From positions 29,936,347 through 30,000,346 of the forward strand of contig OZ024798.1 in the NCBI GenBank assembly GCA_964017045.1: 64,000 nucleotides of DNA. The letters are read 5' to 3'. A model generated the notes under the pieces. That model was not told the origin of the DNA and made no database searches. It saw only the letters and a list, made by a program, of their open reading frames with translations. Source of the DNA: Omphiscola glabra (lineage: Eukaryota > Mollusca > Gastropoda > Lymnaeidae). Shown piece by piece: positions 1-64,000 of the stretch (position 1 is its first letter; each line of letters begins with the position of its first letter). Both the position numbers and the translations under genes were made by a program.

Positions 1-383
1 AACAGTTTCACCAATGTCCCAACAGTTTCACCAATGTCCCAACAGTTTCACCAATGTCCCAACAGTTTCACCAATGTCCCAACAGTTTCACCAATGTCTC
101 AACAGTTTCACCAATGTCCCAACAGTTTCACCAATGTCCCAACAGTTTCACCAATGTCCCAACAGTTTCACCAATGTCCCAACAGTTTCACCAATGTCCC
201 AACAGTTTCACCAATGTCCCAACAGTTTCACCAATGTCCCAAGAGTTTCACCAATGTCTCAACAGTTTCACCAAAGACCAATGTCTCAACAGTTTCACCA
301 ATGCACAATAGTTTTGCCATACACATTCCCCCCAAAATTTCACCAATGTCCCAACAGTTTCGCAATGTCCCAACAAATTTCCG
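1..383. repeat. 20-bp minisatellite
   Basis: Near-perfect tandem copies of AACAGTTTCACCAATGTCCC run from the first base, so the array probably continues outside the window. About 14 copies are clean. The copies from about 260 onwards decay, with an insertion near 275 and two stray copies at 340-380. Because 20 is not a multiple of 3, all three forward frames stay open and read the same 20-residue peptide, so these frames are not evidence for a gene. Confidence 0.97.
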
Positions 384-1590
384 GATCTTCAGCCCCTTTG
401 CCTCCTATTTCTCTTTATCCCGCCCATCACTGTACACGCCCCTGGATCACGTTTCTCTGGTCAGTTTCTCCTCTGTTTGTCAAATTCTGCAAATAAGACG
501 GAACACAAAAAACCGGTTTAGAACTCTCGACAAAAAACATGGGTTGTCATTTGAAGAAAAAGATTGCACACATTTGTGTTTTGTACTGAAAAAGAATATT
601 TCGATTTGTGTTCACATTGATGGACTAAGATGGATTGTTTATTAAAGACATCTGGGGTGATGCCACCATATCTCTTCCCATGCTCAATGCGTTGCGCTGA
701 AACAGGTGCACTGAAAGAAACCTTTAAATATCAAACAGTGATTTGATGCCGCAACGTTTCTCCTGCGTCCAACAAGTGTTGCAAAAGATTCTAATGTTGT
801 TTATTTGTGTTAGCAAGTTAGACGACGAGCGAGCGCCACGCCACGTACGCGTGCGGTGTACTATGCGAACACGCCAAAACTACTGCTCATCCCAAATGAA
901 CGTGTGACCCGATGGGTCGGACAACTCATTTCCGGTGTGCCGCCGCCGCCGCTCCCGCCGCGGACAGAACTGGATATCTGCAAGTTATGATTTGGTGTGG
1001 TTGAAGGGGTGGGGGTGCCGAGAATTGTTTCTGATATCAAATCCGCCTCGGTGGGTGTGTGTGTGTTAGTTGTTTTTTTTTTTTGGATTTTTTTTTGGGG
1101 GGGGGGGATGATTTAGCCTGGTGGGAAAGGGGGGGGGGTGTTTGTGAGGGGCCAACATTGTACTTCCTGTTTAGTGTTAGAGAATGTTTCAGTCGCAATC
1201 AACAGGTTTTTAGTTGACAGATTTGCACATTAACCAATTTGTTCAATAAAGTAAAAAGGGAAGTATTTTTAAAAAATGACAAATAGATGAACGGGATTCC
1301 TTGGAATTATGAACTAGCCAAATAAAAACTCTAGCATGATACTTCGTCACTCGGGCTATTCACCAGCGCGTCTATCATCTTTTCCTAGTCACATTTTATT
1401 TTCCATCTCACTCATCTCGCTCTCAATATATATATATATATATACATATGTGTGTGTGTGTGTGTCATAAACCTCTACTGTCTATTGATTTAGAATTGTT
1501 TTCAATTGTTACAATCTCATCATGCTTACACAAGAAATATTTGTATTCAAAGTTTATTTAGAAGCAATTTGAATCGTAAGCAATTTTAGC
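384..1590. other. no gene seen; mixed intergenic DNA
   Basis: I see no coding region here. A short CpG-rich patch lies at about 820-960, with CCGCCG runs. T and G homopolymers lie at 1070-1140, and a (TA)n-(TG)n microsatellite lies at about 1427-1465. The CpG patch could be a remnant of a promoter, but nothing downstream supports a transcript. Confidence 0.5.
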
Positions 1591-1596
1591 ATGCAT

Positions 1597-1850
1597 CTGA
1601 AGGTGAACACAGACACAAGCCATTCTAGCACCATAAGGTGAACACAGACACAAGCCATTCTAGCACCATAAGGTGGAAATTATTAAAACACAATACATTT
1701 CTAGCACCAGAAGGTGGGACCAATTTAGACCCAATCTATTTCTACCACCAGAAGGTGGGACCAATTTAGACCCAATCAATTTCTAGCACCAGACGATGGG
1801 GCCAATTTAGACCCAATCTATTTCTAGCACCAGAAGGTGGGACCTAATGA
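1597..1850. repeat. short minisatellite built on CACCAGAAGGTG
   Basis: Two copies of a 36-bp unit with CTAGCACCATAAGGTG are followed by about four copies of a 42-bp unit with CTAGCACCAGAAGGTGGGAC. Each unit has a small palindrome, CACC-4-GGTG. The two sub-families share the first 16 bases and differ in the remainder, so they look like stages of one array. Confidence 0.85.
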
Positions 1851-2204
1851 GACGGGAAAGTCCCCGTGATCTCGTGATACAAATAACTAAGGTACCATCA
1901 ACACGCCGTACATCTCAATAAAACCAATTACAGCCGGGGCATTGTCCTCCTCACTTACCGTCACAAGATTCATTACTAGCCTGTCACTCCTTTTAGTGGC
2001 AGCGGATCACGTGACATTCTCAGCCCGGACCGTCCGGACAGCTAGTGGCTGGTGTACTGTTGTTATTATTTTTTAATCAATCCACCATTTTGGTGACCAA
2101 GTGCACATACATATAGGGTATATAAGGGAAACAATTCATATTTTTAGTTAAATGTTCTTAAGCTATGTCTCTTCTACTTGAGTCTGTATCAAGAAAAGTC
2201 AGTG

Positions 2205-2395
2205 CAGAGGCATAGCTAAAGGGGGGGGGGCAGTGGGACAGACGTCCCTGAGGGCCAGACTAGTTCGGGGCGCCAAAATGTGCTTTGATATGATTTTATT
2301 TATGAAAATAATGGGTTTGAGAGTTGAAAAAAGAAAGGGAGGCTCTTTAAAATGAATCTTGTCCCCGGGCGCCAAACACTCTAGCTACGCCTCTG
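2205..2395. mobile_element. hAT-like MITE, CAGAGGCGTAGC family
   Basis: The 191-bp element has inverted ends: CAGAGGCATAGCTAAAG on the left and CTCTAGCTACGCCTCTG on the right. Perfect 8-bp direct repeats AGTCAGTG flank it at 2197-2204 and 2396-2403. An 8-bp target duplication and CAG...CTG ends are typical of non-autonomous hAT elements. It has no coding capacity. Confidence 0.85.
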
Positions 2396-2494
2396 AGTCA
2401 GTGGTCAATAACAGCACAGAAAAGAGTTGTAAGAAGTGATTGGAGGAAAAAACACTTTTATTAATCGTATTTTTATTTGTAAGTCCATATAATG

Positions 2495-2690
2495 CAGTGG
2501 TTCTCAACCTTCCTAATGCCGCGACCCTTTAATACAGTTCCTAAGGTTGTGGCGACCCCCAACCACAAAATTATTTTCGTTACTACACTCATCTGTAGAG
2601 TAAATGTGTTTTTCGATAGTCTTAGCCAACCCCCGAGAAAGGCTTGTTCGACCCCCAAAAGGGTCGCGAACCACAAGTTGAGAACCGCTG
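2495..2690. mobile_element. SPIN-like non-autonomous hAT element
   Basis: This 196-bp element begins CAGTGGTTCTCAACCTTCC and ends GTTGAGAACCGCTG. Near-identical 8-bp duplications flank it: ATATAATG at 2487-2494 and ATTATG-ending ATATTATG at 2691-2698. The ends and the GGCGACCCCCAACCA and GGGTCGCGAACC blocks match my memory of the SPIN (Space Invader) hAT consensus. It lies in the opposite orientation to the copy at 49954. Confidence 0.85.
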
Positions 2691-2698
2691 ATATTATG

Positions 2699-3529
2699 TT
2701 TATTACATACTAAATATAAGTAAATGGAAGTAAAATTCACAGAAAGAAAAGTAATAGGAAGAAAATAACAAAATACGAAAATCAGACCCATTTACACAAA
2801 CACATGCAGCGATGAGTATCACATAAATAAATTAACAGTTACGTCTGAAAGTTAAACGTAAAAAAATAAAATAGTTGTGATTTCTTTTTATGAGAAGAGT
2901 AGGAGGAGCGCACCTAAAATTCTGACAAGATGGTGGAACAAATGATTTTTTAAAATCTTTTGGTCTATCGATGTCTTGACGAAATTGAGGCTTTGTCTTG
3001 TATAGTATCACGTAACTAGTACATCAATGCTATACCCCTTGCTTTCCCTTGATTCCTTTATTGTCGGAGATGTGTTGGGGAGATCAGGGGCGATAATGAA
3101 ATCGCAATCCTTTTGGGCGAGAGTTTAATCTTTGCCCAGTCGCTGACTACCATTAATTGGTGTTCCATCTGTAATATTATTGATATTCATAGTTTTTGGC
3201 TTCATGCATAACAATGTAAATAATTATGAATAAATCATAGAAATAAATGTGTGAATATAATGTATTGATAGCACAAGTAGTACACACATATTTAATCCCA
3301 TTTGATAATCATCTGACGATCCTACTTACAGGTCTCTTAGTTCCATTTACTGATACTAAGGCTTTAATAAACATTTCAATGGACTTACGAATAAAATGAC
3401 GGCTCCTATAAAGTCATGCCTTTGACTGTGTTCCCCGCTCAACGTGCGGAGTAGGTTATTGAGAAGTATTCAACAATAGAACGAAAACAGATGCAGAGTT
3501 GGAGTAGTGAATTCTCCGGCAGGTGGGGT
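2699..3529. other. no feature recognised
   Basis: This is AT-rich single-copy-looking DNA without a convincing frame, RNA gene or transposon end. Short frames are interrupted every few dozen codons. Confidence 0.5.
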
Positions 3530-3745
3530 GTGTGAGGTTATGGGGTGTGTGAGGTGTATGGCGTGTGTGATGTGTCAGATGCGTGAGTTGTGTGTGGGTG
3601 TATTGGGTGTTTGTTTGTTATAACAATACATACCAGGTTTGTGATAGCACAACATACCAGGTTTGTTATAGCACTAGATCCAAGGTTTGTGATAGCACTA
3701 CCTAACAGGTTTGTGAAAGCACTACCTAACAGGTTTGTGATAGCT
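3530..3745. repeat. degenerate GTGTGTGAGGT tract and 24-bp minisatellite
   Basis: The first part (3530-3600) is imperfect GGTGTGTGAGG sequence. From 3628 to 3745 about five copies of a roughly 24-bp unit with CAGGTTTGTGATAGCAC follow. The copies diverge in their middle part. Confidence 0.8.
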
Positions 3746-4162
3746 TTTACATGTGAATACCTATTAAACAAGGAAAAAGACATATATATGTTGCTACCCA
3801 TGACGTCATTTCCTTACTCCAATCGCCGAATTTCGGTCCCACTTTTTGATAAACAATAAACCAAAATCCATATGCTAAAATCAGTGGCAAGTTAACAAAA
3901 TGTACAATGGCCCTTCGCGCCCCCCCCCCCCCACAACCGGCCCATTTACAATAACACATGTCAGTGCGCCTTCATCCTCCAGACAATGTCCTGTCCCCGT
4001 CGCCTGTTGTCCCAAGGTTATTCTGGACATACAACAACGACCTTACACTACGTAGCATGTCTCAAGCACACACTCACTGATTAACACAATCATCTCTCAG
4101 TGGCTGCGGCCAGGCAAGAGACTTTCAGAGTGGCGCCTGTTACCTTCACCTAAAGCAAGGAA

Positions 4163-4600
4163 CTGTTATATGCCGGGGACTGAAATTGAAGCGGATCTCA
4201 AACTGCTTCGTTTTAAAGCTATTATGCACCGAGACCTGAAACTGCAGTGGTTCTCGGCCTGCTTCAGTTTTATACTTTAATAAACGGGGCCTGAAACTGC
4301 AGTGGTTCTCAGCCTGCTTTGATTTAAAATTGTGGTGCACCGGTTCCTGACACTGCAGTGGTTTCCAACCTTAGGCGTTTTGAAACTGTTGTGCGCTGGG
4401 GGATATCCACCCCTATCCCACTCTTTTCTTCCCCTTGACACTACAGAGGTTCTCAACCTGCTGCATTTTAAAACTGTTGTACACTAAGGGACTGAAAATT
4501 CAGCCGCTCTCAAACTGTTTCGTCCTGGAACTGTTCTACACTTGCTGTTACCACTGTTTTGTTCTTAAACTGTGTGGTCTTGGAGGAATACAAACATCTA
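4163..4600. repeat. old tandem array with SPIN-terminus-like motif
   Basis: Six to seven diverged units of about 54-60 bp each hold CTGAAACTGCAGTGGTTCTC, then a CAGCCTGCTT-like block, then TTTAAAACTGTTGTGCACC. The core CAGTGGTTCTCAACCTG equals the terminal inverted repeat of the SPIN-like elements elsewhere in the window (2495, 7415, 49954). No target duplication is visible, so this is a tandem array containing a transposon-like end rather than an intact insertion. Confidence 0.7.
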
Positions 4601-4619
4601 GAATTGAAGAAAAGCTTTA

Positions 4620-7335
4620 AATATTTCTTAAAAGAAAAATTAAAATTGATCAACAACCATGTTACAGTGTGAATGGCTGATAGAGTATTTGTTCACCATC
4701 AGTGGCGATTCAAAATATGGGTGCAATGCAATCACAAAAGAATAAAGAAAACGTTTTCCCGATTGAGATCCACTCCGCTCCCACTGTCTCACGTATTAGC
4801 CAACAGAATTGACAAGACTACCAAATTATACACGTTTGCCTACCAGACTGTCGCACAGAACCGTGACTCAATTACAGGGTGGCAATAGATTCGTCTCCTC
4901 TATGGTCACCATGTTATCACCTGTAGTTTGCTTTGTACTGTATAGGTGGCGATGATAAGTGATAATTCGTTTGGGGTCTTTTACACTTAACTATCTCGTT
5001 GTTTTAGGAACTTTAAAAAAAAATGCTTCGCTTCGCAAAACTATGAATTGTAACAATTATCGAGGCTTGTCAACATCCATAGTTTAAGAACCATATTTGA
5101 TTTGTGAATGATTTCTCAAGTCTAACCTCTTAGATATTTTTTTTGTAATTAACATTGACTAATTCCGTCATCCTATAATGCCTATAGGTGCGTTTTTTCT
5201 ACATTTGTATACCAATTCTACAATTAAAAATTGTCTTTTAATTCAGGCGTTGTAGGCTCGGGGAGACCCAGACATCTGATATTCTTCGTGTACAGCTTTC
5301 ATCCATACTGTGCTTTGTAATTCTGAGTTATGTCTTGGACCCAGCTGTCTCTAATCCCCGGTCTTACAGCCGGCCGTCACAATGCACGCGCTGGCATGTT
5401 TGCAAAGTTTAAACTTTAAAGTATCGTCCACCCCCCAACTGCCACCTAATCCGGGTACACGACCACACACACCTAGAGAACTAATGAGGTGAGTAGCTCG
5501 CGCCGTCGGCCACGTGTGTTCAATGAGCGTAAAACTAGAGCTTAGTCCGACTGCAGAGGTGTTAAGAACTGTGCAAACATTTCGCAGATTTTTAGATTTG
5601 GCCACTTTGGCTCAATCGTGAACTCCAAACCTTTGAGGGTGGGACAGCAGACCCGAGGTTCGTGAAAACAAATGGCCGTACACGTGCTGAGCAAATATCA
5701 AGTAAAATGATTAGCCCTTTTGGGCAGGAGGTCGCGGTGGGTGCTCTCTGGGGCAGACATTAGAGCGGTGTCCAGTAAAGGCACCCCGTGGCGCGCGGAC
5801 CAAAGACTACCACGGTGCTGTATCGTGCAGTGCGCAAACAAGAGAGAAAGTGTGTGCGGGTTTTAAACTCGGGATAATTAGTGCTGGGGTCTGTTTGTGT
5901 CTAGCGCCACGTCCTCTCTGTTAGCGCCTCGTAATTCTCAACATTGAACCTGACCTGGTCATGCAGAGTTCAAAGGTCGGCTTCTGTTGACCGGCAACAG
6001 TGATGTCCACCCATGTGGACCGGCACACGCTGGGACCGGCGTTGTGCTGACCAAGGACGTGAGAACGGTGTTACATAATCTCTTGTATATATTTTGCTTC
6101 TGGTGTGTCCTGCTTCCTTTTCGAAACCACCCTCCCCCCAACTCCACATGGTTTATATTAATAGTACTAAGTGGGAAAAAAATATTGTCATACGGGAAGT
6201 GGGAACTCAGGTACATTTTGTTTTCTATAGGGGGGGGGGTGACTTACTATTACTCAATAAGGAGCCACTTGTATAATGAAGGACTGTCTGTAGGACAGTG
6301 TGTAAAGCTATTGTTTAATAAAAGCCAGCAGGTAGGGCGTAGGACTGTCTGTAGGCCTTTTGTACAGGTAGGGTATAAGGCTTTCTGTAGGCTCTTTCTC
6401 AAAATACCAGGCCCTGATTTTAAAAAAAAATGCACCTGGTTAAGCCCTAGTTTAATTTAATACGCACTGTGATTGCAATAAGTAAAAATCTTAATAAAAA
6501 GTGTTGTTGTTTTTTTTGCGGAGGGCATGGAGAACGACTTCCTCATTTTAGTGTGGTAAAGATCGGATATGGCCTCCTGGTTGTTCATGGTCATTGTATC
6601 CCCAATTGTAGGAATCGAATTCAAGTAGATTACCGCTCGAAATAATATATATATATATATATCAAAGAGACGAAAATAGCGTGCAATGTAGATTTTAAAT
6701 TTGTAAATATATCTGTTAAAGTATTAAGTGTATAGTTTCGTTTTTGCTTCGTTAGATAAAGAAATATATATTTACAATGACTTTATAGTGCTAAAAATTA
6801 AACATTTATTTATTTCGAATTCTATAAAAAATACATTTGCTTAACAAAAATAAAATTAATATTTGTAAAAAAAAAAAAAATCCTCAACCGTATAAAACTA
6901 AAGCAATTAAAAAAAAACCGAAATCAAATTTTTTCCTTTAAATAGGGCATAAATTTGCTACATATAGATCTAATAATTTTTTTAAAATGTAGTCATGATT
7001 TTCAAAACTTAATTTCATTTTTTTTAAAATAATAATAAAATCATGTGCGTTGTGTGTGAATGGAGTAAAGCTGTTGCATTTTTATATTCCTATTATGAAC
7101 ATTATTTTAAAGACATACAATTTAATTATTAACGAGAAGTGTTTATAGAGAAAAATTTATTTCTTCACAATGGACGCGTTCTTTATATGATAATTTTATT
7201 GATGTATGTAAAGTGAACCCTCGTTATCCACAAGATTTTAATTTCAACCCTTATGAAATGTTTCAGTGCTTTGAGCTTCTTGTACGGGAATATTAAATTT
7301 GTGGATAATCTTTGTCATGCGAGAAGGGGTGGTTC
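4620..7335. other. long gene-free stretch
   Basis: No gene is supported. The part at 5340-6070 is less AT-rich and has CpG sites. It includes several frames of 60-160 codons, but none shows a recognisable domain or splice context. The part at 6480-7250 is strongly AT-rich, with a (TA)n run at about 6643-6662 and A or T homopolymers. Two short direct repeats containing GTAGGACTGTCTGTAG lie at 6280-6390. Confidence 0.5.
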
Positions 7336-7339
7336 ATAT

Positions 7340-7414
7340 CTCGGCACGGTAGTCGAAGGCACTGCAGTCGAAGGCACTGCAGTTGAAGGCACTTCAGTCG
7401 AAGACACTGTAGTC
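7340..7414. repeat. 15-bp minisatellite, left part
   Basis: Four to five copies of a 15-bp unit (GTCGAAGGCACTGCA, with C/T variation) end exactly at the left target duplication of the transposon that follows. The same unit resumes at 9313. Confidence 0.9.
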
Positions 7415-9312
7415 CAGCGGTTCTCAACCTTTCTAATGCCGCGACCCCTTTATGCAGTTCCTCATATTGTGGCGACCCCCAACCATAAACTTATGTTCGT
7501 TGCTACTTCTTAACTGTTTTTTTGCTTCTGTTATGTATAGTAATGAAAATATCTGATATGCAGGATTTATTTCCATGGTTACAAATTGAACATAATTCAT
7601 GCATGGTGATTAATCACAAAAAACAATAGGTCATTATAAATTGTGAACTATTTATTTCTAACTACAAATAAATGAGATTTTGTCTTGAAGCATGGTGTAG
7701 CATGGGTAACAGTCTTAACATAACAACAGTAAACTAAATTGCCTCATTTTGCGACAGTATGCGTAAAAAGCCAACGTCAGTGCGAAGGTTGAGATTGCTT
7801 TTTTTTTTTTTACCAGATCAGAAATGCTTTCTGCAAGCGCACAACGAAGGTCATAGTGCACAACAAGTCTACTTCTGTATTTAGACCTGATTACCATGGC
7901 ATCTATTCTTCTGCTGACAGTGTCGTTAGATTGTACTCAATTTCGTAACAAGTTCGTCTTCGATCATAACGCGAACAATGTTTTTGACCGCTGGCAGCAA
8001 TAAATCTTCAGCAATCGTGTGAGGTTTCATAACTCTGACGATTCTGAGTGCCTCCAATGTGAAGCTTCAACGGCTGCTACGTTTTGCACAAGCCACTGAG
8101 ATCTTGTACAAGCCACTGAGATCTTTTACAGGTGGTGTAATTTCCGTGTAATGACTCAATGATAATGTAATAAATTATATCAAGTTTATACTTTCACAGT
8201 TCCATTATCATTCAGCTTATAATATATTATAAATTATAAGTGACATATAAGTAATATGACTCATTATTACCTTGAACTGGTACTGAAATTTATGGAATAG
8301 GCTTATTTTATGCTATTTTACACATACACATCAGTCATTACTCAGTTCACTGTAAGACTTTGATTAATAACATAAAAGATAAGGGCCTGCATTTTCAATA
8401 ACAATGAAAACATAGAGATATTTATAGCGTGTTTAACCGCGTTTAATCAGATGGGACTAAATACAATTGTTTAAAATGATTGACAATCAATGACTATGTT
8501 GTAAATCATTGTAATACTCTCACCACTCAATGGTCAGATTCAAAAGAAGGCGTGAACCAGTAGACAAGAATACTTTTTATTTTGCGTTTTAATTTTTGCC
8601 TTTATAAGGCAATCGTCGTTCATCAGGGGCAATTTTTAACGGAGACGAAACTTAGTACGACAGCATGTTGAGCTTGGGCAAAATAGTACTGACTGCAGGT
8701 GAGGTCTACTGAAACTGATTAAAATTAAACCTAATCCTAAACTTTCCTCTCAGTAAACTGATTCTAATCACATAAAACTATCACTAGAAATACTCTGCTT
8801 CCTCAACCGATATTTACTTTTGCCTTTAATTTTTCACTTTAAATTTATCGTAGATAACAATAGTTGCGTGTATTGTTCGGTGTAATTTCAGCATCTGACA
8901 TTTGACCTATATTCTTTATTTATTTACGTTTTCCTCACTTGCCATTGGTTAAGCGCATCACTTGATATGAAGGGAGGTAACTTTGAGTTTTTTCTTCTAC
9001 ATTTTTACTGGACTTTTCTGATTCGTCTATAGTGCGCCTTATTTATAATCCGCGATTACCCGTAAACGAGCTGATTTGTGCAGTAGTTTTCACTGTAGGT
9101 TTAAGCTTTATTATGCTGTGAATAGTTCAAGGGGGATATCTAACAAATGAAAATTTGTGACATGTCTGGTTTTTCAGCTGGACCAAATCAATCGGTTTCC
9201 AAGACCATCATCATCGGAAATGTGTGTTTTCCAATGGTCCTTGGCGACCCCCGTGAAAGGGTCTCGCGACCCCCAATTTTGGGGGTCGCAACCCACAGGT
9301 TGAGAACCGCTG
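7415..9312 (-). mobile_element. 1.9-kb SPIN-like hAT transposon with broken transposase
   Basis: The left end is CAGCGGTTCTCAACCTTTCT and the right end is CACAGGTTGAGAACCGCTG. A perfect 8-bp duplication CTGTAGTC flanks it at 7407-7414 and 9313-9320. At 1898 bp it is the largest hAT copy in the window. Both ends match the small SPIN-like copies at 2495 and 49954. The left end equals the 3' end of those elements, which agrees with transposase remnants lying on the minus strand. The rest of the interior (8150-9230) is AT-rich and I do not recognise it. The element is inserted inside a 15-bp minisatellite. Confidence 0.9.
7715..8070 (-). pseudogene. hAT (ZBED5/SPIN-type) transposase remnant
   Basis: This is a dead transposase fragment; its family catalyses cut-and-paste DNA transposition. 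On the minus strand from about 8068 the frame reads SFTLEALRIVRV, then KPHTIAEDLLLPA, and stops near 7938. One frame over, QSNDTVSRRIDAM runs straight into SKYRSRLVVHYDLRCAL (7930-7800). I know KPHTIAE...LP and NDTVSRRI as hallmark stretches of the ZBED5-like hAT transposases, and KYRSRL..DLRCAL as their extreme C-terminus. In intact proteins several hundred residues separate the last two, so a large internal deletion has joined them. A frameshift, an in-frame stop and a poly-T tract at 7800 add to the decay. The assignment rests on motif recognition, without a search. Confidence 0.8.
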
Positions 9313-9402
9313 CTGTAGTCGAAGGCACTGTAGTCGAAGGCACTGTAGTCGAAGGCACTGCAGTCGAAGGCACTGCAGTCGAAGGCACTGTAGTCGAATG
9401 CC
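9313..9402. repeat. 15-bp minisatellite, right part
   Basis: About six copies of the 15-bp unit GTCGAAGGCACTGTA continue the array interrupted at 7414. The two parts once formed one array of about ten copies, or the right part expanded after the insertion. Confidence 0.92.
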
Positions 9403-9734
9403 TACTTTCAAGACCTGAATTCAAATAATTAAATTTTGCTGAAGCCGGTGTTGTACCTTCGGCCTGTAATCGAAATTGTGATCGGAATGATGACACTTTT
9501 ATTGAGCTCATCACTCCACTCTATTAATCGCTTGGACACGGGTGGACGGAACTTCTGGACTCATAGCGGTGGGTGAAGTGTAATTTTTATGAATTATGGC
9601 ATCCGCCCATGGACCAAAGCGTAGCCGGTTTGTGGATCCGCCGTTGAAATCGTGTAGCCAGCATCTACGAATGGATTTAATCACAAACACGCAATGATCT
9701 AAAAATATAACAATCATTTGAAACGAAGAGGATT

Positions 9735-9992
9735 TGAATCGATTGTTGTCACGTCCAGAGCTATCGATTGTTGTCACGTCCAGAGATATCGATTGTTGTC
9801 GCGTCCAGAGACATCGATTGTTGTCACGTCCAGAGATATCGATTGTTATCACGTCCAGAGACATCGATTGTTGTCACGTCCAGAGATATCGATTGTTGTC
9901 ACGTCCAGAGATATCGATTGTTGTCACGCCCAGAGATATCGAGTGTTGTCACGTCCAGAGATATCGATTGTTGTCACGTCCAGAGATTTGTC
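9735..9992. repeat. 25-bp minisatellite
   Basis: About ten copies of a 25-bp unit that contains ATCGATTGTTGTCACGTCCA. Every unit carries ATCGAT-like and CACGTC motifs. All forward frames are open only because of the repeat. Confidence 0.95.
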
Positions 9993-10501
9993 AACAAGCA
10001 TTGATATGAACGGCCGGGTGCTATTACCAATTCTGACTAACGATGCGTGAGTAATTACAATTTTTAAATTTTACATCACTGTTGTTAAGTCCTGACACAT
10101 AAGTGTACAGTCACTTATACACCTGAACACATGCTTTGCACTTTAAGGTATGGACGCACTTTTTGTTCACAAATATTACAATAGTTGATTTCAGGGGCGC
10201 AGCTACAGGCCTTGAGCAGGACGGTTGACTCTGAAATAGAGCACGAGCGTCTCAAAGTCCGCCCTTGTTTCAAAGTCGGAATAATTGAGCCAGACATATA
10301 GACGTGTTGCTAGGATTGGTGCCACATGGGGCCGGCTAAGATGTTTACCACCCTACTTCCACGAAAGAAACTCTGCCATTGGCCAAAAATCCCGCCACTA
10401 AATAAAAACAGTAAAATATGTCAACCGGAGAGGAACGCCCCCCCCCCTTTTTTTTTCGCACCCATTTCTAAACCACTGCATACACGAAGAAGACTTCTTT
10501 A
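9993..10501. other. no feature recognised
   Basis: This is single-copy-looking sequence. A CAGGGGCGCAGCTAC string at about 10193 resembles the left end of the CAGNGGCGTAGC hAT-like elements, but I could not find a matching right end or target duplication. A C-then-T homopolymer lies at 10438-10457. Confidence 0.4.
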
Positions 10502-11050
10502 ACACGTCTGACCAACATTCACAGTTCTGACCAACATTCACAGTTCTGACCAATATTCACAGTTCTGACCAGCATTCACAGTTCTGACCAGCATTCACAG
10601 TTCTGACCTGCATTCACAGTTCTGACCAACATTCACAGTTGGGTCTGACCAACATTCACAGTTCTGACCAACATTCACAGTTAGGTCTGACCAACATTCA
10701 CAGTTCTGACCAACATTCATAGTTGGGTCTGACCAACAATCACAGTTCTGACCAACATTCACAGTTCTGACCAACATTCACAGTTCTGACCAACATGCAC
10801 AGTTCTGACCAACATTCAAAGTTCTGACCAACATTCACAGTTGGGTCTGACCAACATTCACAGTTCTGACCAACATTCAAAGTTCTGACCAACATTCACA
10901 GTTGGGTCTGACCAACATTCACAGTTGGGTCTGACCAACATTCACAGTTCTGACCAACATTCAAAGTTCTGACCAACATTCAAAGTTCTGACCAACATTC
11001 ACAGTTCTGACCAACATTCACAGTTCTGACCAACATTAACAGTTGCGTCT
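10502..11050. repeat. 19/23-bp minisatellite
   Basis: About 27 copies of TTCTGACCAACATTCACAG (19 bp) are interspersed with a 23-bp form in which TTGGG replaces the leading T bases. The longer form recurs at irregular intervals, so the two lengths have been shuffled within the array. Confidence 0.96.
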
Positions 11051-11338
11051 GACTGATTCAGTATCTGTATTCTCAGCCTAGAAGTTTGCAAACATTACAA
11101 GCAAATACAATCATTTGATCACCTTGCCAGGCGCCTACAATCACACTCACACGCAAACTCACAGAAACATACTTTTATTCAGACCTATCGGTTGTGGACT
11201 GGAGGAGCTCCAGAAGCTTTCATCTGACCTCTTCAGAGCTTATCGAACGTCATGATATTTACTAAACAAATGCGGCCATACAGATTAAGTTCCAGGTAGT
11301 ATATAGGCACCCTCCTCCATTAACACAATCGTTATTGG

Positions 11339-11675
11339 CAGCGGCGTATCATTGGTTGTCTTCGCCAAGGGCAGGGCAGGGAATTGGTGCATCTTAAACG
11401 TTGAACGGGTTTTGTCCCTGATTAACAACCATTATTGTTCTGATTTACATCGACATCTTATTTAATTATTAATGTCTAGGCATGCATTGCAATTATTAAT
11501 GTATTTTAAGACAAACAATTCTATTCATAATATTTCCTTCTTTTACATTTTACATTTTTTAATATATTTATTACAATTTTTATATTTTTCTCTTTATGCT
11601 TTGCCCCTGAAAATTGTGAGCCCTTGGAAACAACCTATTTATCACCCCTTATGACTCCCCGCTGTACACCACTAA
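11339..11675. mobile_element. possible hAT-like MITE
   Basis: The left end CAGCGGCGTATC resembles the CAGNGGCGTAGC termini of other elements here. The right end GCTGTACACCACTAA is a weaker inverted match. The flanking octamers GTTATTGG and TTTATTGA agree at six of eight positions. This is plausible but old. The interior is AT-rich and non-coding. Confidence 0.4.
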
Positions 11676-11741
11676 TTTATTGATAATAACGTTGTTTTAG
11701 CGCCCATAACCAGCAACAGTAGGACAGGTTGACTTTGCCAC

Positions 11742-12108
11742 TGTTATGTAGGTGAAGTGTTTTGAGTTGAGACACGACTTCCTCGCTTTCCACGTGCATG
11801 ACCTCTTGTAGTCAAAACACTCGAGGCCACGTTTTGGGGTTAGCAAGCGAAATTTAACCTTGTTTACAGCAACCTTAAGTATTGTCCGTTTCAGTCGAAC
11901 ATTGTCGAATGATCTCGAGAATGCGAGAAGCAGTTACAATGCGTAATCTATTTCGAGAATGATCTACTGGAACAGAGTATAAAAGGCCGAAACACTGAAT
12001 GAGAAAGAGATCTTTTTATCACGAGACTGGACTTCGTTGTGTGTAGATTTTCTTTCATTTTTGCAACTTTTGCTCATTGTAATTTTTATCAACACAGTAC
12101 CGGTAACA
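11742..12108 (+). mobile_element. candidate solo LTR
   Basis: The segment starts TGTTATGTAGG and ends GGTAACA (TG...CA). A TATA box, TATAAAAG, lies at 11978-11985. The 5-bp flanks GCCAC (11737-11741) and GCCAA (12109-12113) match at four of five positions. Length, TATA position and ends fit a Ty3-type solo LTR. The alternative is a promoter with a non-coding first exon, because CAAACT|GTAAGT near 12117 looks like a splice donor. I see no internal retroelement sequence. Confidence 0.45.
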
Positions 12109-12309
12109 GCCAAACTGTAAGTCAATAGTTTTAATCATATTCTCTTGCTTTTGTAATTCATTGAAATTCACACATTAAAAACTTATTAATTGTAATTAGC
12201 CCTGACTTTGAATATCGTATTATTTGTTATTGTTTTTAAACTTTGGTATCATCCTTTATTATGGACTGTTTGAAACGAGCCAATAGACTAAACTAAGAGA
12301 TAAAATTCT

Positions 12310-12492
12310 CCATTAATATCAGTCCGTAATAGCCACTCTCACCTAAAGCAATGCTACAATAGGACATGTTGATTTTGCCACTCTCACCTATAGCAATGTT
12401 ACAGTAGGACATGATGACTTTGCCACTCTCGCCTATAGCAATGTTACAGTAGGACATGTTGACTTTGCCGCTCTCACCTTCAGCAATGCCAA
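12310..12492. repeat. 45-bp minisatellite
   Basis: About four copies of a 45-bp unit with GTTACAGTAGGACATGTTGA and TTTGCCACTCTCACC. A lone related unit (CAACAGTAGGACAGGTTGAC) sits at 11713-11741, just left of the candidate solo LTR. Confidence 0.88.
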
Positions 12493-12999
12493 AAGTGTAC
12501 ACAAAAATAATGAATAAATAAATTTGACTTGAACAGCAATCAAAAGTTTATGGTGGTTGGAATATGTATATGAGCTTGGGTCAGGGTGAACCCAAGACCC
12601 CGTTGACACGATAAAGAACTCTAATGCACATTGACATTATAAAGGACTCTATGGAAGTCTAGTGCATAGTTATATGATAATGAACTCACCCAGCATATAT
12701 AATATATATATATATATAACGTGCTCTATTCACCTAGTATGGGCGAGAAGTCGAGGCGAAAAAAAAACAATTGCTAAATTCTTTATGAATATCGTGATGG
12801 TGCATTAATTGTTACAGCCGTGCAACTTAATGGAGGCTCGTCCTTAGAGGTGGCGCCCTGGGTGTTATAAGCAACGGAGTGGTTACACACAAGCGGATGG
12901 CAATAACGTCGAGCTAGCGGTTGTAAATCATTTATCCGCTGTGTGTAACACCTCTCTAGCAACAATGCGACTTTTAAACAGACCACCATAAAGGCGGCC
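12493..12999. other. no gene; (TA)n tract
   Basis: An AT microsatellite lies at about 12697-12718. Two imperfect copies of a CATTGACATTATAAAGGACT-like block lie at 12605-12665. Nothing else is recognised. Confidence 0.45.
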
Positions 13000-13168
13000 C
13001 CCTAGTTGGTACGAGCAGTGCGACTTATTTAGTTACCATCTTAGAGGCTACGAGCAGTGCGACTTATTTAGTTACCATCTTAGAGGCTACGAGCAGTGCG
13101 GCTCATTCAGTTACCATCTTAAAGGTTACTAGCTGTGCGGCTTATTCAGTTACCATCTTAGAGGTTAC
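13000..13168. repeat. 44-bp minisatellite
   Basis: Four copies of a 44-bp unit with ACGAGCAGTGCGACTTATTT and GTTACCATCTTAGAGG. Divergence increases to the right. Confidence 0.9.
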
Positions 13169-13534
13169 ACCAAGAGTCAATATCATTCCGAATTCCAACA
13201 TTTTAAGGCGTAGATATCGCACCACCCGGAGAATTACTTGGACCCCCATGGTCTGTAGGACCCCCGTTGTCTGCATAAATGCCCATTTTGTTTTTGTTAT
13301 GCTTACCCTCCAATCACAATCAACAGATTGAGTCTTTATTTCCTTAACATGACTTAAAAAAAAAAATCCCTTTTAGCATTTCAGCTGAGGTAGTTAACGT
13401 GGTGTGTTTCCCTGGCCAAGTAGAGTTGAGCGGTACTGGAAGTGAGGATGGGGAGGGAGCTGGGGGTGGAACTGAGAAGTGTTTGGTCAGTGGCGGACAA
13501 TACAACTTTGCAAATGCGCCTGGCGTTCAATTAT

Positions 13535-13665
13535 TTATGCTTTGAACACAATCAAGTCTTGACTTATGTATGCTTTGAACACAATCAAGTCGGGACTTAT
13601 GTATACTTTGAACACAATCAAGTCTGGACTTATGTATACTTTGAACACAATCTAGTCTGGGTAGG
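13535..13665. repeat. 33-bp minisatellite
   Basis: Four copies of a 33-bp unit with CTTTGAACACAATCAAGTCT. The unit is a multiple of three, so one frame repeats an 11-residue peptide. The array is short and has no splice or start context that supports a gene. Confidence 0.9.
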
Positions 13666-14204
13666 TGATTGAATTTTTAATTTATTAAAGCTTTTTTGAT
13701 CGTTCATTTAACCATTACAAAACGTGTGTTGAAATTTGGAATAACCTAGCTTCAAAATAACCGCCACCAGATACCGTTGCTCATTCCAGCATGCAGCATG
13801 CAAGGATGTTATTTTGAGTGCACCTCCCTATTACATGTGTGTGTTCGCTAGAATAGATAGGAACCATTCCCTCCAGGCTTAACCTCTGTGTGGTAGGAAA
13901 TTTAAAAATAAAAAAAATTGGCCCACACGTTTCTGTACACCCCAAATTCAGGTAAACCCGACATACTCGGTCAACGACTTACATACACGTAATGTAATCG
14001 AATTCATTTTCCAGGTGGGTGATAAAAAACATGGAGGGCAGACATAATGTGAAAGGTGAACAGACCTTTCATAGGCCTGAACAGTCTGGCTGGCTATTCA
14101 TCAGGATTTCAATGACATGCAATAGAATGCTATTGATTTCATATGTGCTATAAGTGCAACGAGGGCAAATGAAATTTAGAAAAACGTAAAATCATAGCAT
14201 AATC
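13666..14204. other. no feature recognised
   Basis: AT-rich DNA without supported features. A stretch at about 14055-14110 (GGCCTGAACAGTC, then ATTCATCAGG) faintly resembles Penelope-like 3' regions but is too weak to call. Confidence 0.4.
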
Positions 14205-14505
14205 TTAAGTATACAGTGACAATGAACCAGTTGACTATAGAAGTCTTACCGCCTCTTCTGATCTTAAGTATACAGTGACTATGAACCAGTTGACTATGGA
14301 AGTATCACTGCCTCTTCTGACCTTAAGAATACAGTAACTATGAACCAGTTGACTATGTAAGTCTCACTGCCTCTTCTGATTTTAAGTATACAGTAACTAT
14401 GAACCAGTTGACTATGTAAGTCTCACTGCCTCTTCTGATCTGAAGTATACAGTAACTATGAACCAGTTGACTATATGTAAGTCTCACTGCCTCTTCTGGT
14501 GTGTG
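14205..14505. repeat. 59-60-bp minisatellite
   Basis: Five copies of a unit of about 59 bp with AAGTATACAGTAACTATGAA, then CCAGTTGACTATG, then CACTGCCTCTTCTGA. A 2-bp insertion marks the last copy. Confidence 0.93.
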
Positions 14506-15171
14506 AAATGAGGTTTAACAAGAGTGAAAAGATGGCCTCAAATTCACAAGCCTGAACACACATTTCATTATGGTATGTAATTATTTAATACAACAGACTG
14601 TTCAGAGGTGATGGGTCTGAGGGAACTCTTAGGGCACATCGAGGGCTGGTTCACGTGCATCAAAATATGCCCACTGCCGCAGACCCGCCTTTAACGCCAT
14701 CTATGCGTGCCCAGTTGTCGAGTACCTCGGTCTGCATGTTTTTGCCTATCTGTGCTCATTCATTGAGATATAAGCACTCCCAGCCCGGGCCGTGCTATCT
14801 ACGGCACATGTCAGTGTGACGATATCCAGACTGCAATCTGTCGAATCTGTAGGTAACATAATCCTAGAGATAAGACGGGAACACAGGAGTTACCTGACTT
14901 AGCAGGAGTTACAACCCTTTGTTTAAGGAAAAAAAAAAAGTCCTAGAGCCTAGGTATCTATTTACTTTCTCCTGGGTCCAATGTATCATCCTAGGAATTT
15001 AATCCAGAGTTAATGGAGTCGTGATAGGTAATGGCCTTCGTCTAGCGTTTTTATGAACGGCTTTATTTATAATAGCCATAAAATGATTTATAAAAGCGTT
15101 AATACGTTAAATAAGTAGAGGAGAGATTTTTAAACTTGTGTATAATCGAAATTAACTCCAAATACAACAAA
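14506..15171. other. no feature recognised
   Basis: No coding frame, RNA gene or repeat is supported in this stretch. Confidence 0.4.
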
Positions 15172-15390
15172 GTCATATAATCACTGAAAGTCATATGATC
15201 ACAACAAAGTCACATGATCACAACAAAGTCACATAATCACAACAAAATCACAGGATCAAATCAAAGTCACAGGATCATAACAAAGTCATGGGATCACAAC
15301 AAAGTCACATGATCACAACAAAGTCACATGATCACAACAAAGTCATAGGATCACCACAAAGTCATTGGATCGCAACAAAGTCATATATAA
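15172..15390. repeat. 19-bp minisatellite
   Basis: About eleven copies of ACAACAAAGTCACATGATC with C/T and G/A variation inside the CACATGATC half. Confidence 0.93.
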
Positions 15391-15631
15391 ATACATTTAC
15401 TTTTTCTTAAATTTGCTTTATTACGATTTGCTTCACATTTAGCCCAATGATTATGTAATCTCTGGTAAGTTGCCGTTGACTCGAAGGGTTAGGTTGAAAC
15501 TTTTACAAAATCGCATGTATACAACATGCTTGTGTGTGGGGGGGTGTAGAGTGGGGAAGGGGCGGTGTGGGTGGGTGGGGGGTGTGGCGGTGGTAGGGTG
15601 TCGGGGGTTGGCTGGGTGGGGGATACCAACG

Positions 15632-15925
15632 ATAAGTCTATTGGAGGGATGCCGACGGCAAGTCTATTGGAGGGATGCCGACAACAAATCTATCGGAGGA
15701 ATAGTAAAATATGTTTCCGAACATTTGATGGTTGAAATCATTTTCATATTCAATTGGAGCGGCGAAAGATTGTTTGGGATCAAGTGTTTTTAAGGTTATT
15801 GATTGATTTTCTCGCAAACATCCTTCGAAAAGATAGAAAATACAATTACATGTACAACATAATACAAATAGATTGACGGCATAATACAAATACATTGACG
15901 ACATAATACAAATACATTGACGACA
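15632..15925. repeat. two short tandem repeats
   Basis: Three copies of a 26-bp unit (GGAGGGATGCCGACGGCAAG core) lie at 15632-15705. About four copies of a 22-bp unit (CATAATACAAATACATTGAC) lie at 15857-15925. A G-rich tract (15536-15620) precedes them. Confidence 0.85.
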
Positions 15926-15971
15926 TAACCCTTTGTCCAGCGTTATACAATGTAAGAGACAAGCACGCCAT

Positions 15972-16175
15972 TCTAGTTCAGTCTGTTCAGTCTAGTCTGT
16001 TCAGTCTAGTCTATTCATTCTAGTCTGTTCAATCTAGTCTGATCAATCTAGACTGTTCATTCTAATTATGTTCAATCTAGTCTATTCATTCTAGTCTGTT
16101 CATTCTAATTCTGCTAAATCTAGTCTGTTCATTCTAATTCTGTTCAATCTAGTCTGTTCAATCTAATCTGTTCAA
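15972..16175. repeat. 13-15-bp minisatellite
   Basis: About fourteen imperfect copies of TCTGTTCAATCTAG, with variants CATTCTAG and CATTCTAATT. Unit length drifts between 13 and 15 bp. Confidence 0.9.
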
Positions 16176-17967
16176 CGCTGCACGCACCAAAGGGGACCGA
16201 CAATTTAACTGGTTATCAATGTGTCTTTAATGAGATGTTCTATCACAGGAGACCTAACAATGGTGATTATAGCAGGAAGATGTTGCTGCGTGCTGAGGTG
16301 GGAGATATCATGTCGCTGTTTGTTTCAACGGGAGATATCATGTCGCTGTTTGTTTCAACAAGTTTCCATAACACTGTAAACTAAACGTCACTTTGTTATT
16401 TCCTCCATCATTGTGAAGATGATAAATTCTGCACGTTGCCACCCCCCCCCCCCACATCCCTCCGCCCCCTTTGCTGTTTTACCCCAGAGCTCAGAAAGTA
16501 GATTACGCCAAGGGGGCTGAAGGTTACCGTATCCTGTTTGGCACGCGCAGCATTTCTCCAGCACGTGCCCAACTGACAGGGGCAGATAACACAGGTAATT
16601 GGCATCCCACAGAAGGAAAGTGAAAAAAAAGGAAAGAAAAGATATTTTAAAAAAAGAATCGGGTCTGGGGGGATACAGCAGAGGTTCTCAGCTGATTGTT
16701 TTCTATGGCCATCGATCCAACCAGCGGCCCGATATGATAATTAGGTCAACGGGAATAAACGTCCTCGTCATGGAGTCAAATATAATGATGTCGGAGTCGA
16801 ACGTTTTCCCTCACTATCGAAATCGAAGTAGAATAGACTGGGCGTCGTGGAGGCTAATCCGACAACGGGTGAAGGCAGGAGTGACGTCACTTGTCCAAAC
16901 GATGTCATATTTTGGTAAAAACAGCCGTGGTCAGATTTAAATTCCAGAAACGTACATTTCAATACAATCGTTCGTTTTCAGTCTTGATTTTTTTAACATT
17001 TCATGCACACAATGATCGAAATGAGCAAAACAAAGTATCGGGAAAACCCGGAGGCAAAAAAGAACGCAACAAAAACAACGAACGTGTCGGCAAGACGCCT
17101 TCATCTGTCAACAAGCAAAAGTAAAAACAGAATAAAAATAACCCTGTGCTGAAATAAGGTGTCCGAGAGGAAAGTAAGAGGAATGTAAATTATCGGCTGG
17201 TGTCTTAAGACACAGACATCAAATAAAATGAATTACAAATGTGTGTACGAACTAGGCCTATCAAGGTTTCCGGTTTTTTTTTTTTTCTTTTTTTTTTTTA
17301 TCTGAACAGAGAAATCATTTTGTCATGAAATTGATGTTTCCACTTGCAGGAAATAATGTAAAATTAATGTTGGTGACACAAGTATTTATAACGCAAACCA
17401 TAACATTCCAATAATTTTAAAGTAAATTACGATAAATAAATGTCATGTCAAATTAAGGTTATGTGATATATATAGTTATTAATTTTGTAATATTTTGTAT
17501 TTAAATTATAAAGTGTGACTTACTCTAACAATCGAAAAAAGTGTGGGGGGGGGCGGGTGTGAGGGACATGGGAAAGATTGCGACAGGGGGAGGGAGGTGG
17601 TAATTTTTGTCCCCTAAAATAGCGGGACGTATTTTATGGACGACCCCCCCTTCCCCCATAACTGCACCATAAAATCCGCGAAGTATGACTTCCTGCACTA
17701 AAAAAAGGGAGTTCTGTAAGAACAAGGTCAATCAGAGTATTTTTCTATTTCACGGAAATCGAAATCAATAGCTTGATTGAATCAATTTCGATGCGATGAA
17801 ATATTTATCTTTATATTCATTGTAAATATATGTTATCTTTAAAATTTATGTTAATATTATTATAAATGTAGAAATATTTTTTTTAAATAACAATTAAAGG
17901 ATTTTAAAAGTATTTACCTGAATTTGAGAGTTAAGATATATTTTGAAATTTGGCAAAACATGCATTC
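16176..17967. other. gene-free stretch with homopolymers
   Basis: A 30-bp tandem duplication (GGGAGATATCATGTCGCTGT core) lies at 16300-16360. C or G runs lie at 16441-16453 and 17543-17552, and T runs at 17273-17299. Short frames of 60-110 codons occur on both strands but show no domain. The part at 17270-17520 and 17740-17960 is AT-rich. Confidence 0.45.
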
Positions 17968-18215
17968 AAATAACGCACTTTATAAGAATCCCAATTAGTA
18001 TCACCCCCCCCCCCCCCGAGGCTCGCAAACGCACATTTTTCACGCCCCTGAACTATACCAATATTCTAATGACCCATCCGCCTTTACACCACATATCTAT
18101 TTCACAAACTAAGAAAAACAAAAGAAACTATTACGCAAAAAAAAAAAAACGCACATTCGATTTACAATTTAAAAAATAATCATTTAGCACTGTTATCGGG
18201 TAATTTATTAAGTGC
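17968..18215. repeat. dispersed repeat A, copy 1
   Basis: This stretch is alignable by eye to 56436-56695. Shared blocks in the same order are AACGCAC, TAAGAATCCC, a C-rich run, CGCACTTTT or CGCACATTTTTCACG, TGAACTATA with ATATTCT, AAATTACGCA and TATCATTTAGC. No inverted ends or target duplications are visible. It is probably an old non-autonomous transposon; the class is unknown. Confidence 0.55.
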
Positions 18216-18428
18216 AATCAGAGGGTTCATATTTCCTTTATCTTCCCATTGAAACGCAGGAAAACCCCATTTTTTGGAGTTAGGAGTTGGCGGCTCCCGC
18301 TGAAAATTTGATAGAATATGCTGTCATCCGTAGCGAAAACTAAGTTAAAGCTCGATAAGTTGACTGGCGGGAAGGGTGTCAATTAGCCGTCCGAGGATTT
18401 TTGCCAGCCAGCCACGAATTAATGTAGA

Positions 18429-18468
<40 letters not shown>

Positions 18469-18974
18469 GTAACTCACCGTTAGAAATAGTTCAAATAGTA
18501 AAATGGTGATCAAGAAATACTCACTCAACCTTATGGGGAAAATCAATATATAGACGATGTCAAATCAATAGTGAACTAATTTGTTTTACTTTTAAATAAT
18601 GTTTTTAAATTTCAAGGGCCAGAAAATGCTGGTGTTGTGGGTGGTAGATTTAAATAATAGTAATAGTAGTATCCCAAGTCCTATGTTATTTTACAGATTG
18701 AATTTTGGTATGGATTTTAATTAAAAAAATATTCTGAAAATATACAAAAAAAAGCCATGATTTTTTAAATATATTTCAGTACATTTTGGTAAAATGAGGT
18801 TGGGACATAAGAATACAATTCGGGGGGGGGGGGGGGGGGCGCACAACACGTGCAAAAGTGTAACTAATAAGGGATTTACAATCCCGGTACTGGCTTTTTC
18901 TATTTAAATAAAAACAAAATGACATATTTGGGTGTAAGGGAGACGGTCCTGCGGTTTTTTGGGGAGTTTTGCCC
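18216..18974. other. no gene; poly(T) and poly(G) tracts
   Basis: A run of 36 T lies at 18432-18467, which could be the tail of a minus-strand retroposon, though I recognise no body next to it. A run of about 17 G lies at 18823-18839. Confidence 0.5.
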
Positions 18975-20233
18975 CAGGAAGAACAAGGTACTCAAGAGAG
19001 GAAGAACAAGGTACTCAAGAGAGGAAGAACAAGGTACTCAAGAGAGGAAGAACAAGATACTCAAGAGAGGAAGAACAAGGTACTCAAGAGAGGAAGAACA
19101 AGGTACTCAAGAGAGGAAGAACAAGATACACAAGAGAGGCAGAACAAGGTACTCAAGAGAGGAAGAACAAGGTACTCAAGAGAGAAAGAACAAGATACAC
19201 AAGAGAGGAAGAACAAGGTACTCAAGAGAGGAAGAACAAGGTACTCAAGAGAGGAAGAACAAGGTACTCAAGAGAGGAAGAACAAGGTACTCAAGAGAGG
19301 CAGAACAAGATACACAAGAGAGGAAGAACAATGTACTCAAGAGAGGAAGAACAAGGTACTCAAGAGAGGAAGAACAAGGTACTCAAGAGAGGAAGAACAA
19401 GGTACTCAAGAGAGAAAGAACAAGATACACAAGAGAGGAAGAACAAGGTACTCAAGAGAGGAAGAACAAGGTACTCAAGAGAGGAAGAACAAGGTACTCA
19501 AGAGAGGAAGAACAAGGTACTCAAGAGAGGAAGAACAAGGTACTCAAGAGAGAAAGAACAAAATACACAAGAGAGGAAGAACAAGGTACACAAGAGAGGA
19601 AGAACAAGGTACTCAAGAGAGGAAGAACAAGGTACTCAAGAGAGGAAGAACAAGGTACTCAAGACAGGAAGAACAAGGTACTCAAGAGAGGAAGAACAAG
19701 GTACTCAAGAGAGGAAGAACAAGGTACACAAGAGAGGAAGAACAAAGTACACAAGAAAGGAAGAACAAGGTACTCAAGAGAGGAAGAACAAGGTACTCAA
19801 GAGAGGAAGAACAAGGTACTCAAGAGAGGAAGAACAAGATACTCAAGAGAGGAAGAACAAGGTACTCAAGAGAGGAAGAACAAGGTACTCAAGAGAGGAA
19901 GAACAAGGTACTCAAGAGAGGAAGAACAAGGTACTCAAGAGAGGAAGAACAAGGTACTCAAGAGAGGAAGAACAAGGTACTCAAGAGAGGAAGAACAAGG
20001 TACTCAAGAGAGGAAGAACAAGGTACTCAAGAGAGGCAGAACAAGGTACTCAAAAGAGGAAGAACAAGATACACAAGAGAGGAAGAATAAGGTACACAAG
20101 AGAGGCAGAACAAGGTACTCAAGAGAGGAAGAACAAGGTACCCAAGAGAGGAAGAACAAGATACACAAGAGAGGCAGAACAAGATACACAAGAGAGGCAG
20201 AACAAGATACACAAGAGAGGCAGAACAAGATAA
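18975..20233. repeat. 23-bp minisatellite, about 55 units
   Basis: About 55 copies of a 23-bp unit containing GGAAGAACAAGGTACTCAAG. The strand is purine-rich, so it may adopt unusual structure. All three forward frames stay open for more than 1.1 kb because each reads the same 23-residue peptide in rotation. Variants GATACAC, GGCAGAAC and GAGAAAG are scattered and become dense at the right end, as expected for a decayed edge. Confidence 0.97.
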
Positions 20234-20239
20234 ACAGAG

Positions 20240-22896
20240 AATAAATGGGTGCATTTGACGAGTATATCAATAACTCAGAGTTCAAATAGGTGACACACCG
20301 GATATTGGTATATGGAACGTTTTAAAACTAATGATATAATGTATTTTTTTTAACGCAAACACATTTCAGTCGTAGGAAAGAGATGTCTACATATTTATGA
20401 GTATATCATTATTTGTATATTTTAAAAATGCATTATACAAATTTCTTAAAAATTCCTTTTTATTTGGATAACGTTATCTAAAAACGCAATCATTTTTACA
20501 GACGTAAACATTTAATATCTTAAAAAAGAAACAATTTTTTTTTTATGTTCAGAAAATAAAGTTCAGTGGCGTTAAAAGCTAAGGGGCAATTTTTTTCTTT
20601 AAATATAAGGAAATATTTTTTTTTTTTTTATTTTTTTTTTTTACATTTTGTGTCAAATACAGTTTAAGGGCATAGGAAATTTCTATGAGATTAGAATAGT
20701 TCTTCAAAAACAACAGACAGATTTTTATTATTGGTTAACAGATTTTTCTTTAAATAAAATAATTATGTTTGTTTTTTTTCAACGATTTTACAATAATATA
20801 GTTCATGGGCGAGGCATCGCATGTGTAAACTTTTAATGAAGATTAAACCATATCAAATCCGTTAATGCGACACACATAATAAAATAATACAAAGATTTTT
20901 AAGAACGTTAATGACACGTTTCACATTTTTTTAAAATTTATTTTATAAGAAATTTTTTTTTTCTTTGTTGTTTAAGGGTCGTAAATTAATAACGTCAATA
21001 ATTTTTACGCAATTTTGTACCCCCCCCCCTTTCCGACCCATGTCAATAACTGTGAAACATTCAATGACCCCTCCCCTATTTATGTCAACAATTTATACCC
21101 CCCCCCCTCCCCCCTTCCGGCCAAAAAAAAAAGAATTATAATATAAATAAATTTATAAATACATTTCACTTTGTGCTGATCTATTTTAATGACATAAAAT
21201 TGTAGGAAGAACATTTTATTGCATCTTAAGCTTGTTAATCATCAAGTTAAAAAGTTTTACACTTAAATCTTATTATGCAGAATCAATCAAAAGGTTGTTA
21301 AAGACTAAATATCATTGTATGTGGAAGTATAAATATGATTATTGTATAGCTGACAATTATAGTATAGTTTCTAGCTGCTATCATCTTCCCATGGAGTAGC
21401 CAGGTGTTGCTCTATCGTAACAATGGGCATCAGAGACATCATTTGTGTAGGGCAGGGGGGCATTCCCCCCTGAATTTGCAGGTTTTCTTAAAATTGCTAT
21501 GTATACCCTGGCGCCCCCAGTAATAAATAACTTAACAAGCCGACCAAGATATGGTTTTGCCCCACACCCCCTTGAAAAAGCCCTGGCATGACGGCTCCGA
21601 TGTGCATAGTCTATAGTCGCTGATTTTCATCTTGTGGAACTGATATACCACACAGGTCAACATCATCCTCATCTAACTATTCAGCATTTTAAAAAGAAGC
21701 ATTGTCGGTGTGAGCTCTCTTTATCTCGCATTTTTCGAATCCTTTTTTGTTGAGGAGCAGGTGCTAATTTCTTATGCCATGTCCTTATAGGGGAAATTGT
21801 CGGTTCTGTTGAACATGCATTTTCAACATGGCTTGTGATGCAAAATAGATGTTACAGATTTTGCCAATCCGTTCAAGCAGCGATGTTGTTATTGTCAATT
21901 ACTTTACTTTCCCATTTTTTCTCAAAATATCGTATTCCTACTCTATCAATATCATTTATCTATACTGCACATGACACTAGAACCTTGTCCTTCTTCCATA
22001 CCTGCAACATAATCGCAAAAATACCGCCCTAGTCATTTGCGACAAACAGAATCTACAGGTGAAGAGAGGCCAACTTTTGACTTCTCTTGCACTAACAAAA
22101 CGTGCTAACATTCTGACCAGCCATCTGCAGTGCACAGACACACATAGAATAAACCTTACATTGTTAAAAAAACAAAAAAAATTATATGACTATTTATTGT
22201 TTTTGGAATGATGTCAATTTTTTAGATTAAAATTTTAATAGAGAAAATCTGATTGTTGACGTCAACTAATCTGAACCCCCACTCCCCCTTGTATACAACT
22301 TTCAAACATTTCCAAACCCTATCCCGTTATTTTCTTGACGTAATTAAGGGACGCCTTAGGGGCGTGAAAACAATTTGATAGGCCTAAAAAAAAATTTAAA
22401 GGATCAAACCCAATGGTGTTAGAGAGGTAAAAATCTATAAATAGAGTATTCTTTACAAATTATGGAATACTCATTTTCTATTTCCTAAATATTCATTTCA
22501 AGTGCGTTGAAGAATTATTATTATTATTTTTTTTCTAATTGGTTTGTTGTTTTTTTTGTTGTTGAGAATTCAATACATTAAAATCCGATTAAGTTACATA
22601 CGTCAGAATCGGATTTTTAGATGTTTAGACATCGAAGGTGGAAAGTATAGCATTGTGCCTTTCAGTATTAACCCGGTAACACTGGATCATATTTTCTAGT
22701 ATGTACAAAATTCAATCCCAATTAAACATCCCCTAGCTGACATTGAAACTAATAACGATTATTTGTCATGTTTGGCCAACTGTTATTTTATTCTCGAACC
22801 GCCAACATTTCCGGCTCCGCATCACTACTACCGAGGTCTGATATAAGTTACAATATTTTTTTATTTTTTTTAAACTCTTAATCCCTGGCTTGATGT
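20240..22896. other. long AT-rich gene-free stretch
   Basis: No coding frame is supported. T-rich and A-rich runs are frequent (20520-20645). C-rich runs lie at 21020-21030 and 21100-21117. The part at 21390-21600 has a GC-richer block (GGGCAGGGGGGCATTCCCCC, an imperfect palindrome), possibly a degraded transposon. None of the frames at 20648-20836 or 21835-22032 shows a domain. Confidence 0.45.
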
Positions 22897-23069
22897 CACT
22901 GACGTAGGCAGGTTAATCAGGCGCCGAGGGGGCTGTCAACGATGATGCGCCCCTTTTTTTCCTATATTTTGAGGGGGTGGCATTTTCGGCCATCTACGGA
23001 GTTTTTTCGTGAGGATGGGGCAAAATCAACTCCCTGACAGGGCGAGACTAACCCCAGCTGACGCCGCTG
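22897..23069. mobile_element. degraded hAT-like MITE
   Basis: The left end CACTGACGTAGGCAGG and right end CAGCTGACGCCGCTG are weak inverted matches to the CAGTGGCGTAGC family. The interior block GAGTTTTTTCGTGA is shared with the better preserved element at 60323. Flanks CTTGATGT and CTTGACTG share five leading bases. Confidence 0.5.
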
Positions 23070-23515
23070 CTTGACTGGCAGTAAAACTGTGTATTTGAGC
23101 ATTAACCATTTGTTGGACTCTGATGGACGGCCTGGGATATTGAGAAGGCATGAAACGGAATGTGGAACAAACACGTCACGGCCCGACAGGAATTTAAGAT
23201 CGGTTTCCGAATGCGCTGGTGTAAGCAGAAAAGAGTTTGTAACCATGTTCCAGGTGTGGGGGCAGCTATCTTACTGTTGTAATCGAGGGTGTTAAAGGAC
23301 GCACCCGATGTGTAAGCCGAGACGTTGACATCGAGGCACGGCTTGGAGTGGAACTGAATACGCAGATGTGTAAAAGTATACGAGAAATAAAACCAAGCCA
23401 TAACATTTTGTGGAATTTTTATTTTATTCACATTTAATTCCCCGTAATATTATTTTTAATTATAAGGTTTGTCTTGAATATATGACAAGCCATTATCTTA
23501 AATGCAAATATTCCC
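23070..23515. other. no feature recognised
   Basis: Frames of 74-109 codons overlap here on both strands. I see no domain and no consistent splice sites. Confidence 0.4.
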
Positions 23516-23970
23516 ACACCAGCTATATCGCCATATACAAACATCTCCCACCAGCTTATTTCCCCACATGCAAACATCCCCACACAACCAGCTATATCGC
23601 CACATACAAACATCCCCACACAACCAGCTATATCGCCACATACAAACATCCCCAAGCTAGCAGCTATATCGCCACATACAAACATCCCAACACAACCAAC
23701 TATATCGCCACATACAAACATCCTTACACCAGCTATATCGATACATACACATATCTCTACACCAGCTTCATCGCCACATACACACATCCCTACAGCAGCT
23801 ATATCGCTACATACAAACATCCCCCATCCTAGCCATATTGCGCAAACAAACATCCCCCATCCCAGATTTATTGCGCATACAGACATCTCCACCCCATCCA
23901 TCTTGGCCAATGTAATCATTCCTTATCTCAGCCCTATCACCACATATGAACACTCCAGCCCCAGCTTCAT
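23516..23970. repeat. 36-bp minisatellite, degenerate
   Basis: About twelve copies of a 33-37-bp unit with AGCTATATCGCCACATACAA followed by ACATCCCC. Several units are shortened by loss of CACAACC. Divergence is highest at the right end. Confidence 0.93.
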
Positions 23971-23974
23971 CACC

Positions 23975-25121
23975 ACATACATAACAATGTTTAGAAAATA
24001 TGTTATTACCCCCAGGTGCCCGCCCCTTTGTTGTAACCTAAATAGTTGAGAATACCTGAATTTCCCAGGTTTTCGCCTACCGACCAGGCCCTGTGTGTCT
24101 GTGGGCTGAGTGCTTCCAGGCGCTCACAGACAAGGAACGATATTTAAAGATGGACCTAGGTATTCTAAGGTAAGAGAGAGAGTGAGAAAAAAATACAAGG
24201 TTGGGGGGGGGGGGGGGGGGGGAACAAGTAGAGGAAATCTAAGATTTCAGACGAGTTTTGGACAAGGTAAGGAGTTCTGGAACTTTCCCACGGTCAAAAT
24301 GGAAAATAAAAAATAAAAAAAAAAATGTATAAAAAACTTAAAAAGGGGAAAACGTATGTTAAGAAGGTACATAGGGCATGGGTGAGTTGGCGTGAAAAAA
24401 TTATGAGATGAAAGTAGCCGGGTGTGTGTGTGTGTGTGGGGGGGGGGGGGGAGTGAGATGGTAGATGAGGAGTCGTTGCCCTTGACGGATGGCATGAATA
24501 GATATTGTTTGTTATTTTTGCGTGTGTTTGTGCTGAAGTCGCTTTCTTCAAAGCGTTGAGAAAATAAGTCTTAGAAAATTGGAGAAGCTAGAATTTTATT
24601 TTTTTTTAAAAACATCTTAGATATTGAAATTAAGATGAAAATTTAGGAATGCTGTTCTGCACTGCTGTGACATACCGTCTTTTAAAACGGAAGTTATGAT
24701 GACATCTATTGGTTTCTCTTCGGATTGGATATTTCCAATGACATGTTTATGTGAACAATAAATCTCGTATCCATCTATACTAATGATCAATTATTCCTAT
24801 GAGGAGGAACACGTGTCAGATATTTAGCTGTGTGGCACTTGGCAAGATTGTGGGCAAGTTAAGGCAATATCCATTTAGTAAACATAACTATAGATACAAA
24901 TACATACAATTACATACAAACACGTACGTATACACATACGTACACATTTTCCGCGTATAGCTAATGCATGGTTGGTTATGGAAGATAAAGAGATGAGTCG
25001 AAAATATACTAAATAGGATGGTATCGATTGAGAAATGGTGAAAATAATCTGACTAATGCACCGGGGATAATGAGAATGAGAAATTTTAAGAGGGGGGGGG
25101 GGGGAAGCGGTGAATTCCAAG
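23975..25121. other. gene-free stretch with G tracts
   Basis: An 18-base G run lies at about 24205-24222, a (GT)n-G run at 24421-24452 and another G run at 25092-25104. No frame is convincing. Repeated TACATACA-like sequence lies at 24895-24940. Confidence 0.45.
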
Positions 25122-25271
25122 CAGTGGCGTCTATTCCACCCCCATAATCCTGAGGGGTGGAAGCCATTCCCTCCACCCCCCAACCTTGCACTTTTGGGAA
25201 TATTCATTCCCCTCCAACTAACTGAAACTGGAAGGAACGTTTTCCCATCCCTTCCTGTGGAGACGCCCGTG
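25122..25271. mobile_element. candidate hAT-like MITE, CAGTGGCGTC ends
   Basis: The 150-bp segment starts CAGTGGCGTCTATTCC and ends GGAGACGCCCGTG, an inverted match. Flanking octamers ATTCCAAG and GTTCCATG agree at six of eight positions. It is non-coding and moderately degraded. Confidence 0.55.
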
Positions 25272-25692
25272 GTTCCATGAATATTTTAATTCAAAGGAAA
25301 TGTGTGTGTGTGTTTGTGTGTGTGTGCGTGTTTGTGTGTGTGCACCTTTTATAAAACTCAATGAAAGAAAAAGTAAGGTTTCAACATCGTATCCTCTAGT
25401 ATCATTTATAAATTATTCACCCTTTCGCCATCTTCACCATAGCTCAGATCATGCCAGGACGGTACAGCGCTTTGGTCAGCTTTGGTGCCGCTTGTACGTC
25501 TCTTCCGTTTGGAAACTATGAGTTTTAATTTTTTTAAATATTAACTATATTGGCCCTCACTATTGACTGCTTGAGTCAGAAATGTGAACTCAGTTTTATA
25601 GATGCATAGATTGATAGATTCATAGATTCGTAGATATCTGGTGTTTATAATAATATATTTCGGCTATACTTGTCGTTTGGGAAGAATACGAC
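25272..25692. other. no gene; (TG)n microsatellite
   Basis: A (TG)n run with TTTG interruptions lies at 25301-25343. The remainder shows no supported feature. Confidence 0.5.
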
Positions 25693-26035
25693 CGGATGGA
25701 CTGGAACAAAACGGATGGGCTGGAACAAAACGGATGGGCTTGAACAAAACGGATGGGCTGGAACAAAACGGATGGGCTGGAACAAAACGGATGGGCTGGA
25801 ACAAAACGGATGGGCTTGAACAAAACGGATGGGCTGAAACAAAACGGATGGGCTGAAACAAAACGGATGGGCTGAAACAAAACGGATGGGCTGGAACAAA
25901 ATGGATGGGCTGAAACAAAACGGATGGGCTGAAACAAAACGGATGGGCTGGAACAAAACGGATGGGCTGAAACAAAACGGATGGGCTGAAACAAAACGGA
26001 TGGGCTGGAACAAAACGGATGGGCTGGAACAAAAC
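25693..26035. repeat. 19-bp minisatellite, 18 units
   Basis: Eighteen copies of GGATGGGCTGGAACAAAAC with a G/A switch (CTGGAAC or CTGAAAC) and a CTTGAAC variant. The minus strand has three long overlapping open frames that only reflect the repeat. Confidence 0.97.
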
Positions 26036-26292
26036 AGAGGCTTTTTGGAATGTGTTGTTTCTTTGTCTAGCTACAAGAACCTTTACTATTACACACGTTC
26101 ACTTACACCTTACACCGTGCTACTGAACAACGTCCTTCCATGCTTACATTGTGCTCCTGTGAAATATTCAATCACAGACTTCGCTGAGGCTGAACTGTTC
26201 TGTATTATGAACTTTGGCCCTTGAACCCGGAGAAAATACTTCACAACAAAAGGAATACATCTGAAAGTGTTACAATCTGAACTGTAACGATC

Positions 26293-28716
26293 GTAAAATT
26301 ACATCGTGGGGAGGGGGGGGGGCATGAAAGTACATCGTGGGGAGGGGGGCATGAAAGTACATCGTGGGGAGGGGGGTCATGAAAGTACATCGTGGGGAGG
26401 GGGGGCATGAAAGTACATCGTGGGGAGGGGGGCATGAAAGTACATCGTGGGGAGGGGGGGCATGAAAGTACATCGTGGGGAGGGGGGGCATGAAAGTACA
26501 TCGTGGGGAGGGGGGCATGAAAGTACATCGTGGGGAGGGGGGGCATGAAAGTACATCGTGGGGAGGGGGGGCATGAAAGTACATCGTGGGGAGGGGGGGC
26601 ATGAAAGTACATCGTGGGGAGGGGGGCATGAAAGCACATCGTGGTGAGGGGGGGCATGAAAGTACATCGTGGGGAGGGGGGGCATGAAAGTACATCGTGG
26701 GGAGGGGGGCATGAAAGTACATCGTGGGGAGGGGGGCATGAAAGTACATCGTGGGGAGGGGGGGCATGAAAGTACATCGTGGGGAGGGGGGGCATGAAAG
26801 TACATCGTGGGGAAGGGGGGCATGAAAGTACATCGTGGGGAGGGGGGGCATGAAAGTACATCGTGGGGAGGGGGGGCATGAAAGTACATCGTGGGGAGGG
26901 GGGTCATGAAAGTACATCGTGGGGAAGGGGGTCATGAAAGTACATCGTGGGGAGGTGGGGCATGAAAGTACATCGTGGGGAGGGGGTCATGAAAGTACAT
27001 CGTGGGGAGGGGGGTCATGAAAGTTAATCGTGGGGAGGGGGGCATGAAAGTACATCGTGGGGAGGGGGGTCATGAAAGTTAATCGTGGGGAGGGGGGCAT
27101 GAAAGTACATCGTGGGGAGGGGGGGCATGAAAGTACATCGTGGGGAAGGGGGCCATGAAAGTACATCGTGGGGAGGGGGGCATGAAATTACATCGTGGGG
27201 AGGGGGGCATGAAAGTACATCGTGGGGAGGGGGGCATGAAAGTACATCGTGGGGAGGGGGGGCATGAAAGTTAATCGTGGGGAAGGGGGTCATGAAAGTA
27301 CATCGTGGGGAGGGGGGCATGAAAGTACATCGTGGGGAGGGGGGGCATGAAAGTACATCGTGGGGAGGGGGGCATGAAAGTACATCGTGGGGAGGGGGTC
27401 ATGAAAGTACATCGTGGGGAGGGGGGCATGAAAGTACATCGTGGGGAGTGGGGCATGAAAGTACATCGTGGGGAGGGGGGGCATGAAAGTACATCGTGGG
27501 GAGGGGGGGCATGAAAGTACATCGTGGGGAGGGGGGCATGAAAGTACATAGTGGGTAGGAGGGGCATGAAAGTACATCGTGGGGAGTGGGGCATGAAAGT
27601 ACATCGTGGGGAGGGGGGGCATGAAAGTACATCGTGGGGATGGGGGGCATGAAAGTACATCGTGGGGAGGGGGGCATGAAAGTACATCGTGGGGAGGAGG
27701 GGCATGAAAGTACATCGTGGGGAGGGGGGCATGAAAGTACATCGTGGGTAGGGGGGGCATGAAAGTACATCGTGGGGAGGGGGGCATGAAAGTACATCGT
27801 GGGGAGGGGGGCATGAAAGTACATCGTGGGGAGGGGGGCATGAAAGTACATCGTGGGGAGGGGGGGCATGAAAGTACATCGTGGGGAGGGGGGGCATGAA
27901 AGTACATCGTGGGGAGGGGGAGGCATGAAAGTACATCGTGGGGAGGGGGGCATGAAAGTACATCGTGGGGAGGGGGGGCATGAAAGTACATCGTGGGGAG
28001 GGGGCATGAAAGTACATCGTGGTGAGGGGGGGCATGAAAGTACATCGTGGGGAGGGGGGGCATGAAAGTACATCGTGGGGAGGGGGGCATGAAAGTACAT
28101 CGTGGGGAGGGGGGGCATGAAAGTACATCGTGGGGAGGGGGGGCATGAAAGTACATCGTGGGGAGGGGGGGCATGAAAGTACATCGTGGGGAAGGGGGGC
28201 ATGAAAGTACATCGTGGGGAGGGGGGGCATGAAAGTACATCGTGGGGAGGGGGTCATGAAAGTACATCGTGGGGAGGGGGGTCATGAAAGTACATCGTGG
28301 GGAGGGGGGTCATGAAAGTACATCGTGGGGAGGGGGGCATGAAAGTACATAGTGGGGAGGGGGTCATGAAAGTACATCGTGGGGAGGGGGGGTCATGAAA
28401 GTACATCGTGGGGAGGGGGTCATGAAAGTACATCGTGGGGAGGGGGGTCATGAAAGTACATCGTGGGGAGGGGGGCATGAAAGTACATCGTGGGGAGGGG
28501 GGGTCATGAAAGTACATCGTGGGGAGGGGGGCATGAAAGTACATCGTGGGGAAGGGGGGGCATGAAAGTACATCGTCGGGGGGGTCATGAAAGTACATCG
28601 TGGGTAATGGGGGCATGAAAGTACATCGTCGGGGGGGGGGTCATGAAAGTACATCGTGAGGAAGGGGACATGAAAGTACATCGTCGGGGGGGGGGGTCAT
28701 GAAAGTACATTGTGGG
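26293..28716. repeat. G-rich minisatellite of about 28 bp, about 86 units
   Basis: Units read CATGAAAGTACATCGTGGGG, then A and a run of 5-8 G. The G-run length varies between units, so the unit is 27-29 bp. Deviating copies (AAAGTTAATCG, GGGGTCATG, GGGTAGG, CGTCGGGGGG) are grouped towards 27.0 and 28.5-28.7 kb. Each unit offers two G tracts, so neighbouring units could form G-quadruplexes. Long C-rich frames on the minus strand, up to about 330 codons, are artefacts. Confidence 0.97.
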
Positions 28717-28992
28717 GAGGGAGGGTATATTTTTCAAGCCAGGACTTTCTGACGTCCACAAATATTGTTGAAGCACAAAACTTTGGAATATTTTGGTTAC
28801 CCTAGTTATGGTGGACATTGTTGGAGATGTAAGTTAAGAAGTTTACCTGTGTGTTCATTGTTGACTAGATTTTTTTTTTTACTTCTTTAATTTGGAAATT
28901 TAAAAAATGTTAACACTGACGTAGAGCTTTGTTTACCGCTTTGGAATAGTGAGAACTTTATTAGAACTATTAGATTAACTAATTATAAAAGT
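28717..28992. other. no feature recognised
   Basis: Short AT-rich spacer between the G-rich array and the retroelement fragment. Confidence 0.4.
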
Positions 28993-29297
28993 GTTGGACT
29001 GCGATCAAGCTTTAAAATAGATTAATTAGACACCGACAATCTGTGTCGATATAACAATATATATTGAGCTTTAATAATAATTGTACATTACACATAAGTA
29101 AACGTTTCGGCACATGCCTTCATCAGTACAACAAGACATAGAAATAAGGTTAAATCAAATTTACTTATACATATAGATATATCCTACCTACAAAAGAGAG
29201 AGATAAAAACCAGACAGAAACAAAGTAAAAAAAAAAGAACGGAAAGAAGTGACTTGAAGTAAAATGTAAAAGCCCAATCAGGAAAAAGACATGGCAG
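28993..29297 (-). mobile_element. Penelope-like element, 3' non-coding end
   Basis: This lies directly downstream (minus strand) of the endonuclease remnant at 29298. It carries AAACGTTTCGGCACATGCCT next to TCATCAG, a string I associate with Penelope-like 3' regions. The outer part (GTTGGACTGCGATCAAGC, then GAGCTTTAATAATAATTG) recurs at 33203-33435, and its complement recurs at 38372-38463, so three related 3' ends lie in the window. Confidence 0.75.
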
Positions 29298-29735
29298 TTA
29301 CGTAAAATTGTGGATTAGGTTTATCCCGTATGGAGTTAACGTACCAAATCTTGTTGTTAATTTATTCTCCATATAGATCCTATCCGATGTGTTACTAGTA
29401 ATAGAAGTATACAGTGTACCAGTAACTGCGATGTCTAAAATGCCATCATGGTTAGTGCTATTGAAATGTTCGGAGACCGGACAGAGAGCCTGTTTATTTA
29501 TGTTATAGAGGTGTTCTATAAATCGGTCTCCAAGACGACAACCTGTCTCTCCTACGTATAATTTACCACATGTTTTTACAAAGGATAGTGTAAATCACAT
29601 TGCGACTTGTGCAGGTAAAGCCATCCTTTATTTGAATATTTCCAGAGGTTTCCTCGGAGACGCTCCCGCTTGTCCTACCAAGTACTTTTTATCCCTTACT
29701 TTATGGTAATTACGCTATATGAATAGCCATTACTA
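29298..29735 (-). pseudogene. Penelope-like element GIY-YIG endonuclease remnant
   Basis: This is the C-terminal endonuclease part of a Penelope-like retroelement, which in intact elements nicks target DNA for integration. On the minus strand, TSGNIQIKDGFTCTSRNVIY is followed by TILC, and after a one-base frameshift near 29576 by CGKLYVGETGCRLGDRFIEH. The frame then reads through EHFNSTNHDG to FGTLTPYGINLIHNFT and a TAA at 29298-29300. KLYVGET is the GIY-YIG signature region, and the R..DR and E..L residues that follow fit the family. The reverse transcriptase part is absent, and a stop lies upstream near 29690. The fragment is 5'-truncated and cannot make a functional protein. The family call rests on motif recognition. 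Confidence 0.82.
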
Positions 29736-29819
29736 AATCGGTATTTATAGATATTACACGTCAGCATATTCCTTAAAGTTTACAGCAATTTCTTATAAGT
29801 ATCACCAATGGCGTCACTG

Positions 29820-30365
29820 CTGGTGCGTGGATCCACCCTCACAGAGTGACACCCTCACAGGGTGACACCCTCACAGGTGGCAGGATGACACCCTCACAGG
29901 TGGCAGGGTGACACCCTCATAGGTGGTGTGATACCTAATGGAAAATGAAAATTTAGTTCTAGACGGCCTCAACTCAGTTAAATACGAGAGCAGGGTGCCA
30001 CCAGAACAGGTTGCCAAAAGAATAAGGTGCCACCAGACCATGAGGGTTCAAGAGAGACGTGTATCACCTGATGATAGTGAAGGGTGTCATCAGATAAGGT
30101 TTCAAACATAACAGGGTGCCACCAAGACAGGATGCCAACATGGCAGGGTGCCATCATACAGGGTATCACCATAACGGGCTTCCACCAGGACAGGATACCC
30201 GCATAACAGGGTGTCACAAGGACAGGGTGCCAACATAGCAGGGTGCCACCAGGACAGAGTGGGACCAGACAGTGCGGTCACCAGAGTAGCGTGCCATCAG
30301 AGCAGGGTGTCATCAGACAGAGAAGTGGGGCCATTGGAGTAGGTTGTCACCGGAGTAAGGTTGGG
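29820..30365. repeat. degenerate minisatellites of CACCCTCACAG and CAGGGTGCCACCAG type
   Basis: The part at 29836-29935 holds about five copies of GACACCCTCACAGGTGGCAG. The part at 29990-30365 holds about eighteen strongly diverged copies of a roughly 20-bp unit, CAGGGTGCCACCAGGACAGG. The two share the GGGTG(A/C)CACC core and may be one old array. Confidence 0.8.
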
Positions 30366-33202
30366 AATCCTTCCTATAGCCTCTCATTTTTCCAACAGAT
30401 AGTATCACGAACGGTGTGATTGTTGCTTTATTTGAGAAATGAGTTTTAACACTGTAACTAAAGAGGAACTAGTTGCTATCTACCATGGAATAATCCACAC
30501 TTTCTGGTCTTGCATTTCGTGAATATAAAGGGATAGGTGAAGAATGTTTATTTTGATGACGTAATGGACATGTGTGATGACGTGATGGACATGTTTGATA
30601 TAACGTGATGGACATGTGTGCATCTTTGGAGAACAGAAGAGTAGAATTTTAAGTGAAACGATTCATGTTTCTTGAAAGAGTAATTATGTTCCTTTTTTTT
30701 TGTTGTTGTAAAACACTCTTACCTCTTATTACGACTATTGTTACTTGATGATTCTGTATTACTATGTATATGTGTTTCTTTGTGTTACTTTGTATTACTT
30801 TGTATTACTATGTATATGTGTTACTTTGTATTACTACGTACTACTATGTAACAGTATCCATCAATATGTATTACTTTGTATCAAAGGTAATAAATATTTA
30901 TCACTATGTGTAATGATATATCACTATGCATAACTTAGTATCACTATGTATCACTGTGTAACTCTAAGCCTCAATGCGCATCGCCCTGAGATCACGATTA
31001 CCGTGCCCGACATACAGATATGGTTTATGCAGAAATTCGAGGCGAACATCAACGAAACGCCTCATTTGGAGGCCTAATTAATCCTATCAAAACATACGTG
31101 TCTTCATTTACAGCAGCGGGATAACATCGCCGTCCGCACCGTGCCACGCGTGGAGCAGGCGTGTGCGTGAGATGTTACATACAAGATGTACTCACGTCTG
31201 ATAATAACACGCATTCACACTGTCGTGCCACGGACGTAGCTCAGCCCATCACGATATAAGTAGCCTTATGTTTAATTAAACATACGGTTACATACATGCA
31301 GTGGGAGAAGGATGGAAAGGTTGATAATTTGTTGGGGTTTTTTCTTCTTCAAATAATACAATTCAAGAAAGGTAGAGAGCAAAGCAAAATAAATGGTTGT
31401 AAAATAACAATTTAAAAAAACAAAATTATTATTATTATTATTAATATTATTATAAGAAGTTTTTTTAATAGCGTAGTACCCCATCCTAGGGCTGGGCTCA
31501 CCTCACCACGCTGTACATACAATTTAACAAACATAATCATGAACTTAAAAAGTATCAGAGAGAAGCATAGGAAGAAGAACCGAAAAGCGAAAGAGGTAGG
31601 TAATATAAAGAAATACAGATGGCTGACCACTCCATCCCCCCACCCCACCCACTCCCCCACCCTCAAAATTTTTGTAAAAAAAATTAGAGAGACAGCAGAA
31701 GAGAGAGAGAGGGAGGGGGAAAGAACGAAAGTATATGCATTAAATATATGTATAGATAATATCTTCTGCTTTCTCTCCTCCTTATTTATATATTGTGTGT
31801 AAAAAGAAAGAAAGGGAAAAGAATGAATTGATCTAAAGAAAGACACACCTGCGTATGGAGACGATTGCTGAAACAGAGAAAATGTGTTTTAATTGTGGGG
31901 GGGGGGGGCGGCACTGACACAGAGGTGGAGGAAATAACAAGGGGCGGCTGGGGTTGTAATTGTTCTGTGGACTGGATACGTGCGTCTGTAAGGGGGGCGG
32001 GGGGTAGGTGGATGTGGTGGAGATAGGTGGATGGGGTGGAGGTTCAACTGCTGAAATACTACAAGATGACCGAGTTTAGACGATTGGAGGTCTGGGGGAG
32101 GAAAGAGGGCAGACAGTTATTAAGTTTTATTTGTGGTGATAATGGTCGTGGGGGTGTAGCCTGTGCTGGTGGTGCTGGTAGTCGTGGTGGAAGTGGTGGA
32201 AGTGGTGGTAGTGGTACTGCGGCTGGTAGAGGTGTGGTGGTTGTGTTGTAGGTGGTGGTAACGATGGTGCTGAAGCTGGTGGTCGTTGTGGTGGTGGTGT
32301 GGTTGGGGGGTTGTGATGGTATTGTTGATGGAGATTGTGGTGGTGGTGTTGTTGGCTGTCGTGTTGGTGATGGTGTCACCTGAAGAACAGTGAATAACGT
32401 TTTGTATAAATAATATCATTTTACAGTTGATAATGGTCTCTTCCCCACGCTCCTAAATCTCTTTCAAATATTACAATACAATAAATTGGGCCTACTATGT
32501 ATTTTAAAAAACATGTGAGAGTTTAAAAAAAAAAAAAATTCAGATAATATGGTGTGTACAAGGGAGAGAAGCGTTTTATAGAAGTAAACAATGTCCACCA
32601 GGCGCATGGTGCAGTTTCACTCTGAAGAAACGATAAACTTGAGAGTTATCTCCCCCTTTTTCGTAATTACTCACGGACCAGGTGCATTATTTAAGAGGCA
32701 GTCAAGCCTGGCTCCTTGCATTCCCACTCTCTCACTCCCTCCCTCTCCCCGCTTCCCTCATTCTTTCTCCACTCCCCCACATCCCCCCACACTCTTTCTC
32801 GCCTCTCCCTCCCCACAATGGTACCTACGTTACCTGTCAACACTGCCGTCCCTGGCAATAAATGTTACGCTAGGGTCGCACGTGCGGCCTAATAGGATGG
32901 AAGGTAGTGGGAAGCAGGGGTGCATTGGATGATGGGCTGGGGAGGGGCTGGTAGGAGCGCTTCAGCTATACAGATCTTACAACAACGGTCTGCATGGAGG
33001 CCGAAGGATGCCGATGGTCAAGAAGTGTGCAGCTTGCTGTCTGTGGGTGGATAGCACGCCCCGTAGCTCGCCGGAGGGGGTTAAGATTTGTGTAAGCCGC
33101 CATACCCCCTGGCTTTTATTTGGTAAGAAGTTCAGTAGGTCAGAAATGAAACGGAGTTGGAACGGGCCAGGGGTGAGTGGGGAAAGATATCTGCTCAATT
33201 CA
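30366..33202. other. gene-free stretch with simple repeats
   Basis: Three copies of a GTGATGGACATGTGTGATGA-like unit lie at 30555-30620. Imperfect TATTACTTTGTATTACTATG repeats run over 30745-30955. A (TTA)n stretch lies at 31427-31452, an 11-base G run near 31899 and a GGTGGT-rich tract at 32150-32370. The part at 32580-33200 has mixed composition and several frames of 60-113 codons without any domain. No RNA gene is recognised. Confidence 0.45.
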
Positions 33203-33435
33203 AAGCGTGTTGGACTGTGATAAAGCCTTAAAGTAGATTAACTAGACACAAACAATTAACAAAATATGTTCAGCTTTAATAATGATCAAACAGAATACAG
33301 TTGTAAATTTTTTTGGCAAATGCATTCATCAGAACAAAATAAAACAAGACCAAAAAAAACATTCATATAAGTACAAATTAAATTTACATAATGTATATGT
33401 AAATGTATCCTACCTAAAGATCAGATAAAATAATA
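33203..33435 (-). mobile_element. Penelope-like element 3' end, copy 2
   Basis: This aligns with 28993-29215: GTTGGACTGTGATAAAGCCT, then AGATTAACTAGACAC, TTCAGCTTTAATAATGATC, GCATTCATCAG and GTATCCTACCT follow in the same order and orientation. There is no endonuclease frame here, so it is a truncated 3' fragment. Confidence 0.7.
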
Positions 33436-33847
33436 AGAGTGGCGCAAGTGGGCAAGAAGAGGCTCTTGCCTCCTGTCTTGCAACCAGTGAATTATCCCCT
33501 TAAAAAAACCACGCACATTAACATCGCGAACCCCTCTGAACCATAGGAGCCATAATGATCAATGCATTGATCGTGGGCCCTGAAAGCATAGAAGAGAAGA
33601 AGAGTGTACATTTGTACGGTGTACGAAGTATGATGATTATTAAAGCTGAACGCGTTTTGTTGTAGTAACACTAATTGTTTGCATCTAGTTAATCTCAATT
33701 CAAGCAGTGGCCAGCAAACTCATTTACGGGTATGTAAAAAAATAATGCATGTACCAGAGTTTTATTGAAAATCTGTATATGTAAGTAAAAGCACTTGTTT
33801 ATTTATAGCATACAAAGAGTTTAAAAACACAAAATCGAAGTTTTGGG
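33436..33847. other. no feature recognised
   Basis: No supported gene, RNA or transposon end. Confidence 0.4.
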
Positions 33848-34040
33848 CATTGTGTATGATACCTGCTCACTGTGCGTTGTGTATGATACCTGCTCACTGT
33901 GCATTGTGTAAGATACCTGCTCACTGTGCATTGTGTAAGATACCTACTCACACTGCGTTGTGTAAGATACCTACTCACAGTGCATTGTTTAAGATACCTG
34001 CTTACAGTGCGTTGTGTAAGATACCTGCTCACTGTGCATC
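33848..34040. repeat. 27-bp minisatellite
   Basis: Seven copies of a 27-bp unit with GTGTAAGATACCTGCTCACT then GTGCATT. The unit is a multiple of three, but no start or splice context supports coding. Confidence 0.94.
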
Positions 34041-34327
34041 TACAATGGCAGTCAAATCTCTTTCTTGGTTCTGTGAACTGTTTTGCTCCCCCCCCCCATA
34101 AAGGGCCTCACCCTAGTGAGAGCCTCAACTCACTCCGCTGTCGCGCGAGTAAAAAAGCCCGCTGATGACGCGTGTGTTTGTTGTGTGTCGGCGCGAGTAC
34201 TATGTGTGTTGTAGTTTATTGGATCATTTGTGTTGTTATGTGTTGTCTTATGGACATATTTGACTGCACATTGTAGGTTGGTTTACTGGATGATCGGGGG
34301 GGGGGGGGTCTGGGCGTACATGATGTG

Positions 34328-34475
34328 CGCTGGACGTAAGGGATGTGTGTCGGGGCGTAAGGGATGTGTGTCGGGGCGTAAGGGATGTGTGTCGGGGCGT
34401 AAGGGATGTGTGTCGGGGCGAAGGGATGTGTCGGGGCGTATGGGATAGGTCGTAAGGGATCTGTTTCGCGATGTA
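34328..34475. repeat. 21-bp minisatellite
   Basis: Five clean copies of GGATGTGTGTCGGGGCGTAA plus one base are followed by decayed copies to about 34475. A G run precedes it at about 34297-34309. Confidence 0.88.
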
Positions 34476-34796
34476 TTGAATGAGTGTCAGGATAATGGGA
34501 TGTGTTTCAGTAGTATTGCATGTGCGAAGAAAAAAAAAATAAAAACCCTAACTCCCTGACATAATGAACATGAACACCAATTTCCCACATCTACAGCTTT
34601 CAGTCCGGAAAATATCACATCATTTATTGGCTATGACAGAAAACTACGACAATGACGTCATCAGTATGGTTGTAGTTTTGTAAACATAAACAATACGCGT
34701 AACATAATAATAACAAAAGTTCTCCGTACCGTATTTCCCAACGTTACAAATTGGAATTTTAACACCGAACAAGATTGTTACCGGCATTCATATTTT

Positions 34797-35012
34797 TTAA
34801 AGCTATGCGTATAGAGTCTGATTCTTGTATAAGTTAGCTAAAGCTATATGAATTCAATTCTGATTATTTTATATAAATATTTTATTATTTTAAAGTTTTA
34901 TGACTATATGAATAAAGTCTGATTCTTGTATACGCTAGCTAAAGCTATATGAATAATGTATTATTCTTGTAGACGCTAGCTAAAACTATATTAATAAAGT
35001 CTGATTCTTATA
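34797..35012. repeat. degenerate 41-57-bp tandem repeat
   Basis: Four copies of a unit with AAGTCTGATTCTTGTATACG followed by CTAGCTAAAGCTATATGAAT. The second unit carries an AT-rich insertion. Confidence 0.85.
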
Positions 35013-36351
35013 TACGCCATGGTAGTGTCGTTGACATTTAACTTGTATTTAATGTCTTGGTTCTCTGTCTCTGTCCACTTCCTAAACATAATTTGAAGCA
35101 TGAGTGGTGATAGCATATCCGATGATAGACTACTTAGGAAGGTCAGTGCTGCGTTGAATTGACTGACCAATATGCACAAGTGCACGATGACATCAACAAT
35201 AAATGTGCGCGTTGTGCAGCGACACAATTTAGATGTTGACAAATGCAAAGATTTTAGAGAAAGCTACCCCCCCCCCCACTCCCCACAACCACATTACCTA
35301 ATATCCGCCCATGATGTTATGTCCTAGTTAAACCGCGAGTGCAACGTTTTTATTTTTTTTTAGGTTACCGTGACAATAAATGCTCAGTAAGCCGATTGAT
35401 GGGTGTGAATTGCACTGAGTGGGTGATTCATCTGTAATTGAACAGACCAACTGGCACGTTTACGAATATCATCATTCGAAACAGCTCCAGATTTTTTCAA
35501 CACTGTTTGCTATATATATATATATATATATAGTTATTTTTAAAGATAACTTTACAGTTTACTTTAAACGAGTAACAAAACTCAGTTGAGTAACAGCCCT
35601 AATCGCCATCTACAAACTGTAACCTTGTACTGGGTGTCCGGTCCCATCCGCCCCCCCCCTCCCTTCTTCCATTTTTTTTTAAAGCTGTAGTAAACACCGC
35701 ACGTAGCCCGGGCCCTTAGATGGCGTTGCTATTTTTAGCGCTGATTTCAAGCGACATCGACTGGCGGGGGTCAAACCGCTACACAGGGTCACATCGAAGC
35801 CTCGTCATCAACACAGAATCACCGCCCCGGGACACTGGTAAATCTTTAAACAAACTTTTTTTTTACAAACTACATGTAAGTATATATAGCAGTTACAAAC
35901 ACTGTTAGAACAGAGCGCAATCCTTTTATTATTATTGTTATTTCTAAAACGTATTTTAATTAGATACTGTACTCGGATAGCTTCGTAAATAGTTTCGTTT
36001 GTTTACAGTTTTCTGCCCAGTCGGATATATATATATATATATATAATTTTTTTTTTCCTCTTGGACGAGAAACATCAACATCAACTACGTGATCACGTGA
36101 CGTAGCGAAAAGCAAGCGCGGCGTGCCGGACGCCATCTGTTGGCTAACATTAATTTAGGCATTGCTGTTGACAAAATAAACCAGGGAAGTGCGGGGGGCC
36201 AGCTTTTCGATACACCGCAGTCACAAAGAATGCAGTGCTTCATTACGCACGGGAAATATACCCATAAATATATCAGCTCAAATAAAATTTATTTAAATAA
36301 GAATTATTTAACATATAAGGGCGTCATTCGGGTAGGGTATATGTATGTATG
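35013..36351. other. gene-free stretch; two (TA)n tracts
   Basis: (TA)n runs lie at about 35513-35531 and 36027-36044. The part at 35700-35830 is GC-richer. No coding frame with a recognisable domain is present. Confidence 0.45.
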
Positions 36352-36551
36352 CAGGGCCGACCCTAACAATTGCGGGGCCCTATGCGAAACGGATTGCGCG
36401 GGGCCCAGTCTGGGTAGGAATAAGGATAATAAGTGAAAATTAAGATTTCGTATTAGAAAATAAATTCTATGTATGTAGGTGGGGCGGGAGCCTATGAAAG
36501 TGCGGGGGCCACTGCGGCAGCATAGGTTGCAGTGGCCTAAGGCCGGCCCTG
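36352..36551. mobile_element. MITE with CAGGGCCGGCC ends
   Basis: The 200-bp element starts CAGGGCCGACCCTAAC and ends CTAAGGCCGGCCCTG, a long inverted match. Flanks TATGTATG (36344-36351) and TATGTATT (36552-36559) agree at seven of eight bases, as expected of a hAT-type insertion. A right end of the same kind (CCGGCCCTG) stands alone at 61086-61096. Confidence 0.82.
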
Positions 36552-36794
36552 TATGTATTGCTTTGAGCTTGTTTAGTAATGGTGGTCAATGGCGAAATGT
36601 CTTCCGCACCCCCTCCCCCACTCCTTCACATCAATTGCATTGATCGGCTATTATCATTCCAAAGAATGAAAGCGGAACATCATAAAACGATAGGTTGAGA
36701 GTTGAGAGGATGATTAGTCTACCATTATTTTTGTTATGCAGGTTGGGATTATACTTTTTTTGGTTTTGATTTTTTTGTTATGGTGGTTGGGAAG

Positions 36795-36955
36795 CAGTGA
36801 TGTAGCAAGCTTAACTCGCGCCCGGGGCACAATACCTTTTTAGCGCCCCCCCCCCTATTCGAAAACCATACAATATTATATGTAAAATATACCGTTTGGC
36901 GCCCCTTTGTGAGTAGCGCCCGGGGCATGACGCCCCCCCCCTCGCTACGCGACTG
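36795..36955. mobile_element. hAT-like MITE, CAGTGGCGTAGCGA family, copy 1
   Basis: The 161-bp element starts CAGTGATGTAGCAAGCTTAA and ends CTCGCTACGCGACTG. A perfect 8-bp duplication TTGGGAAG flanks it (36787-36794, 36956-36963). The interior TAACTCGCGCCCGGGGCACA and CCTATTCGAAAACCA blocks are shared with the copies at 56839 and 62824. C-run length differs between copies. Confidence 0.93.
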
Positions 36956-37326
36956 TTGGGAAGGTTCCGATTTGGTTTCTGTTTCATTTCCTATCCTTGC
37001 ATAATTGTTTGTTTTGTTTTTTTATTTCCCGCACATACAAGTTAGCAATCCAAAAAAAAAACTTTTTTAAAAAAGGCACAAGAACGTGCCATTTACTTAA
37101 TAATCTCGCCAAGCCCTCGTTCACGTCTCGTCTTTTGTGTCCCTCTTCCCGAGACGTGTCTCTCGGCGGTGGCAAGGAATTATTGTAGTATCCCGTCTTC
37201 GGGGGCCTATCATACGGGATACAGCTAGCGTCGAAACTAAGACAGTACGCAGTGAATTGAGTGCACTTCACATTAAGATCGACTTCACATTCACCACTTA
37301 AGACGTCTCTCACTACAGGACAGCTT

Positions 37327-37735
37327 GTCTCTTACTCCAGCATATGATTCTCTGACTTCAGCATATGATTCTCTGACTCCAGCATAGGACTCTGACTCCA
37401 GCATATGACTCTGACTCCAGCATAGGACTCTGACTCCAGCATAGGACTCTGACTCCAGCATAGGACTCTGACTCCAGCATAGCACTCTGACTCCAGCATA
37501 GGACTCTGACTCCAGCATATGACTCTGACTCCAGCATAGGACTCTGACTCCAGCATAGGACTCTGACTCCAGCATAGCACTCTGACTCCAGCATAGGACT
37601 CTGACTCCAGCATATGACTCTGACTCCAGCATAGGACTCTGACTCCAGCATAGGACTCTGACTCCAGCATATCACTCTGACTCCAGCATATGACTCTGAC
37701 TCCAGCATAGGACTCTGATTCCAGCAGAGGAGTCT
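37327..37735. repeat. 19-bp minisatellite, about 21 units
   Basis: Tandem copies of GACTCCAGCATAGGACTCT with a GG/TG/GC/TC dinucleotide variant after CATA. The first two units are longer and carry GATTCTCTGACT. Minus-strand open frames here are repeat artefacts. Confidence 0.96.
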
Positions 37736-38117
37736 ATAACAACTAATTGCACACCTACATACAAAATTTAAAAATGTATGCCCCGAAATCCGCCAAACCT
37801 CGCCCTAATTTAAAAAAAAAAACATGCTTGAGACCCGCTGTCTCGAAAGTGTCATGGAGTTCCTGGAGTACACTCGCCATAACAATCGCTAACGTGTTTA
37901 CGTAGGACAAGGCCACCCATTCTTGTGTCGGAAGTCCTTTAAACGTGCCGATATAGATCCCCGATCAATACCGAGTCAAAATCGGGAGAAAGACACGTCA
38001 TAGATTGTACGCGCATGCTCCCCGAGTTGATACAAAACAGCTGATCTGATCAATGAATGGAATAAGATATGAATGAACATTTGAGGTCATCGGAGGGATT
38101 ATAGGACAACTTAGTCG

Positions 38118-38302
38118 TTGTGTGGAATATGTGGGGAATCTAATGGTGTGAGGGGTCATGTGGGGAATCTAATGGTGAGAGGGGTCATGTGGGGAATCTA
38201 ATGGTGAGAGGGGTTGTGTTGGGAATCTACTGGTGTGAGGGGTCATGTGGGGAATCTAATGGTGTGAGGGGTCATGTGGGGAATATAATGGTTTGAGGGG
38301 TC
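38118..38302. repeat. 29-bp minisatellite
   Basis: Six copies of a 29-bp unit with GGGGTCATGTGGGGAATCTA then ATGGTGTGA. A G run follows at about 38330-38346. Confidence 0.92.
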
Positions 38303-38371
38303 ATTGCTCATGAGGATGATAGTGGGGGTTTGGGGGGGGGGGGGGGCGTCAGAGGTTGTGTGCCATCTGAG

Positions 38372-38463
38372 CCATCTATGTTTACTTATGTGTAATGTAA
38401 AATTATTATTAAAGCTTAATATATATTGTTATATTGACACAGATTGTTCGTGTCTAATTAAGC
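38372..38463 (+). mobile_element. Penelope-like element 3' end, copy 3
   Basis: TTTACTTATGTGTAATGTAA, then TTATTATTAAAGCTTAATAT and ATTGACACAGATTGT..GTGTCTAATTAA are the complement of 28993-29110. This fragment lies on the opposite strand to the other two copies and is limited to the outermost 3' part. Confidence 0.7.
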
Positions 38464-38632
38464 CATCTAGGACTGTATGTGGATCGTGTGGGCCACATGA
38501 GTGCGTGTGGGCCACTTGAGTGCCTGTGGACCATGTGAGTGATTGTGGGCCATAAGAAGGTTTGTTGATCATATCAGCCGTTTTGGGCCATATGAGTGCG
38601 CGTTGGCCATATGATTGGTTGTGAAGTATATT
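38464..38632. repeat. degenerate 20-bp repeat
   Basis: About seven diverged copies of a GTGTGGGCCATATGAGTGCG-like unit. Confidence 0.7.
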
Positions 38633-38732
38633 TGACTCCTATATATTTTGTTTACAGCTATTGAAAATTAACAAATGATAAGCTCAGAAGAGGTGTGGGG
38701 GGGGGGGGGGGGAATCATGCTATAATTACACA

Positions 38733-39588
38733 CGCCTGGAGTCATACCTTGATAGAGCGCCAGGAATCATACCTTGATAGAGCGCCTGGAATTATACCTT
38801 GATAGAGCGCCTGGAATCATACCTTGATAGAGCGCCTGGAATCATACCTTGATAGAGCGCCTGGAATCATACCTTGATAGAGCGCCTGGAATCATACCTT
38901 GATAGAGCGCCTGGAACCATACCTTGATAGAGCGCCTGGAATCATACCTTGATAGAGCGCCTGGAATCATACCTTGATAGAGCGCCTGGAATCATACCTT
39001 GATAGAGCGCCTGGAATCATACCTTGATAGAGCGCCTGGAACCATACCTTGATAGAGCGCCTGGAATCATACCTTGATAGAGCGCCTGGAATCATACCTT
39101 GATAGAGCGCCTGGAATCATACCTTGATAGAGCGCCTGGAACCATACCTTGGTAGAGCGCCAGGAATCATACCTTAATACAGTGCCTGGAACCATACCTT
39201 GATAGAGCGCCTGGAATCATAGCTTGATACAGCGCCTGGAACCATACCTTGATAGAGCGCATGGAACCATACCTTGATAGAGTGCCTGGAATTATACCTT
39301 GATAGAGCGCCTGGAATCATACCTTGATAGAGCGCCTGGAATCATACCTTGGTAGAGTGCCTGGAATCATACCTTGATAGAGCGCCCGGAATCATACCTT
39401 GATAGAGCGCCTGGAACCATACCTTGATAGAGTGCCTGGAATTATACCTTGATAGAGCGCTAGGAATCATAGCTTGATACAGCGCCTGGAACCATACCTT
39501 GATAGAGCGCCTGGAACCATACCTTGGTAGAGCGCCTGGAATCATACCTTGATACAGCGCCTGGAATCATACCTTGATAGAGCGTCCA
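38733..39588. repeat. 25-bp minisatellite, about 34 units
   Basis: Tandem 25-bp units with ATACCTTGATAGAGCGCCTG then GAATC. Variants ACC for ATC, ACAGCG, GAGTG and GGTAG cluster in the right third, while the left part is nearly uniform. This suggests recent amplification on the left. Confidence 0.97.
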
Positions 39589-39867
39589 TGAAAACATAGA
39601 CAGCTGATTTGACGTATTGCTTAGACACACGTTTTGTACTACTTGAAAGCTTCTTAGACTGTAACACATTTGCACGGCTTGGGGGTGTGGGCGGGCGCCC
39701 GCTTGGATGTTTAAGTTTCATAACATAATATATCTAAGATTTAAGTTAATTTTTGTTGTGTTGTCAATTCTGGCATTGGTAGAATTTCTGGATTTCTGGA
39801 TTTGGATATTTAATATTTGGATGTTCAAATGGCCGTTACATATAAAAATCTTAGAATATGTCCTGAT
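39589..39867. other. short spacer, no feature recognised
   Basis: Single-copy-looking DNA between two large arrays, with no supported gene. Confidence 0.4.
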
Positions 39868-41565
39868 TTTATGGCATGACTATGTTACTGACATACTGAC
39901 GTGACATAATTGTGGCATGACAATGTTACTGACATACTGACGTGACATAATTTTGGCATGACAATGCTACTGACATACTGACGTGACATAATTGTGGCAT
40001 GACAATGTTACTGGCATACTGACGTGACATACTTATTTCATGACCATGTTTCTGACATACTGGCGTGACATAATTAAGGCATGACAATGCTACTGACATA
40101 CTGACGTGACATAAGTATGGCATGAAAATGCTACTGACATACTGACATACTGACGTAACATAATTATGGCATGACAATGTTACTGACATACTGACGTGAC
40201 ATAACTATGGCATGACAATGTTACTGACATACTGACGTGAAATAATTAAGGCATGACAATGCTACTGACATACTGACGTGACATAATTATGGCATGACAA
40301 TGTTACTGACATACTGACGTGAAATAATTAAGGCATGACAATGTTACTGACATACTGACGTGAAATAATTAAGGCATGACAATGTTACTGACATACTGAC
40401 GTGACATAACTATGGCATGACAATGTTACTGACATACTGACGTGAAATAATTAAGGCATGACAATGTTACTGACATACTGACGTAACATAATTATGGCAT
40501 GACAATGTTACTGACATACTGACGTGACATAACTATGGCATGACAATGTTACTGACATACTGACGTGAAATAATTAAGGCATGACAATGCTACTGACATA
40601 CTGACGTGACATAATTATGGCATGACAATGTTACTGACATACTGACGTGAAATAATTAAGGCATGACAATGTTACTGACATACTGACGTGAAATAATTAA
40701 GGCATGACAATGTTACTGACATACTGACGTGACATAACTATGGCATGACAATGTTACTGACATACTGACGTGAAATAATTAAGGCATGACAATGTTACTG
40801 ACATACTGACGTGACATAACTATGGCATGACAATGTTACTGACATACTGACGTGAAATAATTAAGGCATGACAATGCTACTGACATACTGACGTGACATA
40901 ATTATGGCATGACAATGTTACTGACATACTGACGTGAAATAATTAAGGCATGACAATGTTAATGACATACTGACGTGACATACTTATTTCATGACCATGT
41001 TTCTGACATACTGGCGTGACATAATTAAGGCATGACAATGCTACTGACATACTGACGTGACATAAGTATGGCATGAAAATGCTACTGACATACTGACATA
41101 CTGACGTAACATAATTATGGCATGACAATGTTACTGACATACTGACGTGACATAACTATGGCATGACAATGTTACTGACATACTGACGTGAAATAATTAA
41201 GGCATGACAATGTTACTGACATACTGACGTGACATAACTATGGCATGACAATGTTACTGACATACTGACGTGAAATAATTAAGGCATGACAATGCTACTG
41301 ACATACTGACGTGACATAATTATGGCATGACAATGTTACTGACATACTGACGTGAAATAATTAAGGCATGACAATGTTAATGACATACTGACGTGAAATA
41401 ATTAAGGCATGACAATGTTACTGACATACTGACGTGACATAACTATGGCATGACAATGTTACTGACATACTGACGTGAAATAATTAAGGCATGACAATGC
41501 TACTGACATACTGACGTGACATAATTATGGCATGACAATGTTACTGACATACTGACGTGACACAT
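39868..41565. repeat. 41-bp minisatellite, about 41 units, with internal duplication
   Basis: Units read GGCATGACAATGTTACTGAC, ATACTGACGTGACATAA and a 4-base variable end (TTAT, CTAT, TTAA). Unusual units starting ACTTATTTCATGACC near 40031 recur near 40982, followed by the same series of rare variants. The array therefore contains a block duplication offset by 951 bp. Confidence 0.96.
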
Positions 41566-41618
41566 CATTTATTATGTTTACGCTTGAATGTAGACCTGGA
41601 TATTGCTCGCCAAAAAAA

Positions 41619-41828
41619 TGGTGGGAACCACTTCAACACTAACATTCATCATAGAACACTGTGCACCAAAGGTGGGAACCACTTCAACACTAACATTCAT
41701 CATAGAACACTGTGCACCAAAGGTGGGAACCACTTCAACACTAACATTCAGCATAGAACACTGTGCACCAAAGGTGGGAACCACTTCAACACTAACATTC
41801 ATCATAGAACACTGTGCACCAAAGGTGG
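41619..41828. repeat. 51-bp minisatellite
   Basis: Four copies of a 51-bp unit with GGTGGGAACCACTTCAACAC then TAACATTCATCATAG and CACTGTGCACCAAA. The unit is a multiple of three, so frames stay open in both directions; there is no other sign of coding. A C run follows at about 41840-41854. Confidence 0.94.
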
Positions 41829-41939
41829 GGAAATATTCTCCCCCCCCCCCCCCCAAATTACTTGCCTGGGCAACAGCCAAGTTAAGACTTTTGGGTGAGG
41901 AGGTCCTTCGCAAATTACTTCACGCTAAGGGGGTGTGGG

Positions 41940-42445
41940 GGGTGACGGGGGTGGAGAATTTGTGACATTGGAAAAAGGGGGGAGGGGTAAAAAAAATGTG
42001 TGACGTCACCCTTTTTTAAAAAAAATATAAAATTTGATAATTTTGAAAAATCTTTATTCAATTAATTTTAAAAACATTAATTTGAGGTCGAAATTGACGC
42101 AGGTATTATAAATACCTTGAAACTCAGTCGCGCACATGTTCTGCACATGTCGAAAAATGACTCAAAAACTGTTGTGAACATTTTACTTTCGACTCCGGGA
42201 GGACTTAGTTATTTTGCGTTTTACGTCACAGTTTTCTACTAATACTACATCTTAATCGATTATGTGAAAATGTTAAAAAATAAAATAAATTCTTAGTTTA
42301 GTTATGAAAACTGTATGCATGTTTTGATTTAATTTTAAAAGTGACGTGACACCTAAAGGGGGGGGGGGATAAATAATTTGTGACACTTTGTGACCGGGGG
42401 GGGGGGAGGGGTCTGAAAATGTCTTTTTTTTTTTTGTTTGTCGTG
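41940..42445. repeat. candidate dispersed element bounded by direct repeats
   Basis: The left edge (GAATTTGTGACATTGG, then GGGGGGAGGGGT and TGTGTGACGTCAC) resembles the right edge (TAATTTGTGACACTTTG, then GGGGGGAGGGGTCT and TCGTGACGTAAC) in the same orientation. The 380 bases between are AT-rich and non-coding. The left edge holds a perfect CRE octamer TGACGTCA at 42001-42008. It may be an old transposon ending just upstream of the CDKN1 promoter; the class is unknown. Confidence 0.5.
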
Positions 42446-42496
42446 ACGTAACTTGCGAACGACCCCTGAGAGCCTGAGCGCCTATTGAAGATCTCA

Positions 42497-42516
42497 AAAC
42501 AAGCCCGGACAAGTCC
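42497..42516 (+). promoter_or_regulatory. perfect gapless p53-family response element
   Basis: Two decamers, AAACAAGCCC and GGACAAGTCC, sit back to back. Both fit the p53 half-site RRRCWWGYYY at all ten positions, with no spacer. The site lies about 133 bp upstream of the TATA box of the CDKN1-family gene and outside the repeat that ends near 42445. p53-type factors bind such sites as tetramers, and vertebrate CDKN1A is a classic p53 target. Function here is inferred. Confidence 0.7.
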
Positions 42517-42552
42517 TTCTCGCGGGGAAAATTTACCATCAGTTCTTTCCCT

Positions 42553-42598
42553 TTTCGCGCCGTTCAAAGCTGTTCGCGCACGCCAGAAACCAACCAAT
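42553..42598 (+). promoter_or_regulatory. E2F-like site, CHR-like hexamer and CCAAT box
   Basis: TTTCGCGC at 42553-42560 fits the E2F consensus. TTCAAA at 42563-42568 is the complement of the cell-cycle homology region TTTGAA. CCAAT lies at 42594-42598, about 50 bp upstream of the TATA box. This cluster fits a cell-cycle-regulated promoter. The E2F and CHR order is not the classical CDE-CHR spacing, so joint use is uncertain. Confidence 0.5.
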
Positions 42599-42648
42599 CA
42601 AATAATCGCGCAGCCACGCTTGGAACCCTCGCTTCCCCACCTTGGTGG

Positions 42649-42656
42649 TATATAAG
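42649..42656 (+). promoter_or_regulatory. TATA box of the CDKN1-family gene
   Basis: TATATAAG lies 206 bp upstream of the first in-frame ATG. A transcript would start near 42680, giving a 5'UTR of about 180-210 bases. Confidence 0.65.
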
Positions 42657-42692
42657 CTTTAGGCTCCTCTGTGCTTGTTTCAAATTTAGGCA

Positions 42693-42775
42693 ATGACTGG
42701 TCGTTTTCTTTCGTGTTGGATATATATTTTTATTTCTCGTTTCCAATGTGTTGGTGTTTGCACGTGATCATTTGA
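42693..42775 (+). other. two overlapping upstream ORFs in the 5'UTR
   Basis: An ATG at 42693 opens 24 codons to TGA at 42765-42767. A second ATG at 42746 opens nine codons to TGA at 42773-42775 in another frame. Both end before the main ATG. If the start site is near 42680, ribosomes would meet them first, so they may limit CDKN1 translation. Human CDKN1B also has a regulatory uORF (recalled). Confidence 0.45.
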
Positions 42776-42861
42776 AAACAAACAGTTTCCGAGATTTACT
42801 CTTTGTTCGCCTCAACATATTTTTGAGTGATTATACATTTTTGAAATATATTTTTGACTCA

Positions 42862-43546
42862 ATGTCAGTCCAGCTAGCCGAGTTAATCATGTTTAATTTC
42901 GACGGAAACTTGAAGCGGACCTCCAACGTTAAGAGAAACCTTTTTGGTACGCCCAAGAAGGATACGCTCAATGAGGTCCTGGGGAATCAGGAAAAATCAT
43001 TCAACGATACGGACAGGTTTAGAGATAGATGGGGATTCGATCCGTCGACCGGTCGACCCGTGAACGGATCGAAATACGAGTGGGAAGCGATCAAATCGAG
43101 CGAGGTGCCGTCATACTACACCAAACCCTATGCACAGAAAGTTGAGAAACGTGGTTACGACGGTTCGAGGAGGCTGGACACACGGCAGCAACGCACTGGC
43201 ACTTCTCGACCCGTGGGGTCGGCCAAACGAAAACTGGATCTTTATATAAACGACGAGAACCACCAGGTTCTGGAAGAGGATCATGATGACCGTGTGTCGT
43301 GTAAGGACCTGATCGACGGCACCGCGAAAAGCGTGGACAGCTCCAGTTCGAGTGTCTTGGTCAACGAGCGATTGTGTCCTCCAAATTGTGTGTCCGATTC
43401 ACCACCTTTTGGATTAATACCTAGATCGTCGTCCAGCAGCTCGCTCCCGGAGCTCATGTCAGTGCCCAGTCATGATATTTTGGCCAAGGAATATTCAACG
43501 CCGACATCGGCATCGCCAAAAAGGTTAAACCAAAGTTCAATAACAG
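42862..43546 (+). CDS. CDKN1: CDKN1 (Cip/Kip) cyclin-dependent kinase inhibitor, coding exon 1
   Basis: This encodes residues 1-228 of a predicted 248-residue nuclear inhibitor of cyclin-CDK complexes. Residues 24-90 form the CDK-inhibitor domain. KRNLFG (24-29) is the cyclin-docking RxLFG motif. DRWGFDPSTG through KYEWEAI (55-77) matches the CDK-binding strand of p27. VPSYYTKPY (82-90) matches the 3-10 helix that fills the CDK ATP pocket, keeping the equivalent of p27 Tyr88. Residues 100-223 are Ser-rich and likely disordered, with TP (30, 213) and SP (218) sites. QSSIT (224-228) begins a PIP degron completed in exon 2. The donor is ACAG|GTAGGC, phase 1. The ATG at 42862 has a weak context (T at -3). 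The ATG at 42889 (Met10) has A at -3 and could be the true start. Upstream sequence is open to 42748 but has no in-frame ATG. Confidence 0.93.
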
Positions 43547-44381
43547 GTAGGCATTTTTTCTCTTTCCTCAATATAATTTACTCGGATAAAGGTGTTAAAA
43601 AATCGATTTACTTATTTATCGATGCGATGAAAATGTTTGAAATCAAGATTTTGTAGTTGTTTAAGACAACAGAAACAGAGAGGGAGGCAAGGTATCAAAT
43701 TTAACGGCTAGGATCGTGTCATGAAGTCTATCGCCATCACTTTAACTTCAAAAATAATTGAAACGGAAAATTACTACCCAATTCGGCCTAGTTTATTCTA
43801 TTGCTTTGTTTTCCCTACATCGCATTTTTAGACTATCGTTTACTGTTAAATGATTAAATCTGATTGTGTTGAGCCTGTCCTGGTCAAATCATTCTAGGCT
43901 TGGTAGATTTCAAATCGGGGGATCAATACTTGGGGCAGTCCGCTTCGCCGCCATTGGTTGACTGACTGAGTATACAACTTTATTTTAAGCAAGTCCTGGC
44001 GTGGCGGATTTTTTTTTTGTCTTCACAGCTTCAGGTCACTATAGTCCTAGTTCTTAACTGTAGACCACGGCTACGTTATTCTCGGTGTACGCCTGGGCCA
44101 AAGTTTACCGCTTGAAGGCCAAGCGTGTTCGTTCACATTAATTTTGTGGAAAGGTTGAAATCCTAATCATATCAATATATATTCAACTGGCTGCTACTAA
44201 CTATTACTATGCTACTTAAAATCGATGAGCAAAATTTTTTATTTTAAAAATGGCTGCAGTCTCATTAGCATAAGACTTTGTTTCGTTTTATTTACCGTTA
44301 TTAATTTATAAAATGTTTTGCTACTCCCGTTGTTATCAGCTAATTTTTTACTATTATCTTTCGTTTTCTCCATATCCACAG
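43547..44381 (+). other. CDKN1 intron 1 (835 bp, phase 1)
   Basis: GT at 43547 and AG at 44380-44381 bound it, with the pyrimidine-rich tract TTTCGTTTTCTCCATATCCA before the acceptor. It splits codon 229 (G|AC, Asp) of the PIP degron. If retained, the frame stays open to TAG at 43654-43656 and gives a 264-residue form with Gly in place of the Asp and no degron or basic tail. Confidence 0.88.
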
Positions 44382-44443
44382 ACTTTCTCCCGCTTAAGAA
44401 GAAAAGATGTCTTTCAAGTCCTAAGGCCATTAAGAGGACATGA
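44382..44443 (+). CDS. CDKN1: CDKN1 coding exon 2: end of PIP degron, basic tail, stop
   Basis: The exon (44382-44447) adds Asp229 and 19 further residues, then TGA at 44441-44443. Joined to exon 1 it gives QSSITDFL followed by PLKKKRC. This fits a PIP box with the specialised Thr-Asp pair and a basic residue (Lys235) at +4, the features of a CRL4-Cdt2 PIP degron as in vertebrate p21. Leu231 replaces the usual second aromatic. KKKR (234-237) is a likely nuclear-localisation signal, and SSP (240-242) is a possible CDK site. The donor AACAG|GTACGT follows the stop by four bases, too close to trigger nonsense-mediated decay by the usual 50-base rule. A C-terminal exon of this kind also occurs in vertebrate CDKN1 genes (recalled). 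Confidence 0.9.
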
Positions 44444-44447
44444 ACAG

Positions 44448-46197
44448 GTACGTTAAAGTACATCATTTTATTCTATTTAAGGGCATTATCTATCATCAAG
44501 GCGAGGACAAATAAACCAGACCTCTGTGCTATTCACTAGGGTGCCAATCTAGTGATCAGTTGCAAAACCTGAATGAGTTTTGTCAAGTTTGTTCCTGAGC
44601 CATTGAGGGCGCCAGCCGTTTGTGGGAGGGGGGTTGCTAGGGCTGTCGTCTTTGTTTAGTAACCTTCGATCTAGCGTGACACATCTGGACATTGGCACCC
44701 GGTTGACTGGTGGTCCCGCACCGTTGCCGCAGACAATGGATATTGGTTGACCTAGTGTCTGGGATTTCTTTGTTCCGCAAGTTGGGACAGTTGTGTCTGG
44801 TTCCTAACTATACAAATTCTGTAGAGGTTTTTATCTTTATTTCCGTAGGAATACTAAGAAACTTGTATATCACTCTTCTTTCAGTAAAACAAAAATCTCA
44901 AGTCAGTTTAGTTAGGTTAAGATTTCAGTGGGAAAAATAACAAAATAAAACACCCTGCAAGCTGTGTACATGGTTGGTTTCCAAATTGTAGGTATATTTG
45001 TTAACGAATTCATGAATAATCTGAACCCATTCGGCTTGTTAAAAATTACAAAGTATAACGATGTGACCTACTTTCAGTTTTGTGCTATCAAGTTCATATT
45101 TGGTTTTAGATCATGGTGAACTTGGTGCCTTCTTTTTTTTTTAATGTCTAAGTTATTAGTTAAAATAATTTCAAATGGCAAAGATAAACTCTTTTTTCGA
45201 CACATCTGTGACCTTATTTGGTAGTTCTAACGTTAGGTGCTTCAAGGTTACACATTAGTCGTTATCCTTGCGTTGGCAGAAAAGTGGAGGTATCGCTTTT
45301 TGGGAAGTGGGGTGGGGGGTGGTGTTGCGTGCGTAGTAGTAAAGCGTTAGTATGGAAACTGGAGTGCAGCTGTGTTCTCCAACACAAACCAACAACGCGT
45401 GATGTCATCCAAACAAGCTCCGTTCATCCTCCGCGTCTCTCCGCTTCGTTCTCTACACACGCGGCGTGACCCAGTTCTTCCGCACACCCAGCACAGCCTA
45501 AATGGGAACATAGCGTGTTTTCGCTTGTTGGGCGTTCTGGCTTGGTGGTGGTAGTACGTAGTAGTACGTAGTAGTACACAGTGACTATGTATAGAGGTAG
45601 TAGTGCGCTGTGTCTGTTTACAAAGGTTAACGTTAGATTCGAACGTTTACACTTCTGCGACTTTTCATTGCCCTTGATATACTTTCAATAATGAATAACT
45701 ATTAATAATTAGTTGTTATAAAGATGGCAGTATTTTGGGCTATTCTGAATAGTATTCATTATAAAATATTGACTGCAGTCCCAGATTCTTTTTTATTACC
45801 GGTCGGTAGTTGCAGCTCTGTTAATAGAAGTCCACTATATTAACTCAACAGTTGTGACCAGGGTACATCTTTCTATATATGGTTATAATGAATTACTTGA
45901 AAAATTCACTGGTTTAATATTTGTAGCTAGTAAACTATTGAAGTTAATTGATAATGAATTTTGAAAAACTGTAAATTTGTTCTACAAATATTCAATCAAC
46001 CCCAAAATGAAAGAGAGCAGTAATGACGAAAACATTGCTGGCATTTCCTATTCAGCTTTAACCATAATCTATATAATACATACTCTAAAATGAGAGAAAG
46101 AATAGTTTATTAGCTGTACAAGGATAAATATGTTGTGATTTTCTGTCTTTCCAAGATGACTATCCATTTATTTCTATTTCATTTCTTCTCATTTCAG
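44448..46197 (+). other. CDKN1 intron 2 (1750 bp) in the 3'UTR
   Basis: It is bounded by GTACGT at 44448 and the acceptor TTCTTCTCATTTCAG ending at 46197. No coding region is seen. Short frames at 44710-44940 and 45218-45554 have no domain. A GTAGTACGTA tandem lies at 45548-45582. Confidence 0.75.
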
Positions 46198-48696
46198 ATT
46201 TTTAATATATTCATCTACGACTAGAAGGCTTATTGGACCATTGTGAAGTGTAGATCATGTTAGCTGCATGAGAAGGAATTTAAGTCAGATTTGGAGAAAG
46301 AGCAAACAAGCTGCCATTGCAATGGCAGAGATCCGCTGACTGCATGGGACTTTTCTGTGATGGTGCATGAATAAAAACCGGGACCGCTGCAATAAACTAG
46401 GACATGTCCTCGCGGTCAGGAGTGACCATATTTACAGGAAACACAAGGATGTGTCCATTATGTTCATACATTTATGCTTCTTCATGTCCTTAAAGTTTTG
46501 ATTTTCCCCCATCTCCATGTTTTTTTTTAATGATAGCGGCAGTTATTTGAGATTCAATTTCATTTGTTGCCTCAATTTTTTTTCTATCTTATGAGTTTTT
46601 GTTCGTGTATTCAATTATGTTGTTGTCATTTGTGGAATTCAGCTCATTTTTTGAAAGAAATGGAAGATGTCGTTAAGTATAGTGACACTGGCAGTTACTA
46701 CCATTTAAGATGGCGTGATAAAGTAATTCACCATCGACCTTAAGTAAACAAGTGCATTTAACCATAATGTTAAAATTCTTTTGGTTTCTGTAGAAAGAAA
46801 TTGTTCCTTTTATTTGCTTTTTGCTTTTTTTCCCCTTTCTTTTAATGTGGATCTATGTTTGTTTACTTTTAGAGACTTAAATAGTATAATTATAAATATT
46901 TTCTTCTGTTATTTTTTTTTTAGTACCATACGAGCACAGATCAAAATTTGTTATGGCATTGGCTTGTGCATTTGTCAGGGATTTCATGATATATATATTA
47001 TCATATGCCTGTGTCAGTACTCACTTGAGTGTTATTTTATCATGTACCCTTATCGGAACTCATTGGCATGTTGGTATGATTAGAACTGCCTTAAAAGCTT
47101 TTTTTTTTTCCTTCCCTTCTTTTTTTTTGTTGTTGTTGTCATGATTACTTTGTTAAGATCACTTTAAGTTTGACTTGATCTCTTATTTATTATGAAAATA
47201 AATCCATTAACTTAATGATTGATAGGGACTGAGAGTTAACGATAATTTTGTGTCCCTATGTCTCAATGAGAATATTTGTCCCCATGGGACCCATTAGGCA
47301 TTGACACTTCAAACCCCCCCCCCCCCCCCTGCTAATCAAGATTTTAAATTACATTTTGCAACTATCTTTTTATTTCAGCTGCTGTCTACATTTAGTAAAT
47401 TGCATAAGTTGATATTATTATGTAGAATTATTTGCAGAATTTTTTTTTTTTTTTTTATAGGTCTAGTCTAAAATATTACCATTTCCCATAGGTATAGTCA
47501 AATGAAAACAAAGGCAATCCCATTTTTAAAAAAAATATACATGACACAGATGTAAACAACTTATTGTCCTTGTTTACTGAATTGGTGTTTGTCTATATCC
47601 CAGAGGTTAAAATGAGGTAAATACAAGAAAGTTGTCATTTTCATTCAAAATAGAATGGTAGAGAAATAACAAGCAACCCCCTCCCCCCTCTTTTTTTTAA
47701 AGGTGATCTCGTTGGCATTCATGTATTAATCATTCCCCTTAATATTTATTTCATCATCAATCAATGCTCACCTTCAAACTAAGTATAAAACACAAGTGGT
47801 CAAGGCGATGTGGACAGTCTGCTCTAACCAAGAAACTTGTTTAAAATAAGCAGCATCAAATTTTCCTGTACTTGTGTTTGAGTGAATCACTGTTGCTTGG
47901 TGAGATGTACATGGGTTGCTGTGGTGACTGAAAGGTGATACCAGTTGCATGAGAGTCGGGATAACTTATATAATTTTATATATTTATATTTGTGTACATT
48001 ACAGGAAATAGCTACATGCAAAACGATATGCTAACGCAAACAAGTGCCCAATTTTGTCTGAATATTTCTTGAACTTTTTTTTTTCCAATGATCATGTCGA
48101 TTTTTATCTTATGCCTGAAATGTGCACTAGGAGCATGGGCTATGGTTGAAATCACACCTTGGTTGAACATGATTACTGCTCTGCTACAGTGCTTCACGAT
48201 ACCGTTTGGTTCGTAGCATTCATATGACATAGTGAATGTTTGGATGAATTGTGTCAATGAATTGTTGTGTCCTTAACATATCTGGCAGCACACTGGTGCT
48301 TCACTGCACACTGACCTTTATTGACGTATGTCTTGTGTACAATTTTTTAATTTATTTTTTTTGGTTTAGCCATGTTAACAGGTGTCAGTGGTTATGTTGC
48401 TGAGTTATTTCAGTGAAGAGAATAAATTCATTTTCAAAAAGTGTTAACACATTTGTTTTTATAGATTGAAAAAAATTAAAGTTTTAAAGTTGTAATATAA
48501 CACTGTTCACAGTTATACTATAATCTTTCTCTGTCTTCTCAAATGTATATTACTTTGGAAATATAATGGTTAGGATAATTTACGTTTGTTGAAGGTTTAC
48601 ACCAAATTTTTAATATATTGTTTTTTTCTTCACTTCTAAAAAATGCAAGATTGTTATAAAGAAAAGACTGTTCAGAGATTTGAGAAACTGCATGCA

Positions 48697-48902
48697 TGTA
48701 AATAGGAGCAGAGTGTAAATATTTCTATACATGCCCAGTGTAAATTATTTTAATTTATTGATTGATGTGGTCACCCACATCAACAGGTTCTTTTTTTTAA
48801 TGGGGTTATGTATGTGTGAATTTTTGGGGTGGGGGTGGGTAGTATACAAGCGGTATGGCTGACTGGAAACATTTGACATGTTGAAAATACCAACTGTAAA
48901 TA
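48697..48902 (+). promoter_or_regulatory. three Pumilio motifs in the distal 3'UTR
   Basis: TGTAAATA (UGUANAUA in RNA) occurs at 48697-48704, 48714-48721 and 48895-48902, and the last overlaps the favoured AATAAA. PUF proteins bind this octamer and repress or destabilise mRNAs; human CDKN1B mRNA is a known Pumilio target (recalled). AT-rich DNA gives some such octamers by chance, but three in about 200 bases is suggestive. Confidence 0.5.
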
Positions 48903-48904
48903 AA
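48899..48904 (+). terminator. favoured poly(A) signal of CDKN1
   Basis: AATAAA with a T/G-rich element downstream (about 48925-48940). Cleavage would fall near 48920. Confidence 0.45.
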
Positions 48905-49024
48905 ACAGGGAAAAGAATTTCAAATCTTTGTTGTTATATATTAAAATAATTACAATTATAACTTTTGATGTTGGTGTTAGCTAGTTTCAAACAATTCGTG
49001 TACAGTAACATTATCACTGTTCTA

Positions 49025-49235
49025 GTGTGCTGGTCAAACTAGCTGATCAATACATACACACCAGCTCAGCCTTTGTGACAATCATACAAGCTGACCAATA
49101 CATACGCACCAGCTCAGCCTATGTGACAATCATACACACACGCTGACCAATACATACACACCAGCTCAGCCTTTGTGACAATCATACACGCTGACCAATA
49201 CATACACACCAGCTCAGCCTTTGTCATATATATAC
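49025..49235. repeat. 48-bp minisatellite
   Basis: Four copies of a 47-52-bp unit with GCTGACCAATACATACACAC then CAGCTCAGCCTTTGTGACAA. It begins about 100 bp past the presumed CDKN1 end. Confidence 0.92.
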
Positions 49236-49499
49236 AAGTCGACCACAATCTAACCAAAAACATATTGACTTTTGTTTAGCAGACATATGAAGCCCCTCTG
49301 GTGCAGCCATCCTTGACCAAGTCAGGGTTATAATATAGATGATTATAGACTTTTACTTTTAGGTTGCTAAAAAATCATTTCATTTATTTTATTATTGTAT
49401 TGGCCGAATAAACCTCGACGATTAATAGTTATAGCTCATTAAACCAGTGTTGATAACTGTTGAGCTCTTCAATGTACCAAAGTATTGAATGGATTAGTC
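49236..49499. other. spacer, no feature recognised
   Basis: AT-rich sequence without a supported feature. Confidence 0.4.
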
Positions 49500-49730
49500 G
49501 TCTTGAACTGAACCCAACATGGCCACAATCGACAAATTGTTAGACGTCTTGAACTGAACCCAACATGGCCACAATCGACAAATTGTTAGACGTCTTGAGC
49601 TGAGCCAAACATGGCCACAATTAACAAATTGTTAGACGCCTTGAGCTGAGCCAAACATGGCCGCTATTAACAAATTGTTAGACGTCTTGAACTGAGCCAA
49701 ACATTGCCGCAATCAACAAAGATATGTATG
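49500..49730. repeat. 46-bp minisatellite
   Basis: Five copies of a 46-bp unit with GTTAGACGTCTTGAACTGAA, then CATGGCCACAATCGACAAAT. Later copies have GAGCCAAAC in place of GAACCCAAC. Confidence 0.93.
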
Positions 49731-49761
49731 GGTTAACAGTGGACGTGTAAGATTTCAGATT

Positions 49762-49846
49762 TTATACAGCTACACAGACATACAGCAGCTACACAGACAT
49801 ACAGTAGCTACACAGACATGCCGCAGCTACACAGACATACAGCCCA
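49762..49846. repeat. 17-18-bp minisatellite
   Basis: Five copies of CAGCTACACAGACATACAG-like units, with GTAGC and GCCGC variants. Confidence 0.9.
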
Positions 49847-49953
49847 TCTGCTCCAAATAAGTATAGTACACATGTACCATTAACATTCGTTTACCTGGTA
49901 TTTGAACTGAGATGTATGGGTAAGTGGCATAGTCACCTCCTAAGCTTCTAACG

Positions 49954-50148
49954 CAGCGGTTCTCGACCTGTGGGTCGCGACCCCTTTGGGGGTCGAACGA
50001 CCATTTAACAGGGGTCCCCTAAGACCATCGGAAAACACATACTCTACAGTTGTGATGTAGCAAAGAAAATAATTGTGTGGTTGGGGGTCCCCACGACATG
50101 AGGAGCTGTAATACATGGTAGCAGCATTATGAAGTTTGAGAACCACGG
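49954..50148. mobile_element. SPIN-like non-autonomous hAT element with perfect target duplication
   Basis: The 195-bp element starts CAGCGGTTCTCGACCTGTGG and continues GTCGCGACCCCTTTGGGGGT, the classical SPIN left end as I recall it. It ends GTTTGAGAACCACGG. Perfect 8-bp duplications TTCTAACG lie at 49946-49953 and 50149-50156. The block CCTAAGACCATCGGAAAACA is also diagnostic of the SPIN end. Confidence 0.92.
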
Positions 50149-50156
50149 TTCTAACG

Positions 50157-50772
50157 TATGTTTGTAATTAGTTATTTAAATTGGGGGGTGGGGGGGACAA
50201 CCTGACATCCCACTACTGCAGTATTCTTCGCACGAAGGGCCACATCGCTTTTACTACTTTTAGTGGACCTTAGTTGAAAAAAAGGAAATCTTCCACCATC
50301 CTGCAATCACAAAATGTGCCAACAACGCCCCAGGTATAGAGAGTTATTAAGACGTATCTACTTATACACACGCATTTAATATATACCGGTATATATATAT
50401 ATATAGAGAGAGTGTTAAGGCTACGCATCAATTAATATTATATATTTGTAGGTGTCACTGTAGCTCGAGGGCTCGCTCATCTATAAATAATGTGTACAGG
50501 TGTTGTAGTGGCAGGCTGGTTAAGCATGGATTAAAGATCCATCACTGCTCTTACTCTTTATGACGCTTACTAACTATAAAATTAATAAAATAGAGAAATG
50601 AAAATAAAAATTACTGGAGGGAGGCTTATCCAATGTTTTTTGTGTACTTTTACGATGACATCGATGATGGATTGGAAGAATATGCTTCGGTTGACACTAT
50701 TAACAGTGTCTTAAATCACATAGATTCACACAGAATGCCAAAATAAGTAGAGTGACCTTGAGATTTACAGCC
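50157..50772. other. no gene; (TA)n tract and tRNA-like scrap
   Basis: A TATATA run lies at 50385-50406. The segment GGCAGGCTGGTTAAGCATGG, then ATTAAAGATCCATC (50512-50545), resembles the D arm and anticodon arm of a tRNA, but no acceptor stem or T arm fits. At most it is a tRNA-derived scrap. Confidence 0.4.
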
Positions 50773-50812
50773 ATTAGTGGACTGGATTACGGCTATAATG
50801 CATTAGTGGAGT
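50773..50812. repeat. left edge of the 28-bp array (degenerate units)
   Basis: CATTAGTGGACTGGATTACG and TATAATGCATTAGTGGAGT are degenerate versions of the unit amplified from 50965 onwards. The last eight bases, AGTGGAGT (50805-50812), are the target duplication of the next element. Confidence 0.75.
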
Positions 50813-50964
50813 CTGGGGCGTAACTGGTTTTTTTGCGCCCTTGGCTAATTTATTTTTTAAATAATAAAAATTTAAAAATTATAGATTTAGCGGCGCCCTT
50901 TTCAACAGGTGCAGGCCGGCGCCCTTGGCAACTGCCCCAATGCCAAGCCGTTGTTACGCCTCTG
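50813..50964. mobile_element. hAT-like MITE inserted in the 28-bp array edge
   Basis: The 152-bp element starts CTGGGGCGTAACTGG and ends GTTGTTACGCCTCTG, resembling the CAGAGGCGTAGC family (compare 2205). The 8-bp duplication AGTGGAGT at 50805-50812 and 50965-50972 is perfect, and these eight bases are also the start of the minisatellite unit. Confidence 0.82.
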
Positions 50965-53900
50965 AGTGGAGTTGTCTTGGTCATAATGCATCAGTGGAGT
51001 TGTCTTGGTCATAATGCATCAGTGGAGTTGTCTTGGTCATAATGCATCAGTGGAGTTGTCTTGGTCATGATGCATCAGTGGAGTTGTCTTGGTCATAATG
51101 CATCAGTGGAGTTGTCTTGGTCATAATGCATCAGTGGAGTTGTCTTGGTCATAATGCATCAGTAAAGTTGTCTTGGTCATAATGCATCAGTGGAGTTGTC
51201 TTGGTCATAATGCATCAGTGGAGTTGTCTTGGTCATAATGCATCAGTGGAGTTGTCTTGGTCATAATGCATCAGTGGATTGTCTTGGTCATAATGCATCA
51301 GTGGAGTTGTCTTGGTCATGATGCATCAGTGGAGTTGTCTTGGTCATAATGCATTAGTGGAGTTGTCTTGGTCATAATGCATCAGTGGAGTTGTCTTGGT
51401 CATAATGCATCAGTGGAGTTGTCTTGGTCATAATGCATCAGTGGAGTTGTCTTGGTCATGATGCATCAGTGGAGTTGTCTTGGTCATAATGCATCAGTTG
51501 AGTTGTCTTGGTCATAATGCATCAGTGGAGTTGTCTTGGTCATAATGCATCAGTGGAGTTGTCTTGGTCATGATGCATCAGTGGAGTTGTCTTGGTCATA
51601 ATGCATCAGTGGAGTTGTCTTGGTCATAATGCATCAGTGGAGTTGTCTTGGTCATAATGCATTAGTGGAGTTGTCTTGGTCATAATGCATCAGTGGAGTT
51701 GTCTTGGTCATAATGCATCAGTGGAGTTGTCTTGGTCATAATGCATCAGTGGAGTTGTCTTGGTCATAATGCATCAGTGGAGTTGTCTTGGTCATAATGC
51801 ATCAGTGGAGTTGTCTTGGTCATAATGCATCAGTGGAGTTGTCTTGGTCATAATGCATCAGTGGAGTTGTCTTGGTCATAATGCATCAGTGGAGTTGTCT
51901 TGGTCATGATGCATCAGTGGAGTTGTCTTGGTCATAATGCATCAGTGGAGTTGTCTTGGTCATAATGCATCAGTGGAGTTGTCTTGGTCATAATGCATCA
52001 GTAAAGTTGTCTTGGTCATAATGCATCAGTGGAGTTGTCTTGGTCATAATGCATCAGTGGAGTTGTCTTGGTCATAATGCATCAGTGGAGTTGTCTTGGT
52101 CATAATGCATCAGTGGAGTTGTCTTGGTCATAATGCATCAGTGGAGTTGTCTTGGTCATGATGCATCAGTGGAGTTGTCTTGGTCATAATGCATTAGTGG
52201 AGTTGTCTTGGTCATAATGCATCAGTGGAGTTGTCTTGGTCATAATGCATCAGTGGAGTTGTCTTGGTCATAATGCATCAGTGGAGTTGTCTTGGTCATG
52301 ATGCATCAGTGGAGTTGTCTTGGTCATAATGCATCAGTGGAGTTGTCTTGGTCATAATGCATCAGTGGAGTTGTCTTGGTCATAATGCATCAGTGGAGTT
52401 GTCTTGGTCATGATGCATCAGTGGAGTTGTCTTGGTCATAATGCATCAGTGGAGTTGTCTTGGTCATAATGCATCAGTGGAGTTGTCTTGGTCATAATGC
52501 ATTAGTGGAGTTGTCTTGGTCATAATGCATCAGTGGAGTTGTCTTGGTCATAATGCATCAGTGGAGTTGTCTTGGTCATAATGCATCAGTGGAGTTGTCT
52601 TGGTCATAATGCATCAGTGGAGTTGTCTTGGTCATAATGCATCAGTGGAGTTGTCTTGGTCATAATGCATCAGTGGAGTTGTCTTGGTCATAATGCATCA
52701 GTAAAGTTGTCTTGGTCATGATGCATTAGTAAAGTTGTCTTGGTCATAATGCATCAGTGGAGTTGTCTTGGTCATAATGCATCAGTGGAGTTGTCTTGGT
52801 CATAATGCATCAGTGGAGTTGTCTTGGTCATGATGCATCAGTGGAGTTGTCTTGGTCATGATGCATCAGTGGAGTTGTCTTGGTCATAATGCATTAGTGG
52901 AGTTGTCTTGGTCATAATGCATCAGTGGAGTTGTCTTGGTCATAATGCATCAGTGGAGTTGTCTTGGTCATGATGCATCAGTGGAGTTGTCTTGGTCATA
53001 ATGCATTAGTGGAGTTGTCTTGGTCATAATGCATTAGTGGAGTTGTCTTGGTCATAATGCATTAGTAAAGTTGTCTTGGTCATAATGCATCAGTGGAGTT
53101 GTCTTGGTCATAATGCATCAGTGGAGTTGTCTTGGTCATAATGCATCAGTGGAGTTGTCTTGGTCATAATGCATCAGTGGAGTTGTCTTGGTCATGATGC
53201 ATCAGTGGAGTTGTCTTGGTCATAATGCATCAGTGGAGTTGTCTTGGTCATAATGCATTAGTAAAGTTGTCTTGGTCATAATGCATCAGTGGAGTTGTCT
53301 TGGTCATGATGCATCAGTGGAGTTGTCTTGGTCATGATGCATCAGTGGAGTTGTCTTGGTCATAATGCATTAGTAAAGTTGTCTTGGTCATGATGCATCA
53401 GTGGAGTTGTCTTGGTCATGATGCATCAGTGGAGTTGTCTTGGTCATAATGCATTAGTGGAGTTGTCTTGGTCATAATGCATCAGTGGAGTTGTCTTGGT
53501 CATAATGCATCAGTGGAGTTGTCTTGGTCATGATGCATCAGTGGAGTTGTCTTGGTCATAATGCATTAGTGGAGTTGTCTTGGTCATAATGCATTAGTGG
53601 AGTTGTCTTGGTCATAATGCATCAGTGGAGTTGTCTTGGTCATAATGCATCAGTGGAGTTGTCTTGGTCATAATGCATTAGTGGAGTTGTCTTGGTCATA
53701 ATGCATCAGTGGAGTTGTCTTGGTCATAATGCATTAGTAAAGTTGTCTTGGTCATGATGCATCAGTGGAGTTGTCTTGGTCATGATGCATCAGTGGAGTT
53801 GTCTTGGTCATAATGCATTAGTGGAGTTGTCTTGGTCATAATGCATCAGTGGAGTTGTCTTGGTCATAATGCATCAGTGGAGTTGTCTTGGTCATGATGC

Positions 53901-55345
53901 ATCAGTGGAGTTGTCTTGGTCATAATGCATTAGTGGAGTTGTCTTGGTCATAATGCATCAGTGGAGTTGTCTTGGTCATGATGCATCAGTGGAGTTGTCT
54001 TGGTCATGATGCATCAGTGGAGTTGTCTTGGTCATAATGCATCAGTGGAGTTGTCTTGGTCATGATGCATTAGTGGAGTTGTCTTGGTCATAATGCATCA
54101 GTGGAGTTGTCTTGGTCATGATGCATCAGTGGAGTTGTCTTGGTCATGATGCATCAGTGGAGTTGTCTTGGTCATAATGCATTAATAAAGTTGTCTTGGT
54201 CATGATGCATCAGTGGAGTTGTCTTGGTCATAATGCATCAGTGGAGTTGTCTTGGTCATAATGCATTAGTGGAGTTGTCTTGGTCATAATGCATCAGTGG
54301 AGTTGTCTTGGTCATAATGCATCAGTGGAGTTGTCTTGGTCATGATGCATCAGTGGAGTTGTCTTGGTCATAATGCATTAGTGGAGTTGTCTTGGTCATA
54401 ATGCATTAGTGGAGTTGTCTTGGTCATAATGCATCAGTGGAGTTGTCTTGGTCATAATGCATCAGTGGAGTTGTCTTGGTCATAATGCATTAGTGGAGTT
54501 GTCTTGGTCATAATGCATCAGTGGAGTTGTCTTGGTCATAATGCATTAGTAAAGTTGTCTTGGTCATGATGCATCAGTGGAGTTGTCTTGGTCATGATGC
54601 ATCAGTGGAGTTGTCTTGGTCATAATGCATCAGTGGAGTTGTCTTGGTCATGATGCATCAGTGGAGTTGTCTTGGTCATAATGCATCAGTGGAGTTGTCT
54701 TGGTCATGATGCATCAGTGGAGTTGTCTTGGTCATAATGCATTAGTGGAGTTGTCTTGGTCATAATGCATCAGTGGAGTTGTCTTGGTCATGATGCATCA
54801 GTGGAGTTGTCTTGGTCATGATGCATCAGTGGAGTTGTCTTGGTCATAATGCATCAGTGGAGTTGTCTTGGTCATGATGCATTAGTGGAGTTGTCTTGGT
54901 CATAATGCATCAGTGGAGTTGTCTTGGTCATGATGCATCAGTGGAGTTGTCTTGGTCATAATGCATCAGTGGAGTTGTCTTGGTCATGATGCATTAGTGG
55001 AGTTGTCTTGGTCATAATGCATCAGTGGAGTTGTCTTGGTCATAATGCATCAGTGGAGTTGTCTTGGTCATAATGCATCAGTGGAGTTGTCTTGGTCATG
55101 ATGCATTAGTAAAGTTGTCTTGGTCATGATGCATTAGTGGAGTTGTCTTGGTCATGATGCATCAGTGGAGTTGTCTTGGTCATGATGCATCAGTGGAGTT
55201 GTCTTGGTCATGATGCATCAGTGGAGTTGTCTTGGTCATGATGCATCAGTGGAGTTGTCTTGGTCATGATGCATCAGTGGAGTTGTCTTGGTCATAATGC
55301 ATCAGTAAAGTTGTCTTGGTCATGATGCATTAGTGGAGTTGTCTT
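50965..55345. repeat. giant 28-bp minisatellite, about 156 units
   Basis: The unit is AGTGGAGTTGTCTTGGTCAT followed by AATGCATC, 28 bp. Three recurrent variant sites occur: A/G in ATAATG or ATGATG, C/T in GCATCA or GCATTA, and GTGG/GTAA. Variants follow higher-order blocks. Sequence from about 51160 to 51840 is nearly identical to that 840 bp (30 units) further right. Blocks of 13 units (364 bp) repeat around 53370-54100. A single-base deletion (GTGGATTG) at about 51277 marks one copy. Every unit includes the palindrome ATGCAT. No frame makes sense as protein. Confidence 0.98.
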
Positions 55346-55605
55346 GGTCATAATTCTTTAAAGGAGTGACCTTGGTCATAATTCATCAGTGGAGTGACCT
55401 TGGTCATAATTCATCAGTGGCGTGACCTTGGTCATAATTCATCAGTGGCGTGACCTTGGTCATAATTCATCAGTGGAGTGACCTTGGTCATAATTCGTCA
55501 GTGGCGTGACCTTTGTCATAACTCATCAGTGGCGTGACCTTGGTCGTAATTCATCAGTAGAGTGACCTTGGTCACAATTAATGAGAAGAGTGGCCTTGGT
55601 TAAAA
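55346..55605. repeat. diverged sub-family of the 28-bp array
   Basis: About nine units of 28 bp in which GAGTTGTCTTGG becomes GAGTGACCTTGG or GCGTGACCTTGG and AATGCATC becomes AATTCATC. This looks like the old edge from which the main array was, or was not, homogenised. Confidence 0.92.
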
Positions 55606-56435
55606 CGTTGTAACGACCTTGACTTGCCTGTTATAAAGATCCTACAGTGTCTGGTCTGCATCGTCAGGGTGTACGAGGTGCTTCTTTTGCCTTGAGGGAA
55701 TCGGAGACTAAACTACAAATCAAAGATCAGCACTCAGCAAAATGTAAGTGCAACTTCATCAATACATTCAACAAGGAGTTAACTTATTTAATGAACAATT
55801 TGGAAATGTTCAATATCTTATTCTTTAGTCTTTCCCTGGTGAGGCCCCGTTTCCAGATGGGATCCCGATGTGGATGGGTTCCCATTCCAGGTGGGATCCC
55901 GTTTCCTGGTGGGATCCCGTTTCCTGGTGGGATCCCATTACCCAAAGAAATACTGTTTTACGTAAAAGTGTATACTGTAATATACCATTCAACTTCACTT
56001 ATGTATTTAGCATAATAGAAAACAATTAATTTGATACTTCTAAAATTATCTTTTAATTCTTATTCCATAAAATGCGGGGAAACCCAATAAAAAAGATTTA
56101 AAAATAATAAACATGATTATGGCATTTAGATAATCTTAAAAAGATTATAGAAAAAAAAGAAGAAGCGAAGCTTCTAGAATAATCTAGAAACTTCATGAAA
56201 CTTATAAAAAAGATTATTCAGTGATACTAAGATAATCCCCAGGACAGAATAGAAATGAATAGAGCTAAACGAATGTTTCAATAATATTTTAGTTTTAGAA
56301 CCTACTATAGGACCCCTTGGAACAATATAGAACTTTCTGGAACATTCTAGACTAGATATATCCCGCCAAACATTGGCGACAGCAATGCGTGACCTTCACC
56401 CCATCCACTAAAGTTACTTGACAAAACATGAACTT
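55606..56435. other. no gene; one 18-bp repeat
   Basis: Five imperfect copies of GATCCCGTTTCCTGGTGG lie at 55855-55935. A 122-codon frame at 55647-56015 spans them but has no domain. The part at 56080-56340 is AT-rich, with repeated AGATTAT, TCTAGAA and TCTGGAAC words. Confidence 0.45.
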
Positions 56436-56695
56436 AACTAACGCACATTTAAGAATCCCGATTTTTGCTACACCCCTTCCCGCCATGATACGTCACTGCG
56501 CACTTTTTATTTACCGCCCATGAGCTATATTAAATATTCTGATGTCCCAACCACTTTTGAACCGAATATTTGTACACCATACTTAAGCTGAGACAATTTC
56601 ATTTTCCGAAAAGAAAAAATTACGCACCAAACGCAGTTGCGTTATATAAAAAAAAATATATCATTTAGCGGAGTAATCGGAAATTATATTTTGCT
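56436..56695. repeat. dispersed repeat A, copy 2
   Basis: This matches 17968-18215 in block order (AACGCACATTTAAGAATCCC, CGCACTTTTTATTTACCGCC, GAGCTATATTAAATATTCTG, TTACGCACC, ATATCATTTAGCGG). This copy lacks the long C run of copy 1. Confidence 0.55.
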
Positions 56696-56838
56696 AACAA
56701 GTAAGGCCTAGATCCATCAATTTACATAGAACGTGTAGTGCAGTGGTCGGCGGTCGGCTAATCGCGGCTCTTTAACGACCTGAGTGCAGCTCGGCCATTC
56801 AGCCACAAATTGGTTTTGACTCCGAAAAATTGGATTCT

Positions 56839-56998
56839 CAGTGGCGTAGCGAGCTTAACTCGCGCCCGGGGCACAATACCTTTTTAGCGCCCCCAATACC
56901 TTTTAGCGCCCCCCCCTATTCGAAAACCAAACAATATTATATGTAAAATATACCATTTGGCGCCCCTTTGTGAGTAGCGCCCCCTCACTACGCCAATG
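56839..56998. mobile_element. hAT-like MITE, CAGTGGCGTAGCGA family, copy 2 (nested)
   Basis: Starts CAGTGGCGTAGCGAGCTTAA and ends CACTACGCCAATG. The interior is that of 36795 and 62824, with one extra AATACCTTTTAGCGCCCCC block as in 62824. Flanks TGGATTCT and ATGGTTCT agree at five of eight positions. It sits inside the hAT element at 56741. Confidence 0.85.
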
Positions 56999-57064
56999 AT
57001 GGTTCTTGACAGGTTCTTGAAAAGAAATGTGGCTCCTAAAAATTGTTTGATCGTCGCGCTGCTA

Positions 57065-57418
57065 ATTTTTGGCTCTTTTGACTCATGAGCTTTCCGATCA
57101 CTTTTGACTCATGAGTTTGCCGACCACTTTTAACTCATGAGTTTTCCGACCACTTTTGACTTATGAGTTTGCCGACCACTTTTGACTCATGAGTTTTCCG
57201 ACCACTTTTGACTTATGAGTTTGCCGACCACTTTTAACTCATGAGTTTTCCGACCACTTTTGACTTATGAGTTTGCCGACCACTTTTGACTCATGAGTTT
57301 TCCGACCACTTTTAACTCATGAGTTTTCCGACCACTTTTAACTCATGAGTTTGCCGACAACGTTTAACTCATGAGTTTGCCGACCACTTTTGACTCATGA
57401 GTTTTCCGACCACTTTGT
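57065..57418. repeat. 26-bp minisatellite derived from a hAT terminus
   Basis: About thirteen units with CCGACCACTTTTGACTCATG then AGTTTT. The unit equals the complement of the hAT end it follows, so it probably arose by slippage of the inverted repeat. Units alternate GTTTTCC and GTTTGCC. Many carry TGACTCA, an AP-1 core, within ACTCATGAGT. Confidence 0.93.
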
Positions 57419-57420
57419 TG

Positions 57421-58702
57421 GTGTGTTTACTCCAAGCCTATTTGTATTTATATAGATTGATAGATTATATCTAAGGAAAGAATGAAATGGGGCCCGCGGC
57501 CCCAAAGGAATAGATATTATGAGTTCAGTACCCATCGCTGTTTGAACATAGATAATCAAGTGTATGTGTACTAGGTTTGGTCAAGATCTATCCATTCATG
57601 TAGGAGTATTTGTTGGTCATTTTATTTATATTGCTCATATTTTTTTAAAAAGAGAAATTTAGTGGTCGCGGTCCCAGACGGGATATTTTGTTACGTTCAC
57701 AAAACCCAAGTATTTCATTCTGGATAGTGATGGATATGTTGCCAAGTCTGGTCAAGATCCAATATGGTCTACAACTAGTACCGGTCTACAGCGAGTACCG
57801 GTCTACAACTAGTACCGGTCCACAACTATTACCGGTCTACAACGAGTACCGGTACTGCACGGTTTTAATTCAGGAATATTAAATTTTATTTCAAAGCGCA
57901 CTTGAATTCTTCTTGTAACATCCAACTTACACAACTATAACGTGAACTCACCATGTACCGTATTCAACACTATAAACAAGCACTTTTTTGTTCTCTTTTA
58001 TAATTCTCCCCCCTTCTAAGATTTACCTCCGTTTATCTTGAATGGTTGTCAGAAACTAACGTCGCCATGACTCTGTCGGTTCGAACTTCCGCTTCCTCTC
58101 GCTGCCTAGCAACGGATAATGCTTACCGAAAGCTGCGGTAGCAAAACAGAATAAATATAAAAACAATCGGCGTCCTTAGATTTGTCCGCTTCCTTTGCAA
58201 ATAATACGTTTCCTTAAACTCTACATATAAATTTGTTAAGATTGTAAGACAAAGCGACCACGTGGTTTTCTGCATTTTTCCACCATTAAAAAGTATGCGG
58301 CGAAACAATTATTTGGGTTCCGTTCACGTGATCTACAACAGAGCGTACGTCAACCTTTGCGTGGTACAGTTTTATTAGCCTCGATGTGACGTAAGTACGG
58401 GGGAACTCTTCTGTGCTTGAGTAAACGGAAACGTCCTCACAATAAACATGATATAAGTCAAGTCACTCAGTAAATGATTACTTAAATAAAAGATTACGGA
58501 TGGCTGATTCTTGGTATGTTGCTTGACAAGGTATTTCACCAATTGTCTGAATAAAGGAACTCAAGCAGTATCAAGACCTGCATCGCCACCCACCCAAAAC
58601 AAATCAACTTGTACTACCTAAGTCTACCCACAACAACTCAAACACCAGACTTGCCATCTACACAGCACACGATATAAACTCTTTTAGCCCCCCCCCACTC
58701 CC
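57421..58702. other. no gene; one 17-bp repeat
   Basis: Five copies of TACCGGTCTACAACTAG lie at 57776-57856. CCGAACTTCCGCTTCC-like GC-richer sequence lies at 58060-58130. No domain is seen in any frame. Confidence 0.45.
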
Positions 58703-59187
58703 CAGATTATCACCCAACTAACCAACATTGCACCCCCACCCAAGATAATCACCCACCTAAACAACATTGCACCCCAATCCACACCATCCCTAGACCATCA
58801 CCCAACTAACCAACACTGCACCCCCACCCACAGACCATCACCCAACTAACCAACATTGCACCCCCACCCACAGACCATCACCCAACTAACCATCATTGCA
58901 CCCCCACCCAAAGACCATCACCCACCTGAACCACATTGCACCCCCACCAACAGACCATCACCCACCTGACCAACACTGCACCCCCACCCACAGACCATCA
59001 CCTCACTGACCAACATTGCACCCCAACCCACAGACCATCACCCCACTGACCAACATTGCACCCCAACCCACAGACCATCACCCCACTGACCAACATTGCA
59101 CCCCAACCCACAGACCATCACCCCACTGACCAACATTGCACCCCAACCCACAGACCATCACCCCACTGACCAACATTGCACCCCCCA
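58703..59187. repeat. 40-bp minisatellite, 12 units
   Basis: Units read ACCATCACCCAACTAACCAA then CATTGCACCCCCACCCACAG. The right-hand units share the variant CCCACTGACC and are nearly identical, so homogenisation is recent there. Confidence 0.96.
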
Positions 59188-60322
59188 AACCCCCAATCGT
59201 TACACTGACTTCAGGTCCAGTAAGCGTAGCACCAGTCTCCTAAAATAAGACGCTCACGTGACCACGCATAACATTACGGCTTATAAGTCTATCACCCGCT
59301 TCCATTACGTACGTCATATGCTAATTTTATAACGCGTCTCAGTGGTTCCTTTATTGTTGGAAAACACGTCACATCATGTTTGCGGTACCGTGAACATAAT
59401 TTTATCATCTGAACATTCGCACGATTCATCTGCACAGACACCCCCTCCCCAAAAGACACCCCTCCCCAAAAGACACCTCTCCCCACAAGACACCCCCTCC
59501 CCCAACCCGTATAATCAATGAATAATTCACGATGAAGGCCTACAATTATATTTCACGCCTCCGATGTTGGGGCCCCGGGAGGCTCACCCTTCGCCCCACG
59601 CCTTCACACTGCCATGGTTGGCATGGACATAATCTTTGCGCCAACTTATTTTATTACCTACCTCAACAGTTTGGGATCCACTAAAACACCTGCTATTCCT
59701 CTCTAACTAACCCACTGATTCCTGGATATATGGATTACGCTGAATTAAATCGACGTCACGCTTCCATGTTTTCTCCGCTACACCGACACGATGGTTAGTG
59801 GCAGGTCTTATTTTCGTCGTATACATAAGTAGAGTCTAGGATGGGTGCACCATATAATAGTGGAAGGTGTTTATAATGACCGGAATGCTGGGGGCCCATT
59901 GCGCAACATTTTATAACTTCCATTGCGCCTGCTTTATTGTGTACGTTTTAACGGACCACGACAAATGTGTGGACCCTTAAGTGGAAGTGCATGGGCACTT
60001 TGGCAGATTCAACATGAGGAGAACCCCCTCCCCTTGAATCCTCCTCTGAATTCTAACGTTGCCCCGATTTCTGTTAATTGCTAGTGAGTTCGTGATTCAG
60101 CATCGGCTCTGCAGCCTAGCTTATAATTGGGTTGGTGGGGAGGTGCTTTGTACACCATGCTGCACAGAAGTGAAAGATTAGTGCTCAATATTTCCAGGGT
60201 TATTTTAAAAAGTGTTAAGTACTAAGACCATCAGGGATACAAGGAAAGCGCACGGTGACTACTTTTTGGTAACATTAACCAAGCATGGCATGAGAACCGG
60301 GAGTTACTGTGGGGTGCGTGGG
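59188..60322. other. no gene recognised; short C-rich repeat
   Basis: Four copies of GACACCCCTCCCCAAAA-like sequence lie at 59437-59506. The rest has no supported feature. Confidence 0.45.
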
Positions 60323-60478
60323 CAGGGGCGTAGGAACGGGGGGAGGGGCTGCCGGTTGGAACATTTTTCTTAATAAACAGTAGCGACATCTTCGACCAAC
60401 AGCAGAGTTTTTTCGTGAAAGTGGGACGGCGAAATACTTTTCCCGGCACGGACGGAACTAACCTTAGCTACGCCACTG
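60323..60478. mobile_element. hAT-like MITE, CAGGGGCGTAGG ends
   Basis: The 156-bp segment starts CAGGGGCGTAGGAACG and ends CTTAGCTACGCCACTG, an inverted match. Flanks TGCGTGGG and GGTTTGGG agree at five of eight positions. The interior GAGTTTTTTCGTGA block is shared with the element at 22897. Confidence 0.7.
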
Positions 60479-60539
60479 GGTTTGGGGGCGGGAGCGTTGA
60501 TGCGGAGTAGTGGGTTTGGGGAGAGTTTAAGAAGATGAA

Positions 60540-60882
60540 ACCGTCCTAAATGACAAGACATCACAAACCTTCCTAAATGACAAGACATCACAAACCGTCT
60601 TAAATGACAAGACATCACAAACCGTTTTAAATGACAAGACATCACAAACCGTCCTAAATGACAAGACATCACAAACCGTCCTAAATGACAAGACATCACA
60701 AACCATCCTAAATGACAAGACATCATAAACCGTCCTAAATGACAAGACATCACAAACCGTCCTAAATGACAAGACATCACAAACCGTCCTAATTGACAAG
60801 ATATCACAACCGTCTTAAATGACAAGATATCACAAACCTTCCTAAATGACAAGACATCACAAACCGTCCTAAATGACTTTCT
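60540..60882. repeat. 27-bp minisatellite, about 12 units
   Basis: Units with CCTAAATGACAAGACATCAC then AAACCGT. The unit is a multiple of three, so a minus-strand frame of 160 codons repeats nine residues. It is a repeat artefact; no other sign of coding is present. Confidence 0.95.
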
Positions 60883-62815
60883 CCGATGATCTAGAGAGCT
60901 ACACTAAATCTTAAAATAAAACCCAATATTGGGAGTAGTATATAAAAAAAAATTGGAATAAAATCTTAAATCACATGAAAGTAGTAATATATTTTTGAAT
61001 TAAAAAACTTAGCAATATTTTTTTATTTTTCAAAATGGGGCCTCAATTTTTTGTTGGCCTAGGCCTAGGGCCCCTAAAATTGTAAATCCGGCCCTGCGTA
61101 CGACACTTTGGATGTTCTACGAGACTCCATTCGGTCCACATATCTTTGTCCCCCACAAATCCAAGTGCGGCTGTAATAGCCTTAGCACGCTTGGTGGCGC
61201 ATTGGTGTCCATGTGTGATGAGCAGGAGTGCTGGCATGTTGGCGTGTCAGATGAAACACGTGGGATGGCACCAGTGACACGTACGGGCCCAATCTGTAAA
61301 TGAAATATTTCACGTATTGCTAGGGACATGTCATGATATTTTTGTTTTGTGTGGCAATACAATATTTTTTGGTGCATTTGTTCTGCTATATTATGGCATG
61401 TTGGGATGCGTCATGCCTCACTATAACGCCACAAGCTAAATGCCCTACTAAATATCCTGTCAAACCCACGACTCAATTGTCCTACTAGCTTCGCGACCTT
61501 AATGTCCTACTAACGTATGACCTAAATGTCCTACTAAACGTCCTGTTAGCCCCACGACTCAAATGTCATAGTTACGACATGACCTAAATGTCCTAAGTTA
61601 AATTGTCCTGGGCTGGGGTACCACGCTATAGAAAAGTATCAATAATAATAATAATAATACACAAACCTATAAAAATGAATATTGCTGAGAGGTAAATGTG
61701 TCATAATCAGGATAATCTATTGCAGATCGGCGCCCTGGCACATCGCGTGGTTTCCAGCTCCGCCATATAACACATTTACTGTGGTGCATTTCTGATCAAT
61801 AAATGTCAAAATCAAACTAAATAGTTTCACACGATGACGTGTGACATGACGTATACTCATTGTTGTGAAATGCGAACGGTTGTGATGTTAGAGAGACACG
61901 TTTGACATTGCAATGACATGAAAGATGTGACTGCGTTCATGAACTTAAACACACATTAACGGACGGCATGTTCTTCAATGTACGATGAGGGCGCCAAACA
62001 CGCCCCAACAAGTCGTGCGCCAACACTTCCTATTACCATTGCGCCATACCCGTACACACCTCCTCCACCCTCACCCCACAAACCATATTAATGTTCGATC
62101 CTCACCGATCTGCGCTCACTCCCGCCCCTCACCCGCTCTTACCCCCACACACACATCTTTCAGGTCCATGTAGCTCCCCACCCCACTAGCTCTCTCTCTC
62201 CCATCACACACTTCCCGCCATCTCGCACCCTACTCTCCACCCCATCACCTTCGATATCAAGGCTTGAATGATCGATTCTTTACCCAGGTGCTCCGAATGT
62301 ATTCTGTTGCCAAGTGATCAGCGACTCAACCACCCAGTAACATCTGCATTGGATTTATAATTGTTTTTTGGGTTTTTTTTAAAGTGGGGTTGGGGGGGGC
62401 GTGGGGGGGGGGGGGAAGATGAAACCACCATTCGACCTAAGACGGTTACCGGAAATTGATGGAAAGAAATTTCGTCGACGGAAAATTGATCGAACGGAAA
62501 TTTGATCGAACGGAAATTTAGTCGAATCTTTTTTTCAGTTCACAGGTTAAAATTTTGGTCAAATTACTTTTTGAACGCACTATACTATATAGTAAAACAA
62601 AATAATGTGTGTGTGGGGGGGGGGGGGGGGAGGGAGAGAAGTGAAGCCTACATAGCGTCGTGGGACCCCACACACACAGTTTGTTGATACACGATGCTCA
62701 CGATAGAAAAGTAGGTTTAAAACACAAGATCTCAAAATACATGAGCGGCAGTTAAAAAAAAAGTTAACTAATTAATGCTAAAATGGCGTATCAAGTCTTG
62801 TTAACAGCTGAAGCA
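60883..62815. other. gene-free stretch with transposon end and small repeats
   Basis: A lone right end ...AAATCCGGCCCTG at 61084-61096, preceded by GGCCTAGGCCTAGGGCCCCT, matches the CAGGGCCGGCC MITE of 36352; its left end is missing, perhaps lost to the adjacent 27-bp array. Degenerate AATGTCCTACTAA repeats lie at 61438-61615. Four GAACGGAAATTTGATC-like units lie at 62460-62523. G runs lie at about 62388-62414. Confidence 0.5.
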
Positions 62816-62823
62816 CAGCCTTG

Positions 62824-62999
62824 CAGTGGCGTAGCGAACTTAACTCGCGCACGGGGCACAAAACCTTTTTAGCGCCCCCAATACCTTTTTAGCGCCCCCC
62901 CCCCTATTCGAAAACCATACAATAATATAGTAAAATATACAATTTGGCGCCCCATTGTGATGCATGATGCCCCCCTTGCCCCCCCTCACTACGCCACTG
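62824..62999. mobile_element. hAT-like MITE, CAGTGGCGTAGCGA family, copy 3
   Basis: The 176-bp element starts CAGTGGCGTAGCGAACTTAA and ends CTCACTACGCCACTG. A perfect 8-bp duplication CAGCCTTG flanks it (62816-62823, 63000-63007). That octamer is part of the 34-bp unit amplified immediately to the right. Confidence 0.95.
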
Positions 63000-63435
63000 C
63001 AGCCTTGGTCCATTTTGATGTACAGCTGAATCACAGCCTGTGTCCATTTTGATGTACATCTGAATCACAGCCTTGGTCCATTTTGATGTACAGCTGAATC
63101 ACAGCCTTGGTCCATTTTGATGTACAGCTGAATCACAGCCTGTGTCCACTTTGATGTACAGCTGAATCACAGCCTCGGTCCACTTTGATGTACAGCTGAA
63201 TCACAGCCTGTGTCCACTTTGATGTACAGCTGAATCACAGCCTGTGTCCACTTTGATGTACAGCTGAATCACAGCCTCGGTCCACTTTGATGTACAGCTG
63301 AATCACAGCCTGTGTCCACTTTGATGTACAGCTGAATCACAGCCTGTGTCCACTTTGATGTACAGCTGAATCACAGCCTGTGTCCACTTTGATGTACAGC
63401 TGAATCACAGCCTGTGTCCACTTTGATGTACAAAA
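63000..63435. repeat. 34-bp minisatellite, about 13 units
   Basis: Units with CACTTTGATGTACAGCTGAA then TCACAGCCTGTGTC, with variants CCTTGG and CCTCGG. One degenerate unit (AACAGCTGAAGCACAGCC) lies left of the MITE at 62803-62820. Confidence 0.96.
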
Positions 63436-63676
63436 AGAGAGAAATCTGGTGGGTGGTATTTATTTGAACAGTGAGTTTGACGACACTTTGTACGCTGCGC
63501 ATATGGTACATCTTTGTCATCTGTCACTGTCACAGTAGAGTAATCACCTGGATTTCTAGGTGTTGACTTAAATCTTGACTTAAACTTAAATTACAATAAA
63601 TATGAGAAAGTACTATTAACATAGTTCCTCTACATAACATACGTCCACCCCAGTTGATATTTACCCACCATCTGTA
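63436..63676. other. spacer, no feature recognised
   Basis: No supported feature. Confidence 0.4.
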
Positions 63677-63842
63677 ATTGCCATAAAGAGGAAGAAGATC
63701 TTCTCGTGTTCAGTCATGAACAGTTGGAGCAAGGACATGATAAGATCTTAGTCATTGCCAGAAAGAGGAGGAACATGTTCCCATCTTATATCAGTCATCG
63801 CAAGATAGAGCACGGAGATGTTCCCATCAGTTATCGTCAGGG
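63677..63842. repeat. degenerate 39-43-bp tandem repeat
   Basis: Four diverged units begin ATTGCCATAAAGAGGAAGAA, ATGAACAGTTGGAGCAAGG, ATTGCCAGAAAGAGGAGGAA and ATCGCAAGATAGAGCACGGA, and each ends near CAGTC or CGTC. The 87-codon frame at 63706-63966 runs over it and shows no domain. Confidence 0.65.
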
Positions 63843-64000
63843 CTGTCGAATCGAAGACTTGGTATCGGATGGATACTTTCTAGTTCCTTCTGGACGGAGT
63901 CGATTTCGTCAAAAGAAACAGAATTTTGGATTGGATTGGTTAACCAAAAATTCGGATATGACCCTTTAATTTATTACATCTAATTTTTTAAATACCTATG

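Follow-up and report, generated by a model that had tools for sequence, protein, structure and literature searches.

In vertebrates, the activation of p21 by p53 is the central circuit of cell-cycle arrest. Whether p53 acts directly on a cyclin-dependent kinase inhibitor (CKI) gene in molluscs as well is the question raised by a locus of the snail Omphiscola glabra, at which a p53-type element precedes a gene of the Cip/Kip (CDKN1) family. The whole stretch of DNA analysed, hereafter the window, spans 64 kb (C5:29936347-30000346), and the scans were extended to 744,774,263 bases (744.8 Mb) of the snail's own genome. A 2025 study calls the link between p53 and such inhibitors in invertebrates less clear (PMC12693960), and our literature search, with most subscription journals outside its reach, found no paper in which a p53 site had been mapped to a Cip/Kip gene of a mollusc.

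A gapless p53-type site in a putative compact promoter

The consensus scan of the window, allowing up to three mismatches, returned ten matches, nine of which carry three mismatches each. The remaining match carries none (Table 1). Its full 20-mer, AAACAAGCCCGGACAAGTCC, is composed of two RRRCWWGYYY decamers within the 0-13 bp spacing of p53 elements and agrees with the consensus RRRCWWGYYYRRRCWWGYYY at every position. No second combination of two perfect half-sites 0-13 bp apart turned up in a pattern scan of the 64-kb window. The preliminary description had reported these two decamers, and their letters and coordinates proved exact on recheck. The distances it gave were also reproduced, with 133 bp between the end of the 20-mer and the start of the TATA box and 346 bp between the end of the 20-mer and the first ATG of the long downstream frame. 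We take the matches at 42553 and 42592 to be motifs of the E2F and NF-Y types. The arrangement is that of a putative compact, cell-cycle-like promoter with the candidate p53 site at its upstream edge.

Table 1. Features of the candidate promoter and of the Cip/Kip gene (window coordinates).
Feature	Position	Strand	Basis and remarks
Arrays of tandem repeats (41-bp and 51-bp units)	41301..41871	.	Precede the unique promoter; repeat query began at 41301; G-rich tracts then to ~42420
Candidate p53-family response element, decamers AAACAAGCCC and GGACAAGTCC	42497..42516	+	Consensus scan, 0 mismatches, spacer 0
E2F-type motif TTTCGCGC	42553..42560	+	Pattern scan only; further TTCGCGC starts at 42573
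CCAAT box AACCAATCA, NF-Y type	42592..42600	+	Pattern scan only
TATA box TATATAAG	42649..42656	+	Pattern scan only; Inr-like TCAAATT starts at 42680; start site predicted
CDKN1-like gene, first coding exon	42862..43546	+	ORF; donor GT at 43547; residues 1-228 and base 1 of codon 229
CDI (Cip/Kip inhibitor) domain	42937..43089	+	Pfam E=1.5e-9, residues 26-76; RNLFG near start, KYEW
Second coding exon, stop TGA 44441-44443	44382..44443	+	AG acceptor before 44382; completes QSSITDFLPLKKKR

The crowding of E2F-type, CCAAT and TATA motifs in so compact a promoter means that other cell-cycle factors could use the stretch, in which case the 20-mer would be constrained for another factor and its match to p53 would be incidental. 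On that view, however, the full 24 bits of agreement with the consensus would be a by-product, and among the short list of motifs scanned only the very loose DPE-like RGWYV overlaps the 20-mer. We regard such an origin of the match as very improbable.

Long open frames are also present elsewhere in the window, at 18919-20244, 26241-28616 and 37291-37708. They consist of tandem repeats that are often open in several frames at once; these are repeat arrays and are not likely to be genes.

The downstream gene encodes a Cip/Kip inhibitor

The assignment of the downstream gene to the CDKN1 (Cip/Kip) family holds, the CDI domain scoring 38.2 bits in Pfam against a cut-off of 25. Within it, the cyclin-binding RNLFG and the CDK-binding KYEW motifs align with p27 chains in the PDB. 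The two coding exons join at GT-AG sites to yield 248 residues. Two in-frame ATGs are located at 42862 and 42889, and the Lymnaea protein (P0001) begins at the residue corresponding to the first. The closest homologues in a first search, which gave two hits, were from Lymnaea stagnalis (91% identity) and from a 930-nt record (70%). The former match places the animal near Lymnaea among the snails. A profile search gave eight homologue hits, including one from Arion vulgaris, and the sequences of seven were compared (P0127 was left out). A CDI search of the whole genome scored four candidates and yielded a single match above the cut-off, the window gene itself (E=1.4e-7). The Cip/Kip gene thus seems to be single-copy, a highly divergent second copy being possible. 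No related gene was detected among the viral contigs scanned.

The C-terminal motif QSSITDFLPLKKKR resembles, by eye, the PIP box of p21 with its TD degron, which reads QTSMTDFY in human. The corresponding stretch is QSAITDFLPLKKKR in Lymnaea P0001 and QSAITDYLPLKKKI in P0002. A brittle star has QPKITDFLQQRKR and Arion has QSSMKDFLSTKKQR (QSSMKDFL, which lacks TD), and P0126 has no clear copy. An intron divides the motif within its Asp codon (QSSIT/DFL; 43531-43546 with 44382-44400). P0124 runs off after QSSITG and P0125 after QSTITG, as would be expected if an intron interrupts their genes at this point as well. The human CDKN1A intron presumably lies there too; if so, the intron position is old.

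The human p21 and p27 proteins are similar to the snail inhibitor in having a CDI domain with RNLFG and KYEW. The PIP-like C-terminus of the snail inhibitor resembles that of p21; by sequence, its 30 residues matched no PDB chain. The PDB matches of the snail inhibitor span only about residues 23-91, and over this part p27 (E=2.9e-5) is favoured over p21 (E=0.35). Invertebrate inhibitors mostly fall in a separate CKI clade (PMC12693960).

Rarity of the site and the case for coincidence

The preliminary description had set the chance expectation of a perfect gapless site at about 0.004 per 64 kb. This figure agrees with the 0.0038 obtained from 24 bits and with the 0.0030-0.0045 obtained from Markov models of orders 0-4, which were trained on the window together with 27 fetched 10-kb loci around the other gapless sites. 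Genome-wide, 28 perfect gapless sites were counted, equal to 0.0024 per 64 kb. For the genome, the Markov models of orders 0-4 predict 35-53 sites. The order-5 model, trained on few data that include the sites themselves, predicts 77 (0.0066 per 64 kb), and the reversed-pattern control gives 54. The 28 gapless sites show no excess over models and controls and therefore look like background as a class.

The 20-mer may accordingly be asked to compete with coincidence, in which one of the roughly 28-50 perfect sites of a 745-Mb genome happens to lie in the Cip/Kip promoter. The class has no genome-wide enrichment, an assumed total of 25,000 genes would put about 0.47 of the 28 sites by chance into the 500 bp preceding one gene or another, and the finding was picked by a reader who seeks striking matches. 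For any single gene chosen in advance, nevertheless, the number of gapless sites expected within 500 bp is 1.9e-5 from the observed 28 sites and 3.4e-5 from the order-1 model (50.5 sites), values that ignore how the finding was selected. With per-position values of 4.6e-8 to 8.0e-8, the local composition of the promoter adds little. If a factor of 100 is granted for a reader seeking striking pairs, the expectation still rises only to about 0.002 for the Cip/Kip gene, which belongs to the best-known class of p53 targets. The striking part is that the site falls at a Cip/Kip gene rather than at any gene. The earlier judgement that chance is unlikely is supported, from the genome-wide count and the Markov expectation, for the position of the site, and we consider coincidence unlikely, if less so than incidental overlap with another factor.

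The density of half-sites was dropped as evidence, the window containing 12 compared with 15.5 expected. Because half-sites by themselves are unremarkable, it is the gapless pair and the place where it lies that carry the claim.

The other 27 gapless sites

Each of the other 27 gapless sites was examined in 10 kb of surrounding sequence. ORFs of at least 100 residues were partly listed, and a codon-usage scan based on few training sequences was run on all 27 loci; complete ORF lists were examined for two of them (L008 and L022), and Pfam was run on nine chosen ORFs. By this crude, transcript-free gene finding, no classical p53 target was recognised at any of the 27, including the three sites with double CATG cores, a result that cautions against reading p53 control from a perfect site by itself. 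By core type, nine of the 28 gapless sites have CAAG or CTTG in both cores, among them the 20-mer of the window, and three are double CATG. Consistent with this caution, a predicted element alone is insufficient for p53 binding in human and mouse (PMC6755996). According to the same study, p53 binding has an enrichment of about 5- to 10-fold at promoters and 5´ UTRs, with conserved sites enriched about 3-fold further.

Pfam matches were obtained for five of the nine chosen ORFs: a homeodomain (L009), MORN (L027), a reverse transcriptase (L011), a transposase (L031) and a weak integrin-beta match under the cut-off (L008; E=5.1e-4). The other four, including a 624-residue frame in L005, had none. 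At L008 (C1:54452936-54462935), the gapless site GAACATGCCTGAACATGTTC at 4991, with CATG in both cores, lies amid exon-like ORFs that resemble integrin beta. At L009 (C1:79037321-79047320), the gapless site, also at 4991, is flanked by two exon-like ORFs that belong to a homeobox gene and is probably inside one of its introns; the homeodomain (E=4.2e-14) lies at 1311-2171, and a continuation, QVWFQNRRAKWRRQEK, for which Pfam gave no match, is found at 5656.

A search of the genome with the SWIB model gave one locus (C1:65509295, E=1.9e-16) with one internal stop. Considered as an MDM2 positive control, it was set aside, being either MDM2 or another SWIB-domain gene.

A candidate p53-family regulator in the same genome

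The p53-family search of the genome scored five candidates and identified one locus, on the minus strand at C13:6747291-6747785 (E=3.4e-56). Its DNA-binding domain (DBD) exon contains FMCLGSCVGGPNRRP and EVRICACPGRDRK, and therefore retains the contact residues S241, R248, R273, A276, C277 and R280 together with the zinc ligands C176, H179, C238 and C242. The human residue numbers are our own placement on the snail domain. The DNA-contact residues of p53 are listed in PMC4323202. As far as the DBD exon shows, the genome thus encodes a p53-family protein whose DNA-reading surface is conserved. K120 belongs to another exon; a lysine occupies the position in all five aligned homologues (Biomphalaria, Physella, Mya, Lottia and coelacanth). 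A tetramerisation-like stretch, VRGRENFEVLKKIRDSLELATLVP, follows further along the same strand.

The N-terminal region was considered in related snails. Biomphalaria p53 has MSQETFSHLWTVL near its N-terminus, which by eye we take to be of the FxxLWxxL type, resembling the human transactivation motif. Pfam lists its transactivation domain (TAD) model for neither Biomphalaria P0029 nor Physella P0033. In the literature, the TAD, DBD, oligomerisation and SAM domains are described as kept in molluscs, the TAD of Biomphalaria p53 being reported as not found, for which poor coverage is blamed (PMC5543598).

Of all PDB chains, the snail DBD matches 7pc6 best (E=4.3e-86). When the comparison is confined to chains named p63, p73 or p53, the domain scores best against p63 (E=2e-62), higher than against p53 chains. 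SAM domains are present in the Biomphalaria and Physella p53-family homologues (Pfam). Together with the single p53-family locus, these features are compatible with a p63-like role of the element, in development or differentiation and not in DNA-damage arrest. In schistosomes, p53-1 controls development of the tegument and is co-expressed with cki (PMC12693960), a further point in its favour. A developmental role of this kind would be a special case of p53-family binding to the 20-mer and not a competitor to it; we regard it as possible rather than probable.

Expected strength of the site

The p53 sites of human p21 are distal, lying further upstream than the snail site, which is 133 bp from its TATA box. 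The vertebrate CDKN1A elements are nonetheless alike in their plan, a full tetramer site in which two RRRCWWGYYY decamers precede a Cip/Kip gene. The human p21 element listed in PMC4323202, GAACATGTCC-cAACATGTTg, has CATG cores and two mismatches, whereas the snail site is perfect and gapless with CAAG cores.

Both cores of the 20-mer are CAAG, which is not the strongest core. In a yeast assay with human p53, CATG elements were strongest, followed by CAAG/CTTG and then by CTAG (PMC4323202). Two elements in Table 3 of that study are, like the snail site, gapless and free of mismatches: CON3, an artificial sequence (GGGCAAGTCC twice), and the human MMP2 element (AGACAAGCCT-GAACTTGTCT), which belongs to a gene of other function. 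Both have CAAG or CTTG cores. CON3, a gapless double-CAAG element, was active with human p53 in yeast and ranked second; the predicted values listed are -7.19 for CON3 and -7.11 for the human p21 element (PMC4323202). On consensus elements in the same assay, Drosophila p53 had weak activity and worm CEP-1 had none (PMC4323202), so invertebrate p53 proteins can differ. The snail DBD, being p63-like, may behave more as the vertebrate proteins do.

A probable direct p53-to-CKI link in a protostome

A perfect gapless match at the promoter of a textbook p53 target, together with its rarity there, supports a direct p53-to-CKI link in a protostome as the best reading of the locus. The 20-mer would accordingly be a bound p53-family response element that regulates the snail Cip/Kip gene, for which we estimate a probability of about 0.7. 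The apparently single p53/p63/p73 protein of the snail would bind the 20-mer as a tetramer, with two monomers per decamer, and would increase transcription from the TATA promoter that lies 133 bp downstream. Produced in this way, the inhibitor would block cyclin-CDK via its CDI domain and bind PCNA via its C-terminal motif, leading to cell-cycle arrest. The sequence itself establishes the site, its location and rarity, the identity of the gene and a p53-family gene whose contact residues are conserved; binding, activation and the stimulus, which could be DNA damage or differentiation, we infer. The locus suggests that direct p53 control of cell division, as seen in vertebrates, may extend to molluscs. 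This type of circuit is already known from vertebrates; what distinguishes the snail case is the phylum, and the perfection and closeness of the site.

Other invertebrates offer partial parallels. Drosophila dacapo is, like the snail gene, a protostome Cip/Kip gene, but p53 reportedly does not control it (PMC5725765). Schistosoma cki and p53-1 are a protostome Cip/Kip gene and a p53 gene that act together as tumour suppressors; they differ from the snail pair in that they are thought to be horizontally acquired, and transcriptional control by p53-1 has been proposed, with no binding site seen in the text consulted (PMC12693960). An oyster study used p53 and p21 reporters in HEK293T cells (PMC10164948). 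The accessible text of a Hydractinia paper contains nothing on point regarding p53 control (PMC7617468). One scenario would be an ancient bilaterian circuit of p53-family control over Cip/Kip genes, kept in molluscs via a proximal element and lost in flies. We put it forward tentatively, as less likely than not; if true, the p53-p21 checkpoint would be older than vertebrates. Conservation of the site across molluscs would imply that the circuit predates the split of vertebrates and molluscs, or that it arose twice. One defined 20-mer at what is seemingly the only Cip/Kip gene of the snail makes the open question of p53 and CKI genes testable.

Spacer-1 matches in repeats

The spacer-1 class of perfect p53 matches numbers 55 genome-wide, and its reversed control 38. 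Among the 50 listed of these 55 places, 25 lie in arrays or clusters (six on C4, five on C12, four on C3 and ten on C17). A genome-wide depletion of p53 sites (28 gapless sites vs approximately 50 from the Markov models) was considered and dropped, as the controls vary (54, 55 and 38) and the spacer-1 places are repeat-rich. Short tandem arrays with an 11-bp unit at C4:41748922-41748997 and C12:30595606-30595670 yield six and five overlapping perfect spacer-1 matches, respectively. On C17, at least ten perfect spacer-1 matches occur within 200 kb (28875187-29073181), in what may be a repeat family or a gene cluster; the letters of three of them are GGGCATGTTTAGGGCATGTTT (two matches) and GAACATGTTTAGGGCATGCCC (one match).
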